A stretch of DNA of 40,925 bases from Candidatus Acetothermia bacterium (GTDB taxonomy: Bacteria; Bipolaricaulota; Bipolaricaulia; RBG-16-55-9; JANLFV01), in NCBI GenBank assembly GCA_024653345.1, contig JANLFV010000014.1, positions 1-40,925 on the forward strand, written 5' to 3'. Positions 1 to 40,925 of the stretch are shown in pieces. Position numbers and translations under genes: made by a program. Within the stretch, counting starts at the first letter, position 1. Each line of letters starts with the position of its first letter. The notes beneath the pieces are model-generated. The model saw nothing but the letters and a program-made list of their open reading frames with translations, made no database searches and was not told the DNA's origin.

Positions 1-55
1 CTGCCACCTCCCTAGCCAGAGGCCAAAATCTGTCCAACTCCAGGGGTCCACTTCA
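1..55 (-). mobile_element. Terminus of an IS-like element (IS3-like), cut by window start
   Basis: Read on the minus strand, position 55 begins TGAAGTGGACCCCT, then TTGGACA, CCTCTG and TAGGGAGG. The same pattern in opposite orientation closes the window at 40872-40925 (TGTAGTGGACCCCT, TTGGACA, CCTCTG, TAGGGAGG). Imperfect inverted ends of this kind are what one expects of the left and right ends of one insertion sequence. The TGnAGTGGACCCC...TTGGACA style resembles IS3-family ends as I remember them; that family call is inference. No transposase is visible because the element runs out of the window. Confidence 0.6.
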
Positions 56-284
56 GACCCCCGATCAGGCGGACCTGCTCCTCCTTGTCGTGGAGCAAGA
101 CCTTGACGGTGTCGCCATCGACCACCTTGAGGACTCGCGCGGGGTCGCAGGGCTGGAGCACTGCCGGGCAGTCGGCCTCGACCGTGGGCGAGGAGAGCGG
201 CAGCCAGCCCTGGTAGAAGGCGAAGGCCACCAGCCTGGCCAGGACCACGACGGCCAGGATCAGCCAGCCCTTCAGCGCTGACAA
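12..284 (-). pseudogene. Thermonuclease (SNase)-like protein, 3' part lost at an IS junction
   Basis: The 90-residue frame starts at TTG (282-284) with GGAGGGAG upstream. It has a hydrophobic N-terminal segment (about residues 5-28, signal anchor or signal peptide) and then VLKVVDGDTVKV and EQVRLIG, the opening strands of the staphylococcal-nuclease fold. The family normally continues with an Asp-Thr-Pro-Glu segment and the catalytic Arg/Glu residues. Here the frame instead runs GLKWTPGVGQ and stops at 12. The break coincides with the IS terminus at position 55, so the gene was probably interrupted by insertion and the active site is missing. It is the last gene of a minus-strand run GNAT-EamA-nuclease, 36 bp after the transporter gene. 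Host-derived sequence is roughly 56-284. Confidence 0.7.
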
Positions 285-320
285 GGCTCGATCTCCCTCC
301 GGACAGGCATTAGCGGAATC

Positions 321-1229
321 CTACCTGAAGGCTCGCCCCGCCTGCAAGATGACCACCCCTCCGAGCACCAGGAGCCCTCCCAGGGCTTGGAGCGGCTCGA
401 TCCGCTCCCCCAGCACAAGGAACGCGAGCAGCGAGGCGAGGACCGGCTCGAGCGTGGCCACGATCGCGGCTCGGCCCGCTTCCAGGCGCTTCAGCGCCTT
501 TAGATACAGCCCGTAGGCCAGGATGGAGGGGAAGAGCGCCAGGATGAGGATCAGGCCCCAGGCTGCCAGGGGGTAGCTGAGGGTTGGAGGGCCTTGCCAG
601 GACCACCAGATCACGAGAAAGAGCCCGCCGAAGAGGAAGCCGTAGAAGGTGACGGTCCAGGACTCGATCCCTCGCTTTGTGAGCCTCTTCCCCATCAGGT
701 TGTAGAAGGTGATCGCCCAGGCTGTCGTGAGGGCCAGGAGCACACCCTTCCAACTCAGCCTGAGGTTGGCGGGGGCGTAGCCTTGGGCTACGAAGAAGAC
801 GCCGACGAGCGTCAGCCCGAGCGCGATCACCTTTCCCCGGTCGAGTGGCTCTCTCAAGATGAGTCGGCCGAGGATCGCCACAAGCGCCGGGTGAGTGTAG
901 ACCAGCACGATCGCCGTGGCTACCGTGGTGTATCTTAGCGCATAGAAGTAGCAACTGAAGTTGAGCGCCACGGCCACAAGGCCGTAGAGGGCGAGGACGG
1001 GCAACTCCCTCGCCCGGACCCGCAGCAGCTCGCGCCGGAACAGCCCCAGCCCTGCCAAGAGGAGCCCGAGGGCGCAGAGGACCCTCAAGGTGATCGTGCT
1101 GAGCGGGCCTAGGCCGAGCGCGTAGAGCTCCTTCCCGATCACTCCCAGCCCCGACCAGAAGACGGTGGCAATCAGCACCAGGAGATAGCCCCAGAACGGC
1201 GGTCTTGTCACCACAGGGAAGCTTCGCAC
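321..1229 (-). CDS. EamA/DMT-family membrane transporter
   Basis: This 302-residue integral membrane protein has about ten hydrophobic segments arranged as two EamA repeats (roughly residues 13-140 and 160-298). That is the usual length and layout of drug/metabolite exporters of the RhaT/EamA type. Typical features are an early helix with WSGLGVIGKELYALG, the RYTTVATAIVLVYTHPALVAI segment closing repeat one, and ATLEPVLASLLAFLVLGE in repeat two. The substrate cannot be read from the sequence; many relatives export amino acids or metabolites. The start used is GTG at 1227-1229 with no convincing ribosome-binding site; a GTG a few codons downstream is possible. It lies 46 bp after the acetyltransferase gene on the same strand. 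Confidence 0.85.
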   Translation of the reverse strand: MRSFPVVTRPPFWGYLLVLIATVFWSGLGVIGKELYALGLGPLSTITLRVLCALGLLLAGLGLFRRELLRVRARELPVLALYGLVAVALNFSCYFYALRYTTVATAIVLVYTHPALVAILGRLILREPLDRGKVIALGLTLVGVFFVAQGYAPANLRLSWKGVLLALTTAWAITFYNLMGKRLTKRGIESWTVTFYGFLFGGLFLVIWWSWQGPPTLSYPLAAWGLILILALFPSILAYGLYLKALKRLEAGRAAIVATLEPVLASLLAFLVLGERIEPLQALGGLLVLGGVVILQAGRAFR

Positions 1230-1275
1230 AGCAGTAGAGGCTGACGCTCATGCGCGGGAGGGACTGGGCGTGGCA

Positions 1276-2037
1276 TCACCCTCTCCGGCGGGCGTCGAAG
1301 TAGCGGTAGTCGCCCCATCTGGCAAAGCCGAGCTTCTCGACCATTCGCTGGGCGGGCAGGTTGCTGTGGAAGGTGTAGAGGAAGGGGATCCGGCCCCGCC
1401 TCAGGATCTCCCTCGCCAGGGCGATCGTCACGCTCCGGCCGTAGCCTCGGCGGCGGGCCTCCGGGAGAGTGAACATCATCCCCATCGCCCCGTCTCGATG
1501 GGTTAGGACCCAGGAGAGAGGCCGCCGCGAGCGGCCCTCGCCCGTGAAGATGGCGCAGCTCGGGCCACTCTCGATCCGCCATCGCACATAGCCGAGCGTC
1601 TCCTCGTCCTCGTGCTCCCAGCACCTGTTCACCAGCGGCGCATCTTCGGGCCGCAACGGGCTCACCTCATGCTGGACCAGTTCCTCCCGCAGGCTATCGG
1701 GCTCGAGGTAATAGAGCCAGCAGGGGTTCTCCCAGGTGATCTCCCAGTCGCGGGCGATACGATCTCTGATCCAGGCCGCCACGGCCCCGAACCGGAACTC
1801 CTCCTGGCCGGGCAGTGCTCGGAGGAGCTCGGCGACCGCGCTTTCATCCTCGGCGCAGAGCTTGACCCAGTAGTTCCTGATCAACAGCCCGCGCGGCCTC
1901 TCCGGGTCATCGATGAAGAGCTTGATCTCGCCGGGGCGGGCTGTCTCTAGCTCGCCGGCGATCGTCAGGCACCCGATCTGGTCATGAGCCAGCAGTCGCG
2001 GGATGCGCTCGTCCTGAGCCAATATCTCGCAGGGCAA
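1276..2037 (-). CDS. GNAT-family N-acetyltransferase (FR47/GLYAT-like)
   Basis: A 253-residue protein with the acetyl-CoA-binding core in its C-terminal half. MGMMFTLPEARRRGYGRSV (about residues 184-202) is motif A with the Arg/Gly-rich pyrophosphate loop. NLPAQRMVEKLGF near the end is motif B. The N-terminal 130 residues form a second, divergent domain, a two-domain layout also seen in FR47-like and GLYAT-like acyltransferases. The acceptor substrate is unknown. The start is TTG at 2035-2037, chosen because GGAGG sits about five bases upstream. It appears to lead a small minus-strand operon with the EamA transporter and the broken nuclease. Family call is confident; specificity is not. Confidence 0.8.
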   Translation of the reverse strand: MPCEILAQDERIPRLLAHDQIGCLTIAGELETARPGEIKLFIDDPERPRGLLIRNYWVKLCAEDESAVAELLRALPGQEEFRFGAVAAWIRDRIARDWEITWENPCWLYYLEPDSLREELVQHEVSPLRPEDAPLVNRCWEHEDEETLGYVRWRIESGPSCAIFTGEGRSRRPLSWVLTHRDGAMGMMFTLPEARRRGYGRSVTIALAREILRRGRIPFLYTFHSNLPAQRMVEKLGFARWGDYRYFDARRRG

Positions 2038-2108
2038 GGGGCCTCCTCGAAGGCTGCACCAAGCTCCAGCCGGCTATGCTATAGCTCCGGTTGAGAGAGA
2101 GGCAAGTA

Positions 2109-2138
2109 TTGACTTGGGGCATGCTGTTGGCATAGGCT
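2109..2138 (+). promoter_or_regulatory. Possible weak promoter for the FMN-binding gene
   Basis: TTGACT at 2109-2114 is followed 18 bp later by TAGGCT (2133-2138). The -35 is good and the -10 poor. It lies just upstream of the preferred start at 2168 and overlaps the longer possible frame start at 2114, which supports the shorter start. Confidence 0.35.
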
Positions 2139-2167
2139 TTGGCCGTAGCTTCAGCAGGGGGGGGCAG

Positions 2168-2617
2168 ATGATGGCCGACGCAAGGGAGCGGATCCTGAAG
2201 GCCCTGCGCCTGGGGCAGCCGCTCCTCGTGGGCCTGGCCACGCTCACCGAGGACGGCAAGCCCTGGGTCCGCTACGTCACGGCTGTCGCGTCCGAGGACT
2301 TAGCTCTCCGCCTGTGCACCTCGATGACCTCCCGGAAGGTCTCCCAGATCCGCAGGAATCCCGAGGTCCATCTCCTCTGCGGCGTGACTGACCCGGAGAG
2401 GGTGGAGGCCTACCTGCAGATCCAGGGTCGGGCGGAGATCTCGACGAGCAAGGCCGAGCGGCGGGCCTTCTGGAAGGACAGCCTGGGGGAGTATTTCAGC
2501 GGACCGGACGATCCCGACTACTGCGTCATCATCGTCCGGCCCTACCGGATCGAGCTCTACAGCTCGACCCGCCCGGAGCCGGAGATCTGGGAGAGCGGCG
2601 AGCAGCAGGCCCGGTGA
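2168..2617 (+). CDS. FMN-binding split-barrel (pyridoxamine-phosphate-oxidase-like) protein
   Basis: A 149-residue protein of the PNPOx-like/general-stress split-barrel family. LLVGLATLTEDGKPWVRYVTA is the first barrel strand pair, LRLCTSMTSRKVSQIRRNPEVHLL the FMN-phosphate side (Ser/Arg/Lys), followed by LQIQGRAEIS and YCVIIVRPYRIELYSS. These proteins bind FMN, F420 or heme as dimers and act in redox or stress responses; the reaction here cannot be assigned. The frame stays open back to 2114. The ATG-ATG pair at 2168/2171 is preferred because the family begins a few residues before the first helix and a promoter-like sequence occupies 2109-2138. No conserved partner lies beside it. Confidence 0.8.
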   Translation: MMADARERILKALRLGQPLLVGLATLTEDGKPWVRYVTAVASEDLALRLCTSMTSRKVSQIRRNPEVHLLCGVTDPERVEAYLQIQGRAEISTSKAERRAFWKDSLGEYFSGPDDPDYCVIIVRPYRIELYSSTRPEPEIWESGEQQAR

Positions 2618-3322
2618 GGGGGCCGCGGGATTTGGCTTTCGCCGGCGGGTGACCTAAGATAGGAGGGAGCCTAGGGCGACTGCCTCTACTACCACCACGC
2701 GAATCCACCTCGGCGGTCGCCCTAGGCAGCTCAGCTCATACGGATTCGAACCGCGTCCGCTCTAGCTGCTGGGGAAAAATCCGCTGCCCCGGAGGCTGGG
2801 GGTGGCAGCGGCAAAACCCTGGCAGCCGTGGGCTCTTCCCCCACCGCGGATGCACCATGCGCGAGCTGAGCCCTGCTTGGGGCCCGAAGGGTCGGAGGCC
2901 TGGGAATGTCTAGGAGAGTTCTCACGGCTCGATGATAGGGCCCGCTCCGTGAAAAAGTGAGGGAAGCCAGGTGAAAATTGGGTGAAAAGCGGGCCCAGTG
3001 TGATACGGGTCGCGCTCGCCCGCCGGACTTGAGGAACCACCTGGGCGGCGGAGGCCCGCTGCCCTCGAGCGAGCGGCTTTGCTCACTCCCGCCGGTGAGC
3101 GGGACGCCCGCCTCGCAACGGGCCTGAGTCCCAGCCGCAGGGCTGCGAGCTATCGGTTGAGCGCGGGCCGAGCTTCAGGGGTCGTGGCCGCTCTCCCCTT
3201 TCCCAAGCTGATTCTTAACCACTCAGCACGCTTCTAGGTGACGGAGTTCATCCCGGAAGCCTCCCCCTCTTCCTTCGCCGGGCGCGCTCGAGCTTATAGA
3301 AAGACTGTCGAGGAGCGAGGAG
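2618..3322. other. 705-bp gene-free region with strong secondary structure
   Basis: No protein frame here looks real. It contains the 15-bp inverted repeat at 2670-2726 and several shorter GC-rich palindromes around 3050-3130. On the minus strand, GGTTCGAATCC near 2742-2752 looks like a tRNA T-loop box but has no matching D- or anticodon arm. A cluster of GTGAAAA words occurs at about 2949-2990. I looked for RNase P RNA, tmRNA, SRP RNA and 6S signatures and could not place any. A structured RNA is possible but unproven. Confidence 0.4.
2670..2726. repeat. Long inverted repeat (15-bp arms, 27-base loop)
   Basis: CCTAGGGCGACTGCC (2670-2684) pairs with GGCGGTCGCCCTAGG (2712-2726) over 15 positions with a single G-U type mismatch. 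The 27-base loop is rich in CCACC. Neither side has a T-run, so it is not a simple intrinsic terminator. It lies 53 bp past the stop of the FMN protein gene and could be its transcript end or the arm of a structured RNA. Confidence 0.6.
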
Positions 3323-3979
3323 ATGTGGGCGAGGGTTAGTGGGGTCGGGCTGCTCGCGGCGATCTTCCTGGCCTTGATCGGCGCAGGAACGAGCTCGCTT
3401 GCTCTCCTCTCCAGCTTGCAGGGGCTCGGCTCGCAGGCTCTCCCCTCGCGGGACGCCGATGGCCCCAGCCTCATGCTGGCCCGGAGCGAAAGGCCGGCTC
3501 TGAGCGTGAGCGCGCCCCTCGCGGGCTCACCTTCCGCAACTGACCCGGAGGTCAGCCACGCGCAACAGGGAGACCAGGCCCTCGCCGCCGCTGGGAGCCC
3601 ATCTGGTGAAGTGGAGCCTGAACCATACTATGTCCCCGGCAACCTGATCACGCTCAAGCCGACAGCACCCCTGGAGGTATCGGCGAACGGGCGGATCCAG
3701 TTCTCCGCGATCTTGGTGAATCAGGGCGACACCGCGCTCAGCCTCACCGGGGAGTTGATCGTGATCAAGGGGGACGGGACGACCGCGACCCTCCTCCCCT
3801 CCTACGGGGTGAAGCTGAAGGCCGGGCAGAAGATCCAGCTCCCCGTGGAATTTGCGGTGAAGTCCTGGCACTTCCCGCCGGGGCGGACGGAGTTCTTGGT
3901 CATCCTCCGCGATCTCGAGGGAGAGATCATCGACCGAGCCTCGGTGACCTTCCAGATCAGCGTGGCCCTCCAGGAGTAG
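3323..3979 (+). CDS. Secreted hypothetical protein with C-terminal beta-sandwich domain
   Basis: A 218-residue protein I do not recognise as a named family. It has a signal peptide (residues 1-30, hydrophobic LLAAIFLALIGAG core), a low-complexity Ala/Ser/Pro region (about 35-100), then a compact beta-rich domain. That domain has alternating strands (IQFSAILVNQGDTALSL, TGELIVIKGDG, GQKIQLPVEFAV, TEFLVILRDLEGEI, ASVTFQISVAL). The pattern fits immunoglobulin-like/CARDB-type extracellular domains, but that is inference. GAGCGAGGAG precedes the ATG. Its 3' end overlaps the convergent sugar isomerase gene by 23 bp, so the two transcripts share antisense ends. No enzyme motif is visible. Confidence 0.65.
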   Translation: MWARVSGVGLLAAIFLALIGAGTSSLALLSSLQGLGSQALPSRDADGPSLMLARSERPALSVSAPLAGSPSATDPEVSHAQQGDQALAAAGSPSGEVEPEPYYVPGNLITLKPTAPLEVSANGRIQFSAILVNQGDTALSLTGELIVIKGDGTTATLLPSYGVKLKAGQKIQLPVEFAVKSWHFPPGRTEFLVILRDLEGEIIDRASVTFQISVALQE

Positions 3980-5018
3980 CTGGCCCGAGCCGCCGCTTGA
4001 ACTCCGCGATCAGCTCAACCGGTGTGGGATCGACGCCGTTGAGCATCGCCAGGTAGAAGCTGACGAAGTCCCCCAGATAGACGAGCCCCAGGAGTTGGGC
4101 GAGCTTCCCCTTCCCCTCGGCCCGAACCTCCTCGTGCTCGATCCCCCGCTCGGCGAGCAGCCCGGCGAGGATCTCGATCCTCCGCGTGTTCCGCGGATGG
4201 TCATGCTCGCTCCGCAGCAGGATGACCTTCGCCTGGGGCAGCAGCTCGGCTCTCTCCAAGGCCACGACCTCGTTGTGGCACAGCTCGGGGACGGCGTTCC
4301 AGAACGCCGGCTGCTTGCTGTCCTCGTTGATCTCAGTCTTCCAACGCAAGGCTGCGACATCGGTCGTCCCCTCCACGCCATAGATCAGGGGGATCTTGCT
4401 GTAGAGCCCCTGGGCGAGCTGCTTGGCGCGGTTCCTCTCGAGCGGGACCGCTCCGGCCCAGTTGCTCCGGAGAGCCGCGAGAGCACCGGGCAAGGCCGAC
4501 AACTCCTCTCCGAGCTTGCTGAGCCCGGCCCGGCTGAGCAACCCAACGAGCGGCAGGAGGAGGTAACCCACGGCCGCGCGAGGCTGGAGCCCGCCCGGGA
4601 CGCGGATGAGCGGAAGCTTCCGCTCCCTCGCCAGCCGCGTCAGCTCGCCGCCGGAGGAGACGCAGACCAGCTTTGCCCCCTGTTGGATAGCCAGGCTGAC
4701 CGAGCTCAGCGTCTCCTCGGTGTCGCCGGAGTAGCTGATGCCGATCACCAAGGTCTCTCGATCGACGCGAGGGAGCCCATAGCCCCGATGGGCGGTGACC
4801 GGCAGCTCGACGAGCCGGGCGAGGAGGTCTCCGGCGATCCCCGAGCCGCCCATCCCCGTGGTGACAATCCGCTCGACCTCTCTCAGGCCGCCAGGGAGGG
4901 CCATTTCCTCCCCCAGCCGGAGCGCCTCGGCACACTGGTCAGGAAATCCCTCCAAGAGGGCGAGCTTCCCCTGCTCGTCCAGGCTGGCCAGCGCCTCCCG
5001 GTCGTCCAGGTCGATCAT
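3957..5018 (-). CDS. Bifunctional phosphoglucose/phosphomannose isomerase
   Basis: A 353-residue SIS-domain enzyme of the archaeal/bacterial PGI/PMI family, interconverting fructose-6-P with glucose-6-P and mannose-6-P in the cytosol. Signatures are VTTGMGGSGIAGDL (first SIS loop), GISYSGDTEETLS (phosphosugar-binding Ser/Thr loop), WKTEINEDSKQPAFWNAVPELCHNE (Glu and His of the catalytic centre) and PTPVELIAEFKRRL at the C-terminus. The open frame extends upstream to 5951, but that part is antisense to the next gene. The ATG at 5016-5018 follows GGAG and a plausible promoter, and starts directly with MIDLDD. It feeds the phosphofructokinase encoded 1 kb away. Tail-to-tail overlap of 23 bp with the preceding plus-strand gene. 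Confidence 0.88.
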   Translation of the reverse strand: MIDLDDREALASLDEQGKLALLEGFPDQCAEALRLGEEMALPGGLREVERIVTTGMGGSGIAGDLLARLVELPVTAHRGYGLPRVDRETLVIGISYSGDTEETLSSVSLAIQQGAKLVCVSSGGELTRLARERKLPLIRVPGGLQPRAAVGYLLLPLVGLLSRAGLSKLGEELSALPGALAALRSNWAGAVPLERNRAKQLAQGLYSKIPLIYGVEGTTDVAALRWKTEINEDSKQPAFWNAVPELCHNEVVALERAELLPQAKVILLRSEHDHPRNTRRIEILAGLLAERGIEHEEVRAEGKGKLAQLLGLVYLGDFVSFYLAMLNGVDPTPVELIAEFKRRLGPATPGGPR

Positions 5019-5045
5019 TGTCCCGTCTCCGATCGTCGCGAGCCG

Positions 5046-5075
5046 ATCATAGGGCACGGGCCCCGCTGACAGCAA
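5046..5075 (-). promoter_or_regulatory. Promoter for the PGI/PMI gene
   Basis: On the minus strand TTGCTG (5070-5075) is followed after 18 bp by TATGAT (5046-5051). This is about 30 bases before the ATG at 5018 and divergent from the promoter at 5100-5108. Confidence 0.55.
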
Positions 5076-5099
5076 GCACAGCCTGGCCGAGGCCGCCTT

Positions 5100-5108
5100 T
5101 GCTATAAT
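5100..5108 (+). promoter_or_regulatory. Extended -10 promoter, near-leaderless transcript
   Basis: TGC-TATAAT (5100-5108) is a perfect -10 with the TGn extension and no clear -35. The expected transcript start, about 7 bases downstream near 5115, leaves only some six bases before the ATG at 5121. Confidence 0.6.
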
Positions 5109-5120
5109 TGATCGAGGACT

Positions 5121-5933
5121 ATGGCCGTCAAGTATATTGGCCGCGGCGGGGAGGGGAGCGAGGCCCGGATCGAGATCGAGCTCCGCACCGAGTTTCCCGG
5201 GATCGGCGGGACGATCTACACCTACCAGGCCATCCCGACAGCCCGCCGCCAGGAGTATCATCCCGCCCCGAAGAGCGGCCATCGGGAGTTCCTCAAGCAC
5301 GCCCTCCTGAAGAAGCTCGAGGACTACTTCTTCATGAGGGGCGTCTACGGCTATGCCCACATCACCAGGCCGCTCGGCTCGCTCGCCGAGGCCTACCTCT
5401 ACGAATGGGCTTTCGGGCTTGACGGCTTCCCCTGGTATTACGCGGACTCGCGCGGCGAGAGCCTGGTCCAGCTCGACGATTGGGACAGATTCATCCAGGC
5501 CTTCGCCGAGGTCGGGATCGACATGCAGTTGGACTGCACTGATCCGGACGATGGCCGGATCTCCAAGAACATCGTCCACGAGCTGATCAGGACCCTCAGC
5601 CAAGAGAGCGCTTCCCGCCGCCTGAACTGCCTGTGGAAGAGGATCGACTTCGGCGAGCGGAGCATCAGGATCGACTACGATCGGCTCCAGCGATTCCTCC
5701 GCGACCGGGAGCGCGAGCTCCGCCAGGCGCTCCGCCACGGAAGATATGAGCTGATCCAGCTCGCCTGCCGCTACCTGCTCGAGGGCGAGGCGATGGAGCC
5801 AAGGGATGTGGGCCGGCTGGAGGTCCTGGCCCTGGACTACCGCTTCTCCACCCTCCGCCACCTGAACGCCCGGGGCGTCGGGCCGGAGAACAGCCGCGAG
5901 GTCGAGCTCGTCCCCGGAAGTCAGCACCTCTAG
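5121..5933 (+). CDS. Hypothetical protein, conserved-looking, no recognised family
   Basis: A 270-residue soluble protein without signal peptide or membrane segment. I do not recognise it. Visible features: an N-terminal beta-rich part (ARIEIELRTEFPGIGGTIYTYQ), an aromatic stretch with FFMRGVYGYAHITRP and WAFGLDGFPWYY, an acidic segment (DCTDPDDGR) and a basic helical C-terminal third (RLQRFLRDRERELRQALRHGRYELIQLACRYL). The frame has the same GC-rich codon use as its neighbours and a perfect extended -10 promoter just upstream, so it is very likely real. It is divergent from the PGI/PMI gene and 96 bp before phosphofructokinase; a link to sugar metabolism is only suggested by position. Confidence 0.7.
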   Translation: MAVKYIGRGGEGSEARIEIELRTEFPGIGGTIYTYQAIPTARRQEYHPAPKSGHREFLKHALLKKLEDYFFMRGVYGYAHITRPLGSLAEAYLYEWAFGLDGFPWYYADSRGESLVQLDDWDRFIQAFAEVGIDMQLDCTDPDDGRISKNIVHELIRTLSQESASRRLNCLWKRIDFGERSIRIDYDRLQRFLRDRERELRQALRHGRYELIQLACRYLLEGEAMEPRDVGRLEVLALDYRFSTLRHLNARGVGPENSREVELVPGSQHL

Positions 5934-6029
5934 GCCGGCTAGGGTTTGCACCTCAGGCTGGGCTGATGTTCCTCACACGCCATCGCCGCCGCATTGATTC
6001 TTCAAGGCCTTTCTGCTAATGATTGCATC

Positions 6030-7004
6030 ATGGCCTCAGTGAAGAGAGTTGGGGTCCTGACGAGCGGCGGGGACGCGCCCGGGATGAACGCCGCGATCCG
6101 GGCCGTCACCCGGCGGGGGATCGACCTCGGGCTCGAGATCGTCGGGATCCGGCGGGGCTTCCGAGGCCTGATGAGCGGCGAGCTGCTCCCGCTCGGGATC
6201 GCCGATGTCGGGGGCATCCTCGATCGGGGCGGGACGATCCTCCAGAGCATCCGTGCCCCGGAGTTCGAGGAGGAAGAGAGCCAGAAGAAGGCCCTCGAGA
6301 CGGTCGAGCGCGCGGGGCTCGATGGCCTGGTGGTCATCGGGGGGAACGGCTCGCTCCACGGCGCGGCCGCGCTCCATCGGGCCGGAGTTCCCACAATCGG
6401 CGTCCCCAAGACGATCGATAATGACATCTACGGGACGGACATCGCCATCGGGGTGGATACGGCTCTGAACACCGTAGTGGACTGCATCAGCAAGATCCGC
6501 GACACCGCCGCTTCGCACCAGCGGGCGTTCGTCGTGGAGACGATGGGCCGGGGCTCGGGCTACATCGCGCTGATGGCCGGGCTGGCGAGCGGCGCGGAGG
6601 CGATCCTCATCCCGGAGGTCGAGCCCGATCTCGATCTCGTCGCGGAGGCGATCACCCAGGGCTACCGCCGCGGGAAGCGGCACGCGATCGTCGTTGTAGC
6701 CGAGGGAGTCTTCAAGGAGGCGGCCCGGACGGTGGGGAACTACATCGAGCGGCGACTGGGGTTCGAGGTCCGCATGACGGTCCTCGGCCACCTCCAGCGG
6801 GGCGGGGCACCGACGGCCTTCGACCGGATCCTCGCCTCCCGCCTCGGTGCCCGAGCGGTCGAGGAGCTGGCCGCGGGCCGGTCAGGGGAGATGGTCGCGC
6901 TGGTGGGAAGTCAGCTCCAGAGCCTGCCGCTCTCTGAGGTGCTGGACCGCCCCAAGCCGATCCCCGAGGAACTCTTCCGGCTCGCCCAGGTCCTCTCGAA
7001 GTGA
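6030..7004 (+). CDS. pfkA: 6-phosphofructokinase (ATP- or PPi-dependent, mixed signature)
   Basis: A 324-residue PfkA-family enzyme phosphorylating fructose-6-P to fructose-1,6-bisphosphate. Motifs: GVLTSGGDAPGMNAAIRA (N-terminal nucleotide loop), GGNGSLHGA (residues 104-112), PKTIDNDIYGTD (126-137, catalytic Asp), ETMGRGSGYIAL and GHLQRGGAPTAFDR (substrate Arg/His). In the E. coli numbering used for this family, Gly104 is ATP-type, whereas Lys124 (PKTIDND) is the residue usual in PPi enzymes. The Mg-binding Asp103 is Asn. The phosphoryl donor is therefore uncertain. The ATG at 6030 is preferred over the frame start at 5994 because homologues begin with a short lead into the VLTSGG strand. 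Convergent with the ABC ATPase gene. Confidence 0.92.
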   Translation: MASVKRVGVLTSGGDAPGMNAAIRAVTRRGIDLGLEIVGIRRGFRGLMSGELLPLGIADVGGILDRGGTILQSIRAPEFEEEESQKKALETVERAGLDGLVVIGGNGSLHGAAALHRAGVPTIGVPKTIDNDIYGTDIAIGVDTALNTVVDCISKIRDTAASHQRAFVVETMGRGSGYIALMAGLASGAEAILIPEVEPDLDLVAEAITQGYRRGKRHAIVVVAEGVFKEAARTVGNYIERRLGFEVRMTVLGHLQRGGAPTAFDRILASRLGARAVEELAAGRSGEMVALVGSQLQSLPLSEVLDRPKPIPEELFRLAQVLSK

Positions 7005-7048
7005 TTCGGGGCGACCGCTTCGAGCGGGAATCTGCTGGGCAGGCCCGG

Positions 7049-8155
<1,107 letters not shown>

Positions 8156-8188
8156 CGCCAACACTCCTCCGACAGTTACTCTACCGAA

Positions 8189-8217
8189 TTCTACGCCGGG
8201 CCGGAGCAAAAGTCAAC
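8189..8217 (-). promoter_or_regulatory. Promoter for the ABC ATPase gene
   Basis: TTGACT (8212-8217), 17 bp, TAGAAT (8189-8194) on the minus strand. The predicted start is about 25-30 bases before the ATG at 8155. It gives the ATPase its own expression, independent of the upstream treT operon. Confidence 0.75.
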
Positions 8218-8371
8218 GGGGCTGGCGCGGCACGGAAGACCCTCGCGGGGAGAGGGGTCGCTGAGGGGAGCCGCTGGCTCGGAGGTCCAGCCACTACCAG
8301 ATGGCGATGATCTGTTCACGGCATTGAGCCGAAAATAACTTCGGGATGGCCAAGGAGAGCGGGAAGCTCGG

Positions 8372-9454
8372 TCACCCCGCGGCAGCTTCCCGGGCCAGCA
8401 CGAGCGCGCCATGCTCGACCACAGCATCTCTCAGCGGCGTCAACCGGACCTCCGGCGGGAGGACATTGAGGTGGCGGAGCATCTCCTCTCTCATCCGATC
8501 GACCATCTCCAGATGCTCGAGCGGCAGCGGGCCTCCGACGGTGATGACCTGGGGATCGTAGGCGTTGGCGATGTCGGCCAGCGCGATCCCGGCGTAGTGG
8601 CAGGCCTCCTCGATCACCTCCCGGGCCAGGCGGTCCCCAGCCTGCGCGGCCGCGAAGACGAGCGGAGCGGTGATGTGCTCCAGTAGCTCCCACCTGTGAC
8701 CTGAGCCCTCAGACCGTGAAACGGAAGCCTTCTGCTCTGCCAGGCGGAGGAGCTCTGCTCCGTAGCCTTCTCGGGGGCGGAGGTTCTCCTTGACGAGCCT
8801 CATTCTGGCATTGTTCGCGATCCCGGTCCCCGAGCAGTAGGCCTCGGCACAGCCGTAGTTCCCGCAGCCGCACTTCAGGCCGCCTTCCTTCACCACGAAG
8901 TGGCCGACCTCCGCAGCGTTCCCGTCCTTCCCGCGGAGGAGGTGGCCTCCGTCCCAGACGCCCGCGCCGAAGCCGGTGCTCAGGGTGATATAGACGAGAT
9001 GGAGCGAGCGCTTGTCCATTACATCTTTCCCGACCCCGAAGTAGACCTCCCCCAGCACGGCAGCGGTGCAGTCGTTCTCCAGCCTCACGGGGATCCTGAA
9101 CTCCTCCTCCAGGGGCCCCACCATCGGGATGTAGAGGGGCTTGCCCTGGCAGCCCCGAGGAAGCCGTGCCAGCTTGATGTTCGTGGAGTTGTAGATGCAC
9201 CCTTCCTTCAGCGGGCCGGCCGAGCCGATCCCGATCGCTGCCAAACTCCCGCCGGTCTCTTCCAGGCCCTTACGGAGAAGTCGGCTCATCTGCGTGCTCA
9301 GGCCGAGGTAGGCCAGGCCGTCCCGGTATTCCGCAAATCGATCCGCGGCCGTATCGGTCGCCTCCCGGCGCCGGAGGACGATCTTCCCCTCCAGGTCGGC
9401 GAGCGCGAGGGAGAGCTTCGTCCCGCCGACATCGAACCCTGCCAGGAGCCTCAT
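8372..9454 (-). CDS. ROK-family sugar kinase (probable glucokinase)
   Basis: A 360-residue ASKHA-fold kinase. The N-terminal phosphate loop is GFDVGGTKLSLALAD, the ENDCTAAVLGE segment carries the catalytic Asp, and the ROK zinc motif is GHFVVKEG then CGCGNYGCAEAYCSG. Late motifs are ALADIANAYDPQVITVGG and the closing VEHGALVLA. ROK kinases with this pattern phosphorylate glucose released from trehalose, maltose or dextrins. The substrate is inferred from the operon. The open frame continues upstream to 9697 but is noise there; the ATG at 9452-9454 overlaps the TreT stop as ATGA, showing translational coupling. The protein is somewhat longer than typical 300-330-residue ROK kinases because of a loop near residues 235-265. 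Confidence 0.87.
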   Translation of the reverse strand: MRLLAGFDVGGTKLSLALADLEGKIVLRRREATDTAADRFAEYRDGLAYLGLSTQMSRLLRKGLEETGGSLAAIGIGSAGPLKEGCIYNSTNIKLARLPRGCQGKPLYIPMVGPLEEEFRIPVRLENDCTAAVLGEVYFGVGKDVMDKRSLHLVYITLSTGFGAGVWDGGHLLRGKDGNAAEVGHFVVKEGGLKCGCGNYGCAEAYCSGTGIANNARMRLVKENLRPREGYGAELLRLAEQKASVSRSEGSGHRWELLEHITAPLVFAAAQAGDRLAREVIEEACHYAGIALADIANAYDPQVITVGGPLPLEHLEMVDRMREEMLRHLNVLPPEVRLTPLRDAVVEHGALVLAREAAAG

Positions 9455-10662
9455 CTTGGGGTGATTATCGAGAAGAGCCGCAGGTAATCCCGGAGGTGGC
9501 GGGTGATGAGGAAATTCCTGCGGACCTGCTCCCAGCCCATCTCCCCCATCTCCTGGGCCAGATCGGGGTTGTGAAGGAGGAAGGTGATCCGCTCCGCGAC
9601 CTCCTCGATGGACCGGACGAGGAAGCCCGTGACCCCATCGATCACCTGGAGCTTGATCCCCCCGACGGCCGTGCCGATCACCGGCTTCCCCTTCCACATC
9701 GCCTCTGTCACCGTGAGGGCAAATCCTTCTTTCAAGGACTTCTGGATGATGATATCCGCCCCGCGCTGGAGGGCATTGATCTCGAGGGCGGGGAGCGGCT
9801 CCCCCTGGGGCGCGATGAGGTGGATGCTCGAGTTTCCTTGGACGCGGCGTCTCACCCGCTCGAGGACCTCGGAGCTCTCTGGATCGTCGGAGGCGATCCC
9901 GCCGGCGAAGACCAGTCGGCAGTCGACCTCCCGCTTCACCAGCTCATAGGCCTCGATCACCCCGATGGGGTCCTTGAAGGGATCGAAGCGGGAGACTTGA
10001 AGCAAGATCGGCTTGTCCCGAGGCACGCCGTGCTTGGCATAGACCTCCTCGATCTTCTTCGCTTGCAGCTCTCTGTTCTTCTCGCTCAGCGGGTCGATCG
10101 AGGGGGGGATGATGTCCTGAGGGATAGGGAGGTATTTAGCGAACTCGGGCATCGAGAGGATGACCATGTCATATCTCTCGATGTAGCCCTTGAGGAAGTC
10201 CCAGATCTCCTTGGCCGGGTGAGAGATATCGATGTGGCACCGCCAGATCCAGCGGCTCCGCCCCGGAGGGCGGCCCTCGATCAGTGGCAGGGGCTGAGGA
10301 TCATGGATGACGACGATGTCGGCATTGAGGTCGAGTATCTCGGCGTTCCGCCTGTTGATCTCGCGGTAGCGCTCGAGCATCTCCGGGGCGATCTCCATCC
10401 CATTCCCCTGGAGGGCGTTGTGGATGCTCTTGGTGGTGCGGAAGAAGAGCGGGCTCCCCTTGATCACCTCCCAGCGGGTCTTGATCCCGAGCTCATTGAA
10501 CAGCGGCACGAGGGAGTGGAGCATCTCCGCCACGCCGCCGCCGACGAGGGTGGAGTTGACATGGAGCAGCGAGAGGCCCCGCAGGGGCTCCGCCAGGCGC
10601 TCTAGCTCCGCGATCTTCTCCGGGCCGACGACCTTCTCGTAATCGTGGATCTTCAGGGCCAT
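9451..10662 (-). CDS. treT: Trehalose glycosyltransferring synthase (TreT, GT4)
   Basis: A 403-residue GT-B glycosyltransferase of the TreT type found in thermophilic archaea and bacteria, joining NDP-glucose and glucose to make trehalose reversibly in the cytosol. The N-terminal domain holds LLHVNSTLVGGGVAEMLHSLVP (acceptor loop), then IDISHPAKEIWDFL. The C-terminal Rossmann domain holds ILLQVSRFDPFKDP and the donor-binding KEGFALTVTEAMWKGKPVIGT, the GT4 E-x7-E motif. The ATG at 10662 follows GGGAG; the longer frame begins with a TTG. It has its own strong promoter at 10688-10716 and is coupled to the glucokinase gene. Sugar-nucleotide supply is plausible from the nucleotidyltransferase at 16145. 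Trehalose phosphorylase is less likely but would share the fold. Confidence 0.87.
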   Translation of the reverse strand: MALKIHDYEKVVGPEKIAELERLAEPLRGLSLLHVNSTLVGGGVAEMLHSLVPLFNELGIKTRWEVIKGSPLFFRTTKSIHNALQGNGMEIAPEMLERYREINRRNAEILDLNADIVVIHDPQPLPLIEGRPPGRSRWIWRCHIDISHPAKEIWDFLKGYIERYDMVILSMPEFAKYLPIPQDIIPPSIDPLSEKNRELQAKKIEEVYAKHGVPRDKPILLQVSRFDPFKDPIGVIEAYELVKREVDCRLVFAGGIASDDPESSEVLERVRRRVQGNSSIHLIAPQGEPLPALEINALQRGADIIIQKSLKEGFALTVTEAMWKGKPVIGTAVGGIKLQVIDGVTGFLVRSIEEVAERITFLLHNPDLAQEMGEMGWEQVRRNFLITRHLRDYLRLFSIITPR

Positions 10663-10687
10663 CCCTTCTCCCAAGCTGAGTTACGAG

Positions 10688-10716
10688 ATCATACCGCCTG
10701 AGAAGGCGACTGTCAA
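10688..10716 (-). promoter_or_regulatory. Strong sigma70-type promoter for treT
   Basis: TTGACA (10711-10716), 17 bp, TATGAT (10688-10693) on the minus strand, about 26 bases before the treT ATG. The spacer contains the short palindrome GCCTTCTCAGGC. It lies in the 71-bp gap after the MscS gene, so treT-glucokinase can be expressed alone or by read-through. Confidence 0.8.
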
Positions 10717-10733
10717 GGGCTTCTCCTGGAAGG

Positions 10734-11588
10734 CTAGCCTTGCGGGGGCGGCGGGCCGCCGAAATACACCTTGACATGCGGCCAGGGGATCTCGATCCCC
10801 TCCTTGTCGAAGGCCCGCTTCAGCCGGAGGCGGAGCTCGCGCATCACGTTCCATTGGTGGATGGGCTTTGTATCGCCTAAGATCTTGATTGAAATCCCCG
10901 ACTCCTCGAAGGCGTCCACCCCCAGGACCTGCGGCGGCTTGAGGATGAGATCCTTCCACTGCGGGTCCTCGGCCAGCTCCCGTCCCACGCGGTTGATGAT
11001 CTCGATGACATGGTCCAGGTCCTCCCCGTAGCCCACACTGATGTTCATGTTCACCCGGGAGAAGGTCTTGCTGAGGTTGCTGGAGACGCGGATCTCCCCG
11101 TTGGGGATGATGTGGACGATCCCGTCCAGGTCCCGTAGGACGGTCTTCCGCAGGTCGATATCCTCGACCAGACCGGAGATATCGGCGATGCGGACCACAT
11201 CCCCAATCCGGTAGTGGTTCTCCAAGAGGATGATCACCCCGCCGATGAAGTCGCGAACCAAGCTCTGGGCCCCGAAGCCGATGGCCACCCCGGCGATCCC
11301 CAATCCGGCAAGGGCCGTGGTGATATTGATCCCTAGCTCGGAGAGGATGGTGAAGGCAGCCACGACGATGATGAGCACCAGCCAAGTGGTGACAAAGATC
11401 TTGGCGAGGGTTATTGCCCGCTTCTCAGCCTCCTCCGGCTCCTTGGGCATCCCTCTGGCGACGACCCTGCGGACGATCGGGGGGAGGAACCTCTTCACCA
11501 GCCGATAGAGGGCCCAAGACCCCAGGGCAATCAAGGCGATCCTCACGCCGTGACTTGCCAACCAGTCGATGATCGCTTGCCAGCCCAT
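10734..11588 (-). CDS. mscS: MscS-family small-conductance mechanosensitive channel
   Basis: A 284-residue inner-membrane channel that opens under membrane tension and releases solutes after hypo-osmotic shock. Three hydrophobic segments are seen (about residues 14-34, 65-85 and 90-112). The pore-lining third helix is ALAGLGIAGVAIGFGAQSLVRDFIGG, with the Gly/Ala pattern and FGAQSLVRDF hallmark of MscS. The beta domain follows (NHYRIGDVVRI, IIPNGEI) and then the C-terminal alpha/beta vestibule. The ATG at 11588 is chosen because AGGAGG sits nine bases upstream; a GTG three codons earlier overlaps that site. The gene lies between the AglEFG/glucosidase genes and treT, suggesting regulation together with solute synthesis. 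Confidence 0.92.
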   Translation of the reverse strand: MGWQAIIDWLASHGVRIALIALGSWALYRLVKRFLPPIVRRVVARGMPKEPEEAEKRAITLAKIFVTTWLVLIIVVAAFTILSELGINITTALAGLGIAGVAIGFGAQSLVRDFIGGVIILLENHYRIGDVVRIADISGLVEDIDLRKTVLRDLDGIVHIIPNGEIRVSSNLSKTFSRVNMNISVGYGEDLDHVIEIINRVGRELAEDPQWKDLILKPPQVLGVDAFEESGISIKILGDTKPIHQWNVMRELRLRLKRAFDKEGIEIPWPHVKVYFGGPPPPQG

Positions 11589-11604
11589 CAGTCTCACCTC
11601 CTCT

Positions 11605-12810
11605 TCACGAGCAGCTCTTCCGCGCTTTCTGAGCCAGCCTTACCATAGCTTGCGGCCAGGCGACCGACCAAAGCTGAAGGTCACAGCCCTCGCCCGGGAC
11701 CTCCCCTGGGCCCCGCAAGCCGCCTTCCTCATCCCAATAGCATAGCTCGGGGAACCCGAGCCTCTCCAGGGCCGCGCCGGCGCGCAGGGCCACCTCGAGC
11801 AGTTCTCTTCTCCCGTGGGTCACAGCCCCCTTGGCGATGAAGAACTGCTCGAACGGCCAGATCGCCCCTAGATGATAGGCGGTCGGGGAGTAGTCGAGCT
11901 GGCCCGGGGCGTAAGTGCGGAAGCCGTAGGGGGTCTCCAATGACCTTGCGGCAGCGCAGATCGCCTCCAGCTTCTCCCGCGTGAGGTCCTCAGGCCGGAG
12001 ATAGGCGAGCAGGTGGAGCCCGTCGGAGGAGATGCCGGAGATCGGCCCCTCCCGATCCTTCGCGATCAGGGGGTAGGAGAGGGCCTCATCCCACATTTCG
12101 GTGAATAGCGCCCGAACCATCGCTTGTGCCCCCGCTTCCAGCCGCGCGGGGCTGAGGCCCAAGTCGAGGGACTCACTCAGCTCCGCCGCGGCCCTGAGTG
12201 CGGCTGCGGTCTGGGCTTGGACTAAGGAATAAGCCACCGGATAAGAGGGATCCTCCCGGCCCGGCAGATGGGAATCTTTCCAATAAGTGGCTCGGAGGGC
12301 ATACCGGTTGGCCCCGCAAGTTGAGGGGTCCTCCCAGAAGAGCCCATCGCGGATGTGGGAGAGGATGTAGGTGATGGCGGCCCGCAATTCTCGGCGATGC
12401 TCCTGGAGAAGAGGGGCATCCCCCCTCGCCTGCGGCTGGAGATACTCGTTCGCCGCGAGCAGGAGGAGCTGGCTCGTCTCGGCCGCGTTGTAACGGGTCG
12501 AGAGCCCCCGGAGTTCCACCTCGTCGAATTCGTGGATCACCCTTCCAGGCTCTTCCCCCGTCCGTGGGTCCTTGCGCTTCCCCATGGTGAGGAGGGCGAA
12601 CCTGATCACCTCCTCCAAGAAACCTGCCTGCCGGAGCATCAGCGCCGTGGTGAGGAGGTCGCGGGCGAAGAGGCCGAACCTGGTCTTCCCGCCCATCATC
12701 CCGGCGTTGTAGAGCGTCAGCCGCTTGCCACTGACGGTGATGGTCGTTCTTAGCCGTTCCATCGCTTCCTCAGCCGCGGTCAGCACTCTTGGATGGATTG
12801 TCAACCCCAA
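11605..12810 (-). CDS. (alpha/alpha)6-barrel glucosidase-like protein (amylo-alpha-1,6-glucosidase type)
   Basis: A 401-residue helical protein that resembles the catalytic barrel of glycogen-debranching and GH15/GH63-like alpha-glucosidases. Recognisable pieces are GGKTRFGLFARDLLTTALML (like the RD-x-L segment of debranching enzymes), the HEFDEVE and NAAETSQLLLLA segments (like the A-D/E-T site preceding a helix), GPISGISSDGLHLLAYL, SPTAYHLGAIWPFEQFF and a final Trp-rich QLWSVAWPQAMV. It lacks the N-terminal domain of full-length debranching enzymes and has no signal peptide, so it should work in the cytosol on imported oligosaccharides. The TTG start at 12808-12810 is uncertain; a GTG at residue 9 is an alternative. 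It follows the aglG-like permease gene by 19 bp. The family call is moderate; activity is inferred. Confidence 0.65.
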   Translation of the reverse strand: MGLTIHPRVLTAAEEAMERLRTTITVSGKRLTLYNAGMMGGKTRFGLFARDLLTTALMLRQAGFLEEVIRFALLTMGKRKDPRTGEEPGRVIHEFDEVELRGLSTRYNAAETSQLLLLAANEYLQPQARGDAPLLQEHRRELRAAITYILSHIRDGLFWEDPSTCGANRYALRATYWKDSHLPGREDPSYPVAYSLVQAQTAAALRAAAELSESLDLGLSPARLEAGAQAMVRALFTEMWDEALSYPLIAKDREGPISGISSDGLHLLAYLRPEDLTREKLEAICAAARSLETPYGFRTYAPGQLDYSPTAYHLGAIWPFEQFFIAKGAVTHGRRELLEVALRAGAALERLGFPELCYWDEEGGLRGPGEVPGEGCDLQLWSVAWPQAMVRLAQKARKSCS

Positions 12811-12829
12811 GGTGGGCGAATCGCTCCCT

Positions 12830-13687
12830 CTACCCCTTCAAGGCCCCGGCGAGTATCCCCCGGACGAAATAGCGCTGGAGGGAGAAGAAGACGGCCAGGG
12901 GGAGGATCATCGAGACGAACGCCGCGGCGGTCAAGAGGTGCCAGTCCTGGCCCCGCGAGCCGACGAGCAGGCTCAGCTTCAGGGTCACCGGGGCCACCCG
13001 CTCAAAGCCTCCCAGATAGACGAGCGCCACCAGCAGGTCGTTCCAGACCCAGAGGAACTGGAAGATCGCCACCGAGGCCAGGACGGGGACCGAGAGGGGG
13101 AGGAGGAGCCTGAGGAAGGCGGTCCAGCGGGAGGCCCCGTCCAAGTATGCCGACTCGAAGAGTTCCGCCGGGAGCGCGCCGAAGAAGTTCCTCAACAGAT
13201 AGACCTGGAGGGGAAGCCCGTAGCCGGTGTGGGCGAGCCAGACGGCGAGGAAGGTCCCCGAAAGCCCGAGGCGGAAGAAGAGCCGCAGGACGGGGATGAG
13301 GGTCATCTGGAGGGGGATCACGATCAGCCCGATCACGACCATGAACAGGGCCTGCCGGCCCCGGAACTCCATCCAGGCGAAGGCGTAGGCGGCGAGCGAG
13401 GCGATGGCGATGGGGATGAGTGTGGCGGGGATGGCGATGAACAGGCTGTTGAGGAAGGCCCGCCCCATCCCCTCCTGGGTCAAGACGCGGATATAGTTCT
13501 CCAGCGTGAACTGAGTGAAGTCGAACGGATGCTGGAAGACTGTCCACCAGCCTGAGTTGATGATGTCCCCCTGGGGGCGAAAGGAGCTGATGAGCATCCC
13601 CAGCGAGGGGGAGATCCAGAGAAGGGCGATGGCGATGATCACCAGGTGTAAGGGGGCTCGGCCGAGGGCCCGCGCCAATCTCTCCAT
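12830..13687 (-). CDS. aglG: ABC sugar transporter permease (AglG/MalG-like)
   Basis: A 285-residue inner-membrane permease with six predicted helices. The EAA loop reads LFESAYLDGASRWTAFLRLLLPLSVP (about residues 186-211), the coupling site for the ATPase. N-terminal PHPF-DFTQFTLENYIRVL and the ending YFVRGILAGALKG are standard for the MalG/AglG branch. Its ATG (13685-13687) overlaps the stop of the partner permease by one base (TGATG), so the two are translationally coupled. The frame continues open to 13969 but that part only shadows the upstream gene. Together with the AglE-like and AglF-like genes it forms a CUT1 importer that lacks its own ATPase gene. Confidence 0.9.
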   Translation of the reverse strand: MERLARALGRAPLHLVIIAIALLWISPSLGMLISSFRPQGDIINSGWWTVFQHPFDFTQFTLENYIRVLTQEGMGRAFLNSLFIAIPATLIPIAIASLAAYAFAWMEFRGRQALFMVVIGLIVIPLQMTLIPVLRLFFRLGLSGTFLAVWLAHTGYGLPLQVYLLRNFFGALPAELFESAYLDGASRWTAFLRLLLPLSVPVLASVAIFQFLWVWNDLLVALVYLGGFERVAPVTLKLSLLVGSRGQDWHLLTAAAFVSMILPLAVFFSLQRYFVRGILAGALKG

Positions 13688-14553
13688 CACCGGACCGCCT
13701 CCTGGGCGCGGAAGCGGCGGATGTTCACCACCACAGCGGGGATGATGGCCAAGAAGAGGATGACCGCGATCGCGCTCGCCAGGCCGTAGTTGCGGAAGAG
13801 GAACATCTCCTTGATCATGCGATTGGCCACGACCTCGGTGTCGTAGGCCCCGTTGGTCATGACATAGACGATGTCGAAGACCTTGAGGACGAAGACGATC
13901 ATCGTCGTGGTCACCACGGCGATCGTCGACTTGAGGAAGGGGATCGTCACATACCGGAAGACCTGCCACTCATTGGCCCCGTCGATCCGCGCCGCCTCGA
14001 GCATCTCCTTGGGGATCCCTTTATAGGCCGCGGAGAGGATCACCATGCAGAAGCCGGTCCAGACCCAGATCCCGACGGTGATGAGCGCCAAGTTATTGAT
14101 CCAAGGCCGCTCGATCAGCCAGCCGACCGGCTGGAAGCCCAGGGCATTCACGAGGCCGTTGAGGAACCCGATCTGCGGGGTTCCGGCCGGGCGGTAGGTG
14201 TAGACGAACTTCCAGATCACCCCGGCCCCGACGAAGGAGATGGCCATCGGGAGGAAGATGATCGACTTGGCGATGGCCTCGTAGCGGACGCGGTCGAGGA
14301 GGACGGCAAGGAGCAGCCCCACGGAGACGGTCACCGCGGTGAAGACGACCAGCCAGATGGCGTTATTGCGGAAGGCGATGAGCATCGGCTTGGCGGTGAA
14401 CGCCCGCTGGTAGTTCGCCAGCCCGACGAACTCGTTCGAGCGCGGGCCGAAGAAGCTGATGATAATCGTGTGGATCGTGGGATAGACGAGGAAAACCCCC
14501 AGTGCGAGCAGCGCCGGCGCGAGATAGAGCCAGTGGCCCCAGCCCCGCCTCAT
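13687..14553 (-). CDS. aglF: ABC sugar transporter permease (AglF/MalF-like)
   Basis: A 288-residue permease, the first membrane subunit of the importer, with six helices. The first is WLYLAPALLALGVFLVYPTIHTIIISF. The EAA loop is MLEAARIDGANEWQVFRYVTIPFLKS (about residues 190-215). It lacks the large periplasmic P2 domain that the MalF homologue at 21599 has, so the two importers belong to different branches. The ATG at 14553 lies 90 bp after the binding-protein gene, a common spacing where expression of the binding protein is kept higher. It pairs with the permease that begins at its stop codon. Confidence 0.9.
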   Translation of the reverse strand: MRRGWGHWLYLAPALLALGVFLVYPTIHTIIISFFGPRSNEFVGLANYQRAFTAKPMLIAFRNNAIWLVVFTAVTVSVGLLLAVLLDRVRYEAIAKSIIFLPMAISFVGAGVIWKFVYTYRPAGTPQIGFLNGLVNALGFQPVGWLIERPWINNLALITVGIWVWTGFCMVILSAAYKGIPKEMLEAARIDGANEWQVFRYVTIPFLKSTIAVVTTTMIVFVLKVFDIVYVMTNGAYDTEVVANRMIKEMFLFRNYGLASAIAVILFLAIIPAVVVNIRRFRAQEAVR

Positions 14554-14643
14554 CCCCGGCCTCTTCCTGTGCGATCGGGGGAAGAATAAGGCCGCTGGGG
14601 CGAAGCCAAGCGCAGCCCCGCCCCAGCTCGATCCCTTAGCAAC

Positions 14644-15909
14644 CTACTTCCCGTAGGCTGCTACCGCTGCCGCTTCAATGTTTGCCAGCACCGTATCGAG
14701 GCTCACGCCGCTGACATAGTCGAGGACGCCCTCCCAGAAGGCGCCCGAGCCGACTGCCGCCGGCATGAGGTCCGACCCGTCGAATCGGAAGACCTTCGCG
14801 CTTCCCAGGATCTGCGCAGCCTTCCGGGTGATGTCATCGGGATAGACCGCCGGAGCGACCTTGGTGTTGATCGCGAGCTTCCCGAGCTTCCCCACCCAGA
14901 TCGCCTGGGCCTCGGCCGAGGCGAGATACTGCATCAGTTCCCGGACTTCAGGCGTGTCCTTGAAGGCGCTGATCAGGTCGCCTGCCCCGAGGAGCGGCGC
15001 CGGTCCCGGGACAAGGGGCGGGAAGACGAAGATGTCGTAATCCACACCAGCCTCCAGCTTAGGATAGGCCCCAAGGATGAAGCTCTGGATGAAAGTGGCC
15101 TGGCGATGGAGCAGGCAGCCCGGCGGATCGGTGAACATTGCCGCCGGGGAGTCACCGAAGTTGGTGGACAGCATTCCCCTCGTCCCACCGTAGACCAGAT
15201 ACTCAGGCTCCCAGAAACGGCGCCAATACTTCCAGATTAGCCCGACGGAATCGGAGTTCCAAGGGATATCGTGAGCTACCCACATGTCATAGACCTCGGC
15301 CCCGAGGATGCGCAGGGCGAGGTCCTCTAGCCAGTCGGTCCCTGGCCAACCGGAGGCCGCCCCACTCTCCAGCCCGATGCACCAGGGCGTGATCCCGTCA
15401 GCGTAGATCTCCTCCTGGAGATGGAGGAGTTCGTCCAGGGTCGCGGGGGCCCGATAGCCATTAGCATCGAAGCCCTTCTTGTTATACCAGACGAGGCTCT
15501 TGAGGTCGGCCGAGATGAAGATACCATAGACATTCCCTCCGACGCTCCCCAAGTCGACGAACGCCGTGGGATGGTCCGAGAGGTCGAGGAAGTTGAGGGG
15601 AACCAGTCCGCCCTCAGCGACGAACTCCTTCATCTGGCCCGGGTTGGGCAGCGCGGCCACATCAGGCGGGTTCCCTGCCTCAAACCGGGTGACGAGGATC
15701 GTCGGAAGGTCCCGCCCGACGCTCTCCACCTGCACATCGATCCCTGTCCGCTGCTCAAAAGGCACGAGCGTCTCCTCAAAGGCTTGCAGCTCTGTCCCGC
15801 TCCACAGGACCATGATCGTCACGCTCCGCTGCTGCGCCCCACCAAAGGCCGCCAGCAGCCCTACGCCCAGCAACACCGCAAACGAAATGCTCAGAACCCT
15901 CTTGGACAT
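14644..15909 (-). CDS. aglE: Alpha-glucoside ABC transporter substrate-binding protein (AglE-like)
   Basis: A 421-residue periplasmic or lipid-free extracellular solute-binding protein. A signal peptide covers residues 1-25 (LSISFAVLLGVGLLAAFGG, cleavage near AQQ). The mature protein starts with SVTIMVLWSGTELQAFE and carries the SBP-family-1 pattern. The run TPWCIGLESGAASGWPGTDW followed by LALRILGAEVYDMW closely recalls AglE of rhizobial alpha-glucoside systems and their Thermus relatives, which take up sucrose, maltose or trehalose. The exact ligand is unknown. A near-perfect ribosome-binding site (AAGGAGGT, seven bases from ATG) and a consensus promoter 160 bp upstream predict high expression. 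It is the first gene of the minus-strand operon running to treT. Confidence 0.9.
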   Translation of the reverse strand: MSKRVLSISFAVLLGVGLLAAFGGAQQRSVTIMVLWSGTELQAFEETLVPFEQRTGIDVQVESVGRDLPTILVTRFEAGNPPDVAALPNPGQMKEFVAEGGLVPLNFLDLSDHPTAFVDLGSVGGNVYGIFISADLKSLVWYNKKGFDANGYRAPATLDELLHLQEEIYADGITPWCIGLESGAASGWPGTDWLEDLALRILGAEVYDMWVAHDIPWNSDSVGLIWKYWRRFWEPEYLVYGGTRGMLSTNFGDSPAAMFTDPPGCLLHRQATFIQSFILGAYPKLEAGVDYDIFVFPPLVPGPAPLLGAGDLISAFKDTPEVRELMQYLASAEAQAIWVGKLGKLAINTKVAPAVYPDDITRKAAQILGSAKVFRFDGSDLMPAAVGSGAFWEGVLDYVSGVSLDTVLANIEAAAVAAYGK

Positions 15910-16068
15910 CCGTTACCTCCTTGTCTCTGGACTCTTGCGGCTGACCGTTCTGCTACTCCATCTACCACCCCCTTGTCGTGGGTTCTCCTTGAGGGGCGTT
16001 GACCGAAGGGCAAGTCGAATCCTGCACTGTATGTAGGATGATTTGCGTCTTACTGCTGTCTAACAAGA

Positions 16069-16098
16069 AGTATAGCACATCGCACGGAGGTCTGTCAA
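16069..16098 (-). promoter_or_regulatory. Consensus promoter of the aglEFG operon
   Basis: TTGACA (16093-16098), 18 bp, TATACT (16069-16074) on the minus strand. The predicted start near 16062 gives a leader of about 150 bases before aglE. No repressor palindrome is obvious to me. Confidence 0.8.
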
Positions 16099-16144
16099 GC
16101 CCCAGCGCTGCAGAGCAGAGCCGTTGGCGCTTCAGTCCGTGTCC

Positions 16145-17056
16145 TCAACCGCGGGTGATCCTCGTCCCCGCCCCGATGAGGCAGTCCCGCAGCTCCACAT
16201 TGTGTAAGTCGCAGCCGGAGTCGATCACACAGCCTTCGATCAGCGACCGCTCGATCCTAACATCGTCGAAGATCACCGAGCGCCGGACGGTGGAGCCAGC
16301 GATTACCACGCCTCGGCCGAGCCAGAGGTCCCTGCCGGAGAGAGCCATGTTCGCCTCGATATAGGAGGCCCGGTCGCCGATGTCGAACCACCTCCCCCGG
16401 AAGACGAAACCATGGAGCTCGACCTCTTGCTCAAGGAGCCACTCGTTGAAGAAGCCCGGGGCATCCCTCCCTCTTGGGGCCTGGGCGAGGAACTTTGAGA
16501 TCAGGGGGAAGGTCTCGGGAGGATAGATGTAGCAGGCGATGCTCACTAAGGTCGAGCGGGGCTCGAGCGGCTTCTCCTGGAAGCCGAGGATCTTTCCCGC
16601 ATCAGCGAGGGCTACCCCATATTTCCCCCTTACCCTCTCGCGGTCGCCAAGATCGTAGAGGGCCAGCAGCGGCCGCCCGCGATAGGCGGCAATAAACTCC
16701 TCCAGGTCGAATTCGACGATGTTATCCCCGCCTAGGACCAGGATCTCCTCTCGGAGGCCGAGCTCCTCTATGAGGAAGGCGAGGGCCCCCACGGCCCCCA
16801 GCTTCTCGTCCTCGCTGTGGGTCTCCTCGACGACCAGGCGCACATCCTTCTGGTAGCTTGCAGCCCAGCGCTCAAACTGGGGGGCGAACCGGCGGTTGAT
16901 GGAGATGATCGGCTTCTCCGTGAACCGCGCCTCAAGTCTCTCTAAGACATGCTCGATGATCGGTCTCCCGGCCACGGGGAGGAGGGCCTTCGGCCGCTCC
17001 AGTGTGAGCGGCCAGAGCCTCCTTGCGAAGCCACCGGCGAGGATAATCGGCTTCAA
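16145..17056 (-). CDS. Sugar-1-phosphate nucleotidyltransferase (NDP-sugar pyrophosphorylase)
   Basis: A 303-residue enzyme making an NDP-sugar from a sugar-1-phosphate and NTP. The N-terminal signature KPIILAGGFARRLWPLTLERPKALLPV has the G-x-G-x-R loop and the PK lysine. GGDNIVEFDLEEF gives the metal Asp, and YGVALADAGKILGFQEKP and FDIGDRASYIEANMAL follow. The C-terminal 60 residues (GRGVVIAGSTVRRSVIFDDVRIERS) are short left-handed beta-helix coils. Base specificity (glucose- versus mannose-1-P) cannot be read safely. The frame is open to 17314, but the start is most likely TTG at 17054-17056, nine bases after GGGAGG; that GGGAGG lies within the longer frame. It is divergent from the amylopullulanase gene. 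It may supply NDP-glucose to TreT and GlgA. Confidence 0.85.
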   Translation of the reverse strand: MKPIILAGGFARRLWPLTLERPKALLPVAGRPIIEHVLERLEARFTEKPIISINRRFAPQFERWAASYQKDVRLVVEETHSEDEKLGAVGALAFLIEELGLREEILVLGGDNIVEFDLEEFIAAYRGRPLLALYDLGDRERVRGKYGVALADAGKILGFQEKPLEPRSTLVSIACYIYPPETFPLISKFLAQAPRGRDAPGFFNEWLLEQEVELHGFVFRGRWFDIGDRASYIEANMALSGRDLWLGRGVVIAGSTVRRSVIFDDVRIERSLIEGCVIDSGCDLHNVELRDCLIGAGTRITRG

Positions 17057-17139
17057 GGCGAGATGCACCTCCCGGCAAGATTGTATGCCAGGTGCAGTGG
17101 GGACACAAATGCTCGGGAGGACGCGGGGCTTAACGGGTC

Positions 17140-17168
17140 TTGACAAATCGGGGTTTTGCCTATATAAA
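17140..17168 (+). promoter_or_regulatory. Consensus promoter of the amylopullulanase-malEFG operon
   Basis: TTGACA (17140-17145), 17 bp, TATAAA (17163-17168). The expected start near 17175 leaves about 12 bases to the ATG at 17187, just enough for the AGGAGG ribosome-binding site. It supports the 17187 start over the longer open frame. Confidence 0.8.
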
Positions 17169-17186
17169 AGAGCGAGGAGGTGGCCC

Positions 17187-20177
17187 ATGGGTTTGGGAAG
17201 AGGGGTTAAACTCCAAGGAGTAATTGTCCTTATGTCTCTTGTGCTGTTCGCCCTCTCCCTCGGCCGAGCGGCCCTAACCCTGGAGCAAGATGGGAAGCAA
17301 CTGAAGCTGGCCATTATCTGGCACCAGCATCAGCCGCTCTACCAAAACAGGATGACCGGCTTCTACGAATTGCCCTGGGTTAGAGTCCACGCCGTGCAAG
17401 AATACCTCGATAGCCCGAGGATCTTGCAAGAATATCCGGGGATCAGCGTGACTTACAACCTGCAGCCGAGCCTCGTCGAACAGCTAGAGGATTATGCTAC
17501 TATCACGGCGGAGGAGCAGGCTAAAGGAGGAACTTACCGATACATCGGCGCGGACGATCCCCACCTGCGTCTGGCACTCAAGCCCGCCTCGGAGCTGACG
17601 CCGGAGGAGCGAGGGACGATTCAAGTGCAGTTCTTCTGGATCAACCCCTATATGCTTGATGATGATGCCAATGATCCCTACTACTCTCCCCGCTACGCCG
17701 AGCTCCGCCGGATCGCCAGTGAGCGCTCGCTGAACGATCAAGAGTTAACCGATCTTGCGGCGCTCTTCCACCTGTGGCAGATCAGCCCCGAGCTCCATGA
17801 ACGCTACGGCGTGCTCGATCTTCGGGAGAAGGACCGTAACTTCACTCAGGAGGACATCACTAGGATCATCTCAGCCCAATATCGGGTCGTTCAAGATGTC
17901 CTGCCCCTTTATCAAGCCGTAGAGCGGGCGGGGCAAGCTGAGATCATCGGGAGCCCTTACTACCATCCGATCCTGCCGCTGTTAATGGCCCCAGGCTGGG
18001 CCGGGGTAAAGAAAGAGCCCTGGCCGGAGAGCGTGGAAGCGCAGCTTAGGATGGGAATCCAGAAGTATGAGGAGCTATTCAGACACCGTCCTATTGGGGT
18101 GTGGCCCCCGGAACAAGCAGTGAGCCAGGACATTGTTGCTCCGGTCGCTGCTGCGGGCTTCCAATGGATGGTCACTGATGAGACCGTCTTGCAGAAGAGC
18201 CTCGGCCGGGCCCTCAAGCCCGGCGAGCTCTATCTCCCTTATCGCCTCCAAAGCGATGGCTATAGCTTGGTCGTCCTCTTCCGGGATAAGGAGCTATCGG
18301 ACCGAATCGGCTTCGTCTATGGCGGCCTGCCGACGAAGCTCGCTGTGACCGACTTCATGACCAAGCTTCAGAAGCGCTATGAGCTACTCCAGCAGGCTGG
18401 CCTATTGGACAAAGCACTGGTGACCGTCGCTTTGGACGGGGAGAACTGGATGTTCATGGGCGGCTACCCTGACAACGGCCGGGCCTTCCTCCGCGAGCTC
18501 TATAAGGAGCTTTCCGAGGCTGATTGGGTCGAGACAGTCACGCCCTCCCAATTCTTGAGGGAGCGCCCCGAGGCCCTCGTCCCGTTAGAGAGCCTGGCGA
18601 CCGGCTCCTGGGCCGGTGACTTGAGCACCTGGCAGGGCGAGCCGGAGGAGGACGCGGCCTGGAACTGGCTCGCCGAAGCTCGTCAAGCTGTCGTTGAAGC
18701 CGAGATGGCCGGAAGGGATGTAGCAGAAGCCTGGCTGGCCATCCGCGCCGCCGAGGGGAGCGACTGGTTCTTCTGGTATGGGAATGACCAGGACTCGGGG
18801 AATGACCCGATGTTCGATTACCTCTACAAGCTCCATCTGATCGCGGCCTATCGGGCTGCCGGAGCGCCCGAGGGCGAGATCCCCCAAGTCCTGTTCGTCC
18901 GGAATATCCAGCCGCTTAGCGCAGCCCTGGGGGAGGTGAAACCGAAGATTGATGGAGTCGCCGCGCTAGGGGAGTGGGATGGGGCTACGCACTTCTCAGC
19001 CACCGGGAGACTCACCGACCTCTGGTTGGGGTATGACCCGAGCCATCTCTATGTCCGCCTCGATGCGGCCGAGAACCCTTCTAGCTGGATAGGACAGCCG
19101 CTCTGGCTCGTGTTATATGCCAGCGGCGACCCTGACATGCCGGTGAACTCGCGCAGCCGCTACGGCGGGGCGGAGCTCGGCTTCGGCCCGGCCCAGCTCG
19201 TGGAGATGAGGTTCGATAAGCTCGACGCGAAGGGGAAGGGCTATCTCTTCCGCTACCTCGCCGATGGGCGGGGCGGCTGGAGGCTCACGAGCCAGATCGG
19301 GACGCTCTTCGACCGGATCGTCGCCGTCGGGAGCACGATCGAACTGCAGATCCCTTATGGGGAGCTCGGCCTGGAGCCGGAGAAGGAATTGATCCTCCGG
19401 ACCTCTCTGGAGCGCCAGGGCGAGCAACTGGCCCTGATCCCAGACCGGCCGATCGTCACGCGGATCCCCAAGCGCGTGAGCGGCGAACTGCTCGCAAGCT
19501 TCTCCGACCCCCAGGGCGATGACTGTGGCCCGGGCACATACACTTATCCTACGGACCCGGTCTTCCACCAGGAGCCGGGGATCTTCGACCTGCTGGAATA
19601 CAGCATCTACGATTCGGGGAGGAATTGGCTCCTCGTCTTCACCTTCACTTCGCTCCCCAACCCCTGGAACGGGCCCCACGGCTTCAGCCATCCCTTGATC
19701 AATGTTTATCTCGATAATGCTCCAGGCGGGGCGGTCGAGGCCGCCGATGGTGGAGATGCGATGCAGATCAGGCTCCACCCGGACCATCCCTGGGACTGGT
19801 TCATGCGCATCGCCGGGTGGGCCTATGGGAGGCTCTTGGCCACGCCGGATGGGCAAGAGTTCCAGGTCGATGTCGCCTCCGATCCGGCAAAGCACCAGGT
19901 GATCGTCTCGCTGAGCAAGGAGCTCGTAGGGACGATCTGCGGCTTCCACTATGTGATGGTCGCCTCGCAGGACGGCTATGCGGACGACTACATCCGGCCA
20001 ATTGCCCAGGAGGCCCGGCAATGGGTCGGCGGCGGGAGCCCTGCGCCGGCCGTGGCCCCGAAGGTCTACGACTACCTCGCCCCGGTCGGGTATAGTCAAG
20101 AGGAGATCCTGAGCAGCTATAATGTGGATACCGGCGAGTTCGCCACCCTGATCCCGGTCGAGATCGAGTGCAAGTGA
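17187..20177 (+). CDS. apu: Secreted GH57 amylopullulanase with C-terminal glucodextranase-like domain
   Basis: A 996-residue secreted enzyme expected to cleave alpha-1,4 and alpha-1,6 bonds of starch, pullulan or glycogen. A signal peptide covers residues 1-29. The GH57 domain (about 38-560) begins with LAIIWHQHQPLY (conserved region 1, His-Gln-His-Gln-Pro at 46-50), continues with YELPWVRVHAVQEY, GVWPPEQAVS (region 3, nucleophile Glu near 308) and LDGENWMFMGGYPDNG (region 4, acid/base Asp near 417). Residues about 620-765 are a beta-rich linker domain. Residues 772-985 resemble the glucodextranase C-terminal (DOMON/CBM9-like) carbohydrate-binding domain (HPLINVYLDNAPGG). No S-layer domain or anchor is seen. 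It is 64 bp upstream of the malE-like gene, so its products should be taken up by MalEFG. Confidence 0.9.
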   Translation: MGLGRGVKLQGVIVLMSLVLFALSLGRAALTLEQDGKQLKLAIIWHQHQPLYQNRMTGFYELPWVRVHAVQEYLDSPRILQEYPGISVTYNLQPSLVEQLEDYATITAEEQAKGGTYRYIGADDPHLRLALKPASELTPEERGTIQVQFFWINPYMLDDDANDPYYSPRYAELRRIASERSLNDQELTDLAALFHLWQISPELHERYGVLDLREKDRNFTQEDITRIISAQYRVVQDVLPLYQAVERAGQAEIIGSPYYHPILPLLMAPGWAGVKKEPWPESVEAQLRMGIQKYEELFRHRPIGVWPPEQAVSQDIVAPVAAAGFQWMVTDETVLQKSLGRALKPGELYLPYRLQSDGYSLVVLFRDKELSDRIGFVYGGLPTKLAVTDFMTKLQKRYELLQQAGLLDKALVTVALDGENWMFMGGYPDNGRAFLRELYKELSEADWVETVTPSQFLRERPEALVPLESLATGSWAGDLSTWQGEPEEDAAWNWLAEARQAVVEAEMAGRDVAEAWLAIRAAEGSDWFFWYGNDQDSGNDPMFDYLYKLHLIAAYRAAGAPEGEIPQVLFVRNIQPLSAALGEVKPKIDGVAALGEWDGATHFSATGRLTDLWLGYDPSHLYVRLDAAENPSSWIGQPLWLVLYASGDPDMPVNSRSRYGGAELGFGPAQLVEMRFDKLDAKGKGYLFRYLADGRGGWRLTSQIGTLFDRIVAVGSTIELQIPYGELGLEPEKELILRTSLERQGEQLALIPDRPIVTRIPKRVSGELLASFSDPQGDDCGPGTYTYPTDPVFHQEPGIFDLLEYSIYDSGRNWLLVFTFTSLPNPWNGPHGFSHPLINVYLDNAPGGAVEAADGGDAMQIRLHPDHPWDWFMRIAGWAYGRLLATPDGQEFQVDVASDPAKHQVIVSLSKELVGTICGFHYVMVASQDGYADDYIRPIAQEARQWVGGGSPAPAVAPKVYDYLAPVGYSQEEILSSYNVDTGEFATLIPVEIECK

Positions 20178-20241
20178 AGGAGGTGAGAGCTGCCGGATAA
20201 TGTCGAATCAATCTTAACAGACAGATAGCAAGGAGGACAAG

Positions 20242-21528
20242 ATGAGGAAGTTCTTTGTAGTGCTACTCGGTTTGGTGTTGCTGGCAGGCGTGTTCGCCGT
20301 GCCGCAGCAGGTGAAGCTAGTGATTTGGGCCGACGATACTCGCGCGCCGGTGGTGAGAGAGGTCGGGGCAGATTTCCAGGCAAAGACGGGGATCGCGGTC
20401 GAGGTCGTGGAGATCGCCTTCGCCGACCTCCGCGGCCAGTTCATCACCGCTGCCCCGACAGGCCAAGGGCCGGATATCCTCATCGGCGCCCATGACTGGA
20501 CGGGCGAGCTCGCGGCGAACGGGCTGCTCGAGCCGTTTGACCCGACTCTGGGCGGCAAGGCCGGTGACTTCAACCCCGTCGGACTGGAGGGCTTCTCTTA
20601 TGGCGGGAACCTCTACGGCATGCCCTATGGGACGGAGAATATCGCCTTGCTCTATAACAAGGACCTGGTGCCCACCCCGCCGAAGACCTGGTGCGAGCTG
20701 CTCGAGATTGCTCGAGCACTAACAGATCCGGCAGCAGGGCGATATGGCTATATCGTTCAGAACCCGGACCCCTACCACTGGTTCCCGATGCTCAGCGCTG
20801 CCGGTGGCTACATCTTCGGGAAGAATCCGGACGGCTCACTTAACTATTGCGACATCGGGTTGGCTAATGAGGGAGCCATCTACGGCGCAACGGTCTTCGA
20901 CAAGATGATTGAGGAAGGGCTCCTCCCGGCTGGGGTCAATTGGGACACGATGACTGGGCTCTGGACGAGCGGCAACGCGGGGATGGTCATCTCTGGGCCA
21001 TGGCTCCTGGGCATGACAAGGACGGCAGGGATCAACTACGGTGTCGCCCCCATTCCGGATATGTGTTGCTGCATCTGTGCCTGCGTATACGACCTCCCTT
21101 GCCCTCCAATTCCTCCAATTCCTCAAATTCCTCCAATTCCTCCAATTTGGCCGCCTAAGCCCTTCGCTGGTGTCCAGGGGTTCATGGTGAGCGCCTTCAG
21201 CGCGAATAAGACCCTAGCGTTCGACTTCCTGCTCAACTACGTCGCCACCAAGGACACCATGCTCGCCCTCTACCGGCGGGATCCGCGGCCTCCGGCTTAC
21301 CTACCGGCGCTGAATGACCCCGAAGTGCAAGGGAACCCTAATATCGCCGCCTTCGGTGAGCAAGCTCAGTTGGCCATTCCGATGCCGAACATCCCGCAGA
21401 TGGGCTCGGTCTGGAGTGCTTGGTCCGATGCTCAGGACCTGATAGCGAACCAGCAGGCTGAGCCGGCCGTGGCGCTTCAGGAGGCGGTGGCCAAGATCAA
21501 GGAAGCTCTCGGCTGCCCGCTCCCGTAA
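20242..21528 (+). CDS. malE: Maltodextrin-binding protein (MalE-like) with Cys cluster and Pro-Ile insert
   Basis: A 428-residue solute-binding protein. A signal peptide covers residues 1-20 (FFVVLLGLVLLAGVFA). The mature part matches the MalE family: VKLVIWADDTRAPVVREV, GPDILIGAHDWTGELAANGLLEP, MPYGTENIALLYNKDLV, GMVISGPW, FAGVQGFMVSAFSANK and SVWSAWSDAQDLI. Between YGVAPIPD and KPFAGVQG, where MalE normally has a short Gly/Pro loop, it carries 32 extra residues (274-305): six cysteines in CCCICACVYDLPC, then five Pro-x-Ile units and WPP. The rest is ordinary, so the frame is not broken. A strong AGGAGG site sits five bases before the ATG. It is followed by a hairpin and then malF. Confidence 0.92.
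   Translation: MRKFFVVLLGLVLLAGVFAVPQQVKLVIWADDTRAPVVREVGADFQAKTGIAVEVVEIAFADLRGQFITAAPTGQGPDILIGAHDWTGELAANGLLEPFDPTLGGKAGDFNPVGLEGFSYGGNLYGMPYGTENIALLYNKDLVPTPPKTWCELLEIARALTDPAAGRYGYIVQNPDPYHWFPMLSAAGGYIFGKNPDGSLNYCDIGLANEGAIYGATVFDKMIEEGLLPAGVNWDTMTGLWTSGNAGMVISGPWLLGMTRTAGINYGVAPIPDMCCCICACVYDLPCPPIPPIPQIPPIPPIWPPKPFAGVQGFMVSAFSANKTLAFDFLLNYVATKDTMLALYRRDPRPPAYLPALNDPEVQGNPNIAAFGEQAQLAIPMPNIPQMGSVWSAWSDAQDLIANQQAEPAVALQEAVAKIKEALGCPLP
21103..21147 (+). repeat. Five-copy 9-bp tandem repeat inside malE
   Basis: Five in-frame units of CCTCCAATT (the third is CCTCAAATT) encode Pro-Pro/Gln-Ile five times. The unit length is a multiple of three, so gain or loss of units keeps the frame. It is AT-richer than the surrounding gene. 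Confidence 0.9.
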
Positions 21529-21555
21529 GGGGAGGAAAGCAAGACCGGAAAGAGA

Positions 21556-21583
21556 GGGGGCAGCCCTGCAGGGGGTTGCCCCC
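21556..21583 (+). terminator. GC-rich hairpin between malE and malF (possible partial terminator)
   Basis: GGGGGCA (21556-21562) pairs with TGCCCCC (21577-21583). The loop is itself palindromic (CCCTGCAGGG), and TTCCCTTCTC follows. Lacking a true T-run, it may act as a leaky terminator or mRNA-stabilising 3' end, keeping the binding protein in excess over the permeases, as in other mal operons. Confidence 0.55.
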
Positions 21584-21598
21584 TTCCCTTCTCGCGAG

Positions 21599-23149
21599 AT
21601 GATCTGGACTGCGCTCCTTTCAACTGGCCTCAAGATAGTCCTCCTGGGAATTCTGGATGCGATCAGCGTCTGGGCCGCCGTCAGCCTCGGGACTAGTGGG
21701 AGCTATTCCTTCCTCGCGGGGCTAGTTATCGGGGTTATCATCATCAATTACCTCGCCCTCTCCACGAAGGCCTACCCCTTCCGTTACCTCTTCCCCGGGC
21801 TGGTCTTCCTCGGGGCGATGGTCGTCTATCCTATCGGCTATACTGTCTACATCTCGCTGACCAACCTCCAGACGGGGAACTTCTTGACCAAGGCTCAGGT
21901 GATTGCCCAGCTTGACGGGCGCTATTACCTTCCCCCGGACTACGAGAGCTTCCGCTTCTGGGCCTATCGCAACGACCAGGGCGCCCTGAGAGTCATCCTG
22001 ATCGCCGGGGATGGGAGGGCTTTCATCTCCGAGGGGGACAGACTGAAGTCAGTCGACCTTGATGAGCCGCAGTTCGAGCGATCTCCGGGGGGCATAGTCG
22101 AGCGCTTCGACGGTTACCGCAGGATCAGCGGCCCGGAGCTATATCAGAACCTGAGTCTTCTGGAGAGGCTGAATCTGCAATACGGGGATTACACCGTCCG
22201 CCTCGCCAACCTGAACGAGTTTCGCTCCTACAGGAAGCAGTATCAATACTTTCCTGGCGAGGACAAGCTGGTGGACATCCAGACGGGGAAAGTCTACTAC
22301 TCCAAAGAGGGCTACTTCACGGCCGAGGACGGGACGAGGATCGAGCCGGGTTTCAGGGTTAACATCGGGCTGCGGAACTTCATCAGCGTCCTCACGAGCC
22401 CTACGATCAGGAAGGACTTCACGCGGGTCTTCACCTGGACGATCCTTTGGTCCTTGTTCACTGTGCTGTTCAGCTTCGCTGTCGGGCTGGGCTTCGCCAT
22501 GCTCCTCAATGATCCCTATATCAGGGCCCGATTTCTCTACCGCTCGCTCCTCATCATCCCCTACACCATGCCGGCGTTCATCTCCGCCTTGGTCTGGGCC
22601 GGCATGTTCAACACTGACCTCGGCGTGATCAACCGGATCCTGGGGAACCTCTTCGGCCTAAAGATCAACTGGCTCAATGACCCTTTCTGGGCCAAAGTGA
22701 CCCTGATCTTCATCAACGTTTGGTTGACCTATCCCTACATGATGATCGTCTCGCTGGGGGCCCTGCAGAGCATCCCGGTCGAGCTGTTTGAAGCGGCGCG
22801 GGTCGATGGCGCTAGGGGGTGGCAGCAGTTCTGGAAGATCACGATGCCCCTGCTTCTCGTCTCGGTGGCCCCGCTCCTCATCGGCTCCTTTGCGTTCACC
22901 TTCAACAATTTCACGATCATCTGGCTCGTGACAGCAGGAAGGCCAGCAGTGCTCGGCGCGGCCACCCCCGCAGGAGCGACGGACATCCTCATCTCTTGGA
23001 CCTATCGCCTGGCCTTCGAAGGGGCTCAGGGGAACCAGCTCGGCCTCGCCTCGGCCGTCTCCATCATTATTTTCATCATTATTGCCGCGATCAGCGCGGT
23101 CAACTTCCGCTTCACCAAGGCCCTGGAGGAGGTGAGCCAGGGTGTATAG
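21599..23149 (+). CDS. malF: Maltodextrin ABC transporter permease MalF (with P2-type domain)
   Basis: A 516-residue inner-membrane permease. Two N-terminal hydrophobic segments (about residues 4-60) precede the third (YLFPGLVFLGAMVVYPIGYTVYISLTNLQTGN). A soluble insert of about 170 residues (about 98-270) occupies the position of the E. coli MalF P2 domain, which clamps MalE. The remaining helices include SLLIIPYTMPAFISALVWAGMF and the EAA loop LFEAARVDGARGWQQFWKITMPLLLV. The ending FTKALEEVSQGV is typical. The ATG at 21599 is preceded by a weak GCGAG. Its stop overlaps the start of malG by eight bases. Confidence 0.93.
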   Translation: MIWTALLSTGLKIVLLGILDAISVWAAVSLGTSGSYSFLAGLVIGVIIINYLALSTKAYPFRYLFPGLVFLGAMVVYPIGYTVYISLTNLQTGNFLTKAQVIAQLDGRYYLPPDYESFRFWAYRNDQGALRVILIAGDGRAFISEGDRLKSVDLDEPQFERSPGGIVERFDGYRRISGPELYQNLSLLERLNLQYGDYTVRLANLNEFRSYRKQYQYFPGEDKLVDIQTGKVYYSKEGYFTAEDGTRIEPGFRVNIGLRNFISVLTSPTIRKDFTRVFTWTILWSLFTVLFSFAVGLGFAMLLNDPYIRARFLYRSLLIIPYTMPAFISALVWAGMFNTDLGVINRILGNLFGLKINWLNDPFWAKVTLIFINVWLTYPYMMIVSLGALQSIPVELFEAARVDGARGWQQFWKITMPLLLVSVAPLLIGSFAFTFNNFTIIWLVTAGRPAVLGAATPAGATDILISWTYRLAFEGAQGNQLGLASAVSIIIFIIIAAISAVNFRFTKALEEVSQGV

Positions 23150-23999
23150 CAGGCACAGCTGGTTCGGGCTACTCTGGCGGCACCTCTTGATCTGGCTCGG
23201 GATTGCCTATGCTCTCTTCCCCGCTATCTGGGTCCTCTCCGCCTCGTTCAACCCGACGAATACCCTTGTCGGGCAGAAGCTGATCCCGGCAAGACTCACG
23301 CTCGAGCATTACCGCACCCTCTTCAGCGACCCCACAGCCCCCTTTCCCACCTGGCTTGCGAATACCGTCAAGGTTGCGGGGGTTACGGCGGTCATCACCG
23401 TTCTCCTCTGCGCGCTGGGAGCCTATGCCTTCTCGCGGTTCCGCTTCCGCGGCCGCCGGAGCGGCCTGCTTATGCTCCTCTTGGTGCAGATGTTCCCCCA
23501 GATGCTGGCGATGGTCGCGATCTACCTCCTGCTCCTAGAACTGGGTAAATATTTCCCCTGGCTCGGGCTGAATACCCATCTCGGGCTGATATTCGTCTAC
23601 CTCGGCGGGGCGATGGGCTTCAATACTTGGTTCATGAAGGGCTATTTCGACACGATCCCCCGCTCGCTAGAGGAGTCAGCGATGGTCGATGGAGCCACGC
23701 CGTTCCAGGCCTTCTGGAGAATCATCCTTCCCCTGGCCCGGCCGATCCTGGCCGTGATTCTGATCATCCAGTTCATCACCAGCTACGGGGAATACATCTT
23801 GGCGAGCATTCTCCTCAAGGGCGTGGATCGCTACACTCTCGCGGTGGGGCTGAGATTCTTTATCCAGGAAGCATATAACCGACGCTGGGGGACCTTTGCT
23901 GCCGCCTCAATCATGGGGGCAATCGTCATCGTGCTGATCTTCCTCCCACTCCAAAGGCTGATCATCTCCGGGTTGACTCGCGGAGCGGTCAAGGAATGA
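23142..23999 (+). CDS. malG: Maltodextrin ABC transporter permease MalG
   Basis: A 285-residue permease with six helices, starting at GTG inside the end of malF (eight-base overlap, coupled translation). Hallmarks are FPAIWVLSASFNPTNTL, LGAYAFSRFRFRGRR, MFPQMLAMVAIYLLL and the EAA loop SLEESAMVDGATPFQAFWRIILPLARP. The C-terminus LQRLIISGLTRGAVKE matches the MalG type. It is closer to MalG than the AglG-like permease at 12830 is. Only seven bases separate its stop from the stop of the convergent malZ-like gene, so the two operons end against each other without a visible terminator. Confidence 0.93.
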   Translation: MYSRHSWFGLLWRHLLIWLGIAYALFPAIWVLSASFNPTNTLVGQKLIPARLTLEHYRTLFSDPTAPFPTWLANTVKVAGVTAVITVLLCALGAYAFSRFRFRGRRSGLLMLLLVQMFPQMLAMVAIYLLLLELGKYFPWLGLNTHLGLIFVYLGGAMGFNTWFMKGYFDTIPRSLEESAMVDGATPFQAFWRIILPLARPILAVILIIQFITSYGEYILASILLKGVDRYTLAVGLRFFIQEAYNRRWGTFAAASIMGAIVIVLIFLPLQRLIISGLTRGAVKE

Positions 24000-24006
24000 G
24001 GTCCCC

Positions 24007-25893
24007 CTAGGAGCCGGCGCGCCAGACCATCACCCCCGGCGACATAGCTGGCAAGGGCAAATGGCCGTTGACCACTCTTGCTCGCATCCCGCTGAATATC
24101 TCGATGAACTCGACCCCATCGGGGATCGCACCGTGGGCCACTGGCAGAGGGCTGGCAGGGCGGTTTCCCGGCCCGCGATGGCCTACGACAATGAGTTGCT
24201 CCTCCTCAGCATCCCGGAGGTAGGCTAGCGTGTCTTCCTCAACCAAGAGGACTTGAAAGCCACCATCAATCAACGCGGGCGAGGTGCGCCTCAGTTTGAT
24301 AAGCTTCTGATAAAAGGCCCTTAGCTCCTCATCCCAAGTTGAGCGATCCCAGGCCATGCAACCCCGAGCCGTAGTATCTCGGCTATCTCCCAGCCCGATC
24401 TCATCGCCGTAATAGACACAGGGCACTCCCACATAGGTCATTAATAAGCCGGCGGCAAGGCGGTTTCGTGCCTGGTCACCGCCGACAATGGTGAGTATTC
24501 GAGGTGTGTCGTGGCTACCTAGCAGATTGAACTGCTGGCGAGCGATGGCCCAAGGGATGGCCGCGCGGTAGGCTTCCCAGGTCTCGACCAGTGCTCGAGT
24601 TGGCCAGGGCAGATCCGAGCTGGGCCTTATGAGCCGGCCATATTGGCGGACCTCGAAGCGGCTTAGCCAATGCCATAAGGGCATGGTGAAGCCGGCATAA
24701 TTCATCACCGCATCCCAGCAGTCCCCTTGGAGTTGGGCGCTAGCGTCGAAGAAGTTCTCCCCGACAAGGTAGGCGGCGGGATTCTCCTCTTTTACCGCCT
24801 TGCGGATGCCCCGGCCCACCTCCAGTCCCAATTGATCAACTCCATGCCGAGCCAACATGTTGGTCACATCGATTCGCCAGCCATCGATAGAGTAGGGCGA
24901 GCGGAGCCAGCGGCGAAAGATGGCGTCAGGGCCGGAATACATGATCTCGCGCAAGGCCATGCTGCGATAATTGAGCTTAGGCAGACTCCGCACCCCCAGC
25001 CAGCAGGCATAGTCGTCGGGATGGTGATAGAAGATGAAGTGCTCAGCGGTCGGGGCATGCGGATCGGCCAGGGCCGCCTGGAACCAGGGGTGATTGACCC
25101 CACAGTGGTTAGGGACGATATCGAGGATCAGGCGCAGGCCCCACTCCGCGGTGGCGCGCCGGAGTGAGATGAGGGCCGCATCCCCGCCCAGATGCGGGTC
25201 TACATTAGTGTAATCGATTACATCGTAGCGATGATTGCTGGGGGCGGTGAAGATCGGGTTGAGGTAGAGGGCATTGACACCGAGATCGGTCAAGTAATCG
25301 AGATGCTGCTCGATGCCTATCAGGTCTCCGCCGTAGAATTCGACCATCGCCTCCGGACCAGATGGCGTCGGCGGCTCGCCCCAGCGGCGCTTGCGGGCCG
25401 GGACGCCCAGGTAAGTGAATTCGCCATCGAGAACATCATTGCTCGGATCCCCGTTAGCGAACCGGTCAGGAAAGATTTGGTAGAAGACACTCCTCCAGAC
25501 CCAGCTTGGGGCAGCATAGTCTGCGAGTAGGCGGAAGTCCTCGGCATCAGTGGGAGTGTGCCTATGGAGCCCCGAGCCGTTATACCACCAGGCTCCATCC
25601 TCGGCGAAGATTAGGAAGCGGTAATTGACGATCGGCATCGTCAGCCTAAGCGTCACCTCCCACCAGCGGCAGGCTGGCCCTTCTTGCTCGGGCTGCATCT
25701 CGATGAATTCCTGCTCCCCGTCCGGGCAGGCCCGCAGGAAGATCCGCTCGATGGGAACATCACTCATAGCTCGTAGGCGGATCTTCACCTTATCGCCCAG
25801 GCGAAGGCCGCCTTCCCCCGAATTGCTCTGCACATAGCGCCCGGAGCCGTCATGGTGGATCGAGAATGCATAAGGAGGGTAAGTTAGCATCAT
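24007..25893 (-). CDS. malZ: GH13 maltodextrin glucosidase (MalZ-like) / cyclomaltodextrinase family
   Basis: A 628-residue alpha-amylase-family enzyme, probably cytosolic (no signal peptide). Residues about 1-125 are the N-terminal beta-sandwich of the neopullulanase/cyclomaltodextrinase/MalZ subgroup. The TIM barrel starts at VFYQIFPDRFANGDP. FYGGDLIGIEQHLDYLTDLGVNALYLNPIF and LILDIVPNHCG are conserved region I and neighbours. DGWRIDVTNM holds the nucleophile Asp, YLVGENF the acid/base Glu and NLLGSHDTPRI the third acidic residue. The overall sequence order is strikingly like E. coli MalZ. It should release glucose from imported maltodextrins. The start is one of two adjacent ATGs (25893/25890) after TGAGG, eight bases after the malQ stop. 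Confidence 0.9.
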   Translation of the reverse strand: MMLTYPPYAFSIHHDGSGRYVQSNSGEGGLRLGDKVKIRLRAMSDVPIERIFLRACPDGEQEFIEMQPEQEGPACRWWEVTLRLTMPIVNYRFLIFAEDGAWWYNGSGLHRHTPTDAEDFRLLADYAAPSWVWRSVFYQIFPDRFANGDPSNDVLDGEFTYLGVPARKRRWGEPPTPSGPEAMVEFYGGDLIGIEQHLDYLTDLGVNALYLNPIFTAPSNHRYDVIDYTNVDPHLGGDAALISLRRATAEWGLRLILDIVPNHCGVNHPWFQAALADPHAPTAEHFIFYHHPDDYACWLGVRSLPKLNYRSMALREIMYSGPDAIFRRWLRSPYSIDGWRIDVTNMLARHGVDQLGLEVGRGIRKAVKEENPAAYLVGENFFDASAQLQGDCWDAVMNYAGFTMPLWHWLSRFEVRQYGRLIRPSSDLPWPTRALVETWEAYRAAIPWAIARQQFNLLGSHDTPRILTIVGGDQARNRLAAGLLMTYVGVPCVYYGDEIGLGDSRDTTARGCMAWDRSTWDEELRAFYQKLIKLRRTSPALIDGGFQVLLVEEDTLAYLRDAEEEQLIVVGHRGPGNRPASPLPVAHGAIPDGVEFIEIFSGMRARVVNGHLPLPAMSPGVMVWRAGS

Positions 25894-25901
25894 AACCTCA
25901 T

Positions 25902-27410
25902 TTAAGGCGCCCGCCCGTATATCTCGGTCAGCTCGGCGAGCCTCGCGGCTACCTTATCGTTAAGCGCCCCTGGCAGGAGCCGCCAGCACCAGTTGGGTGG
26001 GCCGGATGTCCCCGGCGTGTTCATCCTGGCCTCATGCCCTAGGCTCAAGAGATCCTGGGCAGGGACGATGGCCGTGCGGGCCACCGAGGCCCAGGCTAGC
26101 CGGATCAGGTCCCAAGCGATGTCCGACCCATCGGTGCCCAAATACCTCCGGACGAACTCACGCTCGGGCTCGCTGATAGTGAGATACCAGCTTCGGGTGG
26201 TATCGCTATCGTGGGTTCCGGTATAGACTACGCAGTCTCGTGTGAAGTTATGGGGCAAGAAGGGATTAGCCGGGCCGGAACCGAAGGCAAATTGCAGGAC
26301 CTTCATCCCAGGGTAGCCGAATTCAGCCATCAGGGCATCCACTCCGGCTCGGGACTCCTCATCAAAATCCCCCAGGTCTTCCGCGATGATCGCCACCTCG
26401 CCGAGGGCGGCAGTGACGGCTCGGAAGAACCCGGCCCCGGGGCCGCGGACCCAGCGGCCTTTCACGGCCGTCTTCTCTCCCGCCGGGACCTTCCAATAGT
26501 TGTAGAACCCCCGGAAATGATCGATCCGAACCACATCGACTTGGGTGAAGGCCATCCGAAAGCGGGCGATCCACCAGCTATACCCCTCCTGAGCCATTAC
26601 ACCCCAGCGGTAGAGCGGATGGCCCCATAACTGCCCTGTAGGGCTATAGTAATCGGGAGGGACTCCTGAGACGAAGGCCGGCCTCAGCTCTTCATCCAAA
26701 TGGAACAGATGGGGCTTAGCCCAGACATCGGCGCTGTCCTGGGCAACGAAGATGGGGATGTCCCCGATGATCCGAACGCTTTGCTCATTGGCATAGCGCT
26801 TGAGTGCGAGCCATTGTTCAAAGAACTGCCACTGGCGGAACTCTTGGCTCTTAATCTCATCTTCTAGCCCCTCACGCGCCTGGGTCAACGCCCGAGGGTC
26901 GCGTTTGGCCAGGGCCTCCTCCCACTCCCACCAGGGACGGAGCCCATGGGCCTCTTTCAAGGCCATGAACAGAGCGAAGTCCTCTAACCAGAAGGCCTGT
27001 TCCTGGCAGAAGCGCGCGAAGGCCGCTCTCTCCGTCTGGGAGGCCCCTTCCTGGAATCGGGCAAACGCACGCTCAAGCAAGCCCTTCTTGTAGGGGCTAA
27101 CTGTCTCGAAATCGACCCTTTCGGCAGGGAAATCAGGTGCAGCCTCTAGATCCTCTTGCAAGAGATAGCCTGCCTCGACCAGCTTTTCCGGGCTGATGAG
27201 CAGCGGGTTACCGGCAAATGCGGAAAGGCCCTGGTAAGGGGAATTGCCATAGCCAGTGGGGCTCAATGGGAGCACTTGCCAGTAGGATTGGCGGGCTGCC
27301 ACGAGAAAATCGATAAGACGGTAGGCCTCATCGCCCAAGTCCCCGATCCCGAACCGGCTGGGGAGCGAGGTGGGATGGAGCAAGATGCCACTACGGCGCG
27401 GGAACCTCAT
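25902..27410 (-). CDS. malQ: 4-alpha-glucanotransferase (amylomaltase, GH77)
   Basis: A 502-residue enzyme that transfers maltosyl and longer glucan units between chains in the cytosol. Hallmarks: RRSGILLHPTSLPSRFGIGDLG at the N-terminus, SYWQVLPLSPTGYGNSPYQ, DVVRIDHFRGF (nucleophile Asp), AIIAEDLGDF (acid/base Glu), VYTGTHDSDT (third Asp) and RMNTPGTSGPPNWCWRL at the C-terminus. The length is exactly that of bacterial amylomaltases of the Thermus type. It sits 15 bases after glgA and eight before malZ in one operon, consistent with reshaping imported dextrins or stored glycogen. Confidence 0.95.
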   Translation of the reverse strand: MRFPRRSGILLHPTSLPSRFGIGDLGDEAYRLIDFLVAARQSYWQVLPLSPTGYGNSPYQGLSAFAGNPLLISPEKLVEAGYLLQEDLEAAPDFPAERVDFETVSPYKKGLLERAFARFQEGASQTERAAFARFCQEQAFWLEDFALFMALKEAHGLRPWWEWEEALAKRDPRALTQAREGLEDEIKSQEFRQWQFFEQWLALKRYANEQSVRIIGDIPIFVAQDSADVWAKPHLFHLDEELRPAFVSGVPPDYYSPTGQLWGHPLYRWGVMAQEGYSWWIARFRMAFTQVDVVRIDHFRGFYNYWKVPAGEKTAVKGRWVRGPGAGFFRAVTAALGEVAIIAEDLGDFDEESRAGVDALMAEFGYPGMKVLQFAFGSGPANPFLPHNFTRDCVVYTGTHDSDTTRSWYLTISEPEREFVRRYLGTDGSDIAWDLIRLAWASVARTAIVPAQDLLSLGHEARMNTPGTSGPPNWCWRLLPGALNDKVAARLAELTEIYGRAP

Positions 27411-27425
27411 TTCGCTCGGTTTTTT

Positions 27426-28832
27426 TCAGCTCTTCACTAAGCGCTCATAAAGCTGGAGATACTTTCGAGCGGCCTGGAGCCAGGAGTGATCCTCCTGCAT
27501 GATCCTCGCCTGCAGTGCACACCAGGCTTTCTTGTCCTCATACAATGCCAGGGTGCGCCGCACGGCCCCAAGCAGCGCTTCTACAGTATACTCCTTGAAC
27601 TTGAAGCCATTCCCCTGCCCATCGGAGTAATCCCGGATCGTATCGTCAAGGCCCCCGGTCGCCCGGACGATGGGAACGGTCCCGTAACGGAGGCTATAGA
27701 GCTGATTAAGGCCACAGGGCTCAAACCTGGAGGGCATGAGGAAGATGTCCGCTCCAGCCTCGATCTGATGGGCCAGTTTGTCGCTATAGCCCAGATTCAC
27801 TCCTACCCAACCGCGATGCCTCTCCGCCAGGTCCCAAAACAGCTGATGGAACCTCGGCTCGCCCGTGCCGAGCAGCACATATTGAGCCCCCAGCTTTATG
27901 ATCTCATCAAGCGCGGCCGCGATCAAATCGAAGCCCTTCTGCTCCACCAGTCGAGCGACCGACCCAAGGAGCGGGATCTCCGGGTCTTCCCTCAGGCCGT
28001 TGAGCCGTTGTAAGTAGAGCTTGTTCTCTTTCTTCCCTTCCAGGCTGTCCCAGTCGTAATTCCTGATGATCCAGCGATCAGTCGAGGGATTCCACTCATC
28101 ATAATCGACGCCGTGGGCGATGCCAAAGAGCTCTCCAGCGCGCGAGCGGAGCTCCTCATGCAATCCGTTGCCGAATTCGGGAGTCTGGATCTCTTGAGCG
28201 TAGCGCTCACTGACGGTGGTCAGGAGGTCGCTGAAGAGGATGCCGCCCTTCATCCAGTTCAACTTTCCCCGAACGACCAGTTCAGGCCGCTCCTCCAGCC
28301 CCAAGACTCTGAAGGCAGAGCGGTCGAACTCCCCCTGGTAGGCTAAATTGTGGATGGTGTAGACCGTCTTAATCCGGCCGAGATCCTGATGGATAGTCTT
28401 CAGGTAGACGGGGATGAGCGCGGTGTGCCAGTCGTGGGCATGAATAATCTTTGGCCTTACGGAGCGGGCTAGCTCTAATGCCGCCTGGGCGAGGAAGGCG
28501 AACCGCTCGGCGTTATCAGGGTAATCGCGCCCCTCTTCGCCGTAGAGCCCGGCTCGCCCGTAGTAGTGCTCATTGACGGCGAGGAAGACTGGGACCGCGC
28601 TTCCAGGAAGGATAGTCCGCTCGATCTGGCCCTCAACGGCTTTCCCGCCGATCCGAGCGGTAAAAGAAGCGAAGGGCTCACCCGGTGGAATGCCACGATA
28701 CCGAGGGAGAAGGATACTCACCTCCAGGCCAAGCTGGTGCAATGCCTTGGGCAGGGCACCGAGCACATCTGCCAAGCCGCCGGTCTTGGCAAACGGTGCG
28801 GCCTCGGCGGCGACCATCAGGACCTTCATCAT
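27426..28832 (-). CDS. glgA: Glycogen synthase GlgA (GT5)
   Basis: A 468-residue glucosyltransferase elongating alpha-1,4 chains from ADP- or UDP-glucose. The N-terminal MKVLMVAAEAAPFAKTGGLADVLGALP contains the K-T-G-G-L donor loop. IHAHDWHTALIPVYL, YTIHNLAYQG, GILFSDLLTTVSERYAQEI and the catalytic C-terminal RFEPCGLNQLYSLRYGTVPIVRATGGLDDTI (E-x7-E) are all intact. The first ATG (28830-28832) overlaps the galT stop as ATGA; the second ATG at 28829 is equally possible. No ADP-glucose pyrophosphorylase of the GlgC kind is in the window; the donor may come from the nucleotidyltransferase at 16145 or from elsewhere. Confidence 0.95.
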   Translation of the reverse strand: MMKVLMVAAEAAPFAKTGGLADVLGALPKALHQLGLEVSILLPRYRGIPPGEPFASFTARIGGKAVEGQIERTILPGSAVPVFLAVNEHYYGRAGLYGEEGRDYPDNAERFAFLAQAALELARSVRPKIIHAHDWHTALIPVYLKTIHQDLGRIKTVYTIHNLAYQGEFDRSAFRVLGLEERPELVVRGKLNWMKGGILFSDLLTTVSERYAQEIQTPEFGNGLHEELRSRAGELFGIAHGVDYDEWNPSTDRWIIRNYDWDSLEGKKENKLYLQRLNGLREDPEIPLLGSVARLVEQKGFDLIAAALDEIIKLGAQYVLLGTGEPRFHQLFWDLAERHRGWVGVNLGYSDKLAHQIEAGADIFLMPSRFEPCGLNQLYSLRYGTVPIVRATGGLDDTIRDYSDGQGNGFKFKEYTVEALLGAVRRTLALYEDKKAWCALQARIMQEDHSWLQAARKYLQLYERLVKS

Positions 28833-29881
28833 ATGCCCTCCGGCAGCTTGACCCCTCGCAGATATTTGGCGGCCTCCTCAGGCGGCACGGGGTTTATGTA
28901 GAATCCGGTCCCCCACTCGAAGCCCGCGACCCTCGTCAAGCGGGGGAGGATCTCGATGTGCCAGTGGTAGTCATATTGGAGGGTCGCCCAATAGCCCGGC
29001 TTCCCCGGGCGCGGGACGGGGTTCGGCGAGGTCTGGAGCACCATATTGAACGGGGGATCGTTCAGGAGCAGCTTCAGCCTGAGGAGCGCCCGCTTGAGCG
29101 CCCGCGCCAGCCCCTGGCGTTGCCCCTCGTTCATCTGGGTGAAGTCATGGAGATGGTATTTAGGGAAGACCGTGAGCTCGAACGGGAAGCGGGAGTCATA
29201 AGGGGCCAAGATGATATAGCCATCGCTCTCCTCGACGATCCTCTCCCCGCCGAGGGTCAACTCCTGAATGAGCAGGTCGCAGAAGATGCACCTCTCTTTA
29301 TCGTCGTAATAGCGCCGGGCTGCTTCGAGCCGATCGCGGACATTCCGCGGGATGATCGGCGTGGCGATGATCTGGGAATGGGGATGGGAGAGTGAGGCCC
29401 CGGCCGCCGCGCCGTGGTTCCTGAAGAGCAGGATATAGCGGAACCAGTGGTTCCGCATGAGCTCGCGCATCCTCTGGATGTAGGCCTCGATCACCAGCCG
29501 AACATGCTCGCTTGGCAGGTCGGCCAGCTCCGAGCGGTGATCCGGGGACTCGATCACCACCTCATGGGCCCCGACCCCTTTCATCCTGTCGAAGAAGCCG
29601 ATCCCCGCCCGCCCCAGCTCGCCGTAGGCCTCCAAGGCCGGGAACTTGTTCGGGACCACGCGGACTCGCCAGCCGGGGGTGTTCGCCCCACCCCCGCCCT
29701 CGCGGATGGCGAAGAGCTCCGGCGGGGTCTTGGCCTCGTTCCCTGGGCAGAAGGGGCATTCGGCCGGCTCGAGCGGAGCCTCCTTCTCGTCCTGGGAGAG
29801 GAGGTCGCTCGGCCGCTTAGCCCGCTCGACCGCGATGATCACCCAGCGGTCCGTGATCGGTCCTCGTCGTAGCTCCGGCAT
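28829..29881 (-). CDS. galT: Galactose-1-phosphate uridylyltransferase family protein (GalT)
   Basis: A 350-residue HIT-superfamily nucleotidyltransferase exchanging UMP between UDP-glucose and galactose-1-phosphate through a uridylyl-histidine. CPFCPGN (about residues 42-48) and RCIFCDLL supply Cys ligands of structural metal sites. SLSHPHSQIIATP carries the catalytic His-Pro-His pair. FPKYHLHDFTQM and YDYHWHIEILPRL complete the site. GGGAGGAAGG precedes the ATG directly. It leads the galT-glgA-malQ-malZ operon and is coupled to glgA by an ATGA overlap. No galK or galE lies nearby, so a broader role making UDP-glucose for glycogen or trehalose is possible, but this is inference. Confidence 0.92.
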   Translation of the reverse strand: MPELRRGPITDRWVIIAVERAKRPSDLLSQDEKEAPLEPAECPFCPGNEAKTPPELFAIREGGGGANTPGWRVRVVPNKFPALEAYGELGRAGIGFFDRMKGVGAHEVVIESPDHRSELADLPSEHVRLVIEAYIQRMRELMRNHWFRYILLFRNHGAAAGASLSHPHSQIIATPIIPRNVRDRLEAARRYYDDKERCIFCDLLIQELTLGGERIVEESDGYIILAPYDSRFPFELTVFPKYHLHDFTQMNEGQRQGLARALKRALLRLKLLLNDPPFNMVLQTSPNPVPRPGKPGYWATLQYDYHWHIEILPRLTRVAGFEWGTGFYINPVPPEEAAKYLRGVKLPEGI

Positions 29882-29917
29882 CCTTCCTCCCTGGGCATCT
29901 TGGCTCAGTCGGGCCTA

Positions 29918-29946
29918 TGCTTACCGGGCTTGGGAGCGGTTGTCAA
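29918..29946 (-). promoter_or_regulatory. Probable promoter of galT-glgA-malQ-malZ
   Basis: TTGACA (29941-29946), 17 bp, TAAGCA (29918-29923) on the minus strand, about 37 bases before the galT ATG. It lies inside the last codons of the amidohydrolase gene. The -35 is perfect and the -10 weak, as expected of a regulated promoter. Confidence 0.55.
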
Positions 29947-31477
29947 CCCCTGATCGGGCGAAGACCAGCTCCCCTCCTGCAAAGGTCATCTCGACTTTGA
30001 TCTCCCCGATCCGTGAGGGCTCCTCAAATGGGTCCTCGGAGAGGACAACGAGGTCAGCCAGCTTCCCCGGCTCGAGCGAGCCCTTCGAGCCCTCCTCGAA
30101 GGAGGCATAGGCCCCGCCGAGGGTGTAGCATCTGATTGCTTCCTCTACTGTCAGCCGCTGGGCGGGGTAGGGGGCATTGACCGCCTGATGGACGCCGAAG
30201 AGCGGCCCGAGGGGCATGCAGTCCGAGCCGAAGGCCAGCTTGAGCCCGGAATCCAGGGCAAGCCGATGGGGGCCGATCCGGCTCGTCCGCTCCCGCCCCA
30301 GCCGGGCCTCATACATGTCCCCCGGCTTGGCCCACTTGAGGAAGTTCGGCTGCATCGAGGCGACGAGCCCGAGCCGGGCCGCCCGTTCGAGCTGCTCATC
30401 ATTCGCTAGCTCGAAATGCTCGATTCGCCAGCGATCCTCCGGCCTGACCCCCGCGCGCTCATAAGCCCACAGGACCTGCTCGATCGCCCGGTCCCCGATC
30501 GCATGGGTCAGGACCTGCCAGCCCTGCTCATAGGCTTCTTCAACGACTCGGAAGAGTTCTTCATCGTCGTAGTTGAGCTTGCCGCGCCCCTCGCGGTCGA
30601 GATAGGGCTCGCTCAAGGCGGCGTTCCCCGCACCGATGGAGCCGTCCGCAAAGAGCTTCACCCCGCCGAGGCAGAGCCACTCGTCCCCGAAGCCGGTGCG
30701 AAGGCCGGCCTCCATCAACAGGCTTGCCGCCTCGCCGCGGGGATTGAGGTAGACGCGCAGCTTGAGCTGACCCCTCGCCCCCAGTGCCTGGTAGGCTCTC
30801 ACATGGCCAGGCTTAACGATGTCGTGGACCGAGGTGATCCCCAGGGAGTGGGCCAAGCGCGCGCCGGCCAGGATCGCCCGCTCGAGCTCCTCTTGCTCGG
30901 GCTCGAGCTGCTCGTGGAACCACCAGGCCGCCTCCTCCCAGAGGAGGCCCCGCTCGAGGTCGGCGCAGCCAGCAAGCTCTCCGGGGAGCTTGACCAGCTC
31001 GAGGGCCTTGGAGTTGACGGAAAGCAAGTGCCCGTCGACGCGGAAGAGGGCTGCTGGATGGTCCGGGGCGACGCGGTCGAGGTCTCGCCGTTCGATGTAG
31101 CGCTTCTCCGGCCAGTAGGTCTCGTCCCACCTTCGGCTGATGAGCCACTCTCCCTGGGCCCTGCGGTGCGCAGCCGCACGGACGAGCTCCAGAAGTTCCT
31201 CCAGGGACCTAGCCTCGGCCAGGTCGAGGTAGATCGTCTCGACGAGCCCGGTCGAGACGAGATGAGTGTGGGCATCGATGAAGCCGGGGAGGACGGCCCG
31301 GCCCTGGAGATCGACCACCTCCGTCTCCTCACCGGCTAGGGTGGCGACTTGGGCGGAGCTTCCCACGGCCGCAATCCGGTCGCCCGAAATGGCGAGGGCC
31401 TCGGCCCGGGAGGGCCTGCCGAGGGTGATCACTTGACCGTTGAAGAGGAGCAAGGTTATCGCCCTTTGGGAAGACAT
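29921..31477 (-). CDS. Amidohydrolase-superfamily metal-dependent hydrolase (YtcJ-like)
   Basis: A protein of 518 residues from the preferred start. It follows the YtcJ/Amidohydro_3 pattern: LLFNGQVITLG opening strand, LPGFIDAHTHL (metal His pair), GGVKLFADGSIGAGNAALSEPY (metal-lysine region), VLTHAIGDRAIEQVL (His), WRIEHFELA (His), FGSDCMPLGPLFGVH (Asp) and LEPGKLADLVVLSEDP. Such enzymes hydrolyse amides, ureas or related bonds; the substrate is unknown. The frame is open to an ATG at 31528, but ATG 31477 gives the usual short lead before the first strand and keeps clear of the 16S trailer stem at 31544-31556. It directly follows the 16S gene on the same strand and could be reached by read-through. 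Confidence 0.85.
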   Translation of the reverse strand: MSSQRAITLLLFNGQVITLGRPSRAEALAISGDRIAAVGSSAQVATLAGEETEVVDLQGRAVLPGFIDAHTHLVSTGLVETIYLDLAEARSLEELLELVRAAAHRRAQGEWLISRRWDETYWPEKRYIERRDLDRVAPDHPAALFRVDGHLLSVNSKALELVKLPGELAGCADLERGLLWEEAAWWFHEQLEPEQEELERAILAGARLAHSLGITSVHDIVKPGHVRAYQALGARGQLKLRVYLNPRGEAASLLMEAGLRTGFGDEWLCLGGVKLFADGSIGAGNAALSEPYLDREGRGKLNYDDEELFRVVEEAYEQGWQVLTHAIGDRAIEQVLWAYERAGVRPEDRWRIEHFELANDEQLERAARLGLVASMQPNFLKWAKPGDMYEARLGRERTSRIGPHRLALDSGLKLAFGSDCMPLGPLFGVHQAVNAPYPAQRLTVEEAIRCYTLGGAYASFEEGSKGSLEPGKLADLVVLSEDPFEEPSRIGEIKVEMTFAGGELVFARSGVDNRSQAR

Positions 31478-31543
31478 CACGGGAAGATGATGACCGATCA
31501 GGGCAGGAAAGGCAAAAGTGAAGAGCATAGCCTCTGGGCATGC

Positions 31544-31556
31544 GGGATAGAGAGGG
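31544..31556 (-). other. 16S precursor trailer arm (processing stem)
   Basis: In the transcript, CCCTCTCTATCCC here is complementary to the leader arm GGGATAGAGTGGG (33184-33196) at 12 of 13 positions. The two arms bracket the mature 16S RNA, about 30 bases past its 3' end, as in RNase III-processed precursors. Confidence 0.7.
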
Positions 31557-31576
31557 CGCTTGAAGCACGCGTTGTG

Positions 31577-33137
<1,561 letters not shown>

Positions 33138-33183
33138 AAACTCACGGAACATGCCTTTGGCCATGCTCTTCACTTTTCAATGA

Positions 33184-33196
33184 CCCACTCTATCCC
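33184..33196 (-). other. 16S precursor leader arm (processing stem)
   Basis: The transcript reads GGGATAGAGTGGG here, pairing with CCCTCTCTATCCC of the trailer (31544-31556) with one T-T mismatch. It lies between the promoter and the mature 5' end. Confidence 0.7.
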
Positions 33197-33215
33197 ACCC
33201 CTATGGGCAACCCTA

Positions 33216-33244
33216 AGTATAACACGGCTCCCCCCACCTGTCAA
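33216..33244 (-). promoter_or_regulatory. Consensus promoter of the 16S rRNA gene
   Basis: TTGACA (33239-33244), 17 bp, TATACT (33216-33221) on the minus strand. The predicted transcript start near 33209 gives a leader of about 70 bases that includes the processing-stem arm. This is the strongest promoter match in the window. Confidence 0.85.
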
Positions 33245-33377
33245 GAGGCCGAATTGCCTCATGGAGACTGTTGCCGAGAGGAAGAGAGTTTCCTTGCGGA
33301 TCATTCTACCAAAGGCCCGAGCCAGCAACATAGAGCTCCGGGAGCGACCGGCCAAGCTCGCGCCGGAGCCACAGCCC

Positions 33378-33407
33378 TTGCCAAACCGACCAGTTCCGTG
33401 CTAGAAT
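33378..33407 (+). promoter_or_regulatory. Promoter of spoVG-rnc
   Basis: TTGCCA (33378-33383), 18 bp, TAGAAT (33402-33407), with a TGC extension before the -10. The start codon of spoVG is 33 bases downstream. Confidence 0.65.
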
Positions 33408-33439
33408 TACGCGACTATCCTGGCGAACAGAGGTGGGTT

Positions 33440-33736
33440 ATGGAGATCACGAAGGTCGAGATCCGGCCGATGAAGAGCGAGGGGAATCTGAAGGCCTTCT
33501 GTTCCGTGGTCTTTGACGACGTCTTCGTCATCCACTCCGTCAAAGTGATCCAGGGTAAGGAGCGGCTCTTCGTCGCCATGCCAAGTCGGGAGATGGACAG
33601 GGGCGGGTTCCGCGACATCGCCCACCCCATCGACAACGAGTTCCGGATGAAGCTGGAGAAGATAATCCTGGAGCGCTATCGCGAGGAGGTGGAACAAGCC
33701 CGAGAGGAGTTGGTCACGGAGGACGTGACGCTGTAG
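33440..33736 (+). CDS. spoVG: SpoVG-family regulatory nucleic-acid-binding protein
   Basis: A 98-residue protein matching SpoVG along its whole length: MEITKVEIRPMKSEGNLKAFCSVVFDDVFVIHSVKVIQG, then LFVAMPSREMDRGGFRDIAHPIDNEFR and the helical C-terminus. SpoVG was named for a sporulation role in Bacillus but is widespread in non-sporulating bacteria and binds DNA or RNA to tune gene expression. The open frame begins far upstream at 33203, but the ATG at 33440 is certain from homology and follows AGAGGTGG. It is 17 bases before rnc in the same direction. Confidence 0.95.
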   Translation: MEITKVEIRPMKSEGNLKAFCSVVFDDVFVIHSVKVIQGKERLFVAMPSREMDRGGFRDIAHPIDNEFRMKLEKIILERYREEVEQAREELVTEDVTL

Positions 33737-33753
33737 CCCTGCTCGGGCTGGAA

Positions 33754-34485
33754 GTGGTGCGGAAGAAGGCGACTGAGAGCAATCGAGTGCTGCTCTCCCT
33801 GGAGAGAGCCCTTCGACTGCCGGCCAGCAAGCTCCGCGAGGCGTTCCTGCACAGCTCCTATGTGAACGAGCGCCCGGAGGAGGGGGAGTCGAACGAGCGC
33901 TTGGAATTCCTGGGCGATGCGGTGATCGAACTGGCGATCAGCGAGCACCTCTTTCACGCCTTCCCCTTCCATGCGGAGGGTGATCTGACGAAGATCAAGT
34001 CAGTAGTGGTGAGCGGGCCGGTCTTGGCCGAGCGCGCCACCGCCCTCAACCTGGGCGCGGCCCTGCTCCTCGGCGTGGGGGAAGAGGAGAGCGGCGGGAG
34101 GAGCCGCCGGTCGATCCTCGCCGACGCCTTCGAGGCGCTCGTCGGGCTGATCTTCCGCGAGGCCGGCTACGAGCGGGCAGCCCGGTTTGTGGTGGACCAA
34201 CTCCGCGCCGAGGTGGAGAAGGTCGAGCGGCATCAGCGGATGACGGACTACAAGTCGCTCCTCCAGGAGGAGGCCCAGCGGCGGGGCCTCCGGCCGGTCT
34301 ACACGCTGCTCCAAGAGGAGGGAGCGGATCATCAGAAGGTCTTCACCGTCCGGGTCGAGGTCGCCGGGCTCGAGGGGCTGGGCCGAGGCAGAAGGGTGAA
34401 GGAGGCGGAGCAGGCCGCGGCCAAGCAGGTCTACTTCAAGCTGGAGGGTGCAAGGTCGGAGCAGGCTAATAGGAGGGATGACTGA
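33754..34485 (+). CDS. rnc: Ribonuclease III
   Basis: A 243-residue endonuclease cutting double-stranded RNA, including the stems of rRNA precursors. The catalytic domain has HSSYVNERPEEGESNERLEFLGDAVIELAISEHLF (the RNase III signature with Glu and Asp ligands) and ADAFEALVGLIF (second Asp/Glu pair). The C-terminal third (about residues 165-235) is a double-stranded-RNA-binding domain, with DYKSLLQEEAQRRG and the KEAEQAAAKQVYFKL helix. Start is one of two adjacent GTG codons (33754 or 33757) after CTGGAA. It forms an operon with spoVG, divergent from the 16S gene whose precursor stem it should process. Confidence 0.95.
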   Translation: MVRKKATESNRVLLSLERALRLPASKLREAFLHSSYVNERPEEGESNERLEFLGDAVIELAISEHLFHAFPFHAEGDLTKIKSVVVSGPVLAERATALNLGAALLLGVGEEESGGRSRRSILADAFEALVGLIFREAGYERAARFVVDQLRAEVEKVERHQRMTDYKSLLQEEAQRRGLRPVYTLLQEEGADHQKVFTVRVEVAGLEGLGRGRRVKEAEQAAAKQVYFKLEGARSEQANRRDD

Positions 34486-34560
34486 CCTTTGCCATCCACC
34501 TCAGCTTTCGGCAGACCATCAATGAGCTGCTCCAGTAAGCGAGTGTGAGATAGAGCAGGG

Positions 34561-35755
34561 TTATGCCCCCTTCACAAACCCCTCCGGCCAGGGGTAGTCG
34601 GAAGGGCGGAGGTCACCTTCGGCATTGTCGTGGATTTCATTGTCTTTGCCTGCAACCGCCGCCGTAAATATGCGAATCCCACACCCCTCATTGTCAATGA
34701 TCTTATTATCCGATATCTCGGCGAGTATCGAGCCGAGCTGAATGCCATCGCCCTGGTTGTTGGAGATTGTATTCTTAACCAGCGTGACCTGAGTGTTTAC
34801 TCCTCCTAAGTGTATAGCTGTCCCCCAATTTTCTTCAAGTTGATTGTCTATGATGACAGCTTGGCCACTCAATATCCAAATTCCTGTGCCATTCCGCTTG
34901 AACTGATTACCCTGTAGATAGACCTGAGGACCCTCACCGCCCACATCGAGCGCTCTGCTATTGTTCAAGAACTCATTGTCTTCAAGCCTCACCTGCGCTA
35001 GACCGACCACGGAGATGCCCCACACTGCATGGCTGTAGATAGAGTTGCCCGTGAGGATAGCTTGAACGGTGTCACCGAGGTGGACCGCCACCGTTGCATG
35101 AGCTCCGATCCAGGTATTCGCGATTGTGACCTGAGAGTCTCCTATAGCTTCGATCCCCGTATTCCCTTCAAGAACCATGCTATCCGCGATCGTCACGATG
35201 GCAGACTCGATCAGGAGACCGAAGCCCCCGATATTGTCGATGATGCTATTTTTTAACAACTACTTGTGCTCCGGACTGCACGGCAATCCCGTGGTCTTCG
35301 ATCTCGACTTGCTTGATAGACTCGTAGCCTTTCGTGATCGAAAGGCCGTCTATCACTACATGATAGCCTTCCCGGACCTGGATCACTGGGCCTGGAATGG
35401 CTCCCGGCCCGCGAATGACTGTCTCCTCCTGAGCGCGGAGGATATCGGCTTCCTCAAAGGCCTCGCTGAGATAAAGGCCTTTCAAATCACTTACGAAACC
35501 GTCTCTCGCCCCTTGCAGGGTGAGGTCCTTTGCGATTGCCAGACTTTCCGCATACTCCCCTGGGGCGATCTGGATGACATCCCCAGGGTTGGCAGCATCA
35601 ACCGCCGCTTGGATACTGGAGAATGGGCAGCCCTGAGGGCAGACGAGCAGCGAGGCCACCCGGGACACTGCTGAGGTCATTACCCCGGTTGCAACTGCCA
35701 AAGGCAGTAGCAACCCTAGCCTAATAGACTCGGAACGCCTTCCGAAGTTGAACAT
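34561..35755 (-). pseudogene. Secreted right-handed beta-helix protein 1, split by one frameshift
   Basis: Two frames join into one protein of about 397 residues. The first (35246-35755) has a signal peptide, LVCPQGCPFSSIQAAVDAANPGDVIQIAPGEYAES and the first coils, and ends GAQVVVKK-stop. The second (34561-35259) resumes with KNSIIDNIGGFGLL and runs through about nine parallel beta-helix turns to EGDLRPSDYPWPEGFVKGA. The break is at a run of six A's (35250-35255 region, transcript sense AAAAAATAG). Five A's would restore the frame. It may be a sequencing error, a true mutation or a slippage site. Start ATG 35755 follows a perfect TAAGGAGGTG. Pectate-lyase-like folds of this type bind or cleave polysaccharides; no catalytic set is visible. 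Confidence 0.8.
34567..34599 (-). repeat. 33-bp tail repeat, copy A
   Basis: This encodes the end of DYPWPEGFVKG. It differs from copies B (35858-35890) and C (37859-37891) at only a few positions, mostly in the variable codon. It contains the inverted pair ACCCC/GGGGT. Confidence 0.85.
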
Positions 35756-35778
35756 CTCTCGCCACCTCCTTAGGCTTT

Positions 35779-35807
35779 GGGGCCGGTAATTTTAAGCCCT
35801 CGGCCCC
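35779..35807. promoter_or_regulatory. Hairpin in the leader of beta-helix gene 1
   Basis: GGGGCCG (35779-35785) pairs with CGGCCCC (35801-35807) around an AT-rich loop with TTTTAA. It lies 14 bases upstream of the ribosome-binding site of the beta-helix 1 gene and 45 bases after the stop of beta-helix 2. It might terminate the upstream message partially or control translation. Confidence 0.45.
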
Positions 35808-35851
35808 TCTATCCTCTGTCATGAGCCAATGAAGTGCCAGAAGAAATAGGC

Positions 35852-36997
35852 TCAAGGCCCCTTCACAAACCCCGGAGGCCAGGGGTAGTCAGGAGGGCAG
35901 AGGTCGAGCCCGTGGGCAGGAGGGGGAGGGCAGAGGGCTGATCCTTCAGCTCCTGGATACCTGCACTCATAACCCTGGCTGTTATCATGAACCTCATTGG
36001 CCCAGCCGGTCAGCACTCCTTTGAAGGGATACTCCGGGTCAAATCCATAAGGGGGTTGGATCGAATTACAGTCTGCAGCTGGGTTTGTTACGGCAACAGC
36101 GACCCCGGCCCAGCCATTATGATGGATCCTATTATTGAGGATGTCAGCCATCCCATTTCCGGCAATAACTATGCCCTCAAGCATGTTACTGGAAATCTCA
36201 TTGTCGTAGATACTTGCCTGAGCCATGGCCCTAAAGGTCACCCATCCTGTACCTGCATAAAATTCCTGCCCTACCTGAATTCCTATTGCGCCGTTATCAT
36301 GAACGAAATTTCCCCAAATGCGCGCCTGAGATTCTTGGCGAACAAAGATTCCGGGGTTATACCGGCCGCCAGTAATTACATTATCATCATAAATAGAAGC
36401 CTGTGCTCTACCCGCTATTGATATCCCGTAAGTATTCCTGATCGTGTTGTCAAATATTGCGACTTGTGTAGTATCTACTGCAACAATACCTGTCCCATTG
36501 ATGTTGTGCAGATGGTTGTTAAAGATGCTCGCATCCGATCTCCCACGAATGGCGATGCCGACCTCATCCCCGACGGACAGGGTTTGGGGTGTCCAATTGC
36601 CACTAATGGTGAACCCTGTGATCACTACATGAGCGTCTTCAATTACCATTATAGGAAGGGAGTATCGGTACCCTGGCGATCCCCAACGGAGATGAGCACC
36701 GCCCCTGATGATCACCTTCTCGGGGTCTTCACCCTCCAGGATGAGGTCCTTACTGATGGTAATGCTTTCCCCATCAGCGGGCGTATATGTGCCCTCTTTG
36801 ACCAAGATATGCGTCCACGCCGGTGCGGCGTCGATCGCCTCCTGGATCGAGGAGTAGGGGCAGCCGCTGGGGCAGACAGTAAAGTCGGCCACGGTAGTGG
36901 GCGGCTCCGGCGAGCCACCAACTACCAGAATAGCCAGCATACCGATCGTAACTATCCCTAGCAGAAGAATCCCTGTCTTCCCTTCAACTATGCTCAT
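35852..36997 (-). CDS. Secreted right-handed parallel beta-helix protein 2 (intact)
   Basis: A 381-residue secreted protein, the only unbroken member of the three. The signal peptide spans residues 1-28 (ILLLGIVTIGMLAILVVGG). The entry motif is FTVCPSGCPYSSIQEAIDAAPAWTHILVKEGTY. About ten parallel beta-helix coils follow with the N-N-x-I/V-x-x-N asparagine-ladder rhythm (SIFNNHLHNINGTGIVAV, ADILNNRIHHNGWAGVAV). The Cys/Pro-rich end closes with LCPPDYPWPPGFVKGP. ATG 36997 is preferred over a frame start at 37027 because AAAGGAGG lies seven bases upstream. Relatives act on polysaccharides or form surface fibres; no pectate-lyase catalytic residues can be pointed out, so the role is open. Confidence 0.88.
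   Translation of the reverse strand: MSIVEGKTGILLLGIVTIGMLAILVVGGSPEPPTTVADFTVCPSGCPYSSIQEAIDAAPAWTHILVKEGTYTPADGESITISKDLILEGEDPEKVIIRGGAHLRWGSPGYRYSLPIMVIEDAHVVITGFTISGNWTPQTLSVGDEVGIAIRGRSDASIFNNHLHNINGTGIVAVDTTQVAIFDNTIRNTYGISIAGRAQASIYDDNVITGGRYNPGIFVRQESQARIWGNFVHDNGAIGIQVGQEFYAGTGWVTFRAMAQASIYDNEISSNMLEGIVIAGNGMADILNNRIHHNGWAGVAVAVTNPAADCNSIQPPYGFDPEYPFKGVLTGWANEVHDNSQGYECRYPGAEGSALCPPPPAHGLDLCPPDYPWPPGFVKGP
35858..35890 (-). repeat. 33-bp tail repeat, copy B
   Basis: Codes for the DYPWPPGFVKG end of beta-helix protein 2. The silent codon positions are the same as in copies A and C (TAC CCC TGG CC-, GGG TTT GTG AAG GGG). Confidence 0.85.
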
Positions 36998-37048
36998 TCT
37001 CTCCCTCCTTTCGTCCCCACCATTCACCCTTGCAACAATCGGCCTGCC

Positions 37049-37678
37049 TTAGGGGACAGACTGCATGCGGACCTGGCCATCCATAAGGCTGACTGGTGGC
37101 GCAGTAACTATGGTTGTAGAGATATCAGATTCTTCTTGATTCGAAGGAGGAGGCTCCGCACCTCCACCGCCAGAGCCATGGGGCTTGCAAAGCCCCATGG
37201 ATTCGCACAACTTCTGCGCCTCCTCTAGGTCGATCCCATTCCCATATACCGCTAGAACCTTGCCGTCAACAATTACCACAAGAGGATATGTAGGTATACT
37301 CGCCAGCGACTGACACAGGCTTTCCACGGCTCCTTCGGCAGCACCATCGATCACCAGGACTATGACCGGCTGCCCCTGGCACATGGGCGGATCAGTATGA
37401 TAGACATTGCCTATCGCGCGAATAGCTGACTTAACACGATCAACAACCCTTTGCAGATCATAAGGATCGTTCTCCAAGTATGGTTCGACCAGAATGTAGA
37501 CGGTAGTGTCTTCCTCACCGTTCGTTGCTATTATATCGATCTCATAACTATCTGCCAATTTCTGCAACGTCCAGCCCCGCCCCTCCTGATCTAGCAGTTG
37601 GAGGGAGAGCTGGATGGTTCTCTGGATTCTGGCTATATTCTCCGTAGCATCTTCGATCTCTCTCGCTGTCCTGTACAA
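37049..37678 (-). CDS. Unknown protein, probably 5'-truncated paralogue of the gene at 39229
   Basis: I do not recognise this protein. From a TTG (37676-37678) it reads 209 residues: a helical part (TAREIEDATENIARIQRTIQLSLQLL), a mixed alpha/beta part (VIVLVIDGAAEGAVESLCQSL, YPLVVIVDGKVLAVYGNG, LEEAQKLCESMGLC) and a Gly/Pro/Ser-rich tail without any domain. The frame is open further upstream to 37849, directly after the stop of beta-helix 3, with no ATG or GTG. That extension contains GLASQHFPGAPPLARSR, resembling GLSGFQQWAGLPGSDQSRR of the larger protein at 39229. The C-terminal pattern strand-G-G-N-EE-x-QK-x-C is also shared. I infer a paralogue that lost its 5' part and start. It precedes beta-helix 2 by 51 bp. 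Confidence 0.5.
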   Translation of the reverse strand: MYRTAREIEDATENIARIQRTIQLSLQLLDQEGRGWTLQKLADSYEIDIIATNGEEDTTVYILVEPYLENDPYDLQRVVDRVKSAIRAIGNVYHTDPPMCQGQPVIVLVIDGAAEGAVESLCQSLASIPTYPLVVIVDGKVLAVYGNGIDLEEAQKLCESMGLCKPHGSGGGGAEPPPSNQEESDISTTIVTAPPVSLMDGQVRMQSVP

Positions 37679-37849
37679 GCCTGAGATGCTGGCATTGATG
37701 GCCAGCCTCCCTAAGAGTCTTGCAATATCGTCAGATAAATCGAAAGACCGTTTGGGGTCGCATCTTGCAATCCGACTTCTAGCAAGCGGCGGAGCCCCGG
37801 GGAAATGTTGCGATGCAAGACCGGACCCAGCACTTGTGCACCATTTGCT

Positions 37850-39141
37850 CTATCCTGACCCCTTCACAAACCCCGCAGGCCAGGGGTAATCTTCCGGGCA
37901 GAGGTTCCCCTCAGTGTTGCCTTCAAGACCCTACCCACCTCTTTCGCATATCTGCTGCAACTCCTCACTGGGTTGACCCAATATATCTGCGTAATTAACA
38001 CCATTGTCTGCAATATAATTTCTTGACATGATATTACATCCTTGATATTATATACCCTTAGACCAGTATCTTTGTTATGGGTGACGACATTCCCGATAAT
38101 TTGCACCTCACCACTCCAGATAATGAGACCATCCCTTTCATTGTTTATAATATTGCTCTCTTCAATGAGGCAATCGCTGTCTGACAGCTCCACAGCATTA
38201 ATATTCTACTCCAATAGGTTATCTGGGATTGACACCCTTCGGCTGAAGTATGCATGGATTCCAGTATTATTGTGCTTAAAAACATTCCCCTGTATAGTAA
38301 TATTTTCGGTATTTAAAATGTAAACACCCCTATTATTTCTAAAAATTTGGTTAAGTCCAATGAATACATCTTCAGACTCCCAAACCTCAATCGCATTCCC
38401 CCGTCCTAATGGCGGTTGGTTGTTGTAGAGACTGTTATTTACGATAGCTACGCTCATGGCCTCACCAACCCCGGGAATTCGGCCGACTTTGAGGAGGCGG
38501 ATGCCAACAAAGGTGGTTGTAATAGAGTTGTCAGCGATAAGTAAGTCAGCTAAAGTACCAGTAAGAAGGATCCCGCCTATCTTAAAGCTGTTGTTGCGGA
38601 TGAAGCCTCTTACCAAACCTACTATCTGAAGCCCTCCCTCGATAGCCAGTCCTTCAAGGCCTACCACGAGATAATTCGAGCTAGCGATGAAGACAGTTGG
38701 TCGCAGAACTTCCTCTGTACTTAACTCTCCTGTCTGAATACCGGTATTAACAGCAATACTGCGGAGAGTAACCAGTTCCTGTCCAACACCTTGTAACCAG
38801 ACGCTCTTAAGAATGACCAGGTTCTCTACGTAGATGCCGGGTAAGATGTGGATAAGGGGGATTTTGAAAGGGGTCTCCAAGAAGGGGAGAAGAGGAGGGG
38901 TATCGGGGGCTGCATCGATAGCGTCCTGAATCTTTTGGAACTGGCAGATCGGGGGCCCTTCGGGGCAAACTGTGAGCTCTACTGCAGGCTCGATTGGCAG
39001 CCATGGCTGAAGTGGTGTCTGAGGTTGACCCACTCCCCTTTCCATTACTGCGGCAGTCTGAAACAGGGATAGCGTCCCTCCTCCGACTACTCCTGACATG
39101 AATAACACCAACAATACTATCCCTATTCCCAATCTTCTCAT
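37850..39141 (-). pseudogene. Secreted right-handed beta-helix protein 3, three lesions
   Basis: The gene starts at ATG 39141 (GGAAGGAGGGAG upstream) with a signal peptide (GIGIVLLVLFMSGVVGGG). The entry motif LTVCPEGPPICQFQKIQDAIDAAPD follows, then about nine beta-helix coils. An in-frame TAG at 38206-38208 stops the reading after IPDNLLE. The same frame then continues the helix (NINAVELSDSDCLIEESNIINNERDGLIIW). Near 38020-38040 the frame shifts to NYIADNGVNYADI. A second TAG lies at 37931-37933, and the usual end NLCPEDYPWPAGFVKGSG stops at 37850-37852. Several independent lesions make this a decaying copy rather than a recoded gene. The first 311 residues could still be secreted. It is AT-richer than the left part of the window. 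Confidence 0.8.
37859..37891 (-). repeat. 33-bp tail repeat, copy C
   Basis: Encodes the DYPWPAGFVKG end of the decaying beta-helix 3. It is still nearly identical to copies A and B although the rest of the gene has accumulated lesions. Confidence 0.85.
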
Positions 39142-39228
39142 GGGACTCCCTCCTTCCACTAAAGGAGCTATGAACCTCTTGCAATCTATTACCAAGACCT
39201 TATTTCATCTATCTCCACTACCGTAAGA

Positions 39229-40871
39229 TTATAGAGATAGCATACAGGTCATCCCAGGAGGGCACTCACTGGGATCATCGACAAGTGGTGGTGCAGCCCC
39301 GCTTGCTGGGGAAGATGAATCACCTCCCGAAGCGTTGCCACCATTACCCTGTTGTTCCTGACAACCAAATCCTTCACAAGCATCGCAACTGGCATTTCCA
39401 GTAGCCTCCTTACAAGCCATCTTCTGGAGCTCTTCGTCCTTGAAATATTGGCAATTACCTCCCACGCACTCCCATTCGAGTCCGTTCGGAGTCATCCGCC
39501 AGACGAGAATCGCTACATTCGGATCAATCCCCCACCTGTCCTTTATTGCCTGTAGCGCTGCTTCCGTACCCTTAGCATCCATATTAGTGGAGCCATAGGT
39601 GACAATTCCACGATCCAGTGGCTTCCCGAGGATATCTCGGGGTATTTGCCGATCTAAGATAGCCAACGCTTGCTCAATCCAATTCAAGATCTCATTGACA
39701 TTAGCCGCACAGTTCTCACAGTGATCGCCACGACCGACAATTGTAATCCCTTTAGTATCGATCACGATCGAGAGAGGGAGCCCCCACATCTGCCAGGTTG
39801 TTTGACCGGGTGCATTTGGAATTCGCATCACTATGAAAGCATTCTGATGCTTCTCTGGATCAAAAGGTGTGCCATCCTCTCCAATAATTCCTACAAGCTG
39901 CCATGGTTGATCAAAGGAGTCCCTTGTAAGTCCCTGCTGAATAATATTACAAAGGATGGTAATACTACCTACTATAATCTCTACACGGCGGCTTTGATCG
40001 CTGCCTGGGAGCCCTGCCCACTGCTGAAAACCCGAGAGGCCCTTCAATAGCTGGCAACCAGGGCCACAGGTGAAAGGTATAATAGCAGCCTTGTACTGCC
40101 TTATGATATGGCGAGCTATTGCCTCCACCTGATCTGTGAAACTTTCGGCAGCATCTGTACCGAATGTTTCCTCTATAGCCCTATAAGCATTTGCCCAGTT
40201 AGTGACAAAGGCCCCGGCAAAGTCATTGGCAGCCTGTGGAGTCATAGCAGGAGGAATGGACCCTGCTAAATAGAATGCTATCTCGGTCCCTAGCGCAACC
40301 ATCTCGCCCATTCGGCTAAGGGGTGGCTGTGTTGCCAGGTCGATAGCCGCAGCCCTAAGTCCGTGTGCAAACCCTTGCAAGAAGCTTCGGGCCTCTTGGA
40401 AATCCTGGGTGTCCAAAGCCAGTAATAACGCTTGCTCAACTTTGTTTAAGCCTTGCAGCAGTAGGCTGTCGTAGACCATATCGAATTGGCCATTCTCGAG
40501 AGCCTCTGCCAAGGCTTGCAGCCAAGTCGCTAGCAAAGTGGGCTCTATGGATTCCAGAATTTGCAAAGCCTCTAAGAGGCGCAAGTTTGGCGTTCCCAGA
40601 GAGTCCAGGGCTGGCGGCAGCACGACCGCGATGCTCATCCAGGACTGCAACTGGACCAGATCGATTTCCTTGAAGCCTGCTAGCAGCACATTACCCCCCT
40701 TTGGCCGGTCCCAGGCGTAGACCATGCCACAAAAGCCGGAGCGCACAAGGATATTATGGGCTTCTAAGGCCTTCTCAAAAGCATCATCAGACTCATACCA
40801 TTGCTGATACCACTTCCTCCAAGCGACAGAATCGAAGACCTTCGGGCCATCCCAGGGGCCGAGGATTCGGC
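39229..40871 (-). CDS. Large unknown protein with redoxin-like segment, 5' end cut at IS junction
   Basis: The reading frame gives 505 residues from a GTG at 40746, but stays open through PWDGPKVFDSVAWRKWYQQW and EKALEAHNILVRSGFCGMVY up to the IS boundary. The true start is therefore lost. I do not recognise the family. It has a long helical part (about residues 30-215), a pair of cysteines in FTCGPGCQLL, and a segment WGLPLSIVIDTKGITIVGRG then DHCENCAANVNEI that resembles the cis-Pro and strand pair of redoxins/thioredoxins. That is weak evidence. After GGNCQYFKDEELQKMACKEA comes a Cys-, Gly- and Ser-rich tail (DACEGFGCQEQQGNGGN) ending CPPGMTCMLSL. No signal peptide can be judged. It precedes beta-helix 3 by 87 bp. 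Confidence 0.6.
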
Positions 40872-40925
40872 TGTAGTGGACCCCTCGGATTGGACACCTC
40901 TGTTAGGGAGGGGTAAGGTCCAAGG
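40872..40925 (+). mobile_element. Terminus of an IS-like element (IS3-like), cut by window end
   Basis: Position 40872 begins TGTAGTGGACCCCT, five bases, TTGGACA, CCTCTG, TAGGGAGG, the inverted counterpart of 1-55. It runs out of the window. The last bases (GGGAGGGGTAAGG) could be a ribosome-binding region for a transposase gene just outside; that is inference. Confidence 0.6.

Follow-up and report, generated by a model that had tools for sequence, protein, structure and literature searches.

The locus described here raises the question of why the ends of beta-helix genes should be kept nearly base for base when the bodies of the same genes have diverged. The window (the whole stretch of DNA that was analysed, 40,925 nucleotides long, which is contig C5 of a genome of 1.71 Mb in 31 contigs) contains three such genes, one intact and two damaged, and it was confirmed in the sequence that all three end in DYPWPxGFVKG before the stop codon, as an earlier sequence-only reading had stated. 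The genes, their tags and their neighbours are as follows.

33754..34485, forward strand: open reading frame convergent with gene 1, on the right flank of the array, which we take from sequence recognition rather than a model search to be an RNase III gene
34561..34599, reverse strand: tag 1, with the sequence DYPWPEGFVKGA and stop, ending gene 1
34561..35755, reverse strand: gene 1, a beta-helix gene (Pfam) with a frame break in an A run near 35249-35262
35852..35890, reverse strand: tag 2, with the sequence DYPWPPGFVKGP and stop, ending the intact gene 2
35852..36997, reverse strand: gene 2, encoding an intact secreted right-handed beta-helix protein, 381 amino acids from ATG
37049..37678, reverse strand: companion open reading frame located between genes 3 and 2, unassigned to any family (no Pfam or NCBIfam match)
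37850..37891, reverse strand: tag 3, with the sequence DYPWPAGFVKGSG and stop, ending the broken gene 3
37850..39141, reverse strand: gene 3, a beta-helix gene interrupted by a stop at 38206 and by frame breaks beyond it
39229..40746, reverse strand: companion open reading frame immediately upstream of gene 3, unassigned to any family (no Pfam match)

The DNA of the three tags was found to be the same in 29 of 33 positions (the differing positions are 3 and 15-17), and the protein identity of the helix bodies to relatives is about 25-31%, so that the near-identity of the tag DNA and the divergence of the bodies claimed in that reading both hold. The pattern GAYTAYCCNTGGCC gave 3 matches in the window, relative to 0.3 expected, and 9 in the whole genome, relative to 1 for a reversed control pattern. 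The genome has nine tagged ends, and a degenerate DNA search of it revealed no stray non-coding copy of the tag.

Gene 1 is split into two open reading frames (35755-35246 and 35259-34561), its break in the A run may be due to either phase variation or sequencing error, and its tag reads DLRPSDYPWP because the LCP cysteine is replaced by R. Gene 2 has an alternative GTG start at 37027, and the tag of gene 3 is readable solely within a 26-codon open frame. Frame breaks are common in these beta-helix genes, being present in two of the three genes of the window array and in two of the three genes of an array on contig C14 (L136; breaks at 2657-2681 and 4859-5885). The window and C14 also share an identical 55-base end (window positions 40870-40924, C14 positions 1-55), which has the look of an assembly overlap at k=55 and suggests that the two arrays branch from one upstream sequence, through duplication of a flank or variation between strains. 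The Bipolaricaulota contig JARYLH010000094.1 (L150), filed in a Methanosuratincola-labelled MAG, was 99.97% identical to the window over 3374 bases with one mismatch, and in it gene 2 and the broken gene 3 end, including the break from 39019 downward, are unchanged. We regard it as most probably a misplaced contig from the window's organism, apparently the result of a binning error.

The tag extends beyond the three window paralogues, the narrow occurrence for which the sequence-only reading had thought recent duplication or conversion a sufficient explanation: its DNA form has matches in 13 of the 19 genomes of the window's order. A profile built from the final 40 residues has matches in 59 of 100 genomes of the phylum (E up to 0.1), the strong ones being concentrated in that order. 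A scan of about 85,000 species, with one genome per species, gave 19 confirmed loci, all in Bipolaricaulota or Acetothermia except for the misplaced contig. In the searches made, the motif is limited to Bipolaricaulota and the DNA-level form to one order. The tag profile had 0 matches in the PDB sequence set, and a literature search for Bipolaricaulota beta-helix or surface proteins returned nothing relevant.

The neighbours of the window genes recur elsewhere. A relative of the 37049..37678 frame lies upstream of a tagged gene on contig C30 (tblastn, 34% over 140 amino acids), and relatives of the 39229..40746 frame are present at six other beta-helix loci across the order (L274, L201, L261, L259, L191 and L258; 25-36% identity, tblastn E to 1e-17), upstream of the beta-helix genes. 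An RNase III gene also lies near a syntenic tagged gene in another genus. At L258, L259, L261, L271 and L274, the tagged or alternative-end gene is preceded by genes for large secreted proteins in which Ig-like stretches (VGLPIEKTLTVKNEG) are repeated; these genes have high DNA identity between loci.

At the protein level, the motif runs on from the last coil in the aligned matches, as FxGxIxGxGNEIxxNxxxDLCPxDYPWPxxF. The end of a single beta-helix family is therein GxxNEIxxNxxxDLCPxDYPWPxGF, at a fixed spacing to the last coil. Matches are nearly always located at the C-terminus of beta-helix reading frames, with 2-5 residues after the motif in most copies, and the residues L, C, P, D, Y, P, W, P and F of LCPxDYPWPxxF are invariant in proteins with bodies about 28% identical. 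Distant members from the phylum retain the framework of the motif but differ in its residues (DFKWPTGFKR, DYNWPPGFVK and PPYPGPPWPADF), and therefore the motif is old and constrained at the protein level. The Pfam model Beta_helix matched 15 of the 15 tagged proteins scanned, and no other fold was found among those checked, so that the count of unrelated folds suggested in the sequence-only reading came to none. Gene 2 matched Beta_helix with an E-value of 1e-15 and 58.2 bits (cut-off 25.9), and also NosD and DUF1565, whereas it scored 37.7 bits with the NosD copper-maturation model (NCBIfam TIGR04247), the threshold of which is above 300. The matched ranges of the Pfam and NCBIfam models do not cover the LCPxDYPWP cap. 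In the AF2 model of the gene 2 protein (mean pLDDT 81.7), the helix is confidently predicted, and the tag region (pLDDT about 77-79) is predicted to form strands at residues 364-367 and 377-379; the best solved-structure matches of this model are the alginate epimerases AlgE4 and AlgG.

A cysteine located 21-39 residues before the LCP was found in 29 of 29 tagged proteins, compared to 28% by chance (binomial p about 1e-16 for an expected 0.28, with rows that are not independent), and in 27 of the 29 it is the only cysteine in a 75-residue stretch. The sole tagged protein without the LCP cysteine is that of the broken window gene 1. The alternative C-termini PSPELKQKCEG, DVCPSALEF and DGQVCLP have a cysteine near the end as well. 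Motif, fold and two-cysteine pattern are therefore common properties of the tagged family, and because the upstream cysteine is present in all 29 proteins, we infer that the tag is a disulfide-stapled C-terminal cap that most likely closes the helix end. Two further C-terminal motifs were observed: QPSPELKQKCEG[GNSK] followed by the stop, in f3 sister beta-helices (L209-L218), which is conserved at the DNA level too, and the variant DVCPxxLxFLxTxEGG at L248 (G053:C61), L128 (G000:C11) and L130 (G085:C62).

The location of the tag at the extreme C-terminus, its strong conservation and the N-terminal hydrophobic segments of the proteins would also suit a signal for sorting or anchoring that some unknown protease or transpeptidase recognises, and in G054 (L277, C25) and G049 (L279, C110) a beta-helix gene ending in DLCPADFKWP has an exosortase-like gene about 3 kb upstream. 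However, we consider such a signal improbable. The tag is carried by one fold only; the presence of exosortase-like genes (9 of 19 genomes) does not track the tag, and they are absent from G000, G050, G055 and G057, all of which bear it; a sortase, the kind of gene that the sequence-only reading had proposed to look for, was found in 0 of the 19 genomes of the order; the tag is followed by neither a membrane helix nor a basic tail; and the conserved cysteine pair that brackets it fits a fold element. Non-coding copies of the tag, described below, would need another explanation. The statement that this is not a PEP-CTERM or LPXTG signal is thus borne out, and the suggestion of an undescribed surface-attachment tag appears unsupported in view of the single fold, the cysteine bracket and the lack of a sortase.

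The conservation of the tag DNA was evaluated codon by codon. Among 36 coding tags, GAC was used in 32/35, TAC in 32/34, CCC in 32/36 and GGG in 27/35, whereas the frequencies of these codons elsewhere in window genes were 54, 54, 33 and 39%, respectively, and the proline of the neighbouring LCP was CCC in only 15/36 tags. Codon bias was rejected as the cause of GAC-TAC-CCC, since usage in the other window genes fails to explain it, and so was next-base context, since conditioning within the same genes leaves the excess. In the two best-sampled genera, the third positions of D, Y and P were the same in 354/354 between-genome comparisons, which are not phylogenetically independent counts, whereas third-position identity in the adjacent DLCP codons was 0.49. 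Within the tag itself, the value was 1.00 for D, Y and P and 0.76 for P, x, G and F, which argues against simple homogenisation because that process should not end partway through the tag. In other families, too, GAC-TAC-CCC predominates, which within-genome exchange fails to account for. Genome-specific homogenisation of the tails was weak (permutation p 0.086) and is not relied on.

A tagged gene that is present in single copy in G049, G053 and G054, where it lies in synteny close to rpe, a zinc protease gene and RNase III, served as a control. The tag core of this orthologue was 75-83% identical and its upstream 180 bases 78-88%, compared to 96% identity for non-orthologous tags in the same three genomes. 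Therefore, protein constraint alone does not force near-identity. The fixed GAC-TAC-CCC found across families, conserved beyond the rest of the tag, is not accounted for by codon usage, next-base context or within-genome exchange, and this core may therefore have a dedicated DNA-level role.

It was also found that, in the f3 family, tag DNA is present just after the stop codons of other genes. Such copies follow sister beta-helices ending in PSPELKQKCEG (G055:C69, G054:C7, G051:C133 and G050:C11), a beta-helix ending in DVCPSALEFLKTPEGGQYP (G053:C61), a beta-helix ending in DGQVCLP (G049:C28), and genes that we take from sequence recognition to encode a PQQ-like propeller (G054:C26), a WD40-like protein (G049:C198) and, with the tag 20 bases past the stop, a dehydrogenase (G057:C66). 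Some other non-coding copies are relics of dead genes, and two are decayed (G057:C49 and G050:C44). Read-through or frameshifting into the non-coding tag was rejected because the offsets from stop to tag vary among copies.

The flanks of tags were compared over up to 10 kb to either side. The right flank was collinear for 1.4-10 kb, and the gene on the left was different or gone, in all 9 testable pairs; the edges of the collinear blocks fell from -14 to +8 relative to the tag for eight pairs and at +42/+100 for one. At the proS locus, the right side is collinear in four genomes, starting at -14 to +3 of the tag, and the left side holds a different gene in each of G050, G053 and G054, and just a relic in G051. 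Like behaviour was found for the right flanks of G050:C11b/G054:C7, G051:C87/G053:C28 and G049:C18/G054:C26b. Conversely, the homology of shared bodies breaks off at +31 relative to the tag, with different flanks beyond that point, in G050:C11/G053:C24 and G054:C7/G057:C68, and the left neighbours are kept with a changed body in G053:C25/G054:C16 and G050:C11/G054:C7. The pair G050:C33/G054:C12, compared up to 1 kb, has the same body type. Thus, one chromosomal site carries different paralogues with the joint in the shared end, which is the pattern that marks recombining paralogues of the bab kind, and reassortment at the tag occurs in the f3 family of the order. In the window's own genome, a mosaic was seen at the following position.

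35558..35906, reverse strand: mosaic block of 349 bases, 93% identical to C14:3289-3637

This block spans tag 2, the intergenic region and the start of gene 1, ending inside that gene, and its left edge is 16 bases before tag 2. The genomes in which reassortment was found are all metagenome assemblies in which several contigs stop near tags, and false joins at short repeats are possible for single cases. However, assemblies from different groups agree on the reassorted loci, and non-coding copies with changed spacers would not be made by a false join.

We therefore favour, as the probable though by no means certain explanation, a structural cap whose gene ends serve as recombination joints between chromosomal sites. 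Such joints account for the near-identity of the tags better than a sorting signal does. Of the two readings offered from the sequence alone, gene conversion or recombination at the 3' ends agrees with the reassorted bodies and 3' flanks, the non-coding copies and the diverged syntenic control, whereas the sorting or anchoring tag is not supported. In the protein, the last coil GxxNEIxxN would be followed by the chain DLCPxDYPWPxGF as a C-terminal cap, the LCP cysteine pairing with the cysteine 21-39 residues earlier and stapling the tail over the helix end. In the DNA, crossovers in or beside the tag would retain the 3' flank and swap the gene on the left, and in some cases the tag would remain past a new stop as non-coding DNA. 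The exchange may proceed by general homologous recombination through the short conserved ends, a mechanism proposed because the search for a recombinase dedicated to the tag found no candidate enzymes. That some 24-35 bases within the coding end are conserved as DNA to form a dedicated recombination site as well as a protein cap, exchanging cassettes including unrelated folds at fixed sites, we regard as unlikely.

Other explanations of the conserved DNA were given lower weight. The fixed third positions of D, Y and P, CCCC and GGGG runs that could pair, and the persistence of non-coding copies just past stop codons would be consistent with selection on an RNA element, for example a terminator or a 3' hairpin, sharing bases with the gene end and persisting after loss of the frame. 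This is doubtful at best: RNAalifold gave two pairs at -1.3 kcal/mol, the CCCC/GGGG stem lacks covariation, fold z-scores ranged from -1.6 to +1.6, the stable hairpin and T-run of an intrinsic terminator were not found, as no T-run follows, and some of the non-coding copies are decayed. A short mobile element, such as a REP/RAYT repeat or an integron attC site, would agree with the precise edges and with the copies beside unrelated genes, but seems highly improbable, as G050-G057 have no Y1 transposase (RAYT), the one or few integrase-type genes per g4/g5 genome were not noted at tags, and inspection by eye revealed no attC-like core. We give very little credence to recent duplication alone, in which near-identity would reflect the youth of the paralogues. 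The tandem arrays and many broken copies are in keeping with it, but the low identity of the bodies already contradicts it, as do the scrambled third positions of DLCP beside the fixed ones of D, Y and P.

If recombination joints in a structural cap are indeed the explanation, an uncultured, deep-branching phylum reshuffles secreted beta-helix and propeller genes via a very short end that is both structural and recombinogenic. LCPxDYPWPxGF would then be a testable cap motif by which these proteins can be recognised, and the family would clearly illustrate why near-identity of DNA at the ends of genes should not be taken for a sorting signal.

The tag resembles the signals of the PEP-CTERM/exosortase and LPXTG/sortase systems in that it is a short conserved C-terminal motif on secreted proteins, but it differs from them in having no membrane helix or basic tail, in occurring on a single fold and in having no co-occurring enzyme. 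The tagged proteins share their fold, and Pfam matches, with the secreted right-handed beta-helix proteins of the NosD, Beta_helix and DUF1565 groups, from which the conserved LCPxDYPWP cap sets the tagged family apart. The bab outer-membrane paralogues of Helicobacter pylori occupy different loci in different strains and recombine via shared 5' and 3' ends, and their shared 3' region comprises hundreds of bases in one gene family (PMC4552749). The present system is similar in that paralogous surface-protein genes at differing chromosomal sites are joined via shared ends, whereas the joint is only about 35-50 bases long and has unrelated propeller genes on its left too.
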